Below are positions 1 to 64,000 of a stretch of DNA of 64,000 nt, in pieces. Numbering within the stretch: the stretch's first letter is position 1; every line of letters starts with the position of its first letter. A program made the position numbers and the translations under genes. Below the pieces are notes generated by a model that had not been told where the DNA came from, searched no databases, and saw nothing but the letters and a program-made list of their open reading frames with translations. This DNA comes from Gammaproteobacteria bacterium (GTDB lineage: Bacteria; Pseudomonadota; Gammaproteobacteria; Pseudomonadales; Azotimanducaceae), in NCBI GenBank assembly GCA_004357385.1, contig SMWF01000110.1, positions 1-64,000 of the forward strand. Reading direction: 5' to 3'.

Positions 1-750
1 CCGCAAGTCAACCAATGCCACTACCCTATTCTTCTGCTTATCCGACATATCGGCGTCCAACAGCGCGCCCCGCACGCTCATCAGGTCGCGGTGCGCGGCG
101 AGCGATTCGTACAGCCGCTCCAGATAAAAACGAGTCTGCCCGCTCTGCTCCGGTAGCGCGATGCGCACCAGCTCGAGCTGCTCCAGCGACACCCCGACCC
201 AGCGTCGCCAACGGCCGAGCGCGCCATCATTTTGCGCGTCCAGTGCCCGCAGGCCGCGCTGGCGGCCCTTCCGGTAGCTGCGCCGATACTGGTCCAGCAG
301 CCGCGTCGAATCGATCGCATCCCGATCCAAAGTTCTCCAGCTCAGCGACTCTTCCTGGAAGTCGCGCGCCACCAGGTCCCGGGGAACCGCGAGTCTCACC
401 GCCTCGGATCCCGGCGCTTTCAATCGCTCGGCCAGCAGTTGCACGGCTTGCCGTGATTTGTCGCTAGGCGCGTTGCTGGCGAGGAGATCTATCGCGCTCG
501 ACAGGGTCACGCGTTCCGATGCGCAGGCCAGTGCGCGCCGAATGCGCTGCAATCGCTGCCGTGCTGCGCGCCGGTCTGCAGCGGGCATCGAACCCCTGAG
601 CAGCTGCCAGTATGCATCGAGCCGCTCGACAACCGCGCCCATCTCGCCTACTGCCGAGTCGCCGAGCAATGGCTGGCCTTGGCCAAGCGCATGCAGCGCG
701 CTGTTATTCTCGCGCAGCGCCTCGTATACAAGATAGTCGCCGAAACGCAT
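1..750 (-). CDS. CHAD domain-containing protein (3' end outside window)
   Basis: The minus-strand frame is open from the window edge to an ATG at 750, giving 250 residues without a stop. The product is rich in Arg and Leu and has the alternating helical look of CHAD domains (conserved histidine alpha-helical domains, thought to bind polyphosphate or other polyanions). Examples are a QYRRSYRKGRQRGLRAL stretch and a later LGRWRRWVGVSLEQLEL stretch, which resembles the family's second helical repeat. I chose the ATG at 750 because GGAGA lies 8 bases upstream; an in-frame ATG at 774 has a poorer site. It diverges from the crotonase at 894. CHAD assignment is by pattern, not by search; the C-terminus is not visible. 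Confidence 0.65.
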   Translation of the reverse strand, partial: MRFGDYLVYEALRENNSALHALGQGQPLLGDSAVGEMGAVVERLDAYWQLLRGSMPAADRRAARQRLQRIRRALACASERVTLSSAIDLLASNAPSDKSRQAVQLLAERLKAPGSEAVRLAVPRDLVARDFQEESLSWRTLDRDAIDSTRLLDQYRRSYRKGRQRGLRALDAQNDGALGRWRRWVGVSLEQLELVRIALPEQSGQTRFYLERLYESLAAHRDLMSVRGALLDADMSDKQKNRVVALVDLR

Positions 751-811
751 CTTCGACGTCTCCAACGTTTGCATGTCCCCACCGCCATGGTCCAGACCAC
801 ACGGGGTCCTG

Positions 812-834
812 TCAAGGTCGCGCCAGGACCTTGA
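812..834. promoter_or_regulatory. Perfect 8-bp inverted repeat in divergent promoter region
   Basis: TCAAGGTC (812-819) and GACCTTGA (827-834) form a perfect inverted repeat with a 7-base spacer. It lies between the divergently read CHAD gene and the crotonase gene. There is no T-run on either side, so a regulator operator is more likely than a terminator. Its function is inferred from position only. Confidence 0.4.
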
Positions 835-893
835 TAGACTCCGCGTTTCCCGGGTAGTCCCCGCAGCAGGTTCCCGCAACAAAGGACAAGTCC

Positions 894-1694
894 ATGGCAC
901 CCACCCCAGAAAATCTGGTACTGATCGACCGAGAGGATGGCATCGCGACGGTGACGTTGAACCGACCCGACGCTTTGAACGCGCTGTCATCGGGACTGCG
1001 TGCAGCACTTGTCGCAGCCTTCGCCGAGTTGCGAGACGACCCGCAAACGCAGGTCGTGATCCTTACGGGGGCCGGGCGTGCTTTTACCGCTGGCCTCGAC
1101 CTCAAGGAACTCGGCGGCGAAGTGGACCCCGTCGAGGGGGGTAGCGCACGCTCAGGCGACACAGACCTCAACCGCGCACTGGGCACCTTCGACCGGCCAA
1201 TCATCGGCGCGATCAACGGTTTCGCGATCACGGGCGGGTTCGAACTGGCCCTCATGTGCGATTTTCTTATTGCCTCGACCGAAGCTAAATTCGCCGACAC
1301 CCACGCACGCGTTGGGGTCGTTCCGGGTTGGGGTCTCTCCCAGCGGCTGCCGCGACTGATCGGGATCAACCGGGCGAAGGAATTGAGCCTGACGGGCAAC
1401 TTCCTGGGCGCCGAACTCGCCTACGAGTGGGGTCTGGTCAATCGGGTCGTCCGCCCGGAAGAACTCCTGCCCACCTGTCGTACCCTGGCCCGGGACATCC
1501 TCAGCACCGAACCCGTCACGCGCGGCGAGATCAAACGCATCATGGATCAGGGTTGGTATGCGACCCTCGGCGAAGGTTTGACCATCGAATTGGACGCCAA
1601 CAGACAGCACTCGGCGTCGGAAGTCACCCCCGAACGCGTCGCGGCGCGGCGACGAGCCATCCAGGCGCGCGGCCGGGACCAGACACAGACCTGA
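894..1694 (+). CDS. Enoyl-CoA hydratase/isomerase (crotonase) family protein
   Basis: This 266-residue protein has the normal length for single-domain crotonases, which hydrate or isomerise CoA thioesters. The oxyanion-hole segment AFTAGLDL (63-70) and the second one, ITGGFELAL (112-120), are clear, with the first catalytic-type Glu at about 117. At the position of the second catalytic Glu of classical hydratases the sequence reads FADTH (133-137), so that Glu is absent. The enzyme may therefore be an isomerase, a hydrolase or another crotonase type. AAGGAC lies just ahead of the ATG. It converges with the LLM gene ending 9 bases downstream. A CoA-linked role fits the neighbouring acyl-CoA ligases and dehydrogenase; the substrate is unknown. 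Confidence 0.9.
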   Translation: MAPTPENLVLIDREDGIATVTLNRPDALNALSSGLRAALVAAFAELRDDPQTQVVILTGAGRAFTAGLDLKELGGEVDPVEGGSARSGDTDLNRALGTFDRPIIGAINGFAITGGFELALMCDFLIASTEAKFADTHARVGVVPGWGLSQRLPRLIGINRAKELSLTGNFLGAELAYEWGLVNRVVRPEELLPTCRTLARDILSTEPVTRGEIKRIMDQGWYATLGEGLTIELDANRQHSASEVTPERVAARRRAIQARGRDQTQT

Positions 1695-1703
1695 AGGCGC
1701 ACG

Positions 1704-2756
1704 CTACTCGGCGTCGACGGCGTTGACGATGTCCATCACCTGGCCCAGGACCTCCAGCCGTTCATCTAGGGTGGTGCCCACGGGGCCGACGCGCAAGGTA
1801 TCCACCCCCGCGTCCCGATAGCGACGCACGCGTTCGGTCACCATCGCCGCATCGCCGAGCAGGTTGGCCTGCACGATCATCTCGTCCGGCACCGCCTCGG
1901 CAGCCTGATCGCGCTTGCCCGCCACCCAGAGTTGCTGCACCTTCGCCGCCGCATCATCGAACCCACCGCGCCGGTATGCATCGTTGTAGAAGTTCGTTTT
2001 TGCCGAGCCCATCGCCCCGAGTTGAAACGCCATCCCGGCTTTAAGCGGTTCGACCAGCGCCGCCAGGTCGTTGCCGATGGCAACTGTCCCTCCCACCTGG
2101 ATGTTCACGTCCGCCAGGCTACGGCCAGCCGCCTCGGCGCCCGCACGGATATACGCCAGATGCGCATCTGCGTGCTCCGGCGTAAAGGATGTACCCAGCC
2201 AGCCATCCGCTGCCGCACCGGTATATTCCAGAGATGCCGGCCCCAGGGTTGCCAGGTAAATGGGGATATTCGTATTACCTGGCTGCGCAAGACGCAATGC
2301 TTTGCCTTCCCCGCCCGGCAGGGGCAACTCGTGATACTTGCCCTGGTATTCGAGTTTCTCGCCGGCCAAGGCCATGCGGATAATCTCGATGGTTTCCTTG
2401 AGCCGCGTCAGCGGCCCCGCAAACGGTCGCCCCTGCAATCCTTCGACCACTTGCGGCCCACTCACGCCCAGCCCCAGTATGAATCGGTCACCCGAGATGG
2501 CGGCCATGGTCAGCGCGGTCATCGCCGTCATGGACGGCGTCCGCGCGCTGATCTGCATGATGCCGGTCCCGAGTCGTATGCGATTCGTGCGCGCCGCGAC
2601 AAACGCCAGTGGCGCAATCGCATCGTGCCCCCAGGCTTCCGCCGTCCAGACGGTGTCCACCCCCAGTTTTTCAGCTTCCACCACGAAATCGACCTGAGCT
2701 TCGAAGTCGCGCTGCCGTCCCGATGCGGCACCCCCAATCGCAATGCTGACCTTCAT
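1704..2756 (-). CDS. LLM class oxidoreductase, probably F420-dependent (Rv3520c-like)
   Basis: At 350 residues this is a luciferase-like monooxygenase TIM-barrel protein. Family hallmarks are an N-terminal strand MKVSIAIGG, a VDTVWTAEAWGHDA segment near 35-47, GTGIMQISARTP (residues about 62-73) and DRFILGLGVSGPQV (about 89-102). These features place it with the Rv3520c-type F420 branch rather than with FMN luciferases. It is closest in this window to the enzyme at 34538-35575, with which it shares the ARTP and GSGPQV-type motifs. It stands alone on the minus strand between a convergent crotonase and glucokinase. The Shine-Dalgarno sequence is weak. Cofactor choice is inferred from family and from the F420 operon nearby; the substrate is unknown. 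Confidence 0.85.
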   Translation of the reverse strand: MKVSIAIGGAASGRQRDFEAQVDFVVEAEKLGVDTVWTAEAWGHDAIAPLAFVAARTNRIRLGTGIMQISARTPSMTAMTALTMAAISGDRFILGLGVSGPQVVEGLQGRPFAGPLTRLKETIEIIRMALAGEKLEYQGKYHELPLPGGEGKALRLAQPGNTNIPIYLATLGPASLEYTGAAADGWLGTSFTPEHADAHLAYIRAGAEAAGRSLADVNIQVGGTVAIGNDLAALVEPLKAGMAFQLGAMGSAKTNFYNDAYRRGGFDDAAAKVQQLWVAGKRDQAAEAVPDEMIVQANLLGDAAMVTERVRRYRDAGVDTLRVGPVGTTLDERLEVLGQVMDIVNAVDAE

Positions 2757-2829
2757 CTACCTGCCCCGAATTGCCAATGCATGCGACAGTTTGCCGCAAA
2801 CAGGGGCCAGACAGCGACCGTTCAGTGGG

Positions 2830-2869
2830 TCGCCTGTCCTCAGGCGATGGGTCGCCTGTCCTCAGGCGA
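2830..2869. repeat. Tandem copies of an 18-bp palindromic hairpin
   Basis: TCGCCTGTCCTCAGGCGA occurs twice, at 2830-2847 and 2852-2869, with a 22-base period. Each copy is a hairpin with 7-bp arms (TCGCCTG/CAGGCGA) and a 4-base loop. A third half-copy, CAGGCGAT, overlaps the end of the glucokinase gene near 2883. The pair lies downstream of the glk stop and upstream of the LLM gene at 1704-2756. It could be a REP-like element or a tandem intrinsic terminator or processing site; no T-run follows. Confidence 0.6.
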
Positions 2870-2881
2870 CGGATCGACTAT

Positions 2882-3874
2882 TCAGGCGATGAATCGCACG
2901 GCGCCGAGAAACGCCCGTGCCGCACCCTTCAGGCCGGCATCGGGATCAATGATCACCGCGGTAGGCACGTCGCGCGCAAAACCCTGTAGCGCACCGCGTT
3001 GTTCGAAGCGGCGTCGAAAGTGCCCGGGGTCGAGCTGATCGAGCAATTTTGGGACGATCCCTCCGCCGATCAATACGCCGCCACGCGCACATCCCATCAC
3101 GGCCAGATTTCCCGCAGCACAGCCGAGCATGCCCCAGAACATTTCCAGGGTCTGGTGACATACCGGATCTCCGCTTACCGCGCCCGCGGAGATGTCCTCT
3201 GGCGTGCTGAAGTCGGGCTGACAGCCCCACACACCGCAGACCGCCTGGTAGAGCCCCACCAAGCCAGGGCCCGACAGACACGCCTCCCAGGGAACCTGCG
3301 CGCGTTCAAGGCGCAGAATCGCAAGCACTTCGGCCTCCAGCGCGTCGGTGGCCGCCAGATCGCAGTGACCACCCTGGGACGGCATGACCAGCCATCCTTC
3401 GGGGTCGGGCAGCAACAGCGCCATCCCCAGCCCGGTGCCGGGACCAATGATCGCCTTGACCCCCGGACCACGGGGATCCAGCGACACCGGGTCTGCCTCG
3501 CGAGAAATATCGGCGAGCCCACTCTCTTCGAGCACCGGCACCGCGGATGCGACGGCGGCGAAGTCGTTGATCACCCTCGCCGGGGCCTCGAAGCGCGCCT
3601 GGAGTTCCGTTTCCGAGAACCCGATTTCCGTGTGGGTGAGGCTGGCACGCCGCCCCTGCACCGGGCCCGCGAGCGCAATGCAAAGCGCGGCCGGTCGCGC
3701 AACGTCCACGTCCGCGAGATACCGCGCCACAAGTTCCAAACCCCCCTCCACCTGCTGGCTGGAGTACACCCGCTGCGATGTAACGCCCTTCGGGCCGGCG
3801 AGCGCAAAGCGCGCATTGGTTGCGCCAATGTCCGCGACCACCAGGGGCCCCTCCAGGATCTGTTCTGCACTCAT
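2882..3874 (-). CDS. glk: Glucokinase, Glk family
   Basis: This 330-residue protein matches the E. coli-type Glk family (ATP:glucose phosphotransfer to glucose 6-phosphate, cytosolic). The phosphate-binding segment ADIGATNARFAL sits near residues 14-25. VINDFAA carries the catalytic Asp, and GPGTGLGMA and LSGPGLVGLY are both present. In E. coli Glk the sugar contacts include Glu157 and His160 in an EGGH motif; here the codons read SQGGH, so the Glu is a Gln while the His is kept. The Glu before the LSGPG motif is present. The gene is divergent from the LLM gene at 3947. Low activity or altered sugar specificity is possible. Confidence 0.88.
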   Translation of the reverse strand: MSAEQILEGPLVVADIGATNARFALAGPKGVTSQRVYSSQQVEGGLELVARYLADVDVARPAALCIALAGPVQGRRASLTHTEIGFSETELQARFEAPARVINDFAAVASAVPVLEESGLADISREADPVSLDPRGPGVKAIIGPGTGLGMALLLPDPEGWLVMPSQGGHCDLAATDALEAEVLAILRLERAQVPWEACLSGPGLVGLYQAVCGVWGCQPDFSTPEDISAGAVSGDPVCHQTLEMFWGMLGCAAGNLAVMGCARGGVLIGGGIVPKLLDQLDPGHFRRRFEQRGALQGFARDVPTAVIIDPDAGLKGAARAFLGAVRFIA

Positions 3875-3946
3875 CTACAACGCGAACTTGACCACAACGT
3901 CACCCACAGATAGTAACCTCTGGAATCCAGAATCAGGAGAAACACC

Positions 3947-4873
3947 ATGACGGTCAGCGCAGGCATTGGCATTGCCAACTACGTATTCGACGATGCGGCC
4001 GGTTTCTGGCGTTGGGTCGAGCTGTGCGATGGCGGTGGCGTGGATTCCATCTGGCAGTCGGATCGGTTGATCGGCACCGATGCAAACCTTGAATGCATGA
4101 GCGTCATGGCGGCGTTGGCCGGCGCCACCCGGCACGTCAAATTCGGGATGAACGTCGCAAGCCTCGGGCTGCGCGATCCGGTCATCACCGCGAAGGCCTG
4201 CGCCACCATCGACGTCCTCAGCGAGGGTCGCCTGCTGCCCGCTTTCGGGGTGGGCAGCGCGCTCGGTCGCGACTACGCCGCCACCGGTGTCCCAACCCGG
4301 CAGCGCGGCAAACGCACTGATGAAGGTCTGGAAATCATGTCACGGCTCTGGAGCGAGGAATCGGTGGACTTCGAGGGCGACTGTTACCAACTCGAGGGTG
4401 CCAGTATTGCGCCGCGTCCGGTCCAGCAACCGCTGCCGCTCTGGGTCGGCGGCTCGGCGGACAAAGCGGTCGAGCGAACCGCACGTTGGGGTACGGGTTG
4501 GCAGGCCGGCATCGAAACACCGGATCAGGTCGCACCGATCATTCGAGCCATCAAGGACAAAACCGTCGAGTTCGGCCGGCAGATCGACGCGGACCACTTC
4601 GGCGCCGGGTTTGGCTACCGGTTCGGCAGCGAGGACGACCCCGTCAGTCTGCGCTACAAGGAAGCGCTCGCCAAACGGCTCGGGAAGTCACCCGACGGAT
4701 ACCTCGCAATCGGCGGCAGTGAGGAAATCATGACGTTGCTGAATGCCTTTCGGGGCGCCGGCGTGCACAAATTCGTGCTTCGGCCCATCGCCTTCGGAAC
4801 CCAGGACATGCTCGATCAAACGCAGCAGATGATCGAGCAGATCCTCCCTGAGGTCGCAACCTTCAACGGCTGA
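3947..4873 (+). CDS. LLM class oxidoreductase, probably F420-dependent
   Basis: This 308-residue LLM-family TIM-barrel protein starts MTVSAGIGIANYVF. A WRWVELCDGGGVDSIWQSD segment fills the usual beta1-alpha1/beta2 region, FGMNVASLGLRDP the beta3 region, and SEGRLLPAFGVGS the characteristic glycine-rich strand near residues 95-107. The C-terminal GAGVHKFVLRPIA strand is also typical. AGGAG lies 8 bases before the ATG. It shows lower similarity to the other LLM proteins here than they show to one another, so it may form a separate subgroup. F420 use is inferred from family and context; the substrate cannot be told. Confidence 0.83.
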   Translation: MTVSAGIGIANYVFDDAAGFWRWVELCDGGGVDSIWQSDRLIGTDANLECMSVMAALAGATRHVKFGMNVASLGLRDPVITAKACATIDVLSEGRLLPAFGVGSALGRDYAATGVPTRQRGKRTDEGLEIMSRLWSEESVDFEGDCYQLEGASIAPRPVQQPLPLWVGGSADKAVERTARWGTGWQAGIETPDQVAPIIRAIKDKTVEFGRQIDADHFGAGFGYRFGSEDDPVSLRYKEALAKRLGKSPDGYLAIGGSEEIMTLLNAFRGAGVHKFVLRPIAFGTQDMLDQTQQMIEQILPEVATFNG

Positions 4874-5154
4874 CGCTCAACGCACGAAACGCGATCTCCA
4901 TACTGCGCGCCCCCGGCAGGGGCCGGGCGCGGGCACCAAATCGAGGCGCGCCGCGCGCGTCTGCACCGCTTTGGGTCGGTTTGCGCGCACCCAACGACTT
5001 CGGTACACCCTAAAAGACGCTCGATCGAACACAAATCGATTCAAAATCAGCCGGTTGGAAACGTCCAGGCGAAGTTGGCTCGATATTTGTAGACTTTTCA
5101 GTCTAGCAACGACGGAAACGCGAACGCATCGCGGTACGACCGGGAAGGACCATC
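4874..5154. other. Intergenic region with GC-rich hairpin and promoter-like segment
   Basis: The first part contains an imperfect GC hairpin at about 4907-4930 (arms GCGCCCCCGGC and GCCGGGCGC), possibly the end of the upstream LLM transcript, although no T-run follows. The second part, from about 5010 to 5110, is more AT-rich and carries a short palindrome listed separately. I see no other gene or RNA in it. Confidence 0.4.
5090..5105. promoter_or_regulatory. 6-bp inverted repeat upstream of small ORF
   Basis: TAGACT and AGTCTA flank a 4-base spacer. The palindrome lies in an AT-rich patch 50 bases ahead of the start codon at 5155, in a place suited to an operator. Short palindromes also arise by chance, so confidence is low. 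Confidence 0.3.
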
Positions 5155-5367
5155 ATGCGACCATCCGAGCCCCAGCTGATCGAAGATTTCATCGAACGCA
5201 TTCCGGTCGTCGGCCGGCTTTGGGCCGATGCCCTGTACACCTGGGTGGGTGTCGGCAACGCGCTGTACCTGAGCGAACTGAGCGAAGACCGGCTGGAACT
5301 GCCGGACTCCCCTAAGGTCGTGAACCTCAGAGTTAACGCGCCAGACCCAGCCCAACGCGCCGCCTAG
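5155..5367 (+). CDS. Small hypothetical protein (70 aa)
   Basis: No family recognised. The ATG is preceded by GGAAGG at a 6-base spacing. Third codon positions are mostly G or C until the last dozen codons, which suits the coding style of neighbours. The peptide begins MRPSEPQLIEDFIERIPVVG, has no clear signal peptide and only a weakly hydrophobic middle (LYTWVGVGNALYL). It sits between two LLM genes and converges with the one ending at 5395. It may be a real small protein or an ORF within a leader; length alone does not decide. Confidence 0.45.
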   Translation: MRPSEPQLIEDFIERIPVVGRLWADALYTWVGVGNALYLSELSEDRLELPDSPKVVNLRVNAPDPAQRAA

Positions 5368-5394
5368 CGAACCCCCATGTCATCTCAGGACCGG

Positions 5395-6306
5395 TCACGT
5401 CAGGCTGGTCAGAAACTCCAGGGTTCGATCAAAGGCCCCCTCTTCGACCGGCGTGATCGCGGCGTTGAAATCCGTCACGCCCATGTTGCGCAACCGGTCA
5501 ATCTCGCCGCGCAGATAGTTTTCATCACCCGCCAGCGCGATGTCGGCAGGCCCTGAGACGCCCTCACGATCCAACATCGCACGATAGGACGGTAGCTGCC
5601 CGTACATCGTCAATTGCTCGGCGATTTTTTCCCTCGCCTGGTCCGGCTTGGTGGTCAATATCACGGGGAACCCGCCACAAACGACAGGATCCGGACGACC
5701 GGCAGCAGCAGCAGCAGCGGCCAGCCGTTTGATGATGTGATCTTCCATGGTCCGGGGACCCACCATCCAGGTAATCGTCCCATCGGCAAGTTCGCCCGTG
5801 AGCTTCAACATGACCGGACCGAGTGCGGCGACCAGTATCGGCGGTGGTTCGGCTCCCGGGACACCGAGCTGGACACCGTTGACCCGATACTCATCACCAT
5901 TGTGGGTAACGGCCTCGCCCCGCAGCAATGGCCCCAGCACGGTCAGGTACTCGCGCATATGCTGTGCCGGTTTTTCATAAGAAAAGCCCAGCATGTTCTC
6001 AATGACCACCTGATGTGACAGCCCGATGCCCAGCGAGAAACGATTGTTGCTGGCCGCCGCAGCGGTCAGCGCCTGCTGCGCGATGGCCGTTGGATGACGT
6101 GGATAGGTCGGCGTCACCGCCGTGCCAAGACCGATTCGCTCCGTTTTCTGACCGATCAGCGACAGGGCGGAAATGGCGTCGAACGAGAAGATATTCGCCA
6201 TCCACACGTTGTCCAGACCGCTCGCCTCGGCCTGCACGGCAATGTCGATCACCTGATCGATGGTCGTGCTGGTGCCATCTGCGCCAATCATGATTCCAAT
6301 TCGCAT
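5395..6306 (-). CDS. LLM class oxidoreductase, probably F420-dependent (MSMEG_4879-like)
   Basis: I start the gene at the ATG at 6306, giving 303 residues, because AAAGGAG lies 5 bases upstream and the protein then begins MRIGIMIGADGTSTT, the conserved first strand of this LLM branch. A longer in-frame ORF to 6417 adds only a basic, non-conserved tail. Other landmarks are GLDNVWMANIFSFDA, GLGTAVTPTYPRHP and NNRFSLGIGLSHQ. This matches the F420-dependent TIGR03564-like group, as far as can be judged by eye. It is divergent from the PPOX gene at 6457, and the 150-base gap must hold both promoters. Substrate unknown. Confidence 0.85.
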   Translation of the reverse strand: MRIGIMIGADGTSTTIDQVIDIAVQAEASGLDNVWMANIFSFDAISALSLIGQKTERIGLGTAVTPTYPRHPTAIAQQALTAAAASNNRFSLGIGLSHQVVIENMLGFSYEKPAQHMREYLTVLGPLLRGEAVTHNGDEYRVNGVQLGVPGAEPPPILVAALGPVMLKLTGELADGTITWMVGPRTMEDHIIKRLAAAAAAAGRPDPVVCGGFPVILTTKPDQAREKIAEQLTMYGQLPSYRAMLDREGVSGPADIALAGDENYLRGEIDRLRNMGVTDFNAAITPVEEGAFDRTLEFLTSLT

Positions 6307-6456
6307 GGCTACTCCTTTCCGAACAAAACGCCGAACGGAACGTGTTGAGAAGGGGAGCATCCCAACAGCAATGTCGAATACGGTCAAGCGGTGGCCTCCC
6401 GCGAACGGCGATGCCACAATCGATCGTTCGGAAATTCTCGGGGATCAAGGGACATC

Positions 6457-6930
6457 ATGGACGTTGCGTCGTTTCAAGACATCAAAGACAAATTCAATGA
6501 AACTACCCAGCGGGTGGTCTGGTGCACGTTCACCACCATGGACCGCCAGAACCGCCCGCGATCGCGCATTCTGCACCCCGTCTGGGATGGCACCACGGGC
6601 TGGATCGCCACGGGACGCCAATCCCACAAGGCCAAACACCTCGCCAACAACCCGTTCGTATCGCTGAGCTACTGGGATCAACAGCACGAACAGGTACACG
6701 CTGAGTGCAAGGCAGAGTGGGTCGACGATCAAGCGGCCAAAGACCAATTGTGGAATCTGCTGAAGACCACCCCGGAACCGGTAGGCTACGACCCTGTCGC
6801 CTTCTGGCCTTCGGCCGACGATCCCAGCTTCGGGGCACTGAAACTGACCCCCTGGCGCATCGAAATATGGTCGGTGGGTGCGATGAGTCAAGGCGAGCCG
6901 CCGCAGGTCTGGCGTCAGGACGTGGGCTAG
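6457..6930 (+). CDS. Pyridoxamine 5'-phosphate oxidase-like (split-barrel) protein
   Basis: The ATG at 6457 follows AAGGGAC closely, giving 157 residues; an upstream ATG at 6391 only adds a basic tail. The product has the split beta-barrel pattern of the FMN/F420-binding PPOX superfamily: VVWCTFTTMDRQNRPRSRIL, then GWIATGRQSHKAKHLANNP, then VSLSYWDQQHEQVHAE. The C-terminal WRIEIW strand is also usual. This superfamily includes flavin-dependent oxidases and F420-dependent reductases. The gene lies 80 bases ahead of the F420 operon and reads the same way, which favours F420 use, but FMN cannot be excluded. Confidence 0.78.
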   Translation: MDVASFQDIKDKFNETTQRVVWCTFTTMDRQNRPRSRILHPVWDGTTGWIATGRQSHKAKHLANNPFVSLSYWDQQHEQVHAECKAEWVDDQAAKDQLWNLLKTTPEPVGYDPVAFWPSADDPSFGALKLTPWRIEIWSVGAMSQGEPPQVWRQDVG

Positions 6931-6972
6931 TGTGCTAGCGAACACGAGAGGTGTCCGGGTCGCGGGTTTCGC

Positions 6973-6978
6973 TATAAT
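6973..6978 (+). promoter_or_regulatory. Consensus -10 box ahead of F420 operon
   Basis: A perfect TATAAT lies 32 bases before the npdG start codon in an otherwise GC-rich gap. No convincing -35 hexamer sits 16-18 bases upstream, so the promoter may need an activator. This is the best promoter candidate for the F420 gene cluster. Confidence 0.5.
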
Positions 6979-7010
6979 CGCCCGCTTTTGCGCGAACGGG
7001 ACCAACTGCA

Positions 7011-7676
7011 ATGCCTGAACAGCACACTATCGCCATCCTCGGCGGTACCGGCGATCTAGGTACCGGGCTGGCGATCCGCTGGTCGAAGGCCGGCCATAAG
7101 ATCGTGATCGGTTCGAGAACCCAGGAGAAGGCCAACGCCGCCGTGGCCGCACTGAAAGCGATCAGCCCCGAAACACCGGCTGAAGCGATGGTGAACCCTG
7201 AGGCGGCCGCGGCCGGCGATGTCGTGGTGCTCACCGTACCCTTCGAGCACCAGCTGTCTACGCTGGAGTCGGTGCGATCCGTGCTGGGCGGAAAAATCCT
7301 GATCGATGTGAGTGTTCCCCTGATACCGCCGAAGGTCGGCACCGTGCAGTTGCCCGCCGAGGGATCCGCAGGCAAACGCGCCCAGGACTTCCTCGGCGAA
7401 GACGTGGCGGTGGTCTCGGCATTTCAGAACGTCGCCGCCCATCTGCTGCAGAAGGACGTCAAGATCGAATGCGACGTGCTGGTCTCCGGCAACAAGAAGG
7501 CTGCTCGGGAGACTGTCATCGAGCTGGTCGAGCAGGCGGGCATGAACGGTTGGCATGCCGGTCCGATCGAGAACGCGGCGGCGGCGGAGGCGCTCACCTC
7601 GATTCTCATTCAGATCAATCGCCGCCACGACATTTCCCACTCGGGGATCCGGATCGTGGGTCAGGACGACCACTGA
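7011..7676 (+). CDS. npdG: F420:NADPH oxidoreductase (NADPH-dependent F420 reductase)
   Basis: This 221-residue protein has the expected length for the F420-dependent NADP oxidoreductase (Fno/NpdG), which passes hydride between NADPH and F420 in the cytosol. The Rossmann loop ILGGTGDLGTGLA begins near residue 9. IGSRTQEKA follows at 33-41, with the Ser-Arg pair expected to bind the NADP 2'-phosphate. DVVVLTVPFEHQ and VVSAFQNVAAHLL are typical of the family. It heads the F420 cluster, 16 bases before cofE. That position suggests cofactor synthesis and cofactor reduction are expressed together. Confidence 0.9.
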   Translation: MPEQHTIAILGGTGDLGTGLAIRWSKAGHKIVIGSRTQEKANAAVAALKAISPETPAEAMVNPEAAAAGDVVVLTVPFEHQLSTLESVRSVLGGKILIDVSVPLIPPKVGTVQLPAEGSAGKRAQDFLGEDVAVVSAFQNVAAHLLQKDVKIECDVLVSGNKKAARETVIELVEQAGMNGWHAGPIENAAAAEALTSILIQINRRHDISHSGIRIVGQDDH

Positions 7677-7691
7677 TTTCCCTGGACCAAC

Positions 7692-8456
7692 ATGCCTGCT
7701 GAACTGTCCATACGTCCCCTGGCGGGTTTACCGATGGTCGAGCCCGGTGACGATCTTGCCGCACTGACGCTGGCCGCCATGGCCGAGAACGGCCTGACCT
7801 TCCAAGCCGGCGACATCCTGGTCGTCGCGCAGAAAGTGATCTCCAAAGCCGAAGGGCAACTGATCAAACTGGCGGACGTAGAACCTTCCGCGCGGGCCAT
7901 CGAACTCGCCACGGAGACTGACAAGGATCCCCGTCTGGTCCAGCTGATCCTCGACGAATCCAGCGATCTGCTGCGAAAAAAACCGGGCGTGCTGATCATG
8001 CGGCACCGGCTCGGCATCGTCGGCGCCCACGCCGGCATCGACCAATCGAACATTTCCCACGCGGACGGTGAAGCAGCGTTGCTGTTGCCACGGGATCCAG
8101 ATACGTCCGCTGCAGAATTACGTCTCGCGTTGGGCAAGGCAACGGGCGTCGAACTGGGCGTGATTATCGCTGACAGCATGAATCGGCCCTGGCGACTCGG
8201 CACCATCGGCTGCGCGATCGGCTGCTCGGGAATTACCGTGCTGGACGATCACGTGGGCGGCAAAGATCTGTTCGGCCGTGAGCTGAAGGTCACATTGATC
8301 AACCGTGTCGATTCCATCGCCGCCACCGCGACCCTGCTGATGGGCGAAACCACCGAGCGCACGCCGATGGCACTGGTGCGGGGGTTCGACCCGGAAGACA
8401 GCCCACAGCGGGCGGCCGACATCTATCGGCCGCTCGACGAAGACCTGTTTCGCTGA
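7692..8456 (+). CDS. cofE: Coenzyme F420-0:L-glutamate ligase
   Basis: CofE adds L-glutamate residues to F420-0 using GTP. The 254-residue length equals the single-domain archaeal CofE and is far shorter than mycobacterial FbiB, which carries an additional nitroreductase-like domain. Family motifs are VVAQKVISKAEG near 45-56, HAGIDQSN near 117-124, ADSMNRPWRLGTIGCAIG, and GKDLFGREL. The start codon overlaps no upstream gene, and the stop is 1 base before the cofD ATG, so the two are probably translationally coupled. What is missing is any visible reductase for dehydro-F420-0. Confidence 0.93.
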   Translation: MPAELSIRPLAGLPMVEPGDDLAALTLAAMAENGLTFQAGDILVVAQKVISKAEGQLIKLADVEPSARAIELATETDKDPRLVQLILDESSDLLRKKPGVLIMRHRLGIVGAHAGIDQSNISHADGEAALLLPRDPDTSAAELRLALGKATGVELGVIIADSMNRPWRLGTIGCAIGCSGITVLDDHVGGKDLFGRELKVTLINRVDSIAATATLLMGETTERTPMALVRGFDPEDSPQRAADIYRPLDEDLFR

Positions 8457-8457
8457 C

Positions 8458-9408
8458 ATGGCGGCTGCTCACTACCTGGCCCTCACGGGCGGCGTCGGCG
8501 GCGCCAAGCTGGCGCTTGGATTGAGCCGGCTGCTGGAGCCTGATCAACTCCGCTTCGTGGTCAACACCGGGGACGACTTCGATCACCTGGGGCTGCATAT
8601 CTCGCCCGACATCGATACGCTCATCTACACCCTGGCCGGGCTATGCAATACCGAAACCGGCTGGGGCCGCGCCAACGAAAGCTGGCAATTCATGACGGCG
8701 CTCTCCCAGCTCAACGGGGAAGACTGGTTCCGGCTCGGTGATCGCGACCTCGCGATGCATATCGAACGCACCCGTCGACTCGCAGCCGGGATGGACCTGA
8801 CCCATGTGATTCGAGAGTTGGCAGGCGCGCTCGGGGTGCGCCATCCCATCTTGCCGATGACTGACGATCCGGTACGCACGACCGTCGACACCGCGCAGGG
8901 CGAACTCGCATTCCAGCACTATTTCGTACGTGATCGGTGCGCCCCGGCCGTCACCGGCGTCCGCTTCGTCGGCGCCGAGCAGGCGCGCCTGAGTCCGTCC
9001 CTGAGCGAGGCGCTGCGCGACCCGGCACTGGCCGGCGTGATCGTCTGCCCATCGAACCCGTACCTGAGTATCGACCCGATCCTTGCGGTCCCGCCGCTGC
9101 GCGCAGCGCTTACAAATCTACAGGTACCCGTGGTCGCCGTGTCCCCGATCGTGGCAGGCGCCGCTATCAAGGGCCCGACGGCAAAGATGATGCGAGAACT
9201 AGACATTCCCAACACCGCGGTGGAAATCGCTCGCTACTACCGATCGTGGATCGATGGATTCATCCTGGACGAAGCCGATCGTGCCCTGAAAGACGAAGTT
9301 CAGGCGCTCGGGCTGGCGACTGTCGTCACCCGGACCGTCATGGTAAGTTTGGAGGACCGCGTGGCGCTGGCTCGCGAAGCCCTCCAACTAATCGACCAGC
9401 CGAGCTGA
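8458..9408 (+). CDS. cofD: 2-phospho-L-lactate transferase (CofD/FbiA)
   Basis: CofD transfers the phosphorylated side chain from the GDP- or GTP-activated donor made by CofC to the deazaflavin FO, giving (dehydro-)F420-0. The 316-residue protein has LTGGVGGAKLALGL near 8-21, VNTGDDFDHLGLHISPD near 38-54, and VCPSNPYLSIDPIL in the C-terminal half, all diagnostic. It starts one base after the cofE stop and ends 10 bases before cofC. Length and motifs are complete, and I see no damaged residues. Confidence 0.94.
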   Translation: MAAAHYLALTGGVGGAKLALGLSRLLEPDQLRFVVNTGDDFDHLGLHISPDIDTLIYTLAGLCNTETGWGRANESWQFMTALSQLNGEDWFRLGDRDLAMHIERTRRLAAGMDLTHVIRELAGALGVRHPILPMTDDPVRTTVDTAQGELAFQHYFVRDRCAPAVTGVRFVGAEQARLSPSLSEALRDPALAGVIVCPSNPYLSIDPILAVPPLRAALTNLQVPVVAVSPIVAGAAIKGPTAKMMRELDIPNTAVEIARYYRSWIDGFILDEADRALKDEVQALGLATVVTRTVMVSLEDRVALAREALQLIDQPS

Positions 9409-9418
9409 GGGGACCACC

Positions 9419-10087
9419 GTGTGGGCCGTCGTACCGCTCAAGAGATTCGTCAAAGCCAAGCAACGCCTCGCGGGCGTGCTCAATGCAGACGAACGGAGGG
9501 GCCTGGCCGCCGCAATGCTCGACGACGTGCTGTCTGCCCTGGCCGGAACATCGGGACTTGCAGGGGTGCTGCTGGTCTCGCGTGAACCCGAAGCCGCCGC
9601 CATTGCCGCCCGCTATGACGCGGAGCTGTTCGCGGAACCGCCGCGCGCGGACCTTTCTGAAGCCCTGCAGGCGGCGGGCGGATACCTGATGGCCAACCAC
9701 GGCGCGACCGCAACGCTGATCCTGCCGGCAGACATGCCCCTGGTGCGCGCCACCGATATCGACGAGGTGCTCACCCAGCACGAACGCCTGACGCTGGTTC
9801 CCGATGCCATGGGCGATGGAACCAACTGCATCGTGTCGACGCCGCCCAACCTCATCCGTTACCAGTTTGACGGGCACAGCTTCGACCCCCACGTCGAAGC
9901 GGCCTACGCCATCGGCACAACGCCGCTGATCGTACGCAATAAGAACTTTGCACTCGACATCGACACGCCGCCGGATCTGGAAGAGTTACTCGCTCGTCCG
10001 GGACCCTGTAAAACCCGCACATACTTAGAAACAAGCGGTATAGCATCTCGGTTGACCCAACCGCATAATAGTTCGAATGCCCTTTGA
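9419..10087 (+). CDS. cofC: 2-phospho-L-lactate (or related) guanylyltransferase
   Basis: CofC/FbiD activates 2-phospholactate, phosphoenolpyruvate or 3-phosphoglycerate with GTP for CofD. The 222-residue product begins at a GTG, with GAGGGGACC just upstream, and reads WAVVPLKRFVKAKQRL, the nucleotide-binding N-terminus of the family. LILPADMPLV near 100-109 holds the metal-binding Asp of the nucleotidyltransferase fold. The last 25 or so residues (after LEELLARPG) are not conserved in pattern and may be a lineage-specific tail. Which phospho-donor it prefers cannot be read from the sequence. It is fourth in the F420 operon. Confidence 0.9.
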   Translation: MWAVVPLKRFVKAKQRLAGVLNADERRGLAAAMLDDVLSALAGTSGLAGVLLVSREPEAAAIAARYDAELFAEPPRADLSEALQAAGGYLMANHGATATLILPADMPLVRATDIDEVLTQHERLTLVPDAMGDGTNCIVSTPPNLIRYQFDGHSFDPHVEAAYAIGTTPLIVRNKNFALDIDTPPDLEELLARPGPCKTRTYLETSGIASRLTQPHNSSNAL

Positions 10088-10149
10088 TCAGGGCCTGGCG
10101 CGCACGTCGGGACAGCGTGGCGCGTTCCCAAGGCAAATCCGGAGAACCG

Positions 10150-12633
10150 ATGACTGACAGTATCGCGGCCATCCTCGACGCAGTGCTCGAGGGCCAACTG
10201 CCCAGTGACCAGCAGGCATTGGCCCTGGCTGGCGAACAGAACACGCGACGACTCACCGAAGTCGCCGCAACCCTGCGCGACCGCGGCTTCCACAACGTCG
10301 TCACTTACTCGCGCAAGGTGTTCATTCCGCTCACCCATCTGTGCCGGGACGTCTGCCACTACTGTACCTTCGCGCAGACACCCAAAAAGCTGCAGGCGCC
10401 CTTTCTAACCATCGATCAAGTCCTGGAGATTGCTCGCAGCGGCGCGGAGATGGGCTGCAAGGAAGCATTGTTCACCCTTGGCGAAAAGCCGGAATTGCGC
10501 TACAAGGCGGCGCGCGAAGCACTTGCGGAGATGGGATTCGCCACTACGCTCGAGTATCTGCACCATGCCGCCCAGCGGGTGGTCGAGGAAACCGGACTGC
10601 TACCGCATTTGAATCCCGGCAACATGACCCAGGCGGAACTGGACATGCTCCGACCGGTGGCTCCCTCCATGGGCATCATGCTCGAGTCTTCATCGAGGCG
10701 CCTGACCGAGAAGGGAATGCCGCATTACGGCTCTCCGGACAAGGATCCCGCCGTGCGCCTGGAAACTCTGGAACTGGCAGGGCGCAACAAGGTTCCGTTT
10801 ACCAGCGGAATCCTCATCGGCATTGGCGAAACACGCCGCGAACGCATCGAGTCCCTGCTGGCAATCCGCGAAATACACCAGCGGCACGGCCACATCCAGG
10901 AGATCATCGTCCAGAATTTCCGCGCCAAGCCAGACACCAAAATGGCGCAGGCACCCGAACCCGATCTCAACGAACTGCTCTGGACCATCGCAGTGGCCCG
11001 AATCGTGTTCGGTCCACTGATGAGCATTCAGGCGCCCCCGAACCTCAGTCCAGGCGTGCTCTCACAGATCGTTGCCGCGGGAATCAACGACTGGGGCGGT
11101 GTCTCGCCGGTGACGCCGGACTTTGTGAACCCCGAAGCACCCTGGCCACACCTCGATGAATTGAACCGCGAAACCGCCGTCGCCGGCAAACATCTGCACG
11201 AGCGTTTGACGATTTACCCCAACTACGCAAGTGAAATCAGCACCTGGGTCGATCCCGGCATGCACACCCGGCTGTTGCACATGATCGATGCCGAAGGTTT
11301 TCCACGCGTCGATGATTGGTGCCCGGGAGATGAGCAGTCTCCGCCCCAGACGGACCTGAACGCCGTGGCGAATCACCCCAGTCGCGTCTCCGAAGATCTG
11401 CAGGTCATTCTGAAGCGCGCCGCGGGTGCGGTGGATTTGTGCGAAGCGGAGATCGTCAGGCTGTTCGGCGCCAGGGGCGACGATTTCAGCGCGGTGGTCC
11501 AAGCCGCGGATGCCCTGCGTACCCGGCACAACGGCGATCGCGTCACCTACGTCGTCAACCGCAACATCAATTACACCAACATCTGCTACTTCAAATGTCA
11601 GTTCTGCGCATTTTCCAAGGGCAAGCTTTCGGAAAACCTGCGTGGCCGGCCCTACGATCTGAGCCATGAGGAAATTCAGCGCCGCTGCGAGGAAGCCTGG
11701 GCCAGGGGTGGTACCGAAGTCTGCATGCAAGGGGGTATTCATCCGGAGTACACGGGCGAGACCTATGTCGAGATCGTCAAGGCAGTGAAGCGCGTGACTC
11801 CGGATATGCACGTCCACGCCTTCTCTCCACTGGAAATATGGCAGGGCGCGGCCACGCTGAATCTGCCGCTGGATCAGTACCTGCGCAAGCTACTGGATGC
11901 GGGGCTTGACACCTTGCCCGGTACTGCGGCGGAGATCCTCGACGACGAAGTTCGGGAAACGCTCTGTCCGGACAAGATCAACACGGAGCAGTGGCTACGC
12001 GTTATGGAGACTGCGCACGAGTTGGGGATTCGCACCACGGCGACGATTATGTATGGCCACGTCGACCAGCCCCAACACTGGGCACGACATCTGATTCGCG
12101 TGCGCGATCTGCAGAAGCGCACCAGCGGTTTTACGGAGTTCGTGCCGCTGCCGTTCGTTCACATGGAAGCCCCCCTCTACCTGAAAGGCAAGGCCCGCAA
12201 AGGACCGACCTTCCGCGAGGCCGTATTGATGCACGCCGTGGCGCGCCTGACCCTCAATCCCTACATCACCAACATCCAGGCGTCCTGGGTGAAGATGGGA
12301 CACCAAGGTGTCATCGCCTGTCTGAATGCAGGCTGCAACGACCTCGGCGGCACGTTGATGAACGAGAGCATCACCCGGGCCGCCGGCGCGAGTCACGGCC
12401 AGGAGACGTCACCCCAGCGGATGATCGAAATGATCGAAGGGGCGCATCGAGTGCCCGCGCAGCGCAACACCGTGTACGGAGAGGTGCCACGCGAGCGGAT
12501 CGACGCCGGGCTTGGGGCAGGCGAACTCGAGGACATCATCAACACGCCAGCACGAAAGTATGAACGCAAGCGTTCAGGTCCGTTGATTCGCCGCGGCGTC
12601 GTCGAGCCCATCCAGGCCGTCAACCTCAACTGA
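10150..12633 (+). CDS. fbiC: Bifunctional FO synthase (CofG-CofH fusion)
   Basis: FbiC makes the deazaflavin chromophore FO from a ribityl-uracil intermediate and tyrosine by two radical SAM reactions. The 827-residue fusion shows one radical-SAM cluster in the CofG half (CRDVCHYC, Cys65/69/72) and one in the CofH half (CYFKCQFC, Cys479/483/486). GTEVCMQGGIHPEYTG is a CofH landmark. I start at the ATG at 10150 because GGAGA lies 5 bases before it; a TTG at 10084 would only add a basic tail overlapping cofC. The fused form is the actinobacterial type, whereas archaea carry two genes. The last 60 bases overlap the opposing MFS gene. Confidence 0.95.
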   Translation: MTDSIAAILDAVLEGQLPSDQQALALAGEQNTRRLTEVAATLRDRGFHNVVTYSRKVFIPLTHLCRDVCHYCTFAQTPKKLQAPFLTIDQVLEIARSGAEMGCKEALFTLGEKPELRYKAAREALAEMGFATTLEYLHHAAQRVVEETGLLPHLNPGNMTQAELDMLRPVAPSMGIMLESSSRRLTEKGMPHYGSPDKDPAVRLETLELAGRNKVPFTSGILIGIGETRRERIESLLAIREIHQRHGHIQEIIVQNFRAKPDTKMAQAPEPDLNELLWTIAVARIVFGPLMSIQAPPNLSPGVLSQIVAAGINDWGGVSPVTPDFVNPEAPWPHLDELNRETAVAGKHLHERLTIYPNYASEISTWVDPGMHTRLLHMIDAEGFPRVDDWCPGDEQSPPQTDLNAVANHPSRVSEDLQVILKRAAGAVDLCEAEIVRLFGARGDDFSAVVQAADALRTRHNGDRVTYVVNRNINYTNICYFKCQFCAFSKGKLSENLRGRPYDLSHEEIQRRCEEAWARGGTEVCMQGGIHPEYTGETYVEIVKAVKRVTPDMHVHAFSPLEIWQGAATLNLPLDQYLRKLLDAGLDTLPGTAAEILDDEVRETLCPDKINTEQWLRVMETAHELGIRTTATIMYGHVDQPQHWARHLIRVRDLQKRTSGFTEFVPLPFVHMEAPLYLKGKARKGPTFREAVLMHAVARLTLNPYITNIQASWVKMGHQGVIACLNAGCNDLGGTLMNESITRAAGASHGQETSPQRMIEMIEGAHRVPAQRNTVYGEVPRERIDAGLGAGELEDIINTPARKYERKRSGPLIRRGVVEPIQAVNLN

Positions 12634-13875
12634 ACCCGGCGGCCGTTGGTGCTCTTGCGGCTCTCTTCGCTGCTCTTTTCGCCGATAGGAACGGGCAGCA
12701 AGCAACAGCGGCAGCACCAGCGTGACGAAGATCACCACGCTGCCTCCCGCGAGCAACAGTAACGTCGTCTGCATGCCCCATGCATCGAGAACATAGCCCA
12801 CCCACGGACCGGTCAAGACGAAACTGCCGCGAAAGCCGAAACTAGCCAACGAGTTCGCTGTGGCGCGAAATCGACCGGGGACCCGACGATTCAGGGCGTC
12901 CTTGAGCACCACCAGGCCGAAACCACGGCTTACGAAGAAACTGACGCTGGCCACCAGACCGCCCACGGGTCCAAACCAGGCGAGCCCCAGGTATCCGAGC
13001 ACCGGGCCCAGACCAACGAGGACCAACAGCATCGAACTACCAATCCGCTCTTCGACCTGATGTGCGAACCGGCCGCTGATCGACGCGCTCAGGGTCAGCC
13101 CAGCCCACAGATAGCCGAACCAGAGCAGATCGATACCCTGTTGCTGCCAGAGTTTCTGGAGCATCCACACGGCATAGAACGTGGTCAGGCTCCATACGCA
13201 GTACGTCAGGAAAATCAGGCGCAACAATCTATCGTCGCGCAGCAGGTGCCGAACGATCAAACTCAGATTGGCGGCATGCGATTCACGAGAAAGGCGCTCA
13301 CGCGGCGGCTCAACCAGGCCAAGCGCAACGATGATCGGGATCCAGCCGACCAGCACCTGTGCGTACACCACGGCCTGCATCGATGCCAACAGCAATAGGC
13401 TGCACGCGACGCCTGCAACCGCTTCCGACAATGTCTGCGTCGAGAATAACCGGCTGACCGCGAGCTGACGCTTACCTTCACCTGGCGACAAGGCCCGCTC
13501 CGTTTCGTACAGCAATGCCAGGTCCGCACCCGACGCAAGGCTGGCGCCTATGCCCAGCGAGATTTCGAACAAGGCAAGGGTCGCAAAACCATCCGCCACC
13601 AGCAGGAAACTGTGCCCCAGTCCAATGAACGCGCAACCCCATACGAGCGCGTGCTTGCGCCCGATCAGGTCGGCCAGGTAGCCCGACGGAACTTCCATGA
13701 TCAGCACGACGCCCGAAAACAACGCCTGCAGGACGAACACCTCCTGCATGGACAGCCCGCGACTCTGAAAGAACGGCACGGCAATCGGGATGATCACCAG
13801 AAACACCCGAAAGAACGCCAACGTGATCACTCGCGATTCGTTGCGTTTGAGTTGTCGATACGTCGCTGCGTTCAT
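12574..13875 (-). CDS. MFS transporter
   Basis: This 433-residue inner-membrane protein has about 12 hydrophobic segments and typical major facilitator loops: GYLADLIGRKHALVWG between segments 2 and 3, and a matching mid-protein loop GRFAHQVEERIGSS. An N-terminal YRQLKRNESRVITLAFFR leads into the first helix. The very C-terminus (EVDGLDGLDDAAANQRT) is hydrophilic and is encoded opposite the last codons of fbiC. Drug efflux or metabolite export is plausible, but the substrate is unknown. It is monocistronic as far as visible and lies downstream of a minus-strand terminator that would isolate it from the genes at 13979-15202. Confidence 0.85.
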   Translation of the reverse strand: MNAATYRQLKRNESRVITLAFFRVFLVIIPIAVPFFQSRGLSMQEVFVLQALFSGVVLIMEVPSGYLADLIGRKHALVWGCAFIGLGHSFLLVADGFATLALFEISLGIGASLASGADLALLYETERALSPGEGKRQLAVSRLFSTQTLSEAVAGVACSLLLLASMQAVVYAQVLVGWIPIIVALGLVEPPRERLSRESHAANLSLIVRHLLRDDRLLRLIFLTYCVWSLTTFYAVWMLQKLWQQQGIDLLWFGYLWAGLTLSASISGRFAHQVEERIGSSMLLVLVGLGPVLGYLGLAWFGPVGGLVASVSFFVSRGFGLVVLKDALNRRVPGRFRATANSLASFGFRGSFVLTGPWVGYVLDAWGMQTTLLLLAGGSVVIFVTLVLPLLLAARSYRRKEQRREPQEHQRPPGSVEVDGLDGLDDAAANQRT

Positions 13876-13915
13876 GTCGTTACCGTTGTGCTCTCTTGTT
13901 CAGCGCTCTGAGACG

Positions 13916-13950
13916 AAAAAACCCCGAAGGCTTCTGGCCCTTCGGGGTTT
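13916..13950 (-). terminator. Rho-independent terminator (minus strand)
   Basis: AACCCCGAAGG and CCTTCGGGGTT form an 11-bp stem with an 8-base loop. On the minus strand the stem is followed by a run of six T. It is the strongest intrinsic terminator seen in the window. It ends transcripts running from the 13979-15202 direction and protects the MFS promoter. Confidence 0.85.
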
Positions 13951-13978
13951 GTCGCGTTAGTTGGTTATCTATCGCTGA

Positions 13979-14092
13979 TCAGCGCCTCGAGCCAGGTCCT
14001 CCTGATTGCAGGGTCGGCACGCGGGCGCATAGGTCCGCGCCGTCCGCATGTGCGACCGGGAGGTACATGTTTTGCCAGTGAAATTCCGGCAT
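13979..14092 (-). CDS. Candidate small protein (37 aa) or coding part of a small RNA
   Basis: Family not recognised. An ATG-to-TGA frame encodes 37 residues starting MPEFHWQNMYLPVAHADG. About two thirds of codons end in G or C. It ends about 30 bases before a strong intrinsic terminator and lies about 30 bases downstream of a TTGACA-led promoter candidate, so it looks like a self-contained short transcript of about 200 nt. The ribosome site (GGGTG) is weak, so a non-coding RNA is an equal alternative. No match to 6S, 4.5S or tmRNA consensus is apparent by eye. Confidence 0.35.
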   Translation of the reverse strand: MPEFHWQNMYLPVAHADGADLCARVPTLQSGGPGSRR

Positions 14093-14123
14093 GACACCCA
14101 ACAACAGGTAAACAGGGGCGCGA

Positions 14124-14152
14124 ACGGTACGCCGGCCCCTCAGCACTGTCAA
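14124..14152 (-). promoter_or_regulatory. Candidate sigma70 promoter for the short transcript
   Basis: On the minus strand TTGACA (plus 14147-14152) is followed, after 17 bases, by TACCGT (14124-14129). The -35 is perfect and the -10 weak. It starts 19 bases past the stop of the serine-hydrolase-like gene and points into the 37-codon ORF and its terminator. Confidence 0.35.
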
Positions 14153-14170
14153 CTCACGACTGCTCGGGGG

Positions 14171-15202
14171 CTAGTCGGGCAATGCCGCTTGCAGATGCGT
14201 CCAGATGGTATCGAATGCCTCGGCAGGCTCCGCAATGCCCGCGCCGAGCCGAACCAGACTCAATTCCTGCTCCCATGAAATCGCCAGCTGGCGGTTGAGC
14301 GTATCGAATCCCAGCACGGCGTCCTGGGGCGCCGCCGGAAGCAGCGGGCCCGTAACCCGTGCCTGGCTGGCCGGCATCACGAAGGCTTCCCTACCGTTCA
14401 ACCACCAGAGCAATCCGTAGGCCGGATTCATCGTCTGACTCGGGTTCAACAATTCATCCAGCGCGTCGGCACTCACCACGACTTCGTTTTCCCAACGGCC
14501 ACGGTTCTGGATTAACAACGCGAACCGCCCGAGGTCCCGGGCGGTACTCGCCAAACCGATGAACGTCCCGCTGCCGCTCCAGTCCCGGGCGACCCAGCGC
14601 GTACTGGCCATGCCGATCCGATCGCCAAGCCAATCGCGCAACATAGCGTCGGGGTCGAGGCCACTGCTGCGGGTGAGCACGCGAATGAGTTGCTGGTAGG
14701 CGCTCGGGTTGTACAACCATTCCACGCCGGCGGGTGCCACAAATCTCAACTGATCATCCAGTCCGCTGGTCATGGACATCAGATGCCAGATCGCGATCTC
14801 TCGCTCCTGATCCAGGCTGGCCGAACTCCAGCCCGGGCCCAGGTACTCCTGAACCGGATGGTTGAAGTCGATGATGCCACGGTCACGAGCAATGGCGAGC
14901 AACGTGGCGGTCATGCAGTTCTGCACCGCACCCACGTCTTCTACCGGGCGCCCGGATCGATCCGGAGCGAGATTGAACCGCGCAAAACGCTCCCGGCCCT
15001 CCGTGTCGAGTCCGGCGGCAACATCGTTCCAGTATCCCTCTGCAACGATGCGGCCACGATGCAGAATCAGCAGCGCGCTGGTCCCGACCCGTCCAGCCAG
15101 TTCGAGCACTTCGTCGAGGCGGTTCTTCTTCCAGCCCTCGGACTCGAACTCTATTGCGGCCCATTGGTCGGCCGGGCTTGGAAACTCGATTACGTCGCGC
15201 AT
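14171..15202 (-). CDS. Serine hydrolase (beta-lactamase/PBP-fold) family protein lacking catalytic residues
   Basis: This 343-residue protein has the class C beta-lactamase/esterase fold pattern: ALLILHRGRIVAEGYW near 43-58, then TATLLAIARDRGIIDFNHPVQEYLG, and HLMSMTSGLDD near 140-150. The nucleophile motif SxxK should sit just before TATLLA, but the residues there are AVQN (92-95), so both the Ser and the Lys are gone. The second motif (YxN) reads YNP at 164-166, losing the Asn. The frame is intact and length is normal, so this looks like a maintained pseudoenzyme, perhaps a binding or regulatory protein, rather than a decayed gene. Upstream is the zinc ribbon gene. Confidence 0.75.
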   Translation of the reverse strand: MRDVIEFPSPADQWAAIEFESEGWKKNRLDEVLELAGRVGTSALLILHRGRIVAEGYWNDVAAGLDTEGRERFARFNLAPDRSGRPVEDVGAVQNCMTATLLAIARDRGIIDFNHPVQEYLGPGWSSASLDQEREIAIWHLMSMTSGLDDQLRFVAPAGVEWLYNPSAYQQLIRVLTRSSGLDPDAMLRDWLGDRIGMASTRWVARDWSGSGTFIGLASTARDLGRFALLIQNRGRWENEVVVSADALDELLNPSQTMNPAYGLLWWLNGREAFVMPASQARVTGPLLPAAPQDAVLGFDTLNRQLAISWEQELSLVRLGAGIAEPAEAFDTIWTHLQAALPD

Positions 15203-15281
15203 CGTTTCACACCGATGTGATCACGAAGGCGGCGCAGTAAGAACGTCTCCGGAGGGCTTCCGGCGCACGCCGAACAGTGTC

Positions 15282-15662
15282 TCAGGCGTCACGCCGTCCG
15301 CGAATGAGATCGCGGATTCGATCGAGCAACGTATCGTACTTCCAGTCGGTAAATTCGCCGGCATCGAAATAGATGCCGCTGCAATCCGGACAGCGTTCGT
15401 ACCAGATATGAGACTGTTTTTCGTCCGAGACCTTGTCCATCTGCGCGCCGCAACCCGGACAACTGATATCTTCGATCTCATCGAGTTTGCGACCGACTTT
15501 GGGATCGCCGGAGTCCAGCACCTCGGACATCCATTCCTGCTTCATCTCCAGGAGCACTTCCGGCATTGCAAACAAACCCATGCAATCCGAGCACCGATTC
15601 ACGGATATCTTCCGGCCGTAATTCTTGACGATCATCTCACCATCGCATTTCGGACATTGCAC
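15282..15662 (-). CDS. Zinc ribbon protein (zf-TFIIB type, two ribbons)
   Basis: The 126-residue protein has two zinc ribbons: CPKC near residues 3-6 with CSDC near 24-27, and CPGC near 68-71 with CPDC near 91-94. Such short two-ribbon zf-TFIIB proteins are widespread in proteobacteria and of unknown role; nucleic-acid or protein binding is assumed. The start is a GTG at 15662 with AGGAG 7 bases upstream. It reads toward the serine-hydrolase-like gene across a 79-base gap and could share its transcript. Confidence 0.82.
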   Translation of the reverse strand: MQCPKCDGEMIVKNYGRKISVNRCSDCMGLFAMPEVLLEMKQEWMSEVLDSGDPKVGRKLDEIEDISCPGCGAQMDKVSDEKQSHIWYERCPDCSGIYFDAGEFTDWKYDTLLDRIRDLIRGRRDA

Positions 15663-15824
15663 GAGCCATCTCCTTGTTAAGAGCCGCTACCTGAAAAATC
15701 ACCGTCACCCTGTTGCCGCAACCCACGCTACACTGCCACAGCTTGGCCTGCTGCGCATCCTCAAAGCGCTCCAGGGCGCGCCAAAATCTCATTGGCAGTT
15801 CAGTTCGCGAGTGCGGCACTTGTG

Positions 15825-16772
15825 TCAGGCCAACCCGGTCTCCGGACGGGCGGTCGCGTGGCGCAACATCGCAAGGTAGTTCGGTTTCAATTCCATGCGC
15901 GCGGCGAAGCCCTTCCTGAGCAGCAGCGCGTGTGCACGCCCGAGGCGATAGCACGGACACGACACCAACAGATGGTGCTCCAGATGATAATTCACGAAGT
16001 ACGGGGCGATGAACGCGCGTTCCAGCAGGCCCGCATGGGTGGTGCGCGTGTTGCGAAGCCGATCGTCGTTGTCAGGCACGGCACCATGCTCGCCGATGTT
16101 GCGCACCCGGGTGATGAATGGCTCCCAGGTCAGCGCCGGTAAGACCCAAAGGAGGAAATACATAGGCCAATGGTCCGCGGCGGCGAACCCGGCCAGAAAC
16201 ACCAGGTTGATCGCCAGGTTCGGACCCATTCGTCGCGCCCCGCGCACCAGCCGTTCGGTCCAGGGTTGGCCGGGCCGACCGAACGCGCCTTTCACCGTGG
16301 CGCTGCGCTGCTTCCAGCCGGTCTGACCTGTCAGATCACGGATCATCTTGCGCCTGAAACTGGCGCGACTGATCGGAAACGGGGCTGACAGATGCAGGTC
16401 CGGGTCGTCCGCCTGCTGAGTGTGCTTGTGATGCTCGATATGATAGTTGCGATACGGCACCACCGATGCACCCAGCAGAGGCCGGTTGAGGACCCACTCG
16501 CTCACCCAATCGTTCAGACGTCGATTCTTGTACAGCAGGTTGTGCGCGCCATCATGGTTGAGCACCGCCAGTCCCAGTTGCCGGCAGCCGACCAGCATCG
16601 CGCCCAGCAGCACGGTGAGGGGATTGGTCCACACAACGCACACCGCCCAGATTGCCAGGATCGACCCCCAGCAGTGTACGATCAACCAGGTCGACCGCCA
16701 GGGCGAGGCGGCGATCAGGCCAGCGATTTCCGCCTGGCTGAAAAAGTCCCGAGGTCGTTCACGAACAGCCAT
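15825..16772 (-). CDS. Fatty acid desaturase family membrane protein
   Basis: At 315 residues this is a membrane-bound di-iron desaturase or hydroxylase. The three histidine boxes are HDGAH (73-77), HIEHHKHTQ (111-119) and HLEHH (263-267), placed as in acyl-lipid desaturases. Hydrophobic stretches flank them at about 27-48, 52-70 and 187-215. Such enzymes introduce double bonds or hydroxyls into acyl chains or carotenoid-like substrates at the inner membrane. Its neighbours are an acyl-CoA dehydrogenase and acyl-CoA ligases, which fits lipid modification. The exact substrate is unknown. Confidence 0.88.
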   Translation of the reverse strand: MAVRERPRDFFSQAEIAGLIAASPWRSTWLIVHCWGSILAIWAVCVVWTNPLTVLLGAMLVGCRQLGLAVLNHDGAHNLLYKNRRLNDWVSEWVLNRPLLGASVVPYRNYHIEHHKHTQQADDPDLHLSAPFPISRASFRRKMIRDLTGQTGWKQRSATVKGAFGRPGQPWTERLVRGARRMGPNLAINLVFLAGFAAADHWPMYFLLWVLPALTWEPFITRVRNIGEHGAVPDNDDRLRNTRTTHAGLLERAFIAPYFVNYHLEHHLLVSCPCYRLGRAHALLLRKGFAARMELKPNYLAMLRHATARPETGLA

Positions 16773-16813
16773 CCGGTCATTCTAGCCCGGCTGGCATCGA
16801 ATCCGGTAGCCGA

Positions 16814-18067
16814 TCAGTTGCCGAAATCCCAGGTTTCGCCCGCGTGGTAACGGCGCAGTATATTCTTGGCGATTAATATTCGATGGACTTCGTCCGGTCC
16901 ATCTGCCAGGCGCAAAGTGCGCGCGCTGAGATACATATTGGCCAGCGGCAGGTCGCCGGAGACGCCCGCCGCGCCCCACACCTGAATCGCGCGGTCGACC
17001 ACTCGATGGTACATCTCGGGAACGAATATCTTGATCGCCGATATGTCGGTACGCGGGTCCGCCCCGGTCTCCATCTTCTCGGCACAGTGAATCGTCATCA
17101 GGCGCGCAGCCTGAATGTCGATGTAGGAATCGGCGATGAACCCCTGGATGAATTGCTTCTGCTCGAGCTTCTCACCGCCGTGGACCTCGCGAGTCATGGC
17201 CCGTTCCACCATCAGGTCGAAGGCGCGCCACATTGAGCCGACCGAGTTCATGCAGTGATACACACGGCCCGCTCCAAGCCGGTCCTGGGCCGCCTGATGT
17301 CCGGTACCCGTGCGACCGAGCTGATTCTCCTTCGGGACGCGCACGTTGTCGTAGATGATCTCGCAATGGCTCGATGCCTTGCCCCACACCGGCACGCCGC
17401 GCACGATGTTCACGCCAGGCGTTTTTCTCGGGACGATGATCTGCGTCATCTTGTCGGTATCCCCGGCGCCGTCTGCATCTGCGGTGCGGCACATCACAAT
17501 GTAGAACTCCGCGGCAAAACCGTTCGACGTGAACCACTTGTGGCCGTTGATCACCCACTCGTCGCCGTCGAGTACCGCGCGCGTCTGAATCGAGCGCGGA
17601 TCCGACCCGGCATTGTCCGGTTCGGTCATGGAGAAGGCGGACTGCATGGTGCCGTCGGTCAGGGGCTTCAGCCATTTCTCATGCTGCTCCGGGGTTCCGT
17701 ACTTCAGCAGAATTTTCTGGTTGCCCGAGTTCGGTGCGACCACCCCGAACAAGGAAGCCGCGCCCGGGCTGTATGCGAGCACCTCGTTCATGTACGCATG
17801 CTGCATGAAGGACAGACCCATACCCCCGAATTCACGGGGCAGATGCGGCGCCCACAACTTCTCCTTTTTGACCCGGTCCTGAATCTGATGACGCAGCTCG
17901 CGCGCCTCCTCGACCGCTTCCTTGGACGCATTGGCGCCGTCGGAGACCCAGCCCCACAGCTTGCCTTCCATCGGTAGAATCTGGGTGTTGATGATCTCGG
18001 CCGTCGCCAGCCGGATCTCATTGATCTCATCGTCAATCGCCGGCACGGGCTTCACGTTCATGGCCAT
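16814..18067 (-). CDS. Acyl-CoA dehydrogenase family protein
   Basis: The product has 417 residues when started at the ATG at 18067 (GGGAG 6 bases ahead); an ORF extension to 18181 is basic and non-conserved. The family's FAD and substrate segments are present: AFSMTEPDNAGSD, DEWVINGHKWFTSNG, and AARLMTIHCAEKMETG. IQVWGAAGVSGD and LRLADGPDEVH close the C-terminal domain. This arrangement resembles the ACAD10/11-type enzymes of larger acyl-CoA substrates. It oxidises an acyl-CoA to the enoyl-CoA using FAD. An APH-like kinase often paired with this type lies at 33478 in the same window but is not adjacent. Confidence 0.92.
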   Translation of the reverse strand: MAMNVKPVPAIDDEINEIRLATAEIINTQILPMEGKLWGWVSDGANASKEAVEEARELRHQIQDRVKKEKLWAPHLPREFGGMGLSFMQHAYMNEVLAYSPGAASLFGVVAPNSGNQKILLKYGTPEQHEKWLKPLTDGTMQSAFSMTEPDNAGSDPRSIQTRAVLDGDEWVINGHKWFTSNGFAAEFYIVMCRTADADGAGDTDKMTQIIVPRKTPGVNIVRGVPVWGKASSHCEIIYDNVRVPKENQLGRTGTGHQAAQDRLGAGRVYHCMNSVGSMWRAFDLMVERAMTREVHGGEKLEQKQFIQGFIADSYIDIQAARLMTIHCAEKMETGADPRTDISAIKIFVPEMYHRVVDRAIQVWGAAGVSGDLPLANMYLSARTLRLADGPDEVHRILIAKNILRRYHAGETWDFGN

Positions 18068-18200
18068 GTGCTGCTCCCTTCCCCTTTTCCTGTGAACTCT
18101 TGAATCTATCGCCTGCCAGCGTCGCTTGCAAACTGCCAGGGCAGCGCCACTTGCATTCCTATTCAGGACCAGCCTCGGCAACCCTGCCTGCCGCCGCTGC

Positions 18201-18206
18201 TATACT
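18201..18206 (+). promoter_or_regulatory. Candidate -10 box
   Basis: TATACT lies 25 bases before the metallo-hydrolase ATG, in the divergent gap between it and the acyl-CoA dehydrogenase. No -35 is evident. The start codon has no clear Shine-Dalgarno sequence, so the transcript leader would be very short. Confidence 0.35.
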
Positions 18207-18230
18207 GTGGTTTTACTCGCCCACATTCCC

Positions 18231-19334
18231 ATGCCCCTCGAATATCCCTATCAGGACCACCCGGCATCCGGTGAGGCACGAGAGATCGTCCCCGGTGTGC
18301 GTTGGCTGACGATGCCGATGGGAGGGGGGTCGCTCAATCACATCAATCTGTATCTGCTCGACGATGAAGACGGCTGGTATGTCGTCGATACCGGCCTGCC
18401 GTTGAAGGAGGTTCAGGCACTGTGGCACGAGTTGTTCCTCAACGAGTTGAACGGCAAACCCGTAAAAGGGGTGATCTGCACGCACATGCATCCGGATCAC
18501 GTCGGCAACGCGGCATTTATCACCGACCTGTTCCAGTGCCCGTTGTTGATGACCCACGGCGAGTATTATCAAGCCCGGTCATTCAGCGGCACTGGCCCCG
18601 GAAACCACTCCAGCTGGCAAGGCGAAATCTTTTACCAGCGTGCCGGCATGCCCAAGGACTACCTCGAGGGCATGCAGCAGATGTGGCAAAAGAGGTCCGA
18701 TGACGGGTTCACCATGCCCACCATGCCGACGGGCTTTCAGCGTCTGAAAGACGGCGACGTGCTGACCATTGGCGGTCGCGACTGGTCCGTGGTGGTCGGA
18801 TCCGGCCACTCACCGGAGCACGCCTGCCTGCACTGCAAGAGCCTGGGCATCATGCTGTCGGGGGATCAGATTCTGCCGATCATTACGTCCAACGTCAGCG
18901 TCTTCCCAACGGAGCCGGACGCGGACCCGCTGCGCGTCTGGATGGAGTCCCATGACAAATTCATGAGCACGCCCAGCAACACGCTCGTCCTGCCGGCCCA
19001 CAACCTGCCGTTCTACGGCGTCCGCGAGCGGCTTCGTGAGCTGGTCGATCACCACGAAGACCGCATGCTCGCGATCGAAGAGCACTGCGTCGAACCGAAA
19101 GTCGCAAAAGACCTGTTACCGGTACTGTTCAAGCGCAAGCTGGACCCTCGCCAGATGATGATGGCGCTCGGCGAGGCCATCGCGCATCTGCATCTGCTGA
19201 TGCACCGCAATCGAATCGAGCGGTCCCTGGGCGAGGACGGCCGCTATCACTTCACCTCGATCGACCCCGGCCTGGACCGGCGCGCGAATCCCGATCGGCA
19301 TGAGGAACCGGACGACAGCCCGATCATGGTTTAG
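18231..19334 (+). CDS. MBL-fold metallo-hydrolase
   Basis: The protein has 367 residues starting MPLEYPYQDHPASG; the ORF extends to 18126 but its extra N-terminus is not conserved in style. The zinc-binding motif THMHPDHVG lies at about 84-92 (His85, His87, Asp89, His90), and later HSPEH and LSGDQILP supply further ligands. It belongs to the glyoxalase II-like/hydrolase branch of metallo-beta-lactamase folds. The C-terminal third (helices with MHRNRIERSL) resembles the winged-helix tail of LACTB2-type hydrolases. It is followed after 8 bases by the small membrane protein gene and so may lead a three-gene unit with the SLOG-like protein. Confidence 0.85.
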   Translation: MPLEYPYQDHPASGEAREIVPGVRWLTMPMGGGSLNHINLYLLDDEDGWYVVDTGLPLKEVQALWHELFLNELNGKPVKGVICTHMHPDHVGNAAFITDLFQCPLLMTHGEYYQARSFSGTGPGNHSSWQGEIFYQRAGMPKDYLEGMQQMWQKRSDDGFTMPTMPTGFQRLKDGDVLTIGGRDWSVVVGSGHSPEHACLHCKSLGIMLSGDQILPIITSNVSVFPTEPDADPLRVWMESHDKFMSTPSNTLVLPAHNLPFYGVRERLRELVDHHEDRMLAIEEHCVEPKVAKDLLPVLFKRKLDPRQMMMALGEAIAHLHLLMHRNRIERSLGEDGRYHFTSIDPGLDRRANPDRHEEPDDSPIMV

Positions 19335-19342
19335 GGAACCTC

Positions 19343-19675
19343 ATGTCCGAACCGCAATCACGACCTGCACCCCGCGTCCGACGGGCGCGACGGGCGCGAC
19401 GGCGCGCACGGCACTGGAAACACCGGTTGGTGATCATCACCTACCGGACCCTGCGCTGGGCGCAACGCTATCTTCCACCCGGCGTCCGATCACTGGTTGG
19501 ATTCGCATTGATCGGCGGCGGGCTGCTCGGTTTTCTCCCGATTCTGGGATTCTGGATGCTGCCGCTGGGGATCGCTATCGCAAGCCTGGATTTCCCACCC
19601 TTGCGCCGCCGCCTGGAACGCTGGTTGATCGATACCCGACGGCGCTACCATATCGAGATCACGCAATCACGATAG
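19343..19675 (+). CDS. Small Arg-rich membrane protein
   Basis: This 110-residue protein has a strongly basic N-terminus (RRARRARRRARHWKHR) and two hydrophobic segments, about 49-62 and 64-82, joined by a GFLPILG turn. The pattern resembles short PGPGW-type inner-membrane proteins of unknown role. The basic stretch would face the cytoplasm and could bind nucleic acid or phospholipid. It sits 8 bases after the metallo-hydrolase stop and 6 bases before the SLOG-like gene, suggesting co-translation. I do not recognise a specific function. Confidence 0.6.
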   Translation: MSEPQSRPAPRVRRARRARRRARHWKHRLVIITYRTLRWAQRYLPPGVRSLVGFALIGGGLLGFLPILGFWMLPLGIAIASLDFPPLRRRLERWLIDTRRRYHIEITQSR

Positions 19676-19681
19676 CGCCGC

Positions 19682-21472
19682 ATGGCAACCGTAGATCCCG
19701 AAAGCAGATCCACTCCGCCGGCAGACCAACGAGTGACCAACGTGCCGCCCGAGGACACCATCCCGGCGCTTCCGGTACCGCTCGTTATCGGGGTCACCGG
19801 GCACCGGGATCTGGTTGCCGGGGAACTGCCACTGCTCGAGGAGCGCGTCCGCGCGTTCTTCGAAGAGCTCCACCAGCGCTACCCAGGGCAACCGCTGGAA
19901 GTGATGAGCCCGTTGGCGGAAGGCGCAGACCGGCTGGTGGCGCGCGTGGCCCTGGATCTCGGTCTCCGCCTGATTGCTCCGTTGCCAATGCACAGGGACG
20001 AGTACCTGGAGGATTTCGCGGAATTGGCTTCGCGCGATGAGTTCGAGAACCTGGTCGCGCAAGCTATCGATTTCCCGGTACCCGACTGGTCATGGAAGGA
20101 ACCTCGTTCCGCCGAGGTCAGCACTCGCGACCTTCAGTATGCGCAACTCGGAGTGTTCATTGCATCGCACTGCCACATCCTGCTCGCACTATGGGATGGG
20201 TTGGAGTCGTCGCAAACCGGCGGAACCGCCCAGGTCATCGAGTTTCACCAGCGCGACTACATGCCGGGACTCTCCGAGCAGCGCGCCGGACTGTCCCTCA
20301 ACCTCGTCAACGACGAAAGCGACCTGGTCTATCACATCACCTGCTCGCGAATTCAGCATGGACACCAGCCAGCCGGGGTGGCCGGCGGGCCAACCGGGGT
20401 GGCCGGCGAGGTTTCGTGGTTTACCGCTGACGAAGTAAACCCTCGCACCACCGAGCTACCCGAGCGCTACGACCTGGTGTTCACGCGCATCGCGGAGTTC
20501 AACGCGGACGCACGGCTGCACCTCGAAACGATAGAGCGTGAAGGCTGGGCGTTGAGCTCGAGCGCGGACTCGATACCTCGAGGGGCACGGCGCATCGAGC
20601 AAGCGTTCAAGGTCGCCGATTGGCTCGCGCTGCGTTTTCAGCGTCGGATCGACGGCTATTGGCGGGCCATGCTGGGCATCGGGATAACTGCAGGATTGTG
20701 CTTCGTCGCGTTTGCCGACCTGCCCGGCCAGGAACTGATGATCTATCCCTACCTGGGACTGCTCACTGCCGGCATCGCCCTGTTTTTCGTCGCTCAGAAG
20801 GGCGGTTGGCACCGCCGCCACCTCGACTACCGGGTCCTCGCCGAAAGCCTGCGGGTGCAGTTCTACTGGACAGTCGCCGGCGTCAGCTCACCTACGCCAA
20901 CGCAATACAACCACGACAGCTATCTGAGCAAACAAGACATCGAGCTGGGCTGGATCAGGCATGTCCTGCGCTTCACCGGGCGTCGCGCGACCGCACCGCT
21001 CGACGCACCGACCAGCGCTGGGATCAGCTTCGCGATCGAGCGTTGGGTCGGTGGACAAAGGGATTTCTTCGGACGCCGAGTTCCGGAGAAAATTGCCGCC
21101 CACAAGCGGAATGCGCTGATCGGGAAATTCTGCTTCTGGACCGGCATCGTGATCGCCGTCATTCTAGCGTTGGTGCAGTACGCGCTCTCCGAAACCTGGA
21201 AGGCTCCGATGATGGCGATGATGGGGCTACTGCCTTTGATCGCTGGTTTCAGGGAGTTTTACTCCCACAAAAAAGCCGACATGGAGCTGATCAAACAGTT
21301 CAGCTTCATGCACCGGATCATGAAGGAAGCGTTGCGCCGCCTGCACAGTACCGAATCTGACGACGATCGCCGGGAAATTCTAAGGGCACTCGGTGAGACC
21401 GCGCTGGACGAACAGGCCGAGTGGATCATGCGCCAGCGCGAGCGACACCCGGATAGCCAGGAGGTGGGCTAG
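19682..21472 (+). CDS. SLOG-like domain fused to transmembrane segments
   Basis: This 596-residue protein begins with a Rossmann-like domain: VIGVTGHRDL near 35-44, then SPLAEGADRLVARVAL near 76-91, and LIAPLPMHRDEYLEDF near 97-112. These are features of SLOG-type nucleotide-ligand sensors. A flexible link with a two-fold seven-residue repeat (230-243) follows. The C-terminal half has two pairs of membrane segments (about 328-347/353-371 and 480-501/508-524). A HRRHLDYRVLAESLRVQFYW segment, resembling SLATT-type 2TM effector domains, follows the first pair. SLOG plus 2TM proteins have been proposed as nucleotide-gated membrane effectors in conflict systems. No nucleotidyltransferase partner is visible. 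Domain naming is from pattern. Confidence 0.6.
   Translation: MATVDPESRSTPPADQRVTNVPPEDTIPALPVPLVIGVTGHRDLVAGELPLLEERVRAFFEELHQRYPGQPLEVMSPLAEGADRLVARVALDLGLRLIAPLPMHRDEYLEDFAELASRDEFENLVAQAIDFPVPDWSWKEPRSAEVSTRDLQYAQLGVFIASHCHILLALWDGLESSQTGGTAQVIEFHQRDYMPGLSEQRAGLSLNLVNDESDLVYHITCSRIQHGHQPAGVAGGPTGVAGEVSWFTADEVNPRTTELPERYDLVFTRIAEFNADARLHLETIEREGWALSSSADSIPRGARRIEQAFKVADWLALRFQRRIDGYWRAMLGIGITAGLCFVAFADLPGQELMIYPYLGLLTAGIALFFVAQKGGWHRRHLDYRVLAESLRVQFYWTVAGVSSPTPTQYNHDSYLSKQDIELGWIRHVLRFTGRRATAPLDAPTSAGISFAIERWVGGQRDFFGRRVPEKIAAHKRNALIGKFCFWTGIVIAVILALVQYALSETWKAPMMAMMGLLPLIAGFREFYSHKKADMELIKQFSFMHRIMKEALRRLHSTESDDDRREILRALGETALDEQAEWIMRQRERHPDSQEVG
20373..20408 (+). repeat. In-frame 21-bp repeat within the SLOG-like gene
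   Basis: A 15-base unit (CCGGGGTGGCCGGCG) occurs at 20373-20387 and 20394-20408, a 21-base period that keeps the frame. It encodes two Pro-x-Gly-Val-Ala-Gly heptads in the hinge between the sensor and membrane halves. It could change length between strains. Confidence 0.6.
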
Positions 21473-21494
21473 CGCTTATCTGCGTTCGATGCGA

Positions 21495-22358
21495 TCAAGC
21501 GTCCGTGAGCGCCACGAAGCTGTAGCGATCACCGTCACGCTTGATATGACCTGCCGTCGGCGTCGCAAAGTGCGTACCAATAATCAGCACGGGCCCGTCC
21601 GCGTAGCGGTCCAGCAATGCGTCGCGGGTGCTGCGCGCCTGCGCTGCATCGTAGTCCGCGGAACTCGACCAGTCGCTCCGTGCCATCTGACACGGGTGAT
21701 GAATGCAATCCCCGGTGATCAACGCATTCTCACCGCCCGACGATATACGCACGCTTACATGTCCCGGCGTGTGCCCGGGGGTGGGCTCCAGCCATACCTC
21801 GTCGCACAACTGGTGCTCCGCATCGACCAGATCCACCAGCCCGGCTTCGAACACCGGCCGCACGGAGTCCGCCAGCACGGGACCATATGCGGCCTCGTCC
21901 TCGTTCGCGTCCCAGTAGCGCCATTCGGTCTCGGCCATGAGGTATCGCGCGTTGGGAAACGTCGGCAGCCACTCGCCGTCAACCAGCATCGTGTTCCAGC
22001 CGACATGATCAACATGCAGATGGGTGCACAACACCGTATCGACGGACTCGCGTGGATAACCCGCGCGAGCGAGATCCTCCAGGAACGTCGTCTGCAGGTT
22101 GGTCCACGCCGGGATGCTGCGCTGCTTGTCGTTGCCGATGCAGGTATCGACAACGATCCTGCGCGACCCGGTATCCACAACCAGCGCATGCACACTCATG
22201 ATCAACTTGCCTTCGGCGGTCATGAAGTGCGGGTGCATCCAACCAATCTCCAGGCAGGCCTCGGGCGTCGCATCGGGCAGGATGAAGCGCGACCCGCCGG
22301 CAACTTCAAGCTCGACTACCCGGGTTATCTTTACGTCACCGATCTGCCAATGCGCCAT
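21495..22358 (-). CDS. MBL-fold metallo-hydrolase (lactonase-like)
   Basis: This 287-residue metallo-beta-lactamase-fold protein has the zinc motif THLHVDHVG (His113, His115, Asp117, His118), a PGHTPGHVSV segment for the third ligand, LITGDCIHHP, and a C-terminal GTHFATP. Its spacing resembles the AHL-lactonase/alkylsulfatase-like group that cuts esters or lactones. AAGGGA lies about 8 bases ahead of the ATG. It is convergent with the SLOG-like gene and divergent from the acyl-CoA ligase at 22510. The substrate is unknown, though ester or lactone cleavage would suit the surrounding lipid catabolism. Confidence 0.85.
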   Translation of the reverse strand: MAHWQIGDVKITRVVELEVAGGSRFILPDATPEACLEIGWMHPHFMTAEGKLIMSVHALVVDTGSRRIVVDTCIGNDKQRSIPAWTNLQTTFLEDLARAGYPRESVDTVLCTHLHVDHVGWNTMLVDGEWLPTFPNARYLMAETEWRYWDANEDEAAYGPVLADSVRPVFEAGLVDLVDAEHQLCDEVWLEPTPGHTPGHVSVRISSGGENALITGDCIHHPCQMARSDWSSSADYDAAQARSTRDALLDRYADGPVLIIGTHFATPTAGHIKRDGDRYSFVALTDA

Positions 22359-22509
22359 AGCTGCTGTCCCTTCGTCCTTCGTGCGCCGAACATTGTGTGG
22401 CCAACAGCTTCGCTGCCCTCATCGATGACCGCAAGTACCTGTCTGGTTTCTTGCCCGCGGCCAGACGCCCGCGTATCTTGCTGCTCAGGGCACGCGGTGA
22501 GGACGAACC

Positions 22510-24342
22510 ATGGCTGACGCTCGCACGACAAACACCGGGCTGAAGGGGGTGTGGTCCGCATTCAAGGAGATCGGTACCGTCGTTGCGGCCGTCCGGCACC
22601 TGAAACCACGGGCCGCCAGCATCACGGATTCGATCGGTAGTCGCGTCGAACACAATGCTCGGACGTTCGGCAATCGCCCAATGATTCTGTTCGAGGGCAA
22701 AACCATCACCTGGGCCGACTTCAACGCGCTGGCTAATCGCTATGCACATGGCCTGGCCAGGCGCGGCGTTGGCAAGGGCGACACCGTCAGCCTGTTGATG
22801 GAGAATCGAATCGAATACCTGGCGGCGATCACCGCGGTCTGCAAGCTCGGCGCGATTGCCGGTCTGATCAACACGAACCTGCGCGAACGGCCGCTGATTC
22901 ACTGCATCAACGTCACCCAATCCAAGCTCTGCATCATCGGCGAAGAGCTGGTCGGATCGGTCGAAAAGGTGAAGGCGGAACTGAACCTCAACGAGGGTGA
23001 GGACTATGTTTACGTCCCCGACGCGGGCAGTCAGCCGGCCCCCAACTGGGCCATCGATCTCGCGGCCGAGAGCGCCGACGCGCCTGCCGACAACCCGGCA
23101 TCCACCGCAACGGTAACCCTCGGCGATTCTGCGCTGTATCTGTTCACCTCCGGGACCACGGGGTTGCCCAAGGCCGCGATCGTCTCTCACCGCCGATACC
23201 TGATGAGCGCGATGACCAGCGCGAAGGCGCTGCTGAAGTGTGACGAGAACGACCGAATCTACATCTGCCTGCCGCTCTACCACGGCACCGGCCTGATGAT
23301 CGGCTTCGGACCGGCGCTGGCATCTGGTGCATCAATGGTCATCCGGCGGAGGTTCTCGGCGAGTCGCCTGTTGGACGAAGTGCGCGAGCACCAGGCGACC
23401 TGCCTGATCTATATCGGCGAGCTGTGCAGATATCTATTGAACCAGCCGGTGCGGCCCGATGACGCCGACAACCCGCTTCGAAGCATCGCCGGCAACGGTC
23501 TGCGCCCCGACATCTGGTTGGAATTCAAGCAGCGCTTCGGCATCAAGCGAATCGCAGAGTTTTACGGCGCCAGCGAAGGCAACGTGGCGTTTGCCAACCT
23601 GCTCAACAAACAACTGACCATCGGCACCACCACCCAGAAGATCGCCCTGGTGCGCTACGACGTGGATGAGGACCAGATCATTCGCGACGAAAATGGTCAC
23701 TGCATCGAGGCAACCAAAGGGGAGCCCGGACTCCTGCTGGCCGAAATCAACGACCAGCAGGTCTTCGAGGGGTACACCGACGCGGAAGCGACCGAGGCCA
23801 AGATCGTCCGCGATGTGCGCAGTCCCGGAGACTCCTGGTTCAACTCAGGCGATCTGATTCGCCGCATCGACGTCGGATTCAGCTTCGGCCTGCCACACTT
23901 TCAGTTCGTCGATCGAGTCGGCGATACGTTTCGCTGGAAGTCGGAGAACGTGTCGACCAATGAGGTAGGCGAGGTCGTCAATCGCCATCGGCAGGTTCAC
24001 TTCTGCAACGTCTACGGCGTCGATGTGCCGCGCGCCGACGGGCGTGCCGGGATGGCAGCACTGGTACTCAACGAGGGACACGAAGCGCTGGACCTCAGTG
24101 ATTTCTCTACCTTTATCGCCCGTGAACTACCGGCTTACGCGCGGCCGGTGTTTCTCAGAATCCAGCGAGACATCGACGTCACCGGAACCTTCAAGATGGT
24201 CAAGGTCGAGTTGCGCAAGCAAGGCTACGACCCGGAGCTCGTCGGCGAGTCTCTGTACGTTATGAAGCCCGGCACCAATGTCTATGAGCCTCTGGATTCG
24301 GACTTTCACGCAACCATCCGTGCCGGTGACGCGGGTTTCTAA
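22510..24342 (+). CDS. Long/very-long-chain acyl-CoA synthetase (FadD6/FATP-like)
   Basis: This 610-residue AMP-forming ligase activates a fatty or steroid-type acid with ATP and CoA. The ATP-binding loop FTSGTTGLPKAA is near residue 212, EFYGASEGNV near 350, and WFNSGDLIRR near 440. VDRVGDTFRWKSENVSTNE is the FATP/FadD6 signature. The N-terminal SITDSIGSRVEHNA segment also fits that branch. GAGGAC lies 5 bases before the ATG. The next gene, a HAD phosphatase, overlaps its 3' end. A cholesterol side-chain or long-chain role is possible but unproven. Confidence 0.92.
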   Translation: MADARTTNTGLKGVWSAFKEIGTVVAAVRHLKPRAASITDSIGSRVEHNARTFGNRPMILFEGKTITWADFNALANRYAHGLARRGVGKGDTVSLLMENRIEYLAAITAVCKLGAIAGLINTNLRERPLIHCINVTQSKLCIIGEELVGSVEKVKAELNLNEGEDYVYVPDAGSQPAPNWAIDLAAESADAPADNPASTATVTLGDSALYLFTSGTTGLPKAAIVSHRRYLMSAMTSAKALLKCDENDRIYICLPLYHGTGLMIGFGPALASGASMVIRRRFSASRLLDEVREHQATCLIYIGELCRYLLNQPVRPDDADNPLRSIAGNGLRPDIWLEFKQRFGIKRIAEFYGASEGNVAFANLLNKQLTIGTTTQKIALVRYDVDEDQIIRDENGHCIEATKGEPGLLLAEINDQQVFEGYTDAEATEAKIVRDVRSPGDSWFNSGDLIRRIDVGFSFGLPHFQFVDRVGDTFRWKSENVSTNEVGEVVNRHRQVHFCNVYGVDVPRADGRAGMAALVLNEGHEALDLSDFSTFIARELPAYARPVFLRIQRDIDVTGTFKMVKVELRKQGYDPELVGESLYVMKPGTNVYEPLDSDFHATIRAGDAGF

Positions 24343-24964
24343 GCGACCTTGCCCGTCAGATCCAACCCGGGCGGTGTTGTTCGATCTGGGCAACGTAATC
24401 CTCGAGTTAGACGTCCGCCGAGTGTTCGCCCATTGGGCTGACCTGTCCGGCGAATCCACCGATACCCTGATCACACGCTGGGTTCTGGATGAGGCCTATA
24501 AGCGTCATGAAACAGGACAGCTCGACTTTCACGACTATGCCGCACACCTAAGCCGCATGCTCGATATCGAGCTACCTGCATCGGGTTGGCAAGCGGGTTG
24601 GAATGCTCTGTTTCGCGGTCCCTACGCGGACGTCACCGCCCGACTGCCAAGCCTGTCCGCACGGCTGCCGTGCTTCTGCTTCACCAACACCAATCCGACC
24701 CACCAGGCGCAGTGGCAGAGAGACTATCCCGACGCCATCAAGGGTTTTCGGAAAATCTACGTTTCCTCCGAGATCGGGCGCCGCAAACCAGACCCGGAGT
24801 CCTACCGATGGGTGGCCAGCGACATGGGGTTCGCACCGGGCGAGATTCACTTCATTGACGACAGCCAGGCAAACGTGGATGGGGCCATCAGCGCCGGGAT
24901 GCGCGCGACGCGGGTGCGTAGTGAAGCCGACGTCGTCGCCGCAATGGATGCGCTGCTTAGCTGA
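24278..24964 (+). CDS. HAD-superfamily hydrolase (phosphatase)
   Basis: This HAD phosphatase resembles the YihX/epoxide-hydrolase N-terminal group: AVLFDLGNVILELD carries the nucleophile Asp-x-Gly (normally Asp-x-Asp, with Gly-Asn in this group). CFTNTNPTH is motif II, EIGRRKPDPE holds motif III, and HFIDDSQANV is motif IV. The ATG at 24278 overlaps the ligase gene by 65 bases. Because residues before AVLFDLG are not conserved, a GTG at 24320 or 24326 near the ligase stop may be the true start. The end overlaps the opposing Cys-cluster gene by 8 bases. Confidence 0.8.
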   Translation: MSMSLWIRTFTQPSVPVTRVSKRPCPSDPTRAVLFDLGNVILELDVRRVFAHWADLSGESTDTLITRWVLDEAYKRHETGQLDFHDYAAHLSRMLDIELPASGWQAGWNALFRGPYADVTARLPSLSARLPCFCFTNTNPTHQAQWQRDYPDAIKGFRKIYVSSEIGRRKPDPESYRWVASDMGFAPGEIHFIDDSQANVDGAISAGMRATRVRSEADVVAAMDALLS

Positions 24965-25226
24965 GCGTCGGCGAACTCTGCTTCTCGAGTTCGCCCAGCA
25001 GACGCAGTGCGGTGATCCGGTCGCGGCCACATACCGCTACATCCGCCTTGAAATCCAAGCAAACCTTTGGCCGCTCGGGCTTCCCGAACAGGGCGCATTT
25101 CCTCTCAGAGGTCAGCTGAATACAACGCACCCCGGCAGGTTTACCCCCAGGCATTCCCGGGATCGCGGAGCTGATCGAGGGCGCGATACAACACGCACCG
25201 CAGGCGCTACGGCAGTGCACGATCAA
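24957..25226 (-). CDS. YkgJ-like cysteine cluster protein
   Basis: This 89-residue protein has the N-terminal cysteine cluster CRSACGACC (Cys5, 9, 12, 13) plus single Cys at about 35, 44, 56 and 66. The pattern matches the YkgJ/UPF0153 family, presumed metal-binding proteins of unknown function. It begins at a TTG that overlaps the stop of the upstream LLM gene in a TTGA junction, so it is probably translated by re-initiation. Linkage to an F420 enzyme gene may be informative: the pair could act together, or the protein may serve metal supply. Confidence 0.78.
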   Translation of the reverse strand: MIVHCRSACGACCIAPSISSAIPGMPGGKPAGVRCIQLTSERKCALFGKPERPKVCLDFKADVAVCGRDRITALRLLGELEKQSSPTLS

Positions 25227-26095
25227 CCGTTGATGGCGCCGGCGACCGCAGCGTAGCGGTCGAGCAAGGGAATCACGGTGTCCGCGTCTGCCGAGGGCAG
25301 AGCCAGGATGATTCGATTGAAACCCATCTCGAGCAACGCTTCGATCCGCGCCGGATCCGGTCCGACCCCAAAGATGCTGAAGTCCGGTTCGCCCGCGCGC
25401 GCCGATGCCTGCCAGGCTTCACGGGTACGGGCAATTCCTTCCACATAGTCCACCTCGCCCTGGGCGGCAGCGCGCGCCTGATCCTGATGAATGGGCATCC
25501 AGCCGTCCCCGTATGCTGCAATCCGTTCATAAACCCACCTCGACGAGGCGCCCAGCAAGACCGGCGGCCCTCCGCGTTGCACGGGTTTGGGGAAAGCCCA
25601 GAGCGGATCGAAGTCGACCAGCTTGCCATGGTACTGAGCTTCGTCGTCGTTCCAGATGGCACGCATCGCTTCGATGCGCTCTTGCAGCAACGGCCAGCGC
25701 GTCGCGTAGTTGGTCCCATGGTTTGCCATCTCTTCCCGGTTCCAACCCGCGCCAACGCCCAGCAGCACCCGACCGTCCGACAGCTTGTCCAGGGTGGCGA
25801 CCTGTTTTGCCATCAGAATCGGCTCTCGCTCCGTGATCAACGTGATACCCGTGCCCAGTTTCAGGGTCTGTGTCACGACCGCTGCCGCCGCAAGGGCCAC
25901 GAACGGATCATAGGTATTCCAGTATTCGCGGGGCAGTTCGCGCCCGCCGGGCCAGGCTGTCTCACGAACTGCCGGAATGTGCGTATGCTCGGGTAAAAAC
26001 AGGGATTCAAACCCCCTGGCTTCAGCCGCACTCGCAAGCACATGGGGCGCGATCGAGTACTCGGTCGCGAACATCAAGACACCGAAATCGGCCAT
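25223..26095 (-). CDS. LLM class oxidoreductase, probably F420-dependent (Rv2161c-like)
   Basis: This 290-residue LLM protein begins MADFGVLMFATEYS and has ARGFESLFLPEHTHIPA, LKLGTGITLITEREP, and RVLLGVGAGWNREEM. These match the TIGR03619 (Rv2161c-like) branch of F420-dependent enzymes. The late GASSRWVYERIAAYGDGW segment is also typical. It is followed by the Cys-cluster gene in a 4-base overlap and preceded by the lytic transglycosylase gene at an 84-base gap. F420 use is inferred; the substrate is unknown. Confidence 0.87.
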   Translation of the reverse strand: MADFGVLMFATEYSIAPHVLASAAEARGFESLFLPEHTHIPAVRETAWPGGRELPREYWNTYDPFVALAAAAVVTQTLKLGTGITLITEREPILMAKQVATLDKLSDGRVLLGVGAGWNREEMANHGTNYATRWPLLQERIEAMRAIWNDDEAQYHGKLVDFDPLWAFPKPVQRGGPPVLLGASSRWVYERIAAYGDGWMPIHQDQARAAAQGEVDYVEGIARTREAWQASARAGEPDFSIFGVGPDPARIEALLEMGFNRIILALPSADADTVIPLLDRYAAVAGAING

Positions 26096-26179
26096 GGGGT
26101 CTCTCGATTTGCGCTACGGGCGTCGCGCTATGCGACGCATCGTGCATGCGCAACCCGTCATTGGCAAATTCGAAAGGGC

Positions 26180-26854
26180 TTAGAGGACGATAGCGTCGAA
26201 CCGGGCGCGGTGCTCGTCAATCTTGCGTACGTAGCGCCGACCCGCGGTGTGCATGAGTTCGTCATCCTGGTTGATGCCGACGTTGTATGCCAGCAACGCA
26301 CACTGCTCATCACCGCAGACCGTCTGGTAGTGGGAAAGGATCTGCGCCCCGCAGTAGACATTCTGTTCCGGATCACCGAGATCCGAACCGCAGAAGCCTC
26401 GCCAGTACGGCCGCACCTGGGCTGGCCCCATGGCGCCGACATGCGATTTGACGTGCTTGCGGAATGAGCTTTCGGCAAATATCACGCTGGCGACCAGTTC
26501 CGGTGCCAGACTCTGGCGGGTCGATGCTTCCAGAATCCATCCCGAGAACTCGTCCGCCACGCTCTTGCGTACCCCGAACGCCCGATGCATCTGGGCCGCG
26601 AACGTCCCTACTTCCTCCTCCCAGGCCGCCCGCTGGTGAATACCCGCCGGAATGGCGAACGCACTGCGTTCATAGTCCACCGGACCGTAGAACTCAGCCA
26701 GGCCTACGGCCGCAATCAGTGCGACCGCGACAGCCAGCACTTCGAGCCGGACAATGAAGGGTGCACGCTTGACCATCGACAATAGCCGGCCTGCGAGCAG
26801 CATTTTCGAGTTCACGTCCATATCCGTGCGCATATCCCCCTTGGATGCAGCCAT
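26180..26854 (-). CDS. Lytic transglycosylase-like SLT-domain protein
   Basis: This 224-residue protein has one N-terminal membrane segment (about 38-54). An SLT-type domain follows, with the catalytic Glu in IFAESSFRK (Glu128), then SHVGAMGPAQVRP and LLAYNVGIN. Such enzymes cleave peptidoglycan glycan strands, here anchored in the inner membrane with the active domain in the periplasm. CGSDLG and VYCGAQ suggest a disulfide-bearing variant. The first ATG (26854) has no ribosome site; Met8 (26833), preceded by AAGGGGG, is an alternative. An AT-rich gap with possible promoters lies upstream. Confidence 0.82.
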   Translation of the reverse strand: MAASKGDMRTDMDVNSKMLLAGRLLSMVKRAPFIVRLEVLAVAVALIAAVGLAEFYGPVDYERSAFAIPAGIHQRAAWEEEVGTFAAQMHRAFGVRKSVADEFSGWILEASTRQSLAPELVASVIFAESSFRKHVKSHVGAMGPAQVRPYWRGFCGSDLGDPEQNVYCGAQILSHYQTVCGDEQCALLAYNVGINQDDELMHTAGRRYVRKIDEHRARFDAIVL

Positions 26855-26869
26855 TCTATAGGGCTTGCG

Positions 26870-27060
26870 TCACACTATGGAACCAATCCTAAGAAAAAGT
26901 GGTGAGGGTTGCTGTCCCCCCCTTGTAACGTATGCCAATGAAGTTAGCGAACACTTACCGTTCGTCTCGCACTATGTAAGCGTTACAAAACAGAAACATA
27001 TTAATAACGCTCTACTTATACCAAAACATTCTATTAACTATGGAGATATCCTGCAGTGAA
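26870..27060. other. AT-rich intergenic island with nested inverted repeats
   Basis: GC falls to about one third over the last 60 bases, unlike the rest of the window. TGTAACG (26934-26940) pairs with CGTTACA (26981-26987), and inside them CGAAC pairs with GTTCG. The 5' end lies upstream of the transglycosylase gene, but the 3' side meets the end of the SDR gene, so it is not a simple promoter gap for both. A 64-codon ORF in it (26865-27059) has AT-rich codons and no family match; I do not call it. Confidence 0.5.
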
Positions 27061-27067
27061 AGTGAAT

Positions 27068-27847
27068 TCAGGCGGTAATGCCTGCATCGATGACCAGCTC
27101 GGCGCCGTTCATGTAGCTGGCCTGGTCAGACGCAAGAAACACCACGCCGTCCGCGATGTTGGTCGGACTCCCCACCGCGCCTCCCGGCACCGCTTCGGCC
27201 GCCAGTTCACTCGGCTCCAGGGTATTTGCGCCCGCCATTAGTGCGTCCGGGATGATGCTGTTCCAGATCGGTGTCGCGATGATCCCCGGGTGCACCGAAT
27301 TCACCCTGATCGGCCATCCGTTCGCTGCACACTCCAGGGCGACCGCTTTGGTAAACAGCCGCACCCCGCCCTTGGTCGCACAGTATCCGGACAGCGTCGC
27401 GGAGCCTTGCAAACCTGCCACCGACGACAGGTTGACGATGGATCCACCGCCGGAGGCGTTGATCAGCGGAATCGCCGCGCGCGTGCCGAGAAACACGCCG
27501 TCCAGATTCACTGCGGTCTGCCGGCGCCAGTCTTCGAGGGTCATGTCGAGAATGCTGCCCGCCCAGGCAATTCCTGCGTTGTTGACCAGCACGTGCAGAG
27601 CGCCCCAGCGTTGCTCTACGTCGCGCACCACCGAAGCCCAGTCCTGCTCGCTGGTCACATCGTGATGCTGATAGACGGCCTCGGCGCCCGTCGCCGCAAT
27701 CGATTCCACCGCGTCGGTGCCAAGGTCATCCTGGATATCGCTCAGCATGACCCGACAGCCTTCCGCGGCAAACGCATCGGCGCAAGCGCGGCCAATCCCC
27801 GAAGCCGCCCCGGTTACGAGCACGACTTTGTCCTTCAATCCGGTCAA
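27068..27847 (-). CDS. SDR family oxidoreductase
   Basis: This 259-residue classical short-chain dehydrogenase has the cofactor loop TGAASGIG (12-19) and NNAG (89-92). The catalytic Ser (about 141) precedes YCATK (Tyr155, Lys159), and the C-terminal PGIIATPIW is usual. Asp37 after the second strand suggests NAD rather than NADP. The start is a TTG, with GGGAGA ahead. It ends a four-gene minus-strand operon of two LLM enzymes and a split-barrel protein, 20 bases behind the last. A 3-hydroxyacyl or hydroxysteroid dehydrogenase role is plausible. Confidence 0.92.
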   Translation of the reverse strand: MTGLKDKVVLVTGAASGIGRACADAFAAEGCRVMLSDIQDDLGTDAVESIAATGAEAVYQHHDVTSEQDWASVVRDVEQRWGALHVLVNNAGIAWAGSILDMTLEDWRRQTAVNLDGVFLGTRAAIPLINASGGGSIVNLSSVAGLQGSATLSGYCATKGGVRLFTKAVALECAANGWPIRVNSVHPGIIATPIWNSIIPDALMAGANTLEPSELAAEAVPGGAVGSPTNIADGVVFLASDQASYMNGAELVIDAGITA

Positions 27848-27867
27848 TTTTTCTCTCCCGTCCCAGG

Positions 27868-28353
27868 TCAGCTCAGCAAGCCCAGTTTGAAGTTGTCCCA
27901 GGTCACGATCTGATCCGGTATCACCACGACCCAGCGGCGATTGCGTCCGCCGGCACTCGCGCTATTGGGCGCCGGGTCATCCACCGGAGGCTTGCCGTGG
28001 CCGCCGTTGTACTTGATCCCCATCTGTTGGCGCGCTTGCGCGAGAAACGGATCCGCATGTTCCGCCGTCGCGTCTTCCAGCACTTCGGCCCGTCCCTGAA
28101 TCATGATTGCCTGCAGTTCCGGGAACTTCTCATTACGATCCACGATCACGGAACATTCCGGTGTGCGGCGCAAGTTCACAACCTTCTGCCCGCGGCCAAA
28201 AAAGTAGACGCGACCGCCTGCCCAGCCGAACCACATCGGCGTGAGATTGATCCGCGCGCCGGGGCCCATCGAGGCGACACGCATGTTCCACTGACTGGCC
28301 ATCAGCTCATCGATCTGCCCCGCATCGAGCGCGAGTTCCTTTGGCAACGCCAT
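27868..28353 (-). CDS. PPOX-class split-barrel protein, probably F420-dependent
   Basis: This 161-residue split-barrel protein has MRVASMGPGARINLTPMWF, GGRVYFFGRGQKVVNLRRTP, CSVIVDRNEK and IMIQGRAEVLED, the strand order of PPOX/FDOR proteins. The Lys-Val-Asn-Leu-Arg-Arg stretch is where these proteins hold the cofactor phosphate. Its place between LLM genes and an SDR gene favours F420H2-dependent reduction over FMN oxidation. GGAG lies 5 bases ahead of the ATG. An 11-base gap to the upstream LLM gene suggests one transcript. The C-terminal loop with NGGHGKPPVDDP is unusually polar. Confidence 0.83.
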   Translation of the reverse strand: MALPKELALDAGQIDELMASQWNMRVASMGPGARINLTPMWFGWAGGRVYFFGRGQKVVNLRRTPECSVIVDRNEKFPELQAIMIQGRAEVLEDATAEHADPFLAQARQQMGIKYNGGHGKPPVDDPAPNSASAGGRNRRWVVVIPDQIVTWDNFKLGLLS

Positions 28354-28364
28354 CGTGTCTCCGC

Positions 28365-29372
28365 TCAGTGGGCCTGCAACTCAGCAATCATCGCGCGGCG
28401 CGCGTCCGCATCGACGAACCCGAAGCCGCCGGACGTGCGATCGACGAAATTGCCGTAGCGGCGTTTGATTTCAGGAACGATGTCCTTGGGCTCCCCAACC
28501 ACCGCAAAGGCCTCGAGGATGTCGTCGCTGATCAGCGTACCCATTTCCTGCCAGCGCCCTTGTTTGGACATGGCATTGAGTTCCGGCTGCAGCTCGCCAA
28601 CACCGATGGACTCGAGAACGCCACGATATGCAGGCGTCGAACCGTAAAACGCAATCCGCTCGCACACCTGACGTTTGCTCTTCGCGAACGCCTCCTCATT
28701 GTCCCCGGAGACCACGAAGTTCGAATAAGAGATCTCAAACTGCTGCCGGCTCTTGCCCACCTTGGCAAGCCCCGCTTCAATCGCAGGCAGCGTCACAGAC
28801 TCGATGAACGCGACCGTGCTGAATGGGTGGATGATCATGCCATCGGCCACTTCTCCGGCCACCTCCGTCATCCTTGGACCCACCGCGGCGAGGATCACCT
28901 TGGGCGCTCCGTATTCGGTGTTCTCCGGGGCGAAGGCAGGCGTCATCAGAGTGTGCGTGTAGTACTTGCCGACAAATTGAAGCGGCTCTGCGTCGTACCA
29001 GTTCGCCCAGATCGCACGCATCGCCAGAACCAGTTCGCGCATCTTTGCGGCGGGCGAGTCCCAGGGCATGCTGAACCGCTTGGTAATGTGGGGCTTGATC
29101 TGCGAGCCCAGCCCGATGGTCAAGCGACCCTTCGAGTAGGCATTGAGGTCGTGGCCAACGTTCGCGAGCAACATGGGGCTGCGCGCAAAGGCAACCGCGA
29201 TCGAGGTGATCAGTTCGATTCGCTCGCTGTGTTCGGCCGCGAGCAACAGGGGCATGAACGGGTCGTGGGCGGTCTCCGCGGTGCGAACACCGTCCACCCC
29301 GAGTTGTTCGTACTCACGCGCAACCTCGGCCACCCGCTCGAGTTGTGGTCCTAGGCCGGCATCTACTTTCAC
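28365..29372 (-). CDS. LLM class oxidoreductase, probably F420-dependent (MSMEG_2256-like), copy B
   Basis: The 335-residue product begins at a GTG with GGGAG 5 bases upstream and reads MKVDAGLGPQLERV. GVDGVRTAETAHDPF, ITSIAVAFARSPM and TIGLGSQIKPHITKRFSMP match the TIGR03617 branch. It is a clear paralogue of the next gene upstream (29389-30393): both keep HITKRFSMPW and TPAYRGVLESIGVG or a near copy. The two lie head to tail with a 16-base gap, so tandem duplication is likely. They may act on related substrates or form a heteromer. Confidence 0.88.
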   Translation of the reverse strand: MKVDAGLGPQLERVAEVAREYEQLGVDGVRTAETAHDPFMPLLLAAEHSERIELITSIAVAFARSPMLLANVGHDLNAYSKGRLTIGLGSQIKPHITKRFSMPWDSPAAKMRELVLAMRAIWANWYDAEPLQFVGKYYTHTLMTPAFAPENTEYGAPKVILAAVGPRMTEVAGEVADGMIIHPFSTVAFIESVTLPAIEAGLAKVGKSRQQFEISYSNFVVSGDNEEAFAKSKRQVCERIAFYGSTPAYRGVLESIGVGELQPELNAMSKQGRWQEMGTLISDDILEAFAVVGEPKDIVPEIKRRYGNFVDRTSGGFGFVDADARRAMIAELQAH

Positions 29373-29388
29373 GGCAGCTCCCTCAGCG

Positions 29389-30393
29389 TCAGGCGGTCAG
29401 TTCTTCAATGATCTTGATGCGATCCTGTTTCGGGATGTGCGCATAGGCGGCGGACGTGCGATCGATGATGTCGCCGTAACGCGTGCGAATCTGCCCAGCG
29501 ATGCTGGACGGTTCACCAATAACGGCGAAATTCTCGAGGATGCTGTCATCGATCAGGTCACCCATGGCTTCCCAGCGACCTTGCTTGGACATCGTGTTCA
29601 GCTCGGCCTGCAACTCGCCAACGCCGATCGAATCGAGCACGGGTTTGTACGCCGGGGTCGAACCGTAGAACGCGATCTGCCGGCAGGTTGCCGTTTTCGC
29701 CTGCTCCAGTTCCTTCTCGTCCTGCCCCGTGACCACGAACACCGGGTAGCTGATTTCGAAGTCGTCGCGACTCTTGCCTGCCTTCGCGAAGCCCCGCTCC
29801 AGCGCCGGTATGGTCGTTTCTCGAAGATATTTTTCCGTGGTGAACGCATGCGCGATCACCCCATCGGCAACCTCTCCGGCGACCTCGGTCATGAGCGGCC
29901 CAACGGCGGCCAGGAACACCCGCGGCGCCCCGTAGTCATTGTCCGTCGGCGTAAAGAACGGAGTCATCAACGTGTGGGTGTAGAACTTGCCGGCGAACTC
30001 CATCGGAGCACCTTCGTGCCAGGTTGCCCAGATCGCACGCATTGCCAGAATGAACTCGCGCATCCGCGCCGCCGGTTCCGACCAGGGCATGCTGAATCGT
30101 TTGGTGATGTGCGGCCGGATCTGAGATCCGAGTCCTAGAACGAAACGTCCCTTGGACACCGCGTTCAGGTCGTGGCCAATGTTCGCCAGGAGCATCGGGG
30201 TGCGGGCGAAGGCGACGGCAATCGAAGTCATCAAGTCGATGTTCTGAGTCTGCTGCGCTGCAACGACGAGTGGAAAGAAGGGGTCGTGACTGGTTTCCGC
30301 GGACAGCAGCCCGCTGTAGCCCATCTCCTCCAGTTCCTGCGCCTGAGCCCCCACCTTGTCGAGTTCGAAGCCTACGCCGCCGTCGACTTTCAT
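29389..30393 (-). CDS. LLM class oxidoreductase, probably F420-dependent (MSMEG_2256-like), copy A
   Basis: This 334-residue protein leads the four-gene operon running to the SDR gene. Landmarks are MKVDGGVGFELDKVG, MGYSGLLSAETSHDPF, MTSIAVAFARTPM and VLGLGSQIRPHITKRFSMP. Its sequence parallels copy B along its entire length, with most differences in surface helices. Upstream is a 230-base gap shared with htpX, which reads the other way. The ATG at 30393 has only a weak purine-rich site. F420 dependence is from family membership; the substrate is unknown. Confidence 0.88.
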   Translation of the reverse strand: MKVDGGVGFELDKVGAQAQELEEMGYSGLLSAETSHDPFFPLVVAAQQTQNIDLMTSIAVAFARTPMLLANIGHDLNAVSKGRFVLGLGSQIRPHITKRFSMPWSEPAARMREFILAMRAIWATWHEGAPMEFAGKFYTHTLMTPFFTPTDNDYGAPRVFLAAVGPLMTEVAGEVADGVIAHAFTTEKYLRETTIPALERGFAKAGKSRDDFEISYPVFVVTGQDEKELEQAKTATCRQIAFYGSTPAYKPVLDSIGVGELQAELNTMSKQGRWEAMGDLIDDSILENFAVIGEPSSIAGQIRTRYGDIIDRTSAAYAHIPKQDRIKIIEELTA

Positions 30394-30558
30394 TCCGTCG
30401 TCGCCCCCAGTTTCAAAGACCGGCCATTGTATAGCCCTTTAAGAGCCAGCGGGTACCTGCGCCTAACGGGAGGAATACGTGCCGGGCGGGGCGTTCCATC
30501 AACGCCCATCGAGTTCCACCGGCGCAGCATAGCATCGTCAAATACGGCTCCCGGACCC

Positions 30559-30584
30559 CTTGAAGCGCGCTGAATAGGCCATAT
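30559..30584 (+). promoter_or_regulatory. Candidate heat-shock (sigma32-like) promoter of htpX
   Basis: CTTGAAG (30559-30565) and GGCCATAT (30577-30584) are separated by 11 bases and resemble the sigma32 boxes CTTGAAA and CCCCATNT. They end 39 bases before the htpX ATG. A sigma70 reading (TTGAAG, 16 bases, TATATT) is equally good, so both holoenzymes may use it. Confidence 0.4.
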
Positions 30585-30623
30585 ATTCAATGGGATCCCG
30601 AGCGCTTTTGAGGAGTTGCGCAA

Positions 30624-31511
30624 ATGACGAGGGTTCTCCTGTTCATCGCGACCAACGTAGCGGTACTGGTTCTGCTGAGCATCACCTTCAGCGTCTTCGG
30701 GTTGGAGTCCTATCTCTCGTCCAATGGCGTCGACTTGAATCTGACGAGTCTGCTGGTCTTCTCGGCCGCGTTCGGCATGGGCGGGTCCTTCATATCGCTG
30801 GCCCTGTCGAAGTGGATCGCCAAGCGCTCCACGGGGGCGAAGGTAATCGAATCTCCCACCAACGACACGGAACGCTGGCTGCTGGATACGGTCGCGGGGC
30901 TCGCGCGGGACGCGGGCATCGCGATGCCCGAAGTGGCGGTATTCCCATCGCCCCAACCCAACGCGTTCGCCACCGGCGCGAGTCGGAACAAGGCGCTGGT
31001 AGCGGTAAGCAGCGGGCTGCTCGAAAACATGAACGGCGACGAAGTGAAGGCAGTACTTGGCCATGAAATCGGCCACGTTGCCAACGGTGACATGCTGACC
31101 CTGACGCTGCTCCAGGGCGTGATGAACACCTTCGTGATCTTCTTTTCGCGCATCATCGGGTTTTTCGTCGACCGGGTACTACTGAGAAACGAACACGGCT
31201 ATGGGATCGGATTCTGGGTCACTACGATCGTCGCGCAGATCGTGCTCGGTCTGCTCGCCAGCATGGTGGTGATGTGGTTCTCGAGGCACCGTGAATTCCG
31301 GGCCGACGCGGCCGGAGCAAACCTGGCCGGACGCGGCAACATGGTGGCCGCGTTGGAACGTCTGCGCGCGGCCCATGAGATGCCGAACACCATGCCGGAA
31401 ACCCTCGTTGCGTTCGGCATTGCCGGTGGCCTGCGCAAGGGCATGCAGGCCTTGTTCGCGTCGCACCCGCCCATCGGTGAGCGGATCGAGGCGCTGCGCC
31501 GCGCCGCTTAG
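30624..31511 (+). CDS. htpX: Membrane protease HtpX
   Basis: HtpX is an inner-membrane zinc protease that degrades damaged membrane proteins. The 295-residue product has the zinc motif HEIGH (His147, Glu148, His151), the third ligand region FRADAAGA near 227-234, and four hydrophobic stretches (about 4-22, 35-55, 158-175 and 194-215). PNAFATGASRNKA is diagnostic. GAGGAG lies 8 bases before the ATG. It is convergent with a crotonase gene and divergent from an F420 operon. Heat-shock regulation is suggested by the upstream promoter candidate. Confidence 0.97.
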   Translation: MTRVLLFIATNVAVLVLLSITFSVFGLESYLSSNGVDLNLTSLLVFSAAFGMGGSFISLALSKWIAKRSTGAKVIESPTNDTERWLLDTVAGLARDAGIAMPEVAVFPSPQPNAFATGASRNKALVAVSSGLLENMNGDEVKAVLGHEIGHVANGDMLTLTLLQGVMNTFVIFFSRIIGFFVDRVLLRNEHGYGIGFWVTTIVAQIVLGLLASMVVMWFSRHREFRADAAGANLAGRGNMVAALERLRAAHEMPNTMPETLVAFGIAGGLRKGMQALFASHPPIGERIEALRRAA

Positions 31512-31520
31512 CTTTACCGT

Positions 31521-32360
31521 TCAGTCGCCGCCGGTTTTATCTGCCGTACGATAATCGCCGAACTGCTCGTCGCGTTTGGTCAGCGCGTCGGTCAGGCTTT
31601 CCCGAAGTTCGGCCAGGTGAGCCTGGGTCGAGCGGGTAAAGGTGGCGAGCGTCTGCATCTCAGTGCCCGCGCGAATCGCCGCGCGGATGCCCATCGCGTC
31701 CATCTGTCGGTGCACCGCACGCTTATTGATCTGCTGAATGTCACTGGGAACCCGGGCGACCCGTTCCGCGATGCGCAGCACGTTCGCCTCGAGTTCGTCC
31801 GCGGGGAACGCGCGATTGGCAAACCCGGACTGTGCGGCTTCTTCCCCCGACATGGAGTCGCCGGTGAGCATCAGCTCCATGGCCCGGCGCAGGCCCACGA
31901 TCCAGGGATAGAACTGGTTGTCCGGTGGGCTGATGGCACGGACCACCGGATAGCCGATCTTGGCATCCTCGGCCACGTACACCAGATCGCAGGCCGTGGC
32001 CAACTCGGTCCCGCCGGCTAGGCAATAACCGTGCACCTGGGCGATGACCGGCTTGGCCAGATCCCACATTCCCAGGAATCCGTCCACCACGTGGCGGGGC
32101 CAGTTGCCCAATCCCCCGGCGCTGTAGTACGGCTGATCTTTCGCAACGTTTGACTTCAGGTCGTAGCCCGCAGAGAAGCACGAGCCTGCGCCGCGAATGA
32201 TGGTCACCGCAATGTCCGGATCCTGGTCGCCCGTCTCCAGCGCGTGGAACATCTCGCCGCGCAACTCATTGGACAGCGGATTACGCTTATCCGGTCGGTT
32301 CAGCGTAATGCGCTGCACTCTCGGCAACGGCTGATCGAGAATGATTTTCTGGTAATCCAC
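31521..32360 (-). CDS. Enoyl-CoA hydratase/isomerase family protein
   Basis: This 279-residue crotonase starts at a GTG with GGGGG nearby. CFSAGYDLKS (61-70) and CLAGGTELA (113-121, Glu119) form the oxyanion region. Where the second catalytic Glu would be, the sequence reads IGYPVVRA (135-142), so it is absent. A SPPDNQFYPWIVG loop replaces the usual PGAGGTQRL, which marks a divergent subfamily. It follows the LLM gene at 32369 by 8 bases, forming an LLM-crotonase operon. This pairing suggests consecutive steps on the same CoA or free-acid substrate. Confidence 0.88.
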   Translation of the reverse strand: MDYQKIILDQPLPRVQRITLNRPDKRNPLSNELRGEMFHALETGDQDPDIAVTIIRGAGSCFSAGYDLKSNVAKDQPYYSAGGLGNWPRHVVDGFLGMWDLAKPVIAQVHGYCLAGGTELATACDLVYVAEDAKIGYPVVRAISPPDNQFYPWIVGLRRAMELMLTGDSMSGEEAAQSGFANRAFPADELEANVLRIAERVARVPSDIQQINKRAVHRQMDAMGIRAAIRAGTEMQTLATFTRSTQAHLAELRESLTDALTKRDEQFGDYRTADKTGGD

Positions 32361-32368
32361 GGGACCCC

Positions 32369-33373
32369 CTATCCGACCGAAAACACGTCGGGTGTAAATG
32401 TTGCGAACGTTCGCTCCGTTTCTTCCGCCGTTGCACCACCGAGCGGCGCGATGATATGCGTATGAATACCACCTGCGGCGTCAGCCAGCACTCGCTCGCG
32501 GCACTCCTCTTCCACGCCGATAATGGCGATCTCGTCGATCAGCGCATCAGTGAGCGCGCCGCCGGTTTTCTCACGATCTTTCTCTGCCCAGCCTTCAGTG
32601 ATCGTCGAGGCTGCATCGCTGTACCCGGCCCAGGCCAGAAACCGGTTGTAAACCGGGGTGGCGTAGTAAGGCGCAAACGCCGCCCGAAAACGCGCCCGCG
32701 CGCCGTCCTTATCGTCCGTCACCAGCACCATGGCCCGGTTGACCACCTCGACGTCCTGCCAATTCTTGCCGGCGCGTTCCGCGCCGATCTTCACATGCTC
32801 CATCATCTTCGGCAGCGCGCCCTTCGGCCACAGGTTAAAGATCACTCCGTCACCTACCTCCGCGGCCATCTCGATCATCTTGGGCCGGAGCGCCGCCAGG
32901 TACAGCGGCGGCGGATCGTCCATGGGGAACTGCCGATATCCATGACTGGCCATGGTGTCGAGATCGAAGTTCGATTTTTCGCCCGCCAGCATCGAGCGAA
33001 CCATGAGCGCCGTCTCCCTGACCCGGGTCACCGGCTTATCCAGCTCAATGCCATGCCAACCGCCCATCATGGTCTGGCTCGAAGAGCCGAGCCCCATGAC
33101 GAAGCGCCCGGGCAACACCTGGCCCAGCACGTTAGCCGTCGCCGCCAGCACTGCGGGTGTGCGCGTGTAAACCGGCGTGACGGCGACCCCGATCCGGATG
33201 TCTTTGGTGGTGGCCCCCAGCACGGCCGCTGCCGTCAAAGCGTCCGGCGCGCCGCCATCTCCGAACCACGCGTCCGTGTACCCGTTCGCCTCGGCCCATT
33301 GGACCCGTTCCACGGTGTCTTTGACGAAGGGGCTGGCCGGCAGCGTCACCGCCATGCGTCGTTTGAGTGCCAT
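32369..33373 (-). CDS. LLM class oxidoreductase, probably F420-dependent
   Basis: This 334-residue LLM protein has MAVTLPASPFVKDTV at the N-terminus, GYTDAWFGDGGAPDA, RIGVAVTPVYTRTPAV, and RFVMGLGSSSQTM. GAERAGKNWQDVEVV and the C-terminal IHTHIIAPLG are also typical. GGAGG lies 5 bases before the ATG. It is the first gene of a two-gene operon with the downstream crotonase and is divergent from the APH-like gene. F420 use is inferred. The GDGGAPDA loop near the active site differs from the other LLM copies here, so its substrate is probably different. Confidence 0.86.
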   Translation of the reverse strand: MALKRRMAVTLPASPFVKDTVERVQWAEANGYTDAWFGDGGAPDALTAAAVLGATTKDIRIGVAVTPVYTRTPAVLAATANVLGQVLPGRFVMGLGSSSQTMMGGWHGIELDKPVTRVRETALMVRSMLAGEKSNFDLDTMASHGYRQFPMDDPPPLYLAALRPKMIEMAAEVGDGVIFNLWPKGALPKMMEHVKIGAERAGKNWQDVEVVNRAMVLVTDDKDGARARFRAAFAPYYATPVYNRFLAWAGYSDAASTITEGWAEKDREKTGGALTDALIDEIAIIGVEEECRERVLADAAGGIHTHIIAPLGGATAEETERTFATFTPDVFSVG

Positions 33374-33477
33374 CGTTCCTCCCGAACTGTGCGTAACGAA
33401 TGTGGGGAACTAGCGTTGCATTTTGCGACGCGCGGAATCAAGCCGTATGCTGGGCGACCTCTGAATTGGGAGCATGC

Positions 33478-34524
33478 ATGAGCGACGCGCCTGAACTCAC
33501 CGCGGTACGCGAGGCCCATCGTTTCGACGAGCAGGCGCTACTCGACTATCTGGCTGCGAACCTGGATGGCTTCGAAGCACCCGTCACCATTCGACAGTTC
33601 GAAGGTGGCCAGAGCAATCCGACGTTTCTACTGGAGGCCGCTTCGGGCAATTACGTGATGCGCAAGCAGCCGCCGGGTGAGCTGCTGCCATCGGCGCACC
33701 AGGTGGACCGGGAGCACCGCGTCATGGATGCACTCCGCGACAGTGACGTACCGGTGCCGCGGATGTTCGTGTCGTGCGAAGACCCGTCTGTGATCGGGAC
33801 GAAGTTCTACCTCATGGAGAAGGTTGAGGGCCGGGTGTTCACGGATCTATTGCTGCCTACCCTGAGCGCCGCAGAACGCGGTGCGATCTATGAGGATCTG
33901 GCCCGTGTCCTGGCGGCGCTGCACTGTGTCGACCCCATTTCAGTCGGTCTGGAGTCCTTCGGCCGGCCCGGCAACTACTACGCCAGGCAGATTTCCCGGT
34001 GGTCGAAGCAGTATCTTGCGTCGAAGACCGAGGACCTGCCGGAGATGGACAGGTTGATGTCCTGGTTGCCCTCGCACATTCCGGAAAGCGAAGAGCGCGT
34101 GATCGTGCACGGCGACTTTCGGCTGGGCAACGTGCTGATACACCCCACCGAACCACGGATCGCCGGGGTGATCGACTGGGAGCTATCCACGCTCGGCCAT
34201 CCGCTCGCGGATCTCGGGTACGTCTGTATGGATTACCACGCAGACTCGTACTACAGCGAAGGCCTGAACCGGGCGGATCTCAGCGACCTGGGTATTCCCA
34301 GCGAACAGCAGATGCTCGACTACTACTGCGCCTTCGCGGGCCGTGCGAACGTGGAAAACTGGAGTTTCTACGTCATCTACAACCTGTTCCGGGCCGCCGG
34401 GATCATCCAAGGAGTGTACAAACGCGGGCTGGACGGCAACGCCAGCTCTGACTCCGCATTGGAGTTCAAAGACGCCTGTCGCGTTCGCGCAGAGCGCGCC
34501 TGGGCGCTGGTCGAAGCCCTCTGA
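33478..34524 (+). CDS. Phosphotransferase (APH/choline kinase-like) family protein
   Basis: The gene starts at an ATG preceded by GGGAG, giving 348 residues. Kinase-fold features are IRQFEGGQSNPTFLLEA, VMRKQPPGELLPSAHQ (the ATP-binding Lys), VIVHGDFRLGNVLIHP (catalytic loop with Asp), and GVIDWELSTLGHPLADLGY (metal-binding Asp). This close-up pattern matches the ACAD10 N-terminal kinase, which phosphorylates hydroxylated acyl-CoAs ahead of dehydrogenation. The acyl-CoA dehydrogenase at 16814 would be a natural partner. It is followed, convergently, by an LLM gene. Confidence 0.88.
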   Translation: MSDAPELTAVREAHRFDEQALLDYLAANLDGFEAPVTIRQFEGGQSNPTFLLEAASGNYVMRKQPPGELLPSAHQVDREHRVMDALRDSDVPVPRMFVSCEDPSVIGTKFYLMEKVEGRVFTDLLLPTLSAAERGAIYEDLARVLAALHCVDPISVGLESFGRPGNYYARQISRWSKQYLASKTEDLPEMDRLMSWLPSHIPESEERVIVHGDFRLGNVLIHPTEPRIAGVIDWELSTLGHPLADLGYVCMDYHADSYYSEGLNRADLSDLGIPSEQQMLDYYCAFAGRANVENWSFYVIYNLFRAAGIIQGVYKRGLDGNASSDSALEFKDACRVRAERAWALVEAL

Positions 34525-34537
34525 TACCTGCCTTTCG

Positions 34538-35575
34538 CTACAGAACGGCCCCGGCAATCAGTTCCAACACCTCCGGCTGGGAGCTGCCAACCAGCATCGA
34601 CGAGACGTGACCCTGTTTGCCTGCATCGATCCAGCGTTGGAGGCGGTCCTTGATGCGGTCCGCGGGCCCGACAAGGTGGCAGGCATCGATGAGTTCCGCC
34701 GGTACCGCCGCCATCGCTTCGTCCTTGCGCCCTTCCAGGAACAGGTCCTGGATTTTGATCGCGTCTTCTTCGAAGCCGAGACGCTTGGCGTAGTCGGTGT
34801 AGAAGTTCTGGCCACGGGCGCCCATGCCACCGATGTACAGCGCCATGTTGCCGCGAATCGGCTTCATGCATTCCTCGACATCGTCGCCCATGATTGCGGT
34901 GACGAACGGCGCGACGTCGAAATCGAGCAGCGATTTGTCGCCCGCGGCGGCAAAGCCTTTGTTGATCGGCTCTTCAAAGACACTGTACTGCTCGGGATCC
35001 ATCCACACCGGGAAGAACCCATCCGCAACCTCTGCCGCGGCCTCCACTCCCGCAGGCGTCAGCGTCGCGGCATAGATCGGAATGTCTTCGCCGCAGTGCA
35101 GGATGCTCTTCAGCGGCTTGCCCAGCCCCGTCGCCCGCTCTCCCTCATAGGGAATCTGGTATTCCTTGCCCTGGAAGTGCAGGGGCCCTTCGCGAGCAAA
35201 CACCTGCTTCATGATCGCGACATATTCCTTCAGACGCGTCACCGGCCGACCATACGCAACGCCGTGCCAGCCCTCTATGACCTGTGGCCCCGATGCCCCG
35301 AGACCCACAATGAACCGGCCTCCCGACAGATCTGCCAGGCTCATCGCCGTCATTGCGGTCATCGCAGGCGTGCGCGCCGGCATCTGCATGATCGCGGTAC
35401 CCACCTTGATGGTGTCGGTATTGGCGAGAATCCATGCCGCCGGGCTCACCGCATCCGACCCGTAGGCCTCGGACGTCCAGACCGAGTCGTAGCCCAGGGT
35501 CTCGGCTCGTTTGATGAACTCCATCGGGATATTCATCTTGCGTCCCGAATAACCAGCGATCAGGCCAAGTTTCAT
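34538..35575 (-). CDS. LLM class oxidoreductase, probably F420-dependent (Rv3520c-like)
   Basis: This 345-residue LLM protein begins MKLGLIAGYSGRKMNI. It has GYDSVWTSEAYGSDA, VGTAIMQMPARTPAM and GRFIVGLGASGPQVIEGWHG, matching the enzyme at 1704-2756 closely. MGARGQNFYTDYAKRLGF is typical of the Rv3520c-like branch. AGGAG lies 6 bases before the ATG, and a perfect 16-bp palindrome sits 22 bases upstream of the start, suggesting a dedicated regulator. It is monocistronic and convergent with the APH-like gene. Confidence 0.88.
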   Translation of the reverse strand: MKLGLIAGYSGRKMNIPMEFIKRAETLGYDSVWTSEAYGSDAVSPAAWILANTDTIKVGTAIMQMPARTPAMTAMTAMSLADLSGGRFIVGLGASGPQVIEGWHGVAYGRPVTRLKEYVAIMKQVFAREGPLHFQGKEYQIPYEGERATGLGKPLKSILHCGEDIPIYAATLTPAGVEAAAEVADGFFPVWMDPEQYSVFEEPINKGFAAAGDKSLLDFDVAPFVTAIMGDDVEECMKPIRGNMALYIGGMGARGQNFYTDYAKRLGFEEDAIKIQDLFLEGRKDEAMAAVPAELIDACHLVGPADRIKDRLQRWIDAGKQGHVSSMLVGSSQPEVLELIAGAVL

Positions 35576-35597
35576 GCGCGGCTCCTGTTAAATTGCA

Positions 35598-35613
35598 ATT
35601 CGAGTGCTCGAAT
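35598..35613. promoter_or_regulatory. Perfect palindrome upstream of an LLM gene
   Basis: ATTCGAG and CTCGAAT flank a 2-base centre. It is 22 bases upstream of the LLM start codon at 35575, where a repressor would block transcription. TetR-family operators often have this size, but no regulator gene is adjacent. Confidence 0.45.
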
Positions 35614-35691
35614 CAGAACCGCGCAACATAGCAAACCCGCGTGGCGGAAACCACCGGGCAAGGACAGCGCACCCCGTTCACCCAAGGCCGA

Positions 35692-35961
35692 CTACGCCTG
35701 CCCCTCCCGCACAACCAGTCGGTCATGGAGGTACTTCATGATGTCGAGCGACTCGTAGAGCCAGCGCACCCCGGAACCCGAGCTGATCCGCAGGCAAGGC
35801 ACGGTCGAGTGGCCACCACCCGCGACGAGTTCGGTGTGGGCCTGAGGATCGCGCAGCGTGTCCCGGTGCTCGATGTCGATGTCGAACTGGTCCAGAAACC
35901 GATCGACGCGGGCGCAGAACGGGCAGCTCGCGTAGTGGTAGAGAAGGTAACTTTCGGACAT
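35692..35961 (-). CDS. Glutaredoxin/GST N-terminal domain protein
   Basis: This 89-residue thioredoxin-fold protein carries the redox motif CPFC (Cys13-Cys16), STVPCL with the cis-Pro, and a C-terminal ESLDIMKYLHDRL helix as in GST N-terminal and glutaredoxin-like proteins. AGGAG lies 6 bases before the ATG at 35961; an ORF extension to 36024 has no ribosome site. It likely reduces disulfides or mixed disulfides with glutathione in the cytosol. It is divergent from the DsbA-like gene, another thiol-redox protein. Confidence 0.85.
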   Translation of the reverse strand: MSESYLLYHYASCPFCARVDRFLDQFDIDIEHRDTLRDPQAHTELVAGGGHSTVPCLRISSGSGVRWLYESLDIMKYLHDRLVVREGQA

Positions 35962-36066
35962 CGTCGGCTCCTTGGGCGCGAGGCATTCTAACCAAACCCC
36001 CCTGAATTCCCAAAGCTGGCGCAAGGTACTAAACTCGCTCGCTTCTCGACTGCGCGGAAGGGTTCG

Positions 36067-36789
36067 GTGGCACGCAGGAAGGCCAAAGAGCGGATGATCC
36101 TGATCCGCAACACGGTCATCGGGTTCGCGATCGTGATGGTGGTCGGCGTGGGTGGCTACGGCCTGCTCTACAGCAGCGGCGTGGGCTCACCCGACAGCTT
36201 CGTGGAAGGTGAGCACTACGTGCTGCTGGACAACCCGCGACCACTGCGGCGCGGGTTGCCCATTCCGGTCGTAGAGTACTTTTCCTACGGTTGCATCCAC
36301 TGTCGTAACCTGGATCCCCTGATCGAATCCTGGCTGGCAACGGCACCGGGCGACGTTGCCTTCGAGCGCTCGCCGGTAGCATTCAGCGGGTACTGGAGCA
36401 TCTTGAGCCAGGGCTACTACGCGCTACAGGAAAAGGACGCACTGGACGCCAATCACCAGCGCGTGTTTCGAGCCATCCACGACGGCGGTAAGCAGTTCGT
36501 CAGCGCCGCGATGTTGGCGGCCTACGTCGACGGTCACGGCGTGACCCGCGAGGAGTTTCTGGAAGCCTACAACTCACCCGCGATACGTCGCAAAGCAGCC
36601 AGCGCCGAGCGCCGCACGCGCGCCTACGGAGTCAGCGCGGTCCCCACGCTGGTGGTCGCCGACCGCTACCTGATCAAGGTCGGTGACGTCGGGCGCAGAG
36701 AATCCCTCGCGATCGTCGACTTCCTGCTCGACCAGATTCGAGCGGAGACACGGCCCGCCACGGTCCAGGATTCCCCCGAAGCAGGCTAG
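36067..36789 (+). CDS. DsbA-like thiol:disulfide oxidoreductase, membrane-anchored
   Basis: This 240-residue protein has one N-terminal membrane segment (about 13-35) and a thioredoxin fold with the active site CIHC (Cys76-Cys79). A helical insertion follows, then VSAVPTLVV with the cis-Pro. It resembles DsbA, which oxidises cysteines in periplasmic proteins, but stays anchored. The GTG start has GGAAGG 4-5 bases upstream. It leads a plus-strand envelope cluster: DUF4126, PBP1B and two lipoproteins. The lytic transglycosylase at 26180 contains paired cysteines and could be a client. Confidence 0.85.
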   Translation: MARRKAKERMILIRNTVIGFAIVMVVGVGGYGLLYSSGVGSPDSFVEGEHYVLLDNPRPLRRGLPIPVVEYFSYGCIHCRNLDPLIESWLATAPGDVAFERSPVAFSGYWSILSQGYYALQEKDALDANHQRVFRAIHDGGKQFVSAAMLAAYVDGHGVTREEFLEAYNSPAIRRKAASAERRTRAYGVSAVPTLVVADRYLIKVGDVGRRESLAIVDFLLDQIRAETRPATVQDSPEAG

Positions 36790-36862
36790 CCCTGGCGCCG
36801 CATTCAGGCGTCGTTCAGCTTTCCCCCGTGAGACTGGAGGCTCGGCCCACGGGAGTGAATCG

Positions 36863-37489
36863 ATGATCGAATACACCAGCCTGCTGCAGACCATCGCGTT
36901 GACCATGGGAGTCGCCTGGGCCAGCGGCATCAACCTCTATGCCGTAGTCGCGGTATTGGGCATCGCTGGCCTCACCGGGTACGTCGAGCTGCCGGCGACA
37001 CTCGCCGTGGTTCAGGATCCGCTGGTCATAGCTGCCGCGGTACTGATGTACTGGGTCGAGTTTTTCGTCGATAAAACACCGGGGGTAGACAGCGCGTGGG
37101 ACGCACTGCACACCTTCATCCGGATTCCCGCCGGCGCAATGCTGGCCGCCGGCGTCGTGGGCGAGACCGCACCTGAGTTGGCAATCGCTGCCGGCCTGCT
37201 GGGCGGTTCACTGACCGCTGCGACCCACGCCACCAAAACCGGTGGACGGTTACTCATCAACACCTCACCGGAACCCTTCAGCAACTGGACGGCATCCCTC
37301 GCAGAGGACGCCGTAGTGCTGTTCGGCCTCTGGGCAGCCATCAATCATCCCGCTATATTCCTCACATCGCTGCTGCTCTTCCTGGTACTTCTATGCTGGT
37401 TGTTGCCGAAAATCTGGCGTGCGCTCCGTGGCGGAATCCGCCGGGTCGGCGCCTGGTTGCGACCCGAGCCACGACCGGCAACCGGCTGA
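36863..37489 (+). CDS. DUF4126 family membrane protein
   Basis: This 208-residue membrane protein has five hydrophobic segments. YWVEFFVDKTPGVDSAWDALHTFIR and GGSLTAATHATKTGGRLLINTSPEPFSN mark the DUF4126 family; function unknown. The ATG at 36863 is 9 bases past GGGAG; an ORF extension to 36683 lies inside the previous gene and is rejected. It ends 9 bases before the PBP1B gene, suggesting one envelope transcript. Confidence 0.85.
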   Translation: MIEYTSLLQTIALTMGVAWASGINLYAVVAVLGIAGLTGYVELPATLAVVQDPLVIAAAVLMYWVEFFVDKTPGVDSAWDALHTFIRIPAGAMLAAGVVGETAPELAIAAGLLGGSLTAATHATKTGGRLLINTSPEPFSNWTASLAEDAVVLFGLWAAINHPAIFLTSLLLFLVLLCWLLPKIWRALRGGIRRVGAWLRPEPRPATG

Positions 37490-37498
37490 CTTTCTCCC

Positions 37499-39787
37499 AT
37501 GCCGGCTGACCGTCGGCACCGCAATCCCGGACCCGGCGCAGCAGCATTGCTGCTGCGTTTCGGGTTGTACGCAGCCGCCATTGGTTTCGCTGTGCTGGCC
37601 GGCTATCTGCTGTACCTGGACCGAGTGATATCCGGGACATTCGAGGGCCGACGCTGGTCGGTACCGGCGAGGATCTATGCCCAACCACTGGAAATCTATC
37701 CCGGGCTCGGCTTGTCGGTAGACGAGTTCGAGGTTGAACTCAAACGCCTGGGTTACACGAGGACCGGATCGCTTTCCGCGCCTGGAACATTTCATCGCGA
37801 TGACCGGGTGCTGGATGTCTGGTTGCGCGGTTTCTCCTTCAGCGACGGCTATCGCCCAGCCACCCGGTTGCGACTTCGCTTCGCGAGTGATCGCATCCTG
37901 TCGCTGGACGACGAGAGCGACGCACGGATTCCGCTGGTTCGCCTGGAACCGCCGCAGATCGGCAGCTTCTTCGCCAGCCACGGTGAAGACCGACTGATCG
38001 TAGCGCCCGAAGACACGCCACCGCTGTTGACCGAAACACTGAAAGTGGTCGAGGACCGGCGCTTCGACGCGCATCCCGGCTTTGACTGGATGGGCATTGC
38101 GCGCGCTTTCTGGACGAACCTGCGCGCCGGGGAAGTGCAACAGGGGGGCAGCACCCTTACACAACAGCTGGTCAAGAGCTTCTTCCTCGACAATCGCCGC
38201 ACCCTTGGCCGCAAACTCAAGGAACTCGCCATGGCGATCATCCTCGAACTGCGATTCGACAAGACCGATCTGCTGAACGCCTACATCAATGAGATATACC
38301 TCGGCCAGGATGGCAACCGCGCAATCCATGGCTTCGGCCTCGCCTCGGAATTCTACTTCAACAAACCGATCAATGAGCTCGGCGCGCCCGAGATTGCATT
38401 GCTGGTTGCCATCATCCGGGGCCCGTCCTACTACAACCCTTATCAACACCTCGACCGGGCCCGCCAGCGACGCGATCTCGTGTTGGGACTGATGCGCGAC
38501 CAGGCGTTGATCGACCAGCCAACCTACGAGGCGACCGTGTCCGAGCCGCCCCGACTGTCCCGTCCCGCCCGCCGTGGGGGTCGTTACTACCCGGGCTTCA
38601 TGGATCTGGTGCGGCGGCAACTGGCGGACTCGTATGACGAACAGCTCCTCGGGTCCGGCGGTTACCGGGTGTTCACGACGCTGAACCCGAGAATTCAGGA
38701 ACAGACCGAATCGGCGATACGCACCACGCTGCAGGCTCTCGAAGCGCAGCGCGGTCTGCCGCCAGACGAACTGCAGGCCGCGGCTGTGGTCACGAGCACC
38801 CAGACCGGCGACGTGCTCGCACTGGTGGGCGGTCGCCGCCCCGGTTTCCCCGGCTTCAACCGCGCGCTCATGGCGAAACGCCCCGTTGGTTCGCTGATGA
38901 AACCAGTGGTGTATCTGAATGCCTTCGAGTCGGGCCGCTATCACCTGGCTTCGCAGATCGACGACACGCCGTTCATTGCCGACCCCTCGCGACCGGACGC
39001 CTGGACTCCCCACAACTTCGACGGCAAGTATCACGGCCAGGTTCCACTGGTACGCGCCCTGGGTGACTCGCTCAACGTCGCCACGGTCCGACTCGGACTG
39101 GAGCTGGGCGTCGAAAAAACAGCGCAGCGGCTCGCCGAACTCATCGATCGACCAATACCCAATGCCTATCCTTCGTTGCTGCTGGGCGCTATCGACATGT
39201 CGCCCATGGATATGGCGCGCTTGTATACGGTGTTTGCAAGTGGTGGATTCAGCGCACGACCGACGTCGGTAATCGAGGTCCGCGACGAAACCGGCGCGCT
39301 GGCCCAGCACTATCCGATTACGATCCGCAAGGTAGCCGATGCGAGCGCCATCGCCCAGCTGAACAGCGGCCTGCGCAGCGTCATGAGCAATGGAACCGGC
39401 AAGACTTCGCGGTTTCGAAACCGGGGCGTTGCCGGCAAGACCGGGACGTCGGACGACTTTCGGGACAGTTGGTTCGTTGGCTTCGACAACCGGCATCTGT
39501 CCGTCATCTGGATCGGCTACGATGACAATCGTCCCGTCGGATTGACCGGGGCGGCCGGCGCAATGCGGGTGTGGGACGAGCTGATGCGCTCGCTCAACCC
39601 GGTACCACTCAACCAGTCGCTGCCCCCGGGGTTCATCGAACGCGACGTCGACTACGCGACCGGCGCCTGGGCACGCAGCGATTGCGCCGCGACAGTGCGG
39701 ATTGTGTTACCCAACAAGGTAGACTTGCCCGGTAAGCCGGGCTGCGGTCCTTCCCTCGGAGAACGCGTTAAATCATGGTTCGACTGA
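37499..39787 (+). CDS. mrcB: Penicillin-binding protein 1B (bifunctional)
   Basis: PBP1B polymerises and crosslinks peptidoglycan. This 762-residue protein has one N-terminal membrane segment (about 22-42) and a UB2H-like region (66-150) that contacts LpoB in enterobacteria. The transglycosylase domain has VEDRRFDAHPG (Glu185) and GGSTLTQQLVK. The transpeptidase domain has GSLMK (Ser465, Lys468), SLN, and KTGTS (Lys647). It begins 9 bases after the DUF4126 stop and overlaps the next lipoprotein gene by 13 bases. That lipoprotein might be its activator, by analogy with LpoB. Confidence 0.96.
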   Translation: MPADRRHRNPGPGAAALLLRFGLYAAAIGFAVLAGYLLYLDRVISGTFEGRRWSVPARIYAQPLEIYPGLGLSVDEFEVELKRLGYTRTGSLSAPGTFHRDDRVLDVWLRGFSFSDGYRPATRLRLRFASDRILSLDDESDARIPLVRLEPPQIGSFFASHGEDRLIVAPEDTPPLLTETLKVVEDRRFDAHPGFDWMGIARAFWTNLRAGEVQQGGSTLTQQLVKSFFLDNRRTLGRKLKELAMAIILELRFDKTDLLNAYINEIYLGQDGNRAIHGFGLASEFYFNKPINELGAPEIALLVAIIRGPSYYNPYQHLDRARQRRDLVLGLMRDQALIDQPTYEATVSEPPRLSRPARRGGRYYPGFMDLVRRQLADSYDEQLLGSGGYRVFTTLNPRIQEQTESAIRTTLQALEAQRGLPPDELQAAAVVTSTQTGDVLALVGGRRPGFPGFNRALMAKRPVGSLMKPVVYLNAFESGRYHLASQIDDTPFIADPSRPDAWTPHNFDGKYHGQVPLVRALGDSLNVATVRLGLELGVEKTAQRLAELIDRPIPNAYPSLLLGAIDMSPMDMARLYTVFASGGFSARPTSVIEVRDETGALAQHYPITIRKVADASAIAQLNSGLRSVMSNGTGKTSRFRNRGVAGKTGTSDDFRDSWFVGFDNRHLSVIWIGYDDNRPVGLTGAAGAMRVWDELMRSLNPVPLNQSLPPGFIERDVDYATGAWARSDCAATVRIVLPNKVDLPGKPGCGPSLGERVKSWFD

Positions 39788-40272
39788 ATACCAGGGCGTC
39801 GCTGAACCCCTCGATCATCAATCAACGGCTCGCATGGACGCTGATGGCCATTGTCCTGCTGGCGGGCTGCAGCAGCGCGCCACCCGGGTCCACGCAGCCG
39901 CCGCCACGCACGGCACCGCAGATACCGGGTCTCGACCCTACACAACCACCCGGACCGGAACACGCGCTGACGCTGGCGCTGCACGACCAGGCGGATGCGG
40001 CACGCCTTCGCGGCGACCACGAAACGGCGATCGCCACCCTGGAGCGTGCCATCCGCATCGACCCGGACGCCCCTGAACTGTGGCTGCTGTTGAGCCGGGT
40101 CAATCTCGATGCCGGCGATCCGGCTGCAGCGCAGCAACTGGCACGCAAAGCGCTGCAGTTCGTGGGTAATCGAGCCAAGCTCGAGCAGCAGGCCTGGGGC
40201 CTGATCGACGCGGCCCAGCACCTGGCTGCCAAGCACGCAGAAGGACTGGACCCGAAATCTCCAGACCAATAG
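39775..40272 (+). CDS. TPR-containing lipoprotein
   Basis: This 165-residue protein has a signal ending at the lipobox LLAGC (Cys about 32), then a Pro-rich linker (SAPPGSTQPPPRTAP) and about two TPR-like helical pairs (ALTLALHDQADAARLRGDHE, then IDPDAPELWLLLSRVNLDAGD). The linker-plus-TPR arrangement, and the 13-base overlap with mrcB, suggest an outer-membrane partner of PBP1B, like LpoA or LpoB. It has no sequence motif of either, so this is inference from order and architecture. Confidence 0.82.
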   Translation: MVRLNTRASLNPSIINQRLAWTLMAIVLLAGCSSAPPGSTQPPPRTAPQIPGLDPTQPPGPEHALTLALHDQADAARLRGDHETAIATLERAIRIDPDAPELWLLLSRVNLDAGDPAAAQQLARKALQFVGNRAKLEQQAWGLIDAAQHLAAKHAEGLDPKSPDQ

Positions 40273-40305
40273 CATCAGGATCATCGCCTCATCGGATGCT
40301 TCACC

Positions 40306-40770
40306 ATGGGTAGACTAGCTGCGGGCTTGGTCATGTTCTCTGCACTGATCGTCAGCGTCGGCTGCGAACCCCAGGACGGACGGCCCGGACTGTGGCTCGG
40401 CGGGGACGTCAGCGCGATACCCGCCGACTGGTCGTTCAGCCGCGCCTATAAAGAAATCGCCGTCCAGGTCGCGACCCCCTATCTGCTCCCCCATTCCGTT
40501 ACGGTATGGTGCAGCGAGGTAGACGGCGAACTCTACATCGCGGCCTCCAGTCCCGATTCCAAGAACTGGCCCGGCTGGGTCCGGGACGATCCCGACGTGC
40601 GCCTGAAGATCGACATAAAGATCTACGAGGTCACGCTCGAGGAGTTAACCGATGCCGACGTCATCCGTCCCGTGCAAATGGCCTACGCCGAAAAATACGA
40701 GCTCAGCGAGCCGTTGTCCGCGGACGCCACCGCCGTCCGCTACTGGTTGGTGACGCCGCGCGCCGGGTGA
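40306..40770 (+). CDS. Lipoprotein with possible split-barrel (nitroreductase/PPOX-like) domain
   Basis: This 154-residue protein has a short signal with lipobox SVGC (Cys20). The rest reads IAVQVATPYLLPHSVTVWCSE, LYIAASSPDSKNWPGWV and DPDVRLKIDIKIYEVT, resembling the strands of deazaflavin-dependent or PPOX-type split-barrel proteins, with a VQMAYAEKYEL helix after. The match is loose. If right, a membrane-tethered flavin or F420 protein would be unusual. It follows the TPR lipoprotein by 33 bases and converges with the MmcQ gene. Confidence 0.5.
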   Translation: MGRLAAGLVMFSALIVSVGCEPQDGRPGLWLGGDVSAIPADWSFSRAYKEIAVQVATPYLLPHSVTVWCSEVDGELYIAASSPDSKNWPGWVRDDPDVRLKIDIKIYEVTLEELTDADVIRPVQMAYAEKYELSEPLSADATAVRYWLVTPRAG

Positions 40771-40785
40771 GCCGATCCAGAGCAC

Positions 40786-41166
40786 TCAGCGATACAATGC
40801 ATCGGCGCCATGTTTGGCTTCCAACGCCTGCCGCTCGGCGCGGGTCAACTTACGTACCACCAGCCCGTATGAACGATCAATCATTCGTTCGATTTCACCA
40901 CGCGGGATGGAGCCGTCCAGAATGATCGTATTCCAGTGCGCTTTGTTCATGTGGTAGCCAGGCACTACGGCGCTGAAGATGTCGCGCAACGCCATGGCCT
41001 CTTCGGGATCGCACTTCAGGTTCATGCTCGCCAAATCATCTCGGTACGCCAGGGTGGCGAACATTTTGTGGCGGATCTTGTACACATAGACGTCGCCACC
41101 AAACGGGAAATCCTCCCACGCGTCGGGTCGCGCCAACAGATACTGCCGCACGGCTTCGAAGTCCAT
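40786..41166 (-). CDS. MmcQ/YjbR family protein
   Basis: This 126-residue protein has the YjbR/MmcQ fold pattern: DFEAVRQYLLARPDAWEDFPFG, then VYKIRHKMFATLA, NLKCDPEEAMALRD, and PGYHMNKAHWNTI. The family (double wing fold) may bind DNA, but its role is unknown. It is the last gene of a minus-strand operon starting at 47933, 14 bases after the LysE gene. Confidence 0.88.
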   Translation of the reverse strand: MDFEAVRQYLLARPDAWEDFPFGGDVYVYKIRHKMFATLAYRDDLASMNLKCDPEEAMALRDIFSAVVPGYHMNKAHWNTIILDGSIPRGEIERMIDRSYGLVVRKLTRAERQALEAKHGADALYR

Positions 41167-41180
41167 GGAACCAATACCGA

Positions 41181-41798
41181 CTATGCCCGGGACAGCGACG
41201 CGATGCCCGCGGCGGCGGCGATCAACAGAATGCCACCCAGGCGATCGACGTGAACACGATAGTTCGCCAGGGCTCGCCGACCCAGCTCACCCAGCAACAC
41301 CGAGTAGCCACTCAGGATGGAAAACTCGATGACGAAAGAACTGACCGCGAGAATCGCTACCTGGGGTGCAATCGCGCTGTTCGGATCGACGAACTGAGGC
41401 AGAATCGCGCCGAAATACACCAGCAGATTCGGATTGGCGCCCTGCACCACCAGCCCCCGCCAGAACGGCCGCTTGGTCGAGTCAGCCGTGGTCGCCAGAT
41501 TCCGAACCGGCTGGAAGGACAACCAGATCGCACGACCACCCAACCAGATCAGGTACGCCGCACCGGTCCATTTGATCAGGGTAAACATCTCGAGCGACAG
41601 CATATGTACGGCAATCAACCCCGTGGCCGCGGCGATGAAATACGCCGCGTTGGCGACGATGACACCCGCCGTGGCTTCGATTCCCTTCGCCCGCCCACCG
41701 CTCGTCGCCAACGACATCACCACCAGGGCGGAAGGTCCCGGCTGGAGGCACAACACGGCCTCGATCAGACAGAACAGCAACCATGCTTCAACCGTCAT
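41181..41798 (-). CDS. LysE/RhtB family amino acid exporter
   Basis: This 205-residue membrane protein has six hydrophobic segments and the LysE/RhtB pattern: CLQPGPSALVVMSLATSGGRAKGIEATAG at the N-terminus, then KWTGAAYLIWLGGRAIW and FWRGLVVQGANPNLLVYFGAILPQF. It exports small amino acids or related metabolites across the inner membrane. It stands in the glcDEF-led operon between the acetyltransferase and MmcQ genes. An export role for a glyoxylate or glycine product is conceivable but not shown. Confidence 0.9.
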   Translation of the reverse strand: MTVEAWLLFCLIEAVLCLQPGPSALVVMSLATSGGRAKGIEATAGVIVANAAYFIAAATGLIAVHMLSLEMFTLIKWTGAAYLIWLGGRAIWLSFQPVRNLATTADSTKRPFWRGLVVQGANPNLLVYFGAILPQFVDPNSAIAPQVAILAVSSFVIEFSILSGYSVLLGELGRRALANYRVHVDRLGGILLIAAAAGIASLSRA

Positions 41799-41810
41799 GG
41801 ATTAAGCCCA

Positions 41811-42395
41811 TCATCGCAATTCGTCGAGCGTTACGATCGAGTAGACACGGGTATCGCGTATCTCCCCCGAAGGCCCACGGGTATCTCCACGCAGTATTCC
41901 TTCGAGGGTGAATCCGAGCCGTTCCACGACCCGCCAGCTGCGTTCGTTGGCGTTGTCCATGCGCGCCTCGAAGCGCCGCGCCGACAGCGAGGTGAATGCC
42001 ATCCGGCAGATTGCGCGCACGGCCTCACCGATGTATCCCCGCCCGACACAGGAGCTTCTGCACCAGTAGCCCACTTCGAAGGAAGGAACCGACCAGTCGA
42101 TGCGGTGCAACCCACTTGCGCCAATCAGCTGCTCTGTCCCGCGTTCGAACAGCAGTAGCGGCAGGTCTTCACGACGCGCGAACCGGGCGGCCGACTCCCT
42201 GGCGAAAATCTCCGATTGCGCCGCGCTGGGGATTTCCTGAGCCCAGGGCATCCATGGTTTGAGTTGGTCGAAGGATTCACGAACAGCGATGTTGATACTC
42301 GCGCCATCACCCGGCCGTGGCGGGCGAATCAACAGACGATCGGTGTCGATCTGCTCCGGTACGTCCACCAGGATCGGCTCATCGATGCCGCTCAC
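41811..42395 (-). CDS. GNAT family N-acetyltransferase (RimJ/RimL-like)
   Basis: This 194-residue acetyltransferase begins at a GTG overlapping the MFS stop in a GTGA junction; an ORF extension to 42686 lies inside the MFS gene and is rejected. Landmarks are TDRLLIRPPRPGDG, GASGLHRIDW, EVGYWCRSSCVGRGYIGEA, and NERSWRVVERLGFTLEG. These fit RimJ/L-like protein or small-molecule acetyltransferases using acetyl-CoA. It is the sixth gene of the Fur-led operon. Confidence 0.88.
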   Translation of the reverse strand: MSGIDEPILVDVPEQIDTDRLLIRPPRPGDGASINIAVRESFDQLKPWMPWAQEIPSAAQSEIFARESAARFARREDLPLLLFERGTEQLIGASGLHRIDWSVPSFEVGYWCRSSCVGRGYIGEAVRAICRMAFTSLSARRFEARMDNANERSWRVVERLGFTLEGILRGDTRGPSGEIRDTRVYSIVTLDELR

Positions 42396-43696
42396 AACTC
42401 GCCTGCGCCTGCCAACAGCCGCTGCCTGTCGCGATCGAAACATCGTCCGGCCATGTAGAACAGTGGGATCGCCGTAAGCGAGATAAGCGTGAACAGCAAC
42501 AAGGTCCAGGTAAATGGTTGGGCAACGCCCCGGGCCAGCAGGTAGTCGATCAGGATTCCGCCGCAGGTTATACCTACCCCCAGCCCGACCAGGTTCAGCG
42601 TCAGAATATAGAACGCCACGACCGTCCCCCGAACCTTCGCGGGCACCAGTTCCTGGACGGTCGCGAAGGTCGGCCCATAGAAGCAACCGAGCTGGAAAAA
42701 GCCGAAGAAGATGCCCATCCAGAACCAGACGCTTGCCGGATCCACGATGCGATACACGATGGTGAATGGCGCCAGCACCAGCAGGATCCAGAACAGAAAC
42801 ATCGGTCGACCCATGCCCGTGCGGCGCAGGAACCAGTCGCCTCCCATGCCGCCGAACAGATTGCCGAGGACGCCACCCGTCATAGCAATCCAGCCGCTAT
42901 ACTGAGCGATCTCGGCACGTTCGAAGCCCCGCTCCTGGACGTACCACAACTGATCAAACGTGGCCGCGCCCAGCACGAAGTGCATCGCGACCCCGCCGGA
43001 AATCGTGTACGTAAGCGCCGGTGAAGCGCGCAGTACGCGCAATGCAGTACGCGCGATCTCCCGAAGGTTCGGCCTTGCCGTATCCACCACCACGTGCCGG
43101 CGCGGGGTCTCTTTGACGAACAACATGACCACCGCAAGCCCGACGCCAATTCCGCCCAACGCGTAAAAACAATTGCGCCAGCCGATCGCCGGGCCGAGAT
43201 ACCCCGCAATCAACAGGCTCACCCCCACGCCGATCGGAACCCCCATATAGTAGAAGCCCGAGGCGAACCCCAGTTTGCGCGCCGGAAACCGGTCGGCCAG
43301 CATCGACATCGATGTGGGCGTGAGGATTGATTCGCCGACACCGATCAATGCGCGCGGTGCGGCCAACGACCAGAACCCTTTTGCGGCGCCCGACAACGCG
43401 GTCAGCGCGCTCCACAACGTCAACCCGATTGCCACCAGCCGGGGTCGGTTGACCAGGTCGGCCAGCACGCCCATGAACAGTCCCATGAACGCGTAGAAGA
43501 TAATGAACGCGAATCCCGTCAGCCAGCCAAACTGCGTATTGGTCAAACCCAGATCGGGAACGATGAAGTTCGCAAAACTCGCCAGCAGCTGACGATCGAC
43601 GAAATTCATGACATTGAGCAGCGTCAGAAACCCCAGAAACACATAGTGCCGCGTCTCCGTCGTTGCCCCGCCCTCGACCTCTATTTGAGCTTGCAT
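42392..43696 (-). CDS. MFS transporter (organic acid:H+ symporter-like)
   Basis: This 434-residue inner-membrane protein begins at an ATG with GAGGAG 5 bases upstream; a GTG 6 bases before it is less well placed. It shows the MFS signature GVLADLVNRPRLVAIGLTLW and about 12 helices. The GVGESILTPTSMSMLADRFP segment resembles the spinster/hexuronate branch. It lies 9 bases after glcF, so glycolate or another carboxylate is the likely cargo. The GNAT gene overlaps its stop. Confidence 0.88.
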   Translation of the reverse strand: MQAQIEVEGGATTETRHYVFLGFLTLLNVMNFVDRQLLASFANFIVPDLGLTNTQFGWLTGFAFIIFYAFMGLFMGVLADLVNRPRLVAIGLTLWSALTALSGAAKGFWSLAAPRALIGVGESILTPTSMSMLADRFPARKLGFASGFYYMGVPIGVGVSLLIAGYLGPAIGWRNCFYALGGIGVGLAVVMLFVKETPRRHVVVDTARPNLREIARTALRVLRASPALTYTISGGVAMHFVLGAATFDQLWYVQERGFERAEIAQYSGWIAMTGGVLGNLFGGMGGDWFLRRTGMGRPMFLFWILLVLAPFTIVYRIVDPASVWFWMGIFFGFFQLGCFYGPTFATVQELVPAKVRGTVVAFYILTLNLVGLGVGITCGGILIDYLLARGVAQPFTWTLLLFTLISLTAIPLFYMAGRCFDRDRQRLLAGAGEL

Positions 43697-43705
43697 CCGC
43701 ACTCC

Positions 43706-44926
43706 TCATGGTCTACCCGTGACAAGTTCCAGCCAATGCAGCACCGGCACGTCGGTCGCCGCGCCGAGATGCATCTGACAACCCACATTGGCGGTCGCAA
43801 TGACGTCCGGTTCGAGCGCCAGCAGCGCTGTCAGTTTGCGCTCCCGCAGTGCCTGGGAAATCTCCGGCTGAAGCGCTGCATAGCTACCCGCGGAGCCGCA
43901 ACACGCGTCCGGCTCCGCCACCGGCAGCAGCTGGTAGCCCGCCCGTTCCAACAAGCCTTCAACCGTGCCGCTGATACCCTGGCCATGCTGGAGAGTACAA
44001 GGAGCCTGCCAGGCGACACGTGTAAATCGCGCGTCGCGGCGCAGACGTAGCTGCTCACGGTCGACAAATTCCGCGACATCGAGGGTGCGCTCCGCGACCC
44101 GACGGGCCTTGCGACTCCATAAAGGATCCTCTGCAAGCAAGCGGCCGTAGTCTTTTACGGTCACTCCACAACCACTGGCCGACGACAAAATCGTCTCGCC
44201 CCCGTCACCCGCGCCAACCAATGCCGCGATATTGCGGCGCATGCTCTGATGCGCCCTCTCGGTCTGACCAAGATGTAACGCCAGGCCGCCACAGCATTGC
44301 TCACCGCTTATCTCGAGCACCCCGATATCGTTGTCCTGCAACAGGCGGCGCAGCGCGGCGTTACTTGCCGGTGTCGCCACCCGCTGCACGCACCCTTCGA
44401 GGACCACCACCCGGCGTTTCACATCGACCACCTCGCGAGGGCTTCGCTCCCTGATACCCGCGGGTGCCGCCGGCAACAGACCACGCAGCCGCTCGGGCAG
44501 AGCCCAGCGAATCCAAGCGCCAAGCCTTACCAGGATCCGAAACAGGGCGGGCCGCGATACGACGTGAACCAGCGCCACCCGTGTGAGACGCTCCAACAGA
44601 GGGCGCCGCCGATGCCGAGCCAGCGTATCCCGGCCGATCTCCAGCAGCTCACCGTAGGCGACACCCGACGGGCAGCTGGGCTCGCAAGCCCGGCACGTTA
44701 AACAACGGTCCAGATGAGTCTGAACTGTCGAATGTCCGGTCCCCGTCTCGAGCATGCCCTTGATCAGATAGATGCGGCCCCTGGGCCCGTCGAGTTCATC
44801 GCCAAGCAGTTGATAGGTCGGACAGGTCGCGTTGCAGAAACCGCAATGCACACAAGCCCGCAGAATTTCATCCGCTCGCTTGCCGCTTACGGTGTCGAGC
44901 AGATCCTGGGGAAGATTCGTTTGCAT
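43706..44926 (-). CDS. glcF: Glycolate oxidase iron-sulfur subunit
   Basis: GlcF carries electrons from the GlcD/GlcE flavoproteins to the membrane. The 406-residue protein has two 4Fe-4S clusters, CVHCGFCNATC (Cys25/28/31/35) and CLTCRACEPSC (Cys75/78/81/85), then the Cys-rich CCG domains, with EQCCGGLALHLGQ and DACCGSAGSYA. The start codon directly follows the glcE stop, with no gap. Together with glcD and glcE it oxidises glycolate to glyoxylate. Confidence 0.95.
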   Translation of the reverse strand: MQTNLPQDLLDTVSGKRADEILRACVHCGFCNATCPTYQLLGDELDGPRGRIYLIKGMLETGTGHSTVQTHLDRCLTCRACEPSCPSGVAYGELLEIGRDTLARHRRRPLLERLTRVALVHVVSRPALFRILVRLGAWIRWALPERLRGLLPAAPAGIRERSPREVVDVKRRVVVLEGCVQRVATPASNAALRRLLQDNDIGVLEISGEQCCGGLALHLGQTERAHQSMRRNIAALVGAGDGGETILSSASGCGVTVKDYGRLLAEDPLWSRKARRVAERTLDVAEFVDREQLRLRRDARFTRVAWQAPCTLQHGQGISGTVEGLLERAGYQLLPVAEPDACCGSAGSYAALQPEISQALRERKLTALLALEPDVIATANVGCQMHLGAATDVPVLHWLELVTGRP

Positions 44927-45979
44927 TCAGTACATCCGTCCGGGGTTGAGAATGCCCTTCGGATCGAACGCCGTCTTTATGCGTTGGTGATAGCGCAGCA
45001 GATGAGCATCCAGCGGCATGAACGCATCCGCCTCGGAGTCGAACCGGATCGCGTAGCCGTCAATCGACCGCACAGCTTCCCTGACCCGAGTCGTCGCCTC
45101 CGTCGTCCTGAGCCACCTCAGCGCGCCCGCCCATTCCGTCAACCAGGTACCGTCGAGCGGTGGATACGGTGCCGCAAACGGCACGGAGATCCGCCACAAC
45201 GAGCCGCCCGACTCACTCGCATCGAAATGCGAAACAGAATGATCACGCACGGCATTCCACAACGCCGAGTCACCCGGTTCACCCCCCAGAGTCCTGACGG
45301 CATCGTCGAGGTCGGGGGTGCTGCCCGACAGACGCAGCGACAGCCTCCCGTCGACCTGGCAGGTAGCGCTGATCGGCAGCGCCGACCGGCCAAGCTCCAC
45401 TACACGGTCAAGCGCAGCTTGACGCTCCATCTCGAACGTCAGCGTGCACTCATGTTCGGGTTGCGGCCGCGTGCGCACGCTGACGCCAAGGATCACGCCC
45501 AGGGTGCCGAACGAGCCGCACAGCAATCGCGATACGTCGTAGCCGGCCACGTTCTTCATCACCTGGCCACCAAAACGCAGCCGCTGACCATAACCGTTGA
45601 GCATCTCGATGCCGAGTACGGCATCACGCAGCGCGCCGTACCAGGGTCGTCCCGGGCCGGAGAATCCAGCGGCGACGGCACCGCCCAAGGTGCCGCCACC
45701 CAGGTACTCTGGTGGTTCGAAGGGCAGCATCTGGCGCTGCTCGGCGAGGATTCTCGCCAGATCCTTCAGTGCCGTCCCGGCGCGGGCGGTAACCACGAGT
45801 TCCTCCGGCCGGTAATCGATGACACCGACATGCTGCGCAGTACTGAGCAGCTCACCGGCCGGAGAGGATCCCAGGAACCGCTTGCTCCCCGATCCGGCGA
45901 TGCGTAGTGGTCGCTCAGCCGCATAGGCCTCCTGGACGGCATGCTGCAACCGATCGGCCAGGTCGAGAGCGCCACTCAC
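44927..45979 (-). CDS. glcE: Glycolate oxidase FAD-binding subunit
   Basis: This 350-residue protein has the FAD-binding PCMH fold of GlcE: LRIAGSGSKRFLG near the N-terminus, GVIDYRPEELVVTARAGT, and LGGGTLGGAVAAGFSGPGRP. It starts with GTG one base after the glcD stop. GlcE lacks the C-terminal catalytic half of GlcD and works as its partner. No glcB (malate synthase) or GntR-type glcC is present in the window. Confidence 0.94.
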   Translation of the reverse strand: MSGALDLADRLQHAVQEAYAAERPLRIAGSGSKRFLGSSPAGELLSTAQHVGVIDYRPEELVVTARAGTALKDLARILAEQRQMLPFEPPEYLGGGTLGGAVAAGFSGPGRPWYGALRDAVLGIEMLNGYGQRLRFGGQVMKNVAGYDVSRLLCGSFGTLGVILGVSVRTRPQPEHECTLTFEMERQAALDRVVELGRSALPISATCQVDGRLSLRLSGSTPDLDDAVRTLGGEPGDSALWNAVRDHSVSHFDASESGGSLWRISVPFAAPYPPLDGTWLTEWAGALRWLRTTEATTRVREAVRSIDGYAIRFDSEADAFMPLDAHLLRYHQRIKTAFDPKGILNPGRMY

Positions 45980-45980
45980 G

Positions 45981-47435
45981 TCAGAATCGCTCGAGCTCCG
46001 GATGGGGTAGATTGCCGGCGTGGACGTGCATCCCTCCGAGTTCGGCGCAGCGTGCCAGGGTAGGCACCGCCTTGCCCGGGTTGAGCAGGCACTCCGGGTC
46101 GAACGCCGCTTTCAGCCGGTGCATCTGGTCCAACTCGTCGGCACCGAACTGCACGCACATCTGGTCGAGCTTTTCGACCCCGACACCATGCTCACCGGTA
46201 ATCGAGCCACCGACGCCGACGCACAGTTCCAGGATTCGCCCGCCAAACGCTTCGGCGCGCCGCCGCTCATCGGCGATGTTGGCGTCGTACAGAATCAGGG
46301 GATGCAGATTGCCATCCCCCGCATGGAACACGTTGGCTACGCGCAACTCGAACTCCGCCGACAACCGGTCGATGGCGCTCAGCACCTCGGCCAGGCGTGC
46401 TCGCGGGATGGTACCGTCCATGCAGTAGTAGTCCGGCGCGATCCGACCGATGGCAGGAAACGCGGCCTTGCGGCCCAGCCACATACGCTCGCGTTCCGCC
46501 GCGTCCTTCGCGATGCGCACGTCGCTGGCTCCGGCCCGACGCATCAGCTGCTCCACCTGCACGCAGCGTGCCGCGACTTCGGCGTCGCCTCCATCGAGCT
46601 CACATAGCAGAATCGCCGCCGCATCCAGCGGGTATCCGGCGTGCACATATTGCTCTGCGGCGCTGACCGCGAGCCGGTCCATCATCTCGAGTCCGGCCGG
46701 AATGATGCCGGCGGTGATCACTGCGGCTACTGCGTCCGCCGCCGATTCAACCCGTGGAAAGGCGGCCAGCAATACCTGTTTGCAGGGCGGTTCCGGCAAC
46801 AGTCGAACGGTGACCTGGGTGACGATGCCCAACATTCCCTCCGAACCGTTCAGCAACGCCAACAGATCGAAACCAGGAGCGTCCAGCGTTGCGCCGCCAA
46901 GGCAAAGTTCCTCGCCCGCGCTGGTCAAAACCTTGAGGCCCACGACATTGTGTACTGTCAGGCCATACTTCAGACAATGGACACCGCCCGAATTTTCAGC
47001 GACGTTGCCGCCAATGCTGCAGGCAATCTGAGAAGACGGGTCGGGTGCATAGTAGAGTCCGTAAGGCGCAGCGGCCTCGCTGATCGCCAGGTTGCGTACG
47101 CCTGGCTCCACTACCGCAACCCGGTTATCCGGATCGACCCGAAGGATCCGATTGAGCTTGGCAAGACCAATCAACACGCCGTCGCGCAGCGGCCGCGCAC
47201 CGCCGGACAGCCCCGTCCCAGCACCACGCGGTACCAGCGGCACCGAGAGTTCCCTGCACACCGCAACGACCTGGGCGAGCTGCGTCAGATTTTCCGGGAG
47301 GGCCACCACCCCGGGGATCTCTCGGATCGCCGTCAATCCGTCCGTTTCGTAGGGCTTAAGGGCGGGCCCTGCAGTGATCAGCGATGCGGGTGCGAGCACC
47401 GCGCCCAGTTTCTCCAGGAGCCTGACTCGATCCAC
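45981..47435 (-). CDS. glcD: Glycolate oxidase catalytic subunit
   Basis: This 484-residue flavoprotein has VPRGAGTGLSGGARP, SIGGNVAENSGGVHCLKYG, and GEHGVGVEKLDQM, which mark GlcD/FAD-linked oxidases. It oxidises glycolate with FAD. The start is a GTG, with GGGGG ahead, 12 bases after the Fur-family gene. All three subunits are intact, so glycolate use is likely functional, perhaps recycling algal or photorespiratory glycolate. Confidence 0.95.
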   Translation of the reverse strand: MDRVRLLEKLGAVLAPASLITAGPALKPYETDGLTAIREIPGVVALPENLTQLAQVVAVCRELSVPLVPRGAGTGLSGGARPLRDGVLIGLAKLNRILRVDPDNRVAVVEPGVRNLAISEAAAPYGLYYAPDPSSQIACSIGGNVAENSGGVHCLKYGLTVHNVVGLKVLTSAGEELCLGGATLDAPGFDLLALLNGSEGMLGIVTQVTVRLLPEPPCKQVLLAAFPRVESAADAVAAVITAGIIPAGLEMMDRLAVSAAEQYVHAGYPLDAAAILLCELDGGDAEVAARCVQVEQLMRRAGASDVRIAKDAAERERMWLGRKAAFPAIGRIAPDYYCMDGTIPRARLAEVLSAIDRLSAEFELRVANVFHAGDGNLHPLILYDANIADERRRAEAFGGRILELCVGVGGSITGEHGVGVEKLDQMCVQFGADELDQMHRLKAAFDPECLLNPGKAVPTLARCAELGGMHVHAGNLPHPELERF

Positions 47436-47447
47436 ACCGCCCCCCGA

Positions 47448-47933
47448 TCAATCCGTCGGACGGGCGCGACATTCCTCACACAGCCCGCGAACCTCGACGA
47501 GGTCCGTCGACGTCTGAAATTTGACGTCCGCGGCAGTCTGGGAAATACGTTGCTCAAGACGTTGGTCTTCGAGTTCGATGACGTTGGAACACTCGCCGCA
47601 GACAAGCAGCAAGCCGCCGTGTCCAGGCGCGTGCCGGTGGCACGCAGTATAGGCATTCAGCGCACTGATCCGATGGACCAGTCCGGTACCCACCAGGAAA
47701 TCGAGGGAGCGGTACACCGTGACGGGTGCTGCGTTGTGGCGGTGCACCTTCAGCTCGTCGAGCAGTTCATATGCACCAACCGGAGTGTCATGCCGACAGA
47801 CCAGCTCGTAGACCTCTCGACGCAACGGAGTAAAGGACAGGCCCCGTTCCCGACACAATGCGTCCGCGAAACGTACCAGCTTGGTGAGTTCGGACGCGCG
47901 CGATATTTCTTCGGAAGGTCGAGGCGACTTCAT
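47448..47933 (-). CDS. Fur/Zur family transcriptional regulator
   Basis: This 161-residue metalloregulator has the winged-helix LSFTPLRREVYELVC and APVTVYRSLDFLVGTG, then the metal site CHRHAPGHGGLL. The structural zinc pairs are CGEC (Cys112/115) and CEEC (Cys152/155). The zinc pairs and the insert suggest Zur rather than Fur or PerR, but this needs checking. It leads the operon with glcDEF, 12 bases apart, which is unusual since glc genes are normally controlled by a GntR protein. It may autoregulate and control the operon. Confidence 0.9.
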   Translation of the reverse strand: MKSPRPSEEISRASELTKLVRFADALCRERGLSFTPLRREVYELVCRHDTPVGAYELLDELKVHRHNAAPVTVYRSLDFLVGTGLVHRISALNAYTACHRHAPGHGGLLLVCGECSNVIELEDQRLEQRISQTAADVKFQTSTDLVEVRGLCEECRARPTD

Positions 47934-48013
47934 CTGCTCGATCAGGGGCTCGCTGGGCCCGAGGGTATCACGAATGCCTCACCGTCGGTTGGATCCGGTG
48001 GTATCGTGGGCCC

Positions 48014-48487
48014 ATGAGCATCGCCGCGAGACTCGCCGAGTTAGACATCGTGCTACCGCCGCCAATGCGCACCGGCGGATTGCCATTTCAACTGGTACGC
48101 ACGCACGGCAACCGCGCCCTTGTGGCCGGCCACGTTCCGCTGGACGGCGAGGGTCGCATGGCAAAACCCCTGGGCAAGGTGGGCGCCGACGTGAGCGCGG
48201 AACAGGGCTACGCCGCCGCGCGTTTGTGCGCCCTGGCAATGCTGGCGAGTCTCCAGGCTGAACTCGGGTCGCTCGACAGAGTAGAACGCTGGCTTCGAGT
48301 ATTTGGCATGGTCAATGCCGCGCCCGAGTTCAACGCGTTACCTGGTGTGATCAATGGCTGTTCGGAGCTACTGATCGACGTGTTCGGCGAGTCGGTCGGA
48401 GGCCACGCCCGATCAGCGATCGGTGTCGCCGAACTTCCGTTCGGTGCGCCCGTTGAGATCGAAGCCGAGGTCGCGATTCGCGACTGA
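48014..48487 (+). CDS. RidA/YjgF family protein
   Basis: This 157-residue protein matches the larger RidA subgroup: LVAGHVPLDGEGRMAKPLGKVG, AAARLCALAMLASLQAELGSLDRV, and VNAAPEFNALPGVINGCSELLIDVFGE. RidA proteins hydrolyse reactive enamine/imine intermediates or bind small ligands. It lacks the classical C-terminal PxxAR signature, ending GAPVEIEAEVAI. It sits 11 bases before dihydroorotase. Divergent from the Fur-led operon across an 80-base gap. Confidence 0.9.
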   Translation: MSIAARLAELDIVLPPPMRTGGLPFQLVRTHGNRALVAGHVPLDGEGRMAKPLGKVGADVSAEQGYAAARLCALAMLASLQAELGSLDRVERWLRVFGMVNAAPEFNALPGVINGCSELLIDVFGESVGGHARSAIGVAELPFGAPVEIEAEVAIRD

Positions 48488-48498
48488 TCGTTGCCACC

Positions 48499-49842
48499 AT
48501 GTCCGCCATCGTCATCCGCAACGCCCGCCTGATTAACGAAGGGGCGGCGATCGACGCGGATCTGTTGATCAGAAGTGGCCACATTGACACGATCGGTGCC
48601 GTTGGGACGATTACGGCACCGTCCGGGGCACGCGAATTCGACTGCGCCGGTCGCTTACTGCTGCCTGGCATGATCGATGACCAGGTGCACTTTCGCGAAC
48701 CTGGATTCGAACACAAAGGCGACATCGCAACCGAATCGCGTGCGGCGGTGGCCGGCGGTATCACCAGTTACATGGAAATGCCGAACTGCAACCCGTTGAC
48801 GATCAGCAACTCAGCACTGGCCGACAAACATCATCGTGCCGCCGACCGCTCGCTGGCCAACTACGGCTTCTACCTGGGGGCCACGAACGACAATCTCGAG
48901 GACGTGAAGGCCGTCGATCTCCAGCTCGCCTGTGGCGTGAAGGTGTTCATGGGCGCGTCGACCGGCAATATGCTGGTCGACGACGAGCGCACCCTGGAGG
49001 GGATTTTTGCGGGCAGCCCGCTGCTCATCGCCACGCACTGCGAGGACACGCCCACGATTCTCGCCAACGAGGCCAAGGCCGAAGCGCGTTATGGGCAGGA
49101 GATCCCATTCACAGAACATCCCAGGATCCGCTCCGAAGAGGCGTGCTACAAATCGTCGTCCCTCGCCGTCACTCTGGCCCGGCGTCACGGAGCGCGGCTG
49201 CACGTGCTGCATCTGACGACGGCGAGGGAGCTCGAACTATTCGACCCGGGACCCCTGGATGCCAAGCACATCACCGCCGAAGCATGCGTTCATCATCTGT
49301 TTTTCGACGAGTCCTGGTACCCCAGCAAAGGCGCCGACATCAAGTGCAACCCGGCCATCAAAACTGCTGCAGACCGAGACGCCCTGTTGCGCGCGGTGGC
49401 GGACGACCGGATCGACGTGATCGCAACCGATCACGCACCGCACACCCGCGAGGAAAAAGATCGCGCCTACGCCGGCGCGCCCGCGGGCTTGCCGCTGGTT
49501 CAGCACGCGCTGCTGACACTGATGGAACACGTCGCTGCCGGCAAGCTGACCGTGGAACAGATCGCCCATAAGACGGCGCACGCGCCGGCGACGCTGTTCG
49601 GTGTCAAGCAACGCGGCTTCATTCGCGAGGGCTATTGGGCCGACCTGGTGGTGATCGATCCCAACGGCCGCACCGACGTGGACCGGGAGCCGATCCTGTC
49701 CAAATGCGGCTGGTCACCGTTCTCCGGCATGACTTTCCGCTCATCAATTGCCGCGACCTTCGTCAATGGCGTGCTTGCGTACCAGGCAGGCAGGTTCGAA
49801 ACCGACCAGCCAGGCCGCCGGCTGGAATACCATCGCGACTGA
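48499..49842 (+). CDS. pyrC: Dihydroorotase (class I type)
   Basis: This 447-residue amidohydrolase closes carbamoyl-aspartate to dihydroorotate in pyrimidine synthesis. The metal motif, normally HxH, reads DDQVHFREPG, so the first His is Gln62 and His64 is kept. KVFMGASTGNML carries the metal-bridging Lys, and ATDHAPHT the later Asp/His. The DDQVHF form is, as I recall, typical of one dihydroorotase subgroup. It follows RidA by 11 bases. Allantoinase-like activity is an alternative. Confidence 0.88.
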   Translation: MSAIVIRNARLINEGAAIDADLLIRSGHIDTIGAVGTITAPSGAREFDCAGRLLLPGMIDDQVHFREPGFEHKGDIATESRAAVAGGITSYMEMPNCNPLTISNSALADKHHRAADRSLANYGFYLGATNDNLEDVKAVDLQLACGVKVFMGASTGNMLVDDERTLEGIFAGSPLLIATHCEDTPTILANEAKAEARYGQEIPFTEHPRIRSEEACYKSSSLAVTLARRHGARLHVLHLTTARELELFDPGPLDAKHITAEACVHHLFFDESWYPSKGADIKCNPAIKTAADRDALLRAVADDRIDVIATDHAPHTREEKDRAYAGAPAGLPLVQHALLTLMEHVAAGKLTVEQIAHKTAHAPATLFGVKQRGFIREGYWADLVVIDPNGRTDVDREPILSKCGWSPFSGMTFRSSIAATFVNGVLAYQAGRFETDQPGRRLEYHRD

Positions 49843-49874
49843 CACCGCGCCGGTCGAAGGAAGGGTCCACGCCG

Positions 49875-50354
49875 ATGCCCGAGTTCCACAGCGAAAACAA
49901 AATTCCCGGGCTCCGGAGTTTGTCTCGAGTCGGACCCATTATTGTGATTGCCGCACTGACGTACGGATTGGGCACATTGCGAATTTCCGACGACGTGTTG
50001 ATCTGGGCTGTGTCGATATTTCTCGGCTTGGCGATCGTCGCCTACTTCCTGGTACGGGCACTGATGGAGCGGCGCGCCTTGCACATCAAGATCGGTACCG
50101 ACTGGATCCGCATCCGACGTGGCACGCGGGTACTCTCAGCACCTCTGCACTACGTATCGATCGAAAAATCGATGCTGTTCGACAATCGCTTCAAAGTCTC
50201 GCATCCGCGCAAGAAGCTCAGCTTTACGATCTCGGTGGATCGGTTTCCCAAAGATCAGCGTGCAGGATTGAGCGCCCTGCTCGACGCGCGTGCGAAACCC
50301 GGCGGCGGCGCGCTCGCCAGCTTCATAAATATTGACCCGCCATCGCCTCGATAG
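49875..50354 (+). CDS. Hypothetical membrane protein
   Basis: This 159-residue protein has two hydrophobic stretches (about 21-37 and 43-62), then a basic beta-rich domain (HIKIGTDWIRIRRGTRVLSAPLHYVSIEK). The domain resembles bacterial PH-like cytosolic domains of small two-TM proteins. AAGGAAGG lies 9-11 bases before the ATG. It follows dihydroorotase by 32 bases. Its last 32 bases overlap the opposing nitronate-monooxygenase-like gene. No family assigned. Confidence 0.65.
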   Translation: MPEFHSENKIPGLRSLSRVGPIIVIAALTYGLGTLRISDDVLIWAVSIFLGLAIVAYFLVRALMERRALHIKIGTDWIRIRRGTRVLSAPLHYVSIEKSMLFDNRFKVSHPRKKLSFTISVDRFPKDQRAGLSALLDARAKPGGGALASFINIDPPSPR

Positions 50355-51270
50355 TCGCGAAGAACTCCTCACGCACTTCCGCGATGATCTCCGCCACCGG
50401 CCGCACCGAATCGATTCGCCCACAGACCTGGCCCGTCAACGGAATCGCAGACTCCATGTCGCCGCCGAAGTACAAATCCTTCGCCGTGCCGAACTCCGCC
50501 ATCGCATTGATTTCGGGTTCACGCTCCAGGCGCGAGGTTTTCTCGGTGCGCAGCGCACGCAGTCCCGGAGAGTGGAAGCGATTGAGGAACACGGTGTCCG
50601 TTTCCTTCGCGTCGACGATGGCCTGCTTCCAGTTTTCGTGCACCGGTGACTCGAGCGCCGACACCATCCGGGTGCCCATCTGCACACCTTCGGCGCCCAA
50701 CGCAAACGCGGCCGCCATGCTGGCACCGTCGACGAATCCGCCCGCCGCAATGATCGGCACATCCACCTTGGAGCGCACCAGCGGCAACAGCACCATGGTC
50801 GCAACATCCCGCGGGTTCTTGAAACCCCCGCCCTCGCCGCCTTCGACGATCAGCCCATCCACCCCGCACTCCACTGCCTTCAATGCTGCTTTGAGGCTCG
50901 GGACCACATGGAAGACGGTGAGCCCGCCAGCCTTCAGCTGCTCGGTGTAGCGCTCCGGACTGCCCGCCGAAGTCGTGACGAACTTGACGCCCTGATCGAT
51001 CACGAAGCTGACAATGTCGGGATCGCGGACGAAGGCCTGGGCGATGTTCACGCCGAACGGCTGATCCGTGAGCGCGCGCATCTTCTTGATCTCTTCGCGG
51101 ATCGCATCCAGCTCTCCGGACGAGGTTTCGATGATGCCGAGCGCGCCGCAGTTGGATACGGCTGAGGCGAGCTGCGAACGGGCAATCCAGCCCATGGGAG
51201 CCTGCACCAATGGGATCTCGACACCAAGCATTTCGGTGACACGGTTCTTGAACTGCATGGAACTCTTCAT
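50323..51270 (-). CDS. Nitronate monooxygenase-like flavin oxidoreductase
   Basis: This 315-residue TIM-barrel FMN protein has VQAPMGWIARSQLASAVSNCGALG, GVDGLIVEGGEGGGF, and VPIIAAGGFVDGASMAAAFALGAEGVQMGTR, which mark the NPD/nitronate monooxygenase family. Members oxidise nitroalkanes or act as enoyl reductases. It is monocistronic, and its 3' end overlaps the opposing membrane gene. The actinobacterial relatives are common among lipid genes, in keeping with its surroundings. Confidence 0.88.
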   Translation of the reverse strand: MKSSMQFKNRVTEMLGVEIPLVQAPMGWIARSQLASAVSNCGALGIIETSSGELDAIREEIKKMRALTDQPFGVNIAQAFVRDPDIVSFVIDQGVKFVTTSAGSPERYTEQLKAGGLTVFHVVPSLKAALKAVECGVDGLIVEGGEGGGFKNPRDVATMVLLPLVRSKVDVPIIAAGGFVDGASMAAAFALGAEGVQMGTRMVSALESPVHENWKQAIVDAKETDTVFLNRFHSPGLRALRTEKTSRLEREPEINAMAEFGTAKDLYFGGDMESAIPLTGQVCGRIDSVRPVAEIIAEVREEFFATIEAMAGQYL

Positions 51271-51324
51271 CCGGGAGCCTCAGCGGCGTCTGGTTGCCCA
51301 GACCGCGCGGCTGCGCAGCCTAAC

Positions 51325-52140
51325 TCAGCTACCCGTCGACGTATAGTGCCGCACGCCATAGCGCCAGAACTGCAGCGCCACGCCAAAGAATGCAAAGCCA
51401 GCGCACGGTGCGAGAACCTGAAACGTGCGGGTGCTGCCCAGGGGATCGTCAACACCCAGGATCGCCAGCACCGGGAAATAGCTGACGCACCCCAGCGGAA
51501 TGAAGTACGTGAACAGCTGCCGGAAGTAGCGATGATAAATCGCCAAGGGATATTGTGCGGCTTCGACGCCGCCGTAACTCAGGGTGTTCATGATCTCCAA
51601 CGACTCTATGGTCCAGAAAGCCAGGGTCGCCTGGAAAATGACCAGCGCATAGAAGAACACGAACCCCGCCGCCAGCGTGTAGGCCAGCATTGCACCCCGC
51701 CACACGTTCCAGTCGATTTCCAGTGCACTGATCGCCCAGCCGAGCACCAGCAGTCCTTGCAGGAGACGGCCCACCCGGTGCAACACGAACTCGTGACCAG
51801 CCAACTGCAATACTGTGCTCCGAGGTCTCAGCAGCAATCGATCGAACTCCCCGGTTTTCACGAATTCGGTGCCAAACAGGTCAAACCCGCGCGCCAGCGC
51901 ATCGGTAAACGAAAAGGCCACGTTCACCACGCCGTAGAAGAAGGCGACCTGTGGTAGCGTCCAGTCGGGTAGGTCTCCAAACCGGTCGAACAGCGCCCAG
52001 ATACCGAGGATTTCCACACCCGTTGTGACGAACTGACCCAGTGAGGTCAACAGGAAGGAAATGCGGTATTGCATCTGCCCACGAATGGAGATGCCCGCCA
52101 TGCGGGCGTACAGCGCCAGCGCATTGCGCAGCTCAGCCAC
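51325..52140 (-). CDS. ABC-2 type permease (COG3694-like)
   Basis: This 271-residue membrane protein has six hydrophobic stretches and begins at a GTG whose first eight bases (GTGGCTGA) overlap the upstream permease stop. An ORF extension to 52167 lies inside that gene. TGEFDRLLLRPRSTVLQLAG and FIPLGCVSYFPVLAILG fit the COG3694 exporter permease. With the next two genes it makes an ABC-2 exporter of unknown cargo. Confidence 0.85.
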   Translation of the reverse strand: MAELRNALALYARMAGISIRGQMQYRISFLLTSLGQFVTTGVEILGIWALFDRFGDLPDWTLPQVAFFYGVVNVAFSFTDALARGFDLFGTEFVKTGEFDRLLLRPRSTVLQLAGHEFVLHRVGRLLQGLLVLGWAISALEIDWNVWRGAMLAYTLAAGFVFFYALVIFQATLAFWTIESLEIMNTLSYGGVEAAQYPLAIYHRYFRQLFTYFIPLGCVSYFPVLAILGVDDPLGSTRTFQVLAPCAGFAFFGVALQFWRYGVRHYTSTGS

Positions 52141-52960
52141 CCTGCACCACCAGCCGGCTGCGTGCATACCAGTACACGGTGTAGCCCAGCACGATCATCA
52201 CGGCAGTCCAACCGAGCTGCAGCAGAATCTCAAACCCCGCCTCAGCCGGAGCGATACTGCCCGAATAGATTCGGAACGGTACGTCGGCGAGCCCCCTGAA
52301 CGGTTGCCAGTAGAGCATCCCCTGGAGCCAATCGGGCAACAGGGGCAGCGGCACGATCAAGCCGGAGAAGAACCCGACGAGGCCGTACATGATGGCGTTG
52401 AAGCCGCGCCCGGACAGCGTCCAGAACAACGCCATATGGAGGACCATGGTGATCGCGGTGGTCAGCAGTATCGTTGCCCCGAGTGCCAGCAGGAACATCA
52501 ACAGGCTCAGTTGGCTCGCAGGCGGTGGCAACGCCCACTCGGGCAACCCCACCAACGGCAGTACGAACACGCAGGTCAATACCATCGGGATCATGCGCAG
52601 GGTCGCGCTTGCAGTCTTGAAAGCAACCGTGCTCGCGAACCAGAACGCATACAGATCCAACGGCCGCAACAGCTCGTAAGCGACGCTTCCGGTGCGCATC
52701 TTCTCCCAGATTTCCGGGTCCACATTCCAGGGCAACAGCGCGAACAACGCCTGGCCCAACCAGACGTAGGCGATGATCTGGGTCATCGACATCGGCGGTT
52801 CGGAACTCGCCACGCCGTAGAACGCGGCAAGAATCATCAGCTTGATGGCACCCCAGAACAGCTGCGTTCCAAACCCGGCGAAGGCCGCGGCCCGATACTG
52901 CAGCAGCATCCGATAGCGCGCGCCGATGACCGCGAGGAATGGCCGCAGTGCTTCAGCCAT
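52133..52960 (-). CDS. ABC-2 type permease (COG4587-like)
   Basis: This 275-residue permease of the pair has [22 protein letters not shown] at the first segment and [19 protein letters not shown] and [15 protein letters not shown] later. I start at the ATG at 52960, whose eight bases ATGGCTGA overlap the ATPase stop, mirroring the next junction. An earlier ATG (52984) is possible. The two permeases are distant paralogues and likely form a heterodimer. Confidence 0.85.
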
Positions 52961-53966
52961 CCGCGGTTTCATCTGTGTTTTCATCCGCGCGCGGCTTGTT
53001 CTCGAGGTACACCCTGGCGATCATCTCCTCGATCGGAGGATACTCGACCACCAGGTCGCGGATCGGGTAGTTGGCCGTGATCGCTGCAAGCAGCGCGGGC
53101 GAATCCGGACCGGCGACACTAAAAGTGACTCTCGCGCCGTCTCGGCTGAGTACCTGGCGGGTCAATTGCTCCGTCAGCTGGGGCGCAGTGGCAAACTCGA
53201 CCACGACCCGGCGGTCGGCCCCGTACCGACGCCGTATATCCGAAAGCGTGCCATCGCTGAGCACCGTTCCGTGATTGATTACGATCAGGCGCTTGGTAAT
53301 CGCTTCAATGTCGTCCATGTCGTGGGTGGTCAACAGCACCGTCACGCCCCGCTGTGCGTTGAGCCGTTGGATGAACGCCCTGATCGCAAGTTTAGCCATC
53401 GCATCGAGGCCGATGCTGGGCTCATCAAGGAACAGGATCTCCGGCTGGTGCAGCAGGGCGGCGACGAGGTCGCAGCGCATGCGTTGACCAAGGCTGAGCT
53501 GTCGCACCGGCATACCCAACAGGCTTTCGATGTCCAGCAAGTCCACGAGCTCGTCGCGAGTTCGAACGAACTGCTGTGCCGGTACGCGATAAATGTCGCC
53601 CAGCAGATCGAAGGATTCGGCCACCGGCAGATCCCACCACAGCTGCGTGCGCTGACCAAACACGACCCCGATGCGGGCGACGTGGCGGATACGGTCTTGC
53701 CACGGAACCCGACCGGCAACCAGACAGCGCCCTCCGGAAGGCGTGAGTATTCCGGCGAGAATCTTGATCGTAGTGGACTTGCCAGCGCCGTTGGGACCGA
53801 TATAACCGACCAGCTCGCCGGCCTCGATGCTGAAGCTGACGCCGTGCAATGCCCGGATTTCCCGCCGCCGTCGCCGGACGAGTCCGCGGACGGCTCCCCA
53901 CATCCCGGGGTCACGTTCGGCAACGTAGAAGCGCTTTTCCAGATTGTCGACGAGAATCTGGGACAT
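52953..53966 (-). CDS. ABC exporter ATP-binding protein (COG4586-like)
   Basis: This 337-residue ATPase has Walker [10 protein letters not shown] (57-65), signature [10 protein letters not shown], Walker B EILFLDEP, and the H-loop THDMDD. An N-terminal [20 protein letters not shown] insert is typical of COG4586. The C-terminal 90 residues form an accessory domain. ATG at 53966; an ORF extension is not conserved. It is first of three overlapping genes. Confidence 0.93.
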
Positions 53967-54096
53967 GGTCGATAACGGCGCGGTTGGGCGGCGGATTCTA
54001 AAGAGACGGGGTCGACCAGACAAGCAATCGATGCCCCGATTTTCTCGGATGTGGCCGGATGCGCCTTTCTTCGCCGCCAGTCATTGTTTAGAGTTT

Positions 54097-54140
54097 CGTG
54101 TCCACGACGTGTCCACAACGTGTTCACAACGTGTTCTCGG
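54097..54140 (+). repeat. Four tandem 11-bp repeats upstream of a crotonase
   Basis: CGTGTCCACGA, CGTGTCCACAA, CGTGTTCACAA and CGTGTTCTCGG follow one another with no gap, ending 27 bases before the ATG at 54168. The 11-base period is about one helical turn, so a protein could bind every copy on one face. No other such array is seen in the window. Confidence 0.7.
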
Positions 54141-54167
54141 CAACAAAGAACTCAGCGGGAGACTTCC

Positions 54168-54971
54168 ATGGCACTCGTCGACTACGAACTCAAAGGCCAC
54201 ATCGCGATCATCACCTTGAACCGCCCCGAGGCGCGCAACGCCATCAACCCGGAGGTTGCGGTGCGGCTTGCAGAAGCCTTCGAACGGGTGCGCGACGACG
54301 ACGCGGTGCGAGTCGCGATCATCACCGGCACGGGCAGCGCGTTCTGCGCCGGCGCGGACCTCGGCCAGCTCATTCCCATGATGAATGGCACCCGCGAGCC
54401 GGAAAACGAGTGGGATGAGAAGGTCCGAGCCGATCCCGGCATCATCTCCCGGGCGCTGTTACGTAACTTCGACACCGAAAAACCGGTGATTGCGGCGGTC
54501 AACGGTCACGCGATCGCCGGTGGAATGGAGCTGCTCCAAGGCACCGACATACGGGTCTCCTGCCCGGAGGCGCGGTTTGGCGTACAGGAAGTGAAGTGGG
54601 CGATCTTCCCAGCGGGCGGTTCGACCGTTCGTCTGCCGGTGCAGCTGCCATTCGCCAAAGCCATGGAACTGCTGCTGACCGGCGATCTGATCGACGCCGC
54701 CCAGGCGGAAGCTATTGGCTTCCTGAACTACGTCGTCCCGGCTGACGAGGTCATGGGCCGCGCGCTGGAAATCGCCGACAAGATCGCCCGCAACGGACCC
54801 ATCGCGGTCAAAGCGATTCGCAAATCGGCGCGCGCCTGCCTGGGTCTGGCCGAACGCGAGGCCCTGAAACTCGAAAACAAAATCTCCGCGCCCGTGTTCC
54901 AGACCGAGGATGCCAAGGAGGGGCCGCGGGCGTTCATGGAGAAACGCGAGCCCAGCTATCAGGGACGTTGA
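54168..54971 (+). CDS. Enoyl-CoA hydratase family protein
   Basis: This 267-residue crotonase begins at an ATG preceded by GGGAG (7 bases); an ORF extension runs over the tandem repeats and is rejected. AFCAGADLGQ (58-67) and IAGGMELLQG (116-125, Glu121) form the oxyanion hole. FGVQEVKWAIFPAGG (137-151) supplies the second Glu (141), so, unlike the other two crotonases here, both catalytic glutamates are present. It likely hydrates an enoyl-CoA. Convergent with the TonB-receptor gene. Confidence 0.92.
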   Translation: MALVDYELKGHIAIITLNRPEARNAINPEVAVRLAEAFERVRDDDAVRVAIITGTGSAFCAGADLGQLIPMMNGTREPENEWDEKVRADPGIISRALLRNFDTEKPVIAAVNGHAIAGGMELLQGTDIRVSCPEARFGVQEVKWAIFPAGGSTVRLPVQLPFAKAMELLLTGDLIDAAQAEAIGFLNYVVPADEVMGRALEIADKIARNGPIAVKAIRKSARACLGLAEREALKLENKISAPVFQTEDAKEGPRAFMEKREPSYQGR

Positions 54972-55016
54972 TTTCCGGACACGCGCCGAGAGCACCGAGG
55001 GACGGCTGGCGCAACT

Positions 55017-57089
55017 TCAGAACGCCCAATCAACGGTGAGCCCGACTCGTCGAGGCTCGCCGAGTTGGGTATACCCCTTACCCTCGTAGTTGAGGCGCGG
55101 GTCGTTACCGAAGAAAAAGCCACGTGTGCGGTAGTCTTCGTCGGTCAGGTTGCGTCCCCAGACGCGTGCCGACCAGGCGCCTCGCTCGAACCCGATGCTG
55201 GCGTTGAGCAATTCATAAGCATCTGATTGCTCACCGTGACTGTCGGAAAAATAGAACTCATCCTTACCCTCAACCTCGATGCGTGCGAACCAGCCACCAT
55301 GGAAATCGTACTGGGCACTGGCGAAAAACTGGTACCCGGGAGCATGCGCCTGGTCCCGGCCATCGAGGTTCTCGCCGTTACCGTTGATGTAATTTTCATA
55401 TTCGGTGTCCAACAGGCCAAGGCTGGCGAACAACCGCACAGGGTCAGTCACTCGCCAGTCGAGTTCGGCCTCGAGGCCCCAATTGTTGCCTTCGGACGCG
55501 TTTCCAACATAGGCGATGAACTCGGCGCTGCCGTCCGGTCGGACACGGGTTTGCGAGCTCGCGATCTGCATGTCGTCACGCGACATGTAGAACAGCGATA
55601 CTCGAGCCACTACCGTGTCTTCGAGCCAGCTGCCTTTGATCCCGAGTTCGTAGTTGTAAAGCGCTTCAGGATCAAACTCGCGCAAATCCGCATCCAACGT
55701 CCCGTCGGTGTTGAAGCCTCCCGCCTTGTAGCCACGCGAAATGCTCCCGTAGACCAGCGTATCGGAGTTCAGCATATGATCCAGGGCAATCCGGGCGCCC
55801 CACAAATTATCGTCAGGCTCGAAGTGCACGCCCGCATTGTCGTCGTAGTCCGACCCGTGGCGTTCTAGTCGCACGCCCAGGGTGAGGGTCGTCGCATCTC
55901 CCAGAGCACTCTCGGTTTGTCCGAACACGGCGAAACGGTCGACCTCGAAACGACTGTCAAAATCGCTGGCCTGGAACGTGTACTCGCGGGTGAGGTCGAC
56001 CTGCTGATCGAGATAATATGCACCAACTATCCAATCCGTGCTGGACTTGAACAGTCGTCCGTCCGGTTCGGACAGCACGCGCACCTCGGCCGTGCCGGTC
56101 TGACGATCGCGCAGGTAATTGTCCGTGGAACTGTAGCCGAACGGGTGAAACCCGACATAGGTCCAGTCCTCGTCATAGCCATACTCGATGTCCGTGTCGG
56201 CGTAGGTTGCGACCGCTTCAACGCTGAACCGCTCCGCCCCCGACCAACGCCATTGGATGCTGCCAAAGCTCGACTCCTGCCGGTCATGACCCGGCTCATC
56301 GGACAGTGTGTTACGGTCGTTGTCGAGCGAAAACGCGTCATAACCATTGTCGATGTCGATGTAGCCGAGCATGAGATCCAGTTCCGAAGCGTCTCCAACC
56401 AGCCAGCTGAGCTTTCCGCGCAGCGTGAGTTCATTCCGGTCGTTGGTATCGTCGGCATCGAGAAAGTCGTTGTCGATGAACCCGTCACTGACTACTTGCT
56501 GAAGCGCAATCCGGTAGCCCACGCGCTCGCTTAAGGGGCCCGACAATGTGCCCGCCAGGCTGTAGCTGCCATAGTTCGCCAGCTCTGCGCGCAGCGAGCC
56601 CCGTTGCTCGGAGCTCGGCTGGTTGGTGGTGACGTTGATCAGCCCGGCCAAGGCGTTCGCCCCATAACGGGTACCCTGGGGGCCCCGAAAAACCTCCACC
56701 TGGCTGACGTCGTAAAGGGTCCCCACCGCACCCACGCCGCTGAAATCCACGTGATCGATCAGCAACCCAACCGACGAATTGAGGGGCTCGGCAAACTGGC
56801 CGCGCTCACCGATGCCTCGAATCTGGAAATACCTTCCCCGGGAGGCACCATTCGCGTAGTTGACGTTGGCCGTCATCCCAAGCAGTTCCTCGAGATGATG
56901 TGCGTTCCGTGCGGCGATATCCCGCCCGGTCAGCACCGAGACACTTGCCGGGACGGAACGCAGCTCCGGCTCGCGAAACTCGCCCGTAACGACGATCTCC
57001 GGAATGACAGGCTCAGTCCCGGACTCGGCACCCAGTACGACGCATGGCACCGCCAGCGCGACCAGTAGAACTCTCGACAGCAGAATCAT
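55017..57089 (-). CDS. TonB-dependent receptor, thiamine-regulated
   Basis: This 690-residue outer-membrane receptor has a signal peptide (about 1-20), TonB box EIVVTG, plug domain (VPASVSVLTGRDIAARNAHHLEE, then RGPQGTRYGANALAG), and a C-terminal barrel ending in VDWAF. ATG at 57089 with CGGAG 6 bases ahead; an upstream GTG would place it inside the leader. A TPP riboswitch precedes it, so it probably imports thiamine or a precursor across the outer membrane with TonB energy. Confidence 0.92.
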   Translation of the reverse strand: MILLSRVLLVALAVPCVVLGAESGTEPVIPEIVVTGEFREPELRSVPASVSVLTGRDIAARNAHHLEELLGMTANVNYANGASRGRYFQIRGIGERGQFAEPLNSSVGLLIDHVDFSGVGAVGTLYDVSQVEVFRGPQGTRYGANALAGLINVTTNQPSSEQRGSLRAELANYGSYSLAGTLSGPLSERVGYRIALQQVVSDGFIDNDFLDADDTNDRNELTLRGKLSWLVGDASELDLMLGYIDIDNGYDAFSLDNDRNTLSDEPGHDRQESSFGSIQWRWSGAERFSVEAVATYADTDIEYGYDEDWTYVGFHPFGYSSTDNYLRDRQTGTAEVRVLSEPDGRLFKSSTDWIVGAYYLDQQVDLTREYTFQASDFDSRFEVDRFAVFGQTESALGDATTLTLGVRLERHGSDYDDNAGVHFEPDDNLWGARIALDHMLNSDTLVYGSISRGYKAGGFNTDGTLDADLREFDPEALYNYELGIKGSWLEDTVVARVSLFYMSRDDMQIASSQTRVRPDGSAEFIAYVGNASEGNNWGLEAELDWRVTDPVRLFASLGLLDTEYENYINGNGENLDGRDQAHAPGYQFFASAQYDFHGGWFARIEVEGKDEFYFSDSHGEQSDAYELLNASIGFERGAWSARVWGRNLTDEDYRTRGFFFGNDPRLNYEGKGYTQLGEPRRVGLTVDWAF

Positions 57090-57149
57090 CGTTGGCTCCG
57101 GTGGTGATCCGAAGCGACGGGTGGACACGGACGGGTAAGAATGCACAAG

Positions 57150-57260
57150 TCCCTATCCCTACGCCGGTACGAACCGGATCAGGTTCAAAGGGTCCACTGC
57201 TACCGTCGTTCGCGTCGGTGTTCAGCGTCTCAGGTCTTTACGACCACCCCTTGGGTTGCG
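57150..57260 (-). promoter_or_regulatory. TPP riboswitch (THI element)
   Basis: On the minus strand the element shows GGGGTG, then GGTCGTAAAGACCTGAGA (P3 with the CTGAGA core), and after a variable arm ACCCTTTGAACCTGATC, GGTTCGTACC and GGCGTAGGGA. These are the conserved blocks of the thiamine pyrophosphate riboswitch. It lies about 60 bases upstream of the TonB receptor start. Thiamine pyrophosphate binding would lower expression, by termination or by hiding the ribosome site; the expression platform was not resolved. Confidence 0.95.
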
Positions 57261-57294
57261 CGCATTGTGCGCGCCTCGTTTCATCGATGCAAAC

Positions 57295-58962
57295 TCATCC
57301 GGTGTCCGACGCATTAGTGGCCTCGCGCAAGTCCGGAAGCACGTAGCCCTGTGCATCCAGATTCCCGCGCACCCGCTTCTTGTCCATCTTGCCGGTACCG
57401 GTGAGCGGGATATCGTCAACAAACAGCACGTCATCGGGCAGCTGCCACTTGGCAAACCGGGTCGCACAATGGGCAAGAACCTGATCCGCATCAACACCCG
57501 CCCCTTCGTCGAGTATCACCAGTGCAACGGGGCGCTCATCCCATCGGGGGTGGGGTCGCGCCACGACACAAGCCTGGGCGACACCAGCGATCGCCACGAT
57601 GTGATTTTCAAGGTCGACCGAAGAGATCCACTCGCCACCCGACTTGATCAGATCCTTGGAACGGTCGCTGATGATCAGGTATTCATCCGGATCGATCATC
57701 CCGACGTCCCCGGTGATCAGCCAACCGTCATGGAATTTATCGGGTTGCGGGTCGTGGTAGTACTCAGAACAGATCCACGGTCCGCGGATCAGAATTTCCC
57801 CGACCGCCTCGCCGTCGTGTGGCAGTCGATTGAACGTTTCATCGAAGATATCGAGTTCAAGACCAGGCATCAGCTGGCCGGCTTTGGCGACGTTTTCGAA
57901 CTGCTCATCGTCAGTGAGCTTGAGCTGACCGCGCTTCATTACCCTTCGAGACAGCGTTGCCAGCGGGCTGGTCTCCGTCATGCCCCAGCCCTGGATCATC
58001 TCGACGCCCAACTCATCGGCATACCAGCGAATCAGTGAGGGCGGCGGGGCCGAACCCCCACAGGTCAGTCGATCCAGCTTCGACAGATCGGCGGCGTTCG
58101 GATTGGCCTCGACCATCGCCTTGACCCCCTGCCAGATCGTCGGCACGCCAGCGGAGATCGTCACGCCCTCGCTGGACATCAGTTCCAGAATGCGCGCCGG
58201 ATCCATGAAGCGGTGCACCATGACCTGCTTCATGCCCAGCATGGTGGCCGCCCACGGCAAACCCCAACCCATCGCGTGGAACATCGGCACGATGCCGCAC
58301 AGACAGTCGGTGCCGGTGAGCCCCATGGCATCGGTCATGCATTGGGTGAGGGTATGCAGATACTGAGAACGGTGCTCGTACTCCACGCCCTTCGGGTTGC
58401 CCGTCGTGCCGCTCGTGTAGCACAGTCCGAGTGGCGAATTCTCATCGATGTCGGGCCATTCATAGTCGGTCGGCTTGCCCGCGATGAATGCTTCGTAGTC
58501 GACGGCGTTCGGCAGATCCGTGTGCCAACCCTCCTCTCCCGCTTCCGTGGCAACGACGACCTGCTGGACACTGGGCATTCGACCGTCGAGCTTTTCGAGC
58601 AGCGGCAGCACGCTGGCGTCGACGATGATCAGCTTGTCCTGGGCGTGTTCAACGATATAGGCGAGATCCGAATCGGACAGTCGTACGTTGAGGGTGTGCA
58701 GGACCGCGCCCATCCCCGCGGTCGCGTGATAGGCCTCGAGGTGGCGCGAGCCGTTCCACATGAAGGTCGCGACCCGATCGCCCACTGCTACGCCCGCCTC
58801 GGCCAGCGCATGAGCCAGCTGATGGGCACGGTCACGGGTCTGACGATAGGTCTGACGCCGCACGCCCGTTGCTGTGGCGGTCACGATTTCTTCATGCGGC
58901 GCGACCTTCGCCCCGCGATCCAGCAATCGGTGCATCAACAGAGGGGTGTGCTGCATGGCCAT
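57295..58962 (-). CDS. Fatty-acid-CoA ligase (AMP-forming)
   Basis: The protein has 555 residues when started at the ATG at 58962, with GGAG about 10 bases ahead. The P-loop YTSGTTGNPKG, GWGMTETSPLATL, GWLITGDVGMID and SDRSKDLIKSGGEWISS are complete, and GTGKMDKKRVR carries the C-terminal Lys. It resembles medium/long-chain ligases that keep a FadD3 or AlkK style. It is first downstream of the TPP riboswitch in reading order only on paper: the receptor lies beyond it on the same strand. Confidence 0.92.
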   Translation of the reverse strand: MAMQHTPLLMHRLLDRGAKVAPHEEIVTATATGVRRQTYRQTRDRAHQLAHALAEAGVAVGDRVATFMWNGSRHLEAYHATAGMGAVLHTLNVRLSDSDLAYIVEHAQDKLIIVDASVLPLLEKLDGRMPSVQQVVVATEAGEEGWHTDLPNAVDYEAFIAGKPTDYEWPDIDENSPLGLCYTSGTTGNPKGVEYEHRSQYLHTLTQCMTDAMGLTGTDCLCGIVPMFHAMGWGLPWAATMLGMKQVMVHRFMDPARILELMSSEGVTISAGVPTIWQGVKAMVEANPNAADLSKLDRLTCGGSAPPPSLIRWYADELGVEMIQGWGMTETSPLATLSRRVMKRGQLKLTDDEQFENVAKAGQLMPGLELDIFDETFNRLPHDGEAVGEILIRGPWICSEYYHDPQPDKFHDGWLITGDVGMIDPDEYLIISDRSKDLIKSGGEWISSVDLENHIVAIAGVAQACVVARPHPRWDERPVALVILDEGAGVDADQVLAHCATRFAKWQLPDDVLFVDDIPLTGTGKMDKKRVRGNLDAQGYVLPDLREATNASDTG

Positions 58963-59154
58963 GAACGGTCGATCTCCGCGACGACAAACGCCCGGATGGT
59001 ACCCCAGCATGCTGCTTTGGGATACGCGGGCTGGGCTTTCCGCCACCATCGGCCGCTTGCCCGACGAAACGGCAGTATTTTCATGGCCAGACTGATCCAT
59101 CAGTCGGTCTCCCGCGAAAGACGCGAGTCGCCAGATCTGACGTGCGTGGCGTGA

Positions 59155-60138
59155 TTAGAAGCGCGCGCCAAGCAGCAACTGGAACACCACGTCGGGCGAT
59201 GAATCGCTCACCAGGTCCTCCGACAGCGCGACGTCCGTCCAGAATTTCCTGTTGAACGCAAAGCGCGCCCCGACCGAGCCCTGCAGCGCTTCGCCACTGA
59301 CCTGATCCAAACCGGTACCAATCAGCTCGGTATGACCATCGAGTTGCGCTTTCAACGTCCAGCGCGCAGTGATCGGATAGCTCAACCCCAGGTGCCCGAA
59401 CAGCGCAACGTCGTTCTGCTCTTCAGGGACGAGCTCGCCTTCTTCCATCAGCAGCACGCCGCCCGTCATGGTGAGTTCAAGCCCCAGGCGAGACAACCAG
59501 CGCCGATCGGTAAAATCAATCCACACGGCCAGATCCGTTCCGTCCGAGCCGGTCAGCTTGTCGGCGTCGCCGGTTGGCAGCTTCAGTGATCCCCTCAGCG
59601 CCAGCGCGCGATCCCCCTCCTGCAGCCAACCGAACGCGCCCGAAAAACGTATATCGCCGAGCGACTCTTTGCTGTCCTGGAAGTCGATATAGCTCGTCCC
59701 TGCGCTGCGAATCACGTAGTCGATCTTGTTCCGTTGCGCATCATCGCGGCCCCCCTGGGGAAAGCCGAACAGATCGTGAAACTCATCGATGACCCGATCC
59801 AGGCGTCCACCGTGGTGAATCACGTAGGGCACCTCGATGCCAATTTCGAAGCGCCGGCCCAAGGGCCGCCGATAGCCGGCTGTCATGGTAACGGTCTCAC
59901 CATCGAAGAACGCGAAACTGCCGTCCTCGACATCACTGGTGAACACGTTTGCAATCTCCGTGTTGAAGGTCAGTTCGTGATCGGAGCGCAGCAACGCTCC
60001 ACCCAGCGCCCGCGGCAGCCCGAAGATCTGCGAGGCCGGAGAGGCGTTGCGAATCCGCAGAGGTCCATCAATCGCATGGGTTGTATGGGAAAGGAGTAAC
60101 AGACTGATCGCCGTGACAAACTGCGTCGCTCGCTGCAT
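59155..60138 (-). CDS. DUF3187 family outer-membrane-type protein
   Basis: This 327-residue protein has a signal peptide (MQRATQFVTAISLLLLSHTTHA), then GPLRIRNASPASQIFGLPRA, the DUF3187 entry motif, and many amphipathic beta-strands up to a terminal Phe (LLLGARF), as in outer-membrane barrels. The ATG overlaps the upstream ligase stop by one base, with GAGGAG 9 bases ahead. It may be a porin or lipid channel supplying the ligase. Confidence 0.8.
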   Translation of the reverse strand: MQRATQFVTAISLLLLSHTTHAIDGPLRIRNASPASQIFGLPRALGGALLRSDHELTFNTEIANVFTSDVEDGSFAFFDGETVTMTAGYRRPLGRRFEIGIEVPYVIHHGGRLDRVIDEFHDLFGFPQGGRDDAQRNKIDYVIRSAGTSYIDFQDSKESLGDIRFSGAFGWLQEGDRALALRGSLKLPTGDADKLTGSDGTDLAVWIDFTDRRWLSRLGLELTMTGGVLLMEEGELVPEEQNDVALFGHLGLSYPITARWTLKAQLDGHTELIGTGLDQVSGEALQGSVGARFAFNRKFWTDVALSEDLVSDSSPDVVFQLLLGARF

Positions 60139-61694
60139 CAATTGATACTCCTCGATTCGCCGTCCCAGAACGGCCTGCGCAGCTCGACCTTCAGGATCTT
60201 GCCCGCCCCGCTCTTGGGAAGATCAATGTCGCGCACGTCAAAACTCTTCGGACATTTGTAACCCGCGATGCGACTTCTACAATGACTGAACAGGTCCTGC
60301 GTGCTGACCGTCATCCCGGGTCTGAGCGTTACCACCGCATGCACCGCTTCGCCCCAATCTGCGCTGGGAATGCCGATCACCGCACACTCTGCTATTGCGG
60401 GGTGCTGATAGAGAACGTTCTCGACTTCCGCGGAGTACACATTTTCGCCGCCCGTGACGATCATGTCCTTGATGCGATCCACCAAAAATAGAAATCCCCG
60501 CTCGCCGATGTAGCCGGCATCCCCGGTGTGCATCCACCCACCGCGTAGGGTTTGGGCCGTGAGTTCGGGTTGCTGCCAATAGCCGCGCATGACCATCGGG
60601 CCGCGGACACAGATCTCCCCCACCTCACCATCCTCCAGACTATTGCCGTCGACATCGAGAATCACAATGTCCGCGTTGTAGACCGGCCGCCCGGCGGACC
60701 GCACGAATCCCGCATCGGGGCCATCGAACACGTGGAAACGTGGCTCCAGCACGGTGGCCACCGGCGACAACTCGGTCATCCCATAGGACTGGAGAAACCG
60801 CACGTCGGGAAACAGCGCCATGGCCCGCTCAAGCAAGGCCTCCGGCATCGGCGAAGCGCCATAGGACAGCATGTCGAGGCAGGAGAGGTCGTAGTCGCCG
60901 AGACCCGGATGATTGACTAGCCGGTTCAACATGGTCGGCACCACGACGGTGAGCGTGACGCGAAATCGCTCGAGCGCGCCCAGAAACAGGCTGGGTTCGA
61001 AGGTAGGAATCACCGCGTGGGTGCCGCCGGCAACGGTGACGCTGAACAGACGGGCGCCGCCCGCAACATGGAACATCGGCGAAACGTGCAGGTGGATCGT
61101 CGCGCCGCTGATGTTCATGTTGGCCATCGCCGTCAACGAGTTTGCCATCAGATTGGCGTGGCTCAACATCACGCCCTTGGCGCGCCCCGTGGTCCCGCCG
61201 GTATAGAACAGCGCGGCAAGATCATCGTTGTGGCGCACTGCATCCGGCGCCGGCGCCGCGGCGCGGATGAGCGTCTCGGTACTGACAAGGCCATGGTCGT
61301 CGTCTGCCGCTGCCAGCAGAATCTGGCGAAGGGCCGGACACTGCTCGCGCAATTCGTCGGCCCAACCACAGTGCTCTGCGTCGACCAGCAGCAGCACCAC
61401 CGCGGCATCATTGAGGCACGCCGCGATTTCCTGCGTCGTCCAACGGGTGTTTACCGGGACCATGACCGCGCCGGCCCAAAGCGTCGCGAAGTAATATTCG
61501 ACGTAGCGATCGCTGTTGCCGGCCAGCATGGCGATCCGCTCGCCCGGAGCAACCCCCAACTCCCGAAATCCGCCCGCCAGGCGCGCGATCCGGTCTTTGA
61601 ATTCGGCCCAACTCACGGTCCGTTCGAGGCTGACCAGCGCGGCCTTATCCGGCGAGATGTTCGCCGCGCGATGAATGCCCTGGGTCAGTTGCAT
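60138..61694 (-). CDS. AMP-dependent acyl-CoA ligase
   Basis: This 518-residue AMP-forming ligase has YTGGTTGRAKGVMLSHANL, QSYGMTELSPVATVLE, GWMHTGDAGYIGERG, and RIKDMIVTGGENVYSAEVE, ending KILKVELRRP. The closeness to FadD-type class I ligases is clear; chain length cannot be read. It is translationally linked to the DUF3187 gene, which suggests uptake plus activation of one substrate. Confidence 0.93.
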   Translation of the reverse strand: MQLTQGIHRAANISPDKAALVSLERTVSWAEFKDRIARLAGGFRELGVAPGERIAMLAGNSDRYVEYYFATLWAGAVMVPVNTRWTTQEIAACLNDAAVVLLLVDAEHCGWADELREQCPALRQILLAAADDDHGLVSTETLIRAAAPAPDAVRHNDDLAALFYTGGTTGRAKGVMLSHANLMANSLTAMANMNISGATIHLHVSPMFHVAGGARLFSVTVAGGTHAVIPTFEPSLFLGALERFRVTLTVVVPTMLNRLVNHPGLGDYDLSCLDMLSYGASPMPEALLERAMALFPDVRFLQSYGMTELSPVATVLEPRFHVFDGPDAGFVRSAGRPVYNADIVILDVDGNSLEDGEVGEICVRGPMVMRGYWQQPELTAQTLRGGWMHTGDAGYIGERGFLFLVDRIKDMIVTGGENVYSAEVENVLYQHPAIAECAVIGIPSADWGEAVHAVVTLRPGMTVSTQDLFSHCRSRIAGYKCPKSFDVRDIDLPKSGAGKILKVELRRPFWDGESRSIN

Positions 61695-61811
61695 CGATCA
61701 TAGTTCGTCCGAAAAAAGCGGTGATTCTACCCAAGCGGCGAGTCGTTCCACAGCGGCACTTTGTGTCCAGTTTGGGGCGTTCGACAGACTCCGTTGCTCC
61801 CCTAGCAGGGT

Positions 61812-63434
61812 CTATGCCCCGTAGGCTGCCTCCGCAGTACGTCGCGCCCATTTGTAGTCGGGTTTGCCGTTGGCCGCGCGACGCACCTCGTCGACGAACA
61901 GGATGTGTTTCGGCACTTTGTAGCCGGCGAGCTGCTGCCGGGCATACTCGATCACTTCGTGTTCGGCCTGTTGCGCCGACTCCCGAAGCGAAGTGACCGC
62001 AACGACACGCTCTCCAAACCGCTCATCCGGCACCCCGACAACCAGGCAATCGAGCACCGTCTCAAACCGTTTCACTGCCTCTTCGACCTCTTCGGGAAAC
62101 ACTTTCTCACCCGCCGTATTGATGCAGACGCTGCCCCGTCCCAACAAGGTGATCGAGCCGTCGGCCTCCACCCGCGCGTAGTCGCCTGGAAAGCTGTAAC
62201 GCACGCCGTCGATCTCGCGAAACGTCTCGGCCGACTTCACCGGATCTTTGTAGTAGCCGATGGGTACCAGGCCGCTGCTAGCGACCCGCCCGACCGCTTC
62301 ATCGCCGGGTTGCAGTTCCCGCCCGTCATCGGCAAACACCTTCACCCCTTCACTGAGCTCGAAGGTGGCGGTCCGCGGCGAACGATCGCGGCTGGTGACC
62401 GAACTACCCATGCCGCCTTCCGTCGAACCCATGGTATCGACCAGTTCCATGTCGTGGTGTTCAAGCAGCCCTTCCTTGACTTCCGCGCTCCACATCACCC
62501 CACTGGAGACGATCTGGGTCAGCGACGCGAGATCGAAGGGATGGCCTGCATCACGCGCCGCATTCAACGACTCCAGCATCGGGCGCGCAAACGCATCACC
62601 AACGATCACTACCGACGTTGCGCGATGCTGTTCAACTAGGCTCCACATCAGGTCCGGATCAAAGCCGAGCTTCGAAAACGTGACCACGCTGCCGCCCAGC
62701 AGCAGCGGAATGAACGTTCCAAGCCACATCCCGGTGCCGTGCATCAACGGGCAGCCGACGACGCTGCGCGGCACACCCCCGGCAGCGGCGAGTCGCGTGA
62801 CCAGATCCGGCAACTCGTCCACGGACGTTGGAACATCGAATCCATGCGCCACATAGCCCATGCACATAGCCATGCAGAACTCACCATTGTTGTACATCAC
62901 ACCCTTGGGTAACCCGGTGGTCCCGCCCGTGTACAGCATGTACAGGTCATCCATCGCGCGCTCCACTCGCGGCGCGGGAGGGTTGCCACGCAGCCCGCGC
63001 TCAAAGTCGACCGCGTCGTGCAGGAGCGCCTCGGTACCATCATCCACCTGCACCCAGAGTTTGACCTTGGGCAGCCGGTCGCGAATCTCCCAGATGCGCA
63101 TCGCGTAGCAGGCCTGATAAACCACTGCCTCGGCATCGGCGTTGTCGAGCAGGTACACCAGCTCGTCGGCCTTGTAGCGGTAGTTCACATTGATCGGGCA
63201 ACCACGAATCTTGAAGATCCCATACTGGGCTTCGAGGTATTCGTTGCAGTTGTGCAGATAGATGCCCACCTTGGCGCCGGCGCCCAACCCCGCGCCTTCC
63301 AGAACCGCTGCAAACCGCGCCGCGCGATCATCGTATTCGCGCCAGCTGTGGGTCTGGTTACCGCAGATCAGCGCAGGCTGATCGGGAATGGTATCCGCGA
63401 TCCGCTCCCACGCCGTCGCAAAGTGGAAATTCAT
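61812..63434 (-). CDS. Acyl-CoA synthetase (AMP-forming)
   Basis: This 540-residue ligase has MLYTGGTTGLPKGVMYNN, DTMGSTEGGMG, SFPGDYARVEADG, and RGSVCINTAGEKVFPEEVE. The MGSTEGG motif and FadD-like C-terminus resemble actinobacterial FadD2/FadD19-type enzymes. GGGGA is 5 bases ahead of the ATG. It is the fourth acyl ligase in the window and reads in the same direction as the one before it, with a 117-base gap. Confidence 0.92.
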   Translation of the reverse strand: MNFHFATAWERIADTIPDQPALICGNQTHSWREYDDRAARFAAVLEGAGLGAGAKVGIYLHNCNEYLEAQYGIFKIRGCPINVNYRYKADELVYLLDNADAEAVVYQACYAMRIWEIRDRLPKVKLWVQVDDGTEALLHDAVDFERGLRGNPPAPRVERAMDDLYMLYTGGTTGLPKGVMYNNGEFCMAMCMGYVAHGFDVPTSVDELPDLVTRLAAAGGVPRSVVGCPLMHGTGMWLGTFIPLLLGGSVVTFSKLGFDPDLMWSLVEQHRATSVVIVGDAFARPMLESLNAARDAGHPFDLASLTQIVSSGVMWSAEVKEGLLEHHDMELVDTMGSTEGGMGSSVTSRDRSPRTATFELSEGVKVFADDGRELQPGDEAVGRVASSGLVPIGYYKDPVKSAETFREIDGVRYSFPGDYARVEADGSITLLGRGSVCINTAGEKVFPEEVEEAVKRFETVLDCLVVGVPDERFGERVVAVTSLRESAQQAEHEVIEYARQQLAGYKVPKHILFVDEVRRAANGKPDYKWARRTAEAAYGA

Positions 63435-63588
63435 TCCCGTCCCCCTGCTGCGAAAAGTCCCCTGCTGAGCACAACCATGCTAACCCGATCCGACCAACAA
63501 TTGGCCAATCTCGCCATCGGTCGTTCGGCGTCCGATGCGTTGCTTTCCTAAATCCCATGAAAACAACGTGTTAGTAAGGTACGAAACC

Positions 63589-63604
63589 TGGCACGCAACT
63601 TGAA
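63589..63604 (+). promoter_or_regulatory. Candidate sigma54 promoter
   Basis: TGGCACG, four bases, TTGAA: this fits the -24/-12 sigma54 pattern except that GC at -12 is GA. It ends 40 bases before the ATG of the small membrane gene and precedes a PspC-like gene. Enterobacterial psp genes use sigma54, which supports but does not prove the call. Confidence 0.35.
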
Positions 63605-63644
63605 TAGACAAGGATGTAGACACGCAAGTCACGGATTGAAGGAC

Positions 63645-63845
63645 ATGAACAACTCATTTCGACTTTCGCGTATTGCCGCCCCCCGCGCGACGCTGTGGTC
63701 GATCGTCTTGCTGACGCTGGTGCTGTGCATCTTTGGACTGTCGGCAAGCGCCGCCATGACGGCCAACGAGGCTGCAATCACCAGCCACGCACTGATCGCC
63801 GAAGGCCCCCTGGCGCAGGTGCTGTGCCTGATGGGTCGTGGCTGA
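63645..63845 (+). CDS. Small membrane protein (66 aa)
   Basis: This 66-residue protein has one hydrophobic segment (about 16-34, SIVLLTLVLCIFGLSASAA) which could be a signal or an anchor, then a short tail ending CLMGRG. The ATG at 63645 is close behind AAGGAC; an upstream ATG at 63600 adds nothing conserved. It is 12 bases before the PspC-like gene. No family recognised. Confidence 0.5.
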   Translation: MNNSFRLSRIAAPRATLWSIVLLTLVLCIFGLSASAAMTANEAAITSHALIAEGPLAQVLCLMGRG

Positions 63846-63857
63846 GCGAGCGACAAC

Positions 63858-64000
63858 ATGACGACGGATCGCGTGAACAGCAACCCTGGTCTGCGCCTGG
63901 ACAAGGACAACAGCATGATCGTCGGGGTTTGTGCCGGAATCGCCCGCTATCTGCGTGTCGAACCCACCTGGGTGCGCGTCGGTGCGCTGGTCGTAGCGAT
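63858..64000 (+). CDS. PspC domain protein (5' part only)
   Basis: The open frame from 63858 to the window edge encodes LRLDKDNSMIVGVCAGIARYL followed by a VEPTWVRVGALVV hydrophobic stretch. This is the start of a PspC domain (phage-shock-type inner-membrane protein, which senses envelope stress). Only 47 residues are visible. It follows the small membrane gene by 12 bases, and a sigma54-like promoter lies upstream. Confidence 0.75.
   Translation, partial: MTTDRVNSNPGLRLDKDNSMIVGVCAGIARYLRVEPTWVRVGALVVA

Follow-up and report, generated by a model that had tools for sequence, protein, structure and literature searches.

A TPP riboswitch before a predicted thiamine receptor in a gammaproteobacterium with no apparent vitamin B1 synthesis

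We analyzed a 64,000-nucleotide stretch of gammaproteobacterial DNA (hereafter, the window) in which a TPP riboswitch directly precedes the gene of a TonB-dependent receptor. In our reading, to which we give a probability of about 0.86, the riboswitch represses, most likely at translation, a receptor through which a thiamine auxotroph takes up the intact vitamin (or its phosphate esters). TPP binding, translational control and the substrate of the receptor are what we infer beyond the computed aptamer, its position, the receptor domains, the conservation of the pair and the mutual exclusion with ThiC. A TPP switch before the receptor, in a host that seemingly cannot make vitamin B1, makes it very probable that the receptor imports the vitamin; thiamine import across the outer membrane explains the data best, as the receptor tracks the loss of synthesis and in many relatives heads a row of genes that includes an APH-fold kinase and a PnuC/PnuT-type transporter. 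The pairing of riboswitch and receptor is already known from other bacteria (the Omr1/OMthi kind). The less expected part of our result is that 24 of 40 genomes with the receptor, including the one from which the window comes, show no PnuT-type protein.

An earlier note on this DNA had proposed a TPP riboswitch at 57089-57260 and a covariance search with RF00059 as its check. Run on the window, this search returned the aptamer as the sole RNA match at the gathering level, covering the whole model (positions 1-105 of 105, E 4.6e-10; Table 1). The three conserved blocks that had been quoted (CUGAGA, ACCUGAUC and GGCGUAGGGA) are all present on the minus strand, and the proposed span corresponds to the aptamer plus the leader as far as the start codon. 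The aptamer deviates from the ideal fold in a few places: two of the five P1 pairs are A-A, and two other helices carry one non-standard pair each. In an alignment of 36 riboswitches the core is mostly invariant, and the covariance model built from 36 such sites (R1) gives the window aptamer 82.9 bits, the window's own site being part of the training set. The 3.47 Mb assembly of the organism (142 contigs, 92.7% complete) contains no other RF00059 match; together with the conservation of the pair in relatives, this places the riboswitch beyond chance. Judged from its sequence, the aptamer would bind TPP and regulate the gene that follows.

Table 1. Features of the riboswitch-receptor locus, in window coordinates
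Feature	Position	Strand	Remark
TonB-dependent receptor, 690 aa, predicted thiamine receptor (Omr1/OMthi type)	55017..57089	-	PF07715, PF00593
Shine-Dalgarno arm CCGGAGC	57095..57101	-	GGAG 57096-57099, 6 nt before AUG
Putative leader element UCGGAUCA, complement of aptamer bases, overlaps anti-Shine-Dalgarno arm	57105..57112	-	
Predicted anti-Shine-Dalgarno arm GCUUCGG of sequestering hairpin	57109..57115	-	pairs with 57095-57101 in predicted fold
TPP riboswitch aptamer (RF00059)	57138..57261	-	cmscan 63.2 bits, gathering 54.3, full-length match
Aptamer bases UGAUCCGG, proposed partner of leader UCGGAUCA without TPP	57174..57181	-	7 Watson-Crick pairs and one G-U
Acyl-CoA ligase type gene, neighbor outside the system	57295..59100	-	upstream, same strand; ends 33 nt before aptamer

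The TonB-dependent receptor announced behind the riboswitch is indeed there: the minus-strand reading frame from 57089 to 55017, whose AUG lies 48 nt downstream of the aptamer, encodes a plug (60.2 bits) and a barrel (106.2 bits). Its AlphaFold2 model is confident (mean pLDDT 89.6, pTM 0.90), and the closest solved folds are FyuA (4epa) and then PqqU (9c4o), at about 20% identity; none of the 50 matches listed is described as a thiamine receptor. The top NCBIfam model, the siderophore-receptor family TIGR01783, reaches 176.8 bits, below its cut-off of 223.5, so the assignment of specificity rests on context. Conserved acidic and aromatic residues of the barrel, e.g., D251, D306, D308 and W309, may be ligand contacts. 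Upstream of the locus, the window carries three AMP-binding (acyl-CoA ligase type) genes on the minus strand (57295-59100, 60138-61694 and 61812-63434), with a DUF3187 protein (59155-60141) between the first two.

The earlier note had also remarked that no thiamine biosynthetic gene is nearby, and for ThiC and ThiE this extends to the whole genome: at 92.7% completeness neither of them, nor thiamine pyrophosphokinase (PF04263), was matched in the assembly, and for ThiG there are only three partial matches of 19-21 bits, one of which rises to 23.5 with its neighbors (lenient Pfam cut-off 23). Genuine ThiG proteins of relatives score 297-385 bits; marginal partial matches (19-27 bits, up to 38 with neighbors) were left uncounted, even where they pass the lenient cut-off. 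ThiL is present (244.7 bits). With this gene complement the bacterium apparently cannot make vitamin B1 and should need thiamine, TMP or TPP.

The same pattern holds across a set of 58 genomes that includes the window's own. The receptor (E <= 1e-60) occurs in 40 of them and ThiC in 17; 40 have the receptor without ThiC, 17 have ThiC without the receptor, the two never occur together, and G050 alone lacks both (Fisher p 9e-14, uncorrected for kinship). ThiE above its cut-off and ThiG of at least 297 bits are found in 17 and 19 genomes, respectively, and in each case only one of these, G034, also has the receptor; among the other 39 receptor genomes, G019 has a weak ThiE match of 35.6 bits. ThiL matches all 58 genomes (54 over the cut-off), and thiamine pyrophosphokinase matches a single one, which is not the window's own. 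In G050, a TPP riboswitch leads an NMT1/THI5-like binding protein (L038, near 6278-6364), and the genome has ThiE and ThiG.

Riboswitch and receptor are conserved as a pair. TPP matches occur at 54 places in 49 of the 58 genomes; at 36 of the 51 places examined (the window and 50 others) the receptor lies directly downstream, two places reach a contig end (G025, G030), and 13 lead other genes, thiC among them in eight and others in five. Viewed from the receptor, 36 of the 40 genomes have the riboswitch just upstream, three are interrupted by a contig break (G017, G025, G030), and one of 2.1 Mb (G023) has no riboswitch match there. We also scanned public contigs and, from at least 593 relatives, kept the 80 best; most of these are Gammaproteobacteria, among them Colwellia, Thalassotalea, Shewanella and Porticoccus. 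With model R1, the riboswitch was found upstream of the receptor at 73 of these 80 loci, one of them weak (L129, E 0.013), compared with 26 caught by a strict regular expression. A contig end accounts for three of the seven misses (L140, L146, L179); the other four (L172, L175, L185, L193) are real. A few of the 80 loci were in the training set of the model, and some appear to be members of the 58-genome set (e.g., L116 as G022, L119 as G015 and L149 as G035), so the two sets of counts are not independent.

The genes that follow the receptor bear on the inner-membrane step. Home-made profiles were applied to the 73 public loci whose downstream sequence spans 1.8 kb or more (a different 73 from the riboswitch-positive loci). 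Just after the receptor, a PnuC/PnuT-type gene (PF04973 type) is found at 60 of them, a small Ykof-type protein at 52 and an APH-type kinase at 48; 13 have none of the three. Representative proteins of relatives are recognized by PF04973, PF01636 and, with 22.9 bits against a cut-off of 21, PF07615. The operon kinases reach 73-76 bits against ThiK and 72-75 against GntI, all far below the cut-offs. NCBIfam labels the receptor-linked transporter PnuC, and the cut-off of the corresponding equivalog model, TIGR01528, is passed by receptor-linked and NadR-linked proteins alike, so PnuT may go unnoticed under the automatic label of nicotinamide riboside transporter. In a tree of 52 PF04973 proteins, the receptor-linked ones separate from those linked to a NadR-type kinase (support 99/94), and a second tree, with two added proteins and with neighbors taken from all open reading frames including genes beneath antisense ones, gives the same split (100/96); neither tree contains a named PnuT.

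By this division, the receptor-linked PF04973 proteins of relatives stand apart from NadR-linked PnuC, and the window's own genome has none of them, either beside the receptor or elsewhere. Its only PF04973 protein (G000:C63) groups with the NadR-kinase-linked proteins, and we rejected it as a PnuT on the strength of the trees and of an adjoining NadR-type kinase (PF13521 103 bits; TIGR01526 62.6 bits, far below its cut-off). On that contig (L089, 7603-9703) the PnuC-type gene overlaps the gene of the NadR-like P-loop kinase and an APH-type kinase gene converges on them; PnuC and an APH protein share one stretch in a number of relatives as well. A PnuT-type protein is present in 16 of the 40 receptor genomes (directly behind the receptor in 13, G032 among them, and elsewhere in three), whereas 21 have only another PF04973 protein and three have none; the 13 adjacent cases fall among the 36 paired riboswitch sites. 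Other candidate partners in the window's own genome fared no better. ThiBPQ was rejected, since TIGR01254 is unmatched there and exceeds its cut-off in G003 and G041 alone. PF07615 matches four of the 58 genomes, the window's own not included, but the home-made profile finds Ykof-type proteins that PF07615 misses (10 sites after the receptor), which makes this absence weak evidence. The best thiamine-kinase-like protein is the APH protein beside PnuC, at a weak 66 bits with the operon-kinase alignment and 26.9 bits against TIGR02721 (cut-off 299). We note also a weak Ykof-type match in G009 (L060; 37.7 bits), after the receptor and about 2.1 kb past the riboswitch, at a locus with no PnuT-type gene, and a second TPP riboswitch in G003 (L047, 2103-2212), besides the receptor one, before ThiB-type and ABC permease-like genes.

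Several other substrates have to be weighed against free thiamine. That the receptor takes up a siderophore and has acquired its TPP leader by happenstance would fit FyuA, the yersiniabactin/pesticin receptor, being the nearest solved relative in both sequence and fold; the conserved TPP leader, the genes that follow and the mutual exclusion with ThiC make such a coincidence scarcely credible. Uptake of a precursor (an HMP-like pyrimidine or a thiazole) is very improbable as a general function: precursor transporters are also placed under TPP riboswitches in passages of PMC3766115, and G034, with ThiE, ThiG and the receptor in the absence of ThiC, is a genome in which precursor uptake may occur, but in 39 of the 40 receptor genomes, among them the window's own, no ThiE exceeds the family cut-off, and without ThiE pyrimidine and thiazole cannot be joined and would be of no use. 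(G034 also has a second, sub-threshold TPP match of 51.2 bits upstream of its ThiE and ThiG genes; L051, 6166-6300, G034:C192.) That the receptor mainly takes up TMP or TPP, the phosphorylated forms, and not free thiamine is unlikely; in favor of it, the host has ThiL, no match to thiamine pyrophosphokinase and only the weak kinase candidate described above. Against it stand the many relatives that carry, behind the receptor, the genes one would expect for free thiamine (a PnuC/PnuT-type transporter and an APH-type kinase), and the thiamine transport by PnuT that is reported in parts of PMC5613172 and PMC7749635. The import of intact thiamine has weak points of its own, namely the lack of a PnuT-type partner in the window's genome, the receptor of G023 without a riboswitch, and the four of 80 public loci that lack one despite having room for it. 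On balance, of the earlier proposal that the receptor imports “thiamine or a precursor”, the thiamine part is supported by the distribution of receptor and ThiC and by the following genes, while the precursor part is narrowed by the missing ThiE.

The leader looks like a translational off-switch in which a hairpin buries the Shine-Dalgarno sequence. At low cellular TPP, the leader would adopt a fold that lets the ribosome site open, allowing synthesis of the receptor; at high TPP, the aptamer would close and the hairpin would bury the Shine-Dalgarno sequence. Part of the folding evidence fits this scheme. Across 34 leaders including the window's, the predicted accessibility of the Shine-Dalgarno sequence averages 0.13 versus 0.24 in shuffles (p 0.0003) and is under 0.3 in 29; the set leaves out G048 (no start) and G005, and it counts four leaders (G039, G032, G024, G004) whose automatic start codons, 191-260 nt past the aptamer, are probably wrong. 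In the window, the unpaired probability of the Shine-Dalgarno sequence is 0.00-0.02 in the free ensemble and 0.00-0.06 with the aptamer enforced; the sequence is thus buried in both, and the calculation shows no TPP-dependent change. In a forced open state, 0.8 kcal/mol higher than the other state, it re-pairs with early coding sequence. This missing release could be taken to favor control at transcription through a terminator, as in the TPP riboswitch of Bacillus subtilis tenA (described in part of PMC3280964). However, a consensus scan of 57000-57600 found no terminator or promoter, the gap between aptamer and AUG is short, and the predicted hairpin sits on the Shine-Dalgarno sequence itself, so we consider a terminator quite improbable.

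How aptamer and leader might communicate under translational control is suggested by their complementarity. In the window, the aptamer word UGAUCCG complements CGGAUCA in the leader, and a run of at least seven such pairs arises in a fraction of 0.03 of 200 shuffles of this leader. Complements of at least this length occur in 23 of 106 leaders (receptor-linked and other leaders mixed, L129 left out) and are thus not general. A smaller signal is more widespread: the base after the aptamer CCGG complements the base before the leader CCGG in 38 of 85 receptor-linked leaders, versus a shuffle mean of 21.2 and with none of 5000 shuffles (which ignore kinship) reaching 38. The match holds in 12 of 35 leaders from the genome set (27 of 5000 shuffles as high) and in 26 of 50 public ones (0 of 5000), and the controls, a shift by one base or by two and coding sequence, show no excess. 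The rows had been pruned by hand, from 72 public loci to 54, of which 50 have the motif, and 35 of the 36 genome-set leaders have it. In the window, the leader ACCGG that follows this pattern overlaps the Shine-Dalgarno sequence itself, and the seven-base word lies on the anti-Shine-Dalgarno side, a layout unlike that of relatives such as G033. A narrow look at excerpts of the literature found no earlier description of this covariation.

The closest known systems are likened to ours by context. Omr1 is a predicted TonB-dependent thiamine receptor with a TPP riboswitch, reportedly described by Rodionov in 2002. It shares with the window receptor the riboswitch and the receptor type, a likeness of context rather than of aligned sequence, and PnuT, the usual though not strictly required companion of Omr1/OMthi, is absent beside the window receptor. 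Passages of PMC10881298 and PMC12442306 place a TDP riboswitch close to omr1 in two SAR86 clusters (PMC10881298) and two Flavobacteriales clusters, report omr1 expression in Cellvibrionales (PMC12442306), and term the specificity of the receptor unclear or potential; thiamin TonB receptors are also predicted in parts of PMC2771747 and PMC3400609. Genetic evidence comes from Bacteroides thetaiotaomicron, where, according to passages of PMC5613172, OMthi (BT2390) is a TPP-riboswitch-associated TonB-dependent thiamine receptor: in cells that have lost synthesis, losing OMthi as well makes them need about ten times more thiamine, its deletion alone has no growth effect, its transcript is little changed by thiamine, and OMthi and pnuT are split. 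The host of OMthi belongs to another phylum, makes thiamine and uses pnuT-tnr3, whereas the window's host has ThiL and no match to thiamine pyrophosphokinase; here, too, the likeness is one of context and not of compared sequence. The E. coli thiM TPP riboswitch likewise acts on translation by burying the Shine-Dalgarno sequence (part of PMC3280964); the window switch stands on a different gene, and in our set the base that follows CCGG in the aptamer covaries with the leader.

Once inside the cell, thiamine would be phosphorylated to TMP by an APH-type kinase, and ThiL would take TMP to TPP. As a tentative extension that we hold to be rather doubtful, the family may have kept a TPP-controlled receptor while in many members PnuT was replaced by an unrecognized inner-membrane route, perhaps the single PnuC beside NadR-like and APH kinases serving both nicotinamide riboside and thiamine, and may share a strand-exchange switch in which the aptamer CCGG strand and the next base pair with the anti-Shine-Dalgarno side. 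As a genomic example the locus is clean: in an auxotrophic lineage, a TonB-dependent receptor appears to cover the demand for thiamine. The substrate is narrowed to thiamine that is intact or phosphorylated, and attention is directed to an inner-membrane transporter yet to be assigned and to a testable base pairing through which riboswitches of this kind may act.
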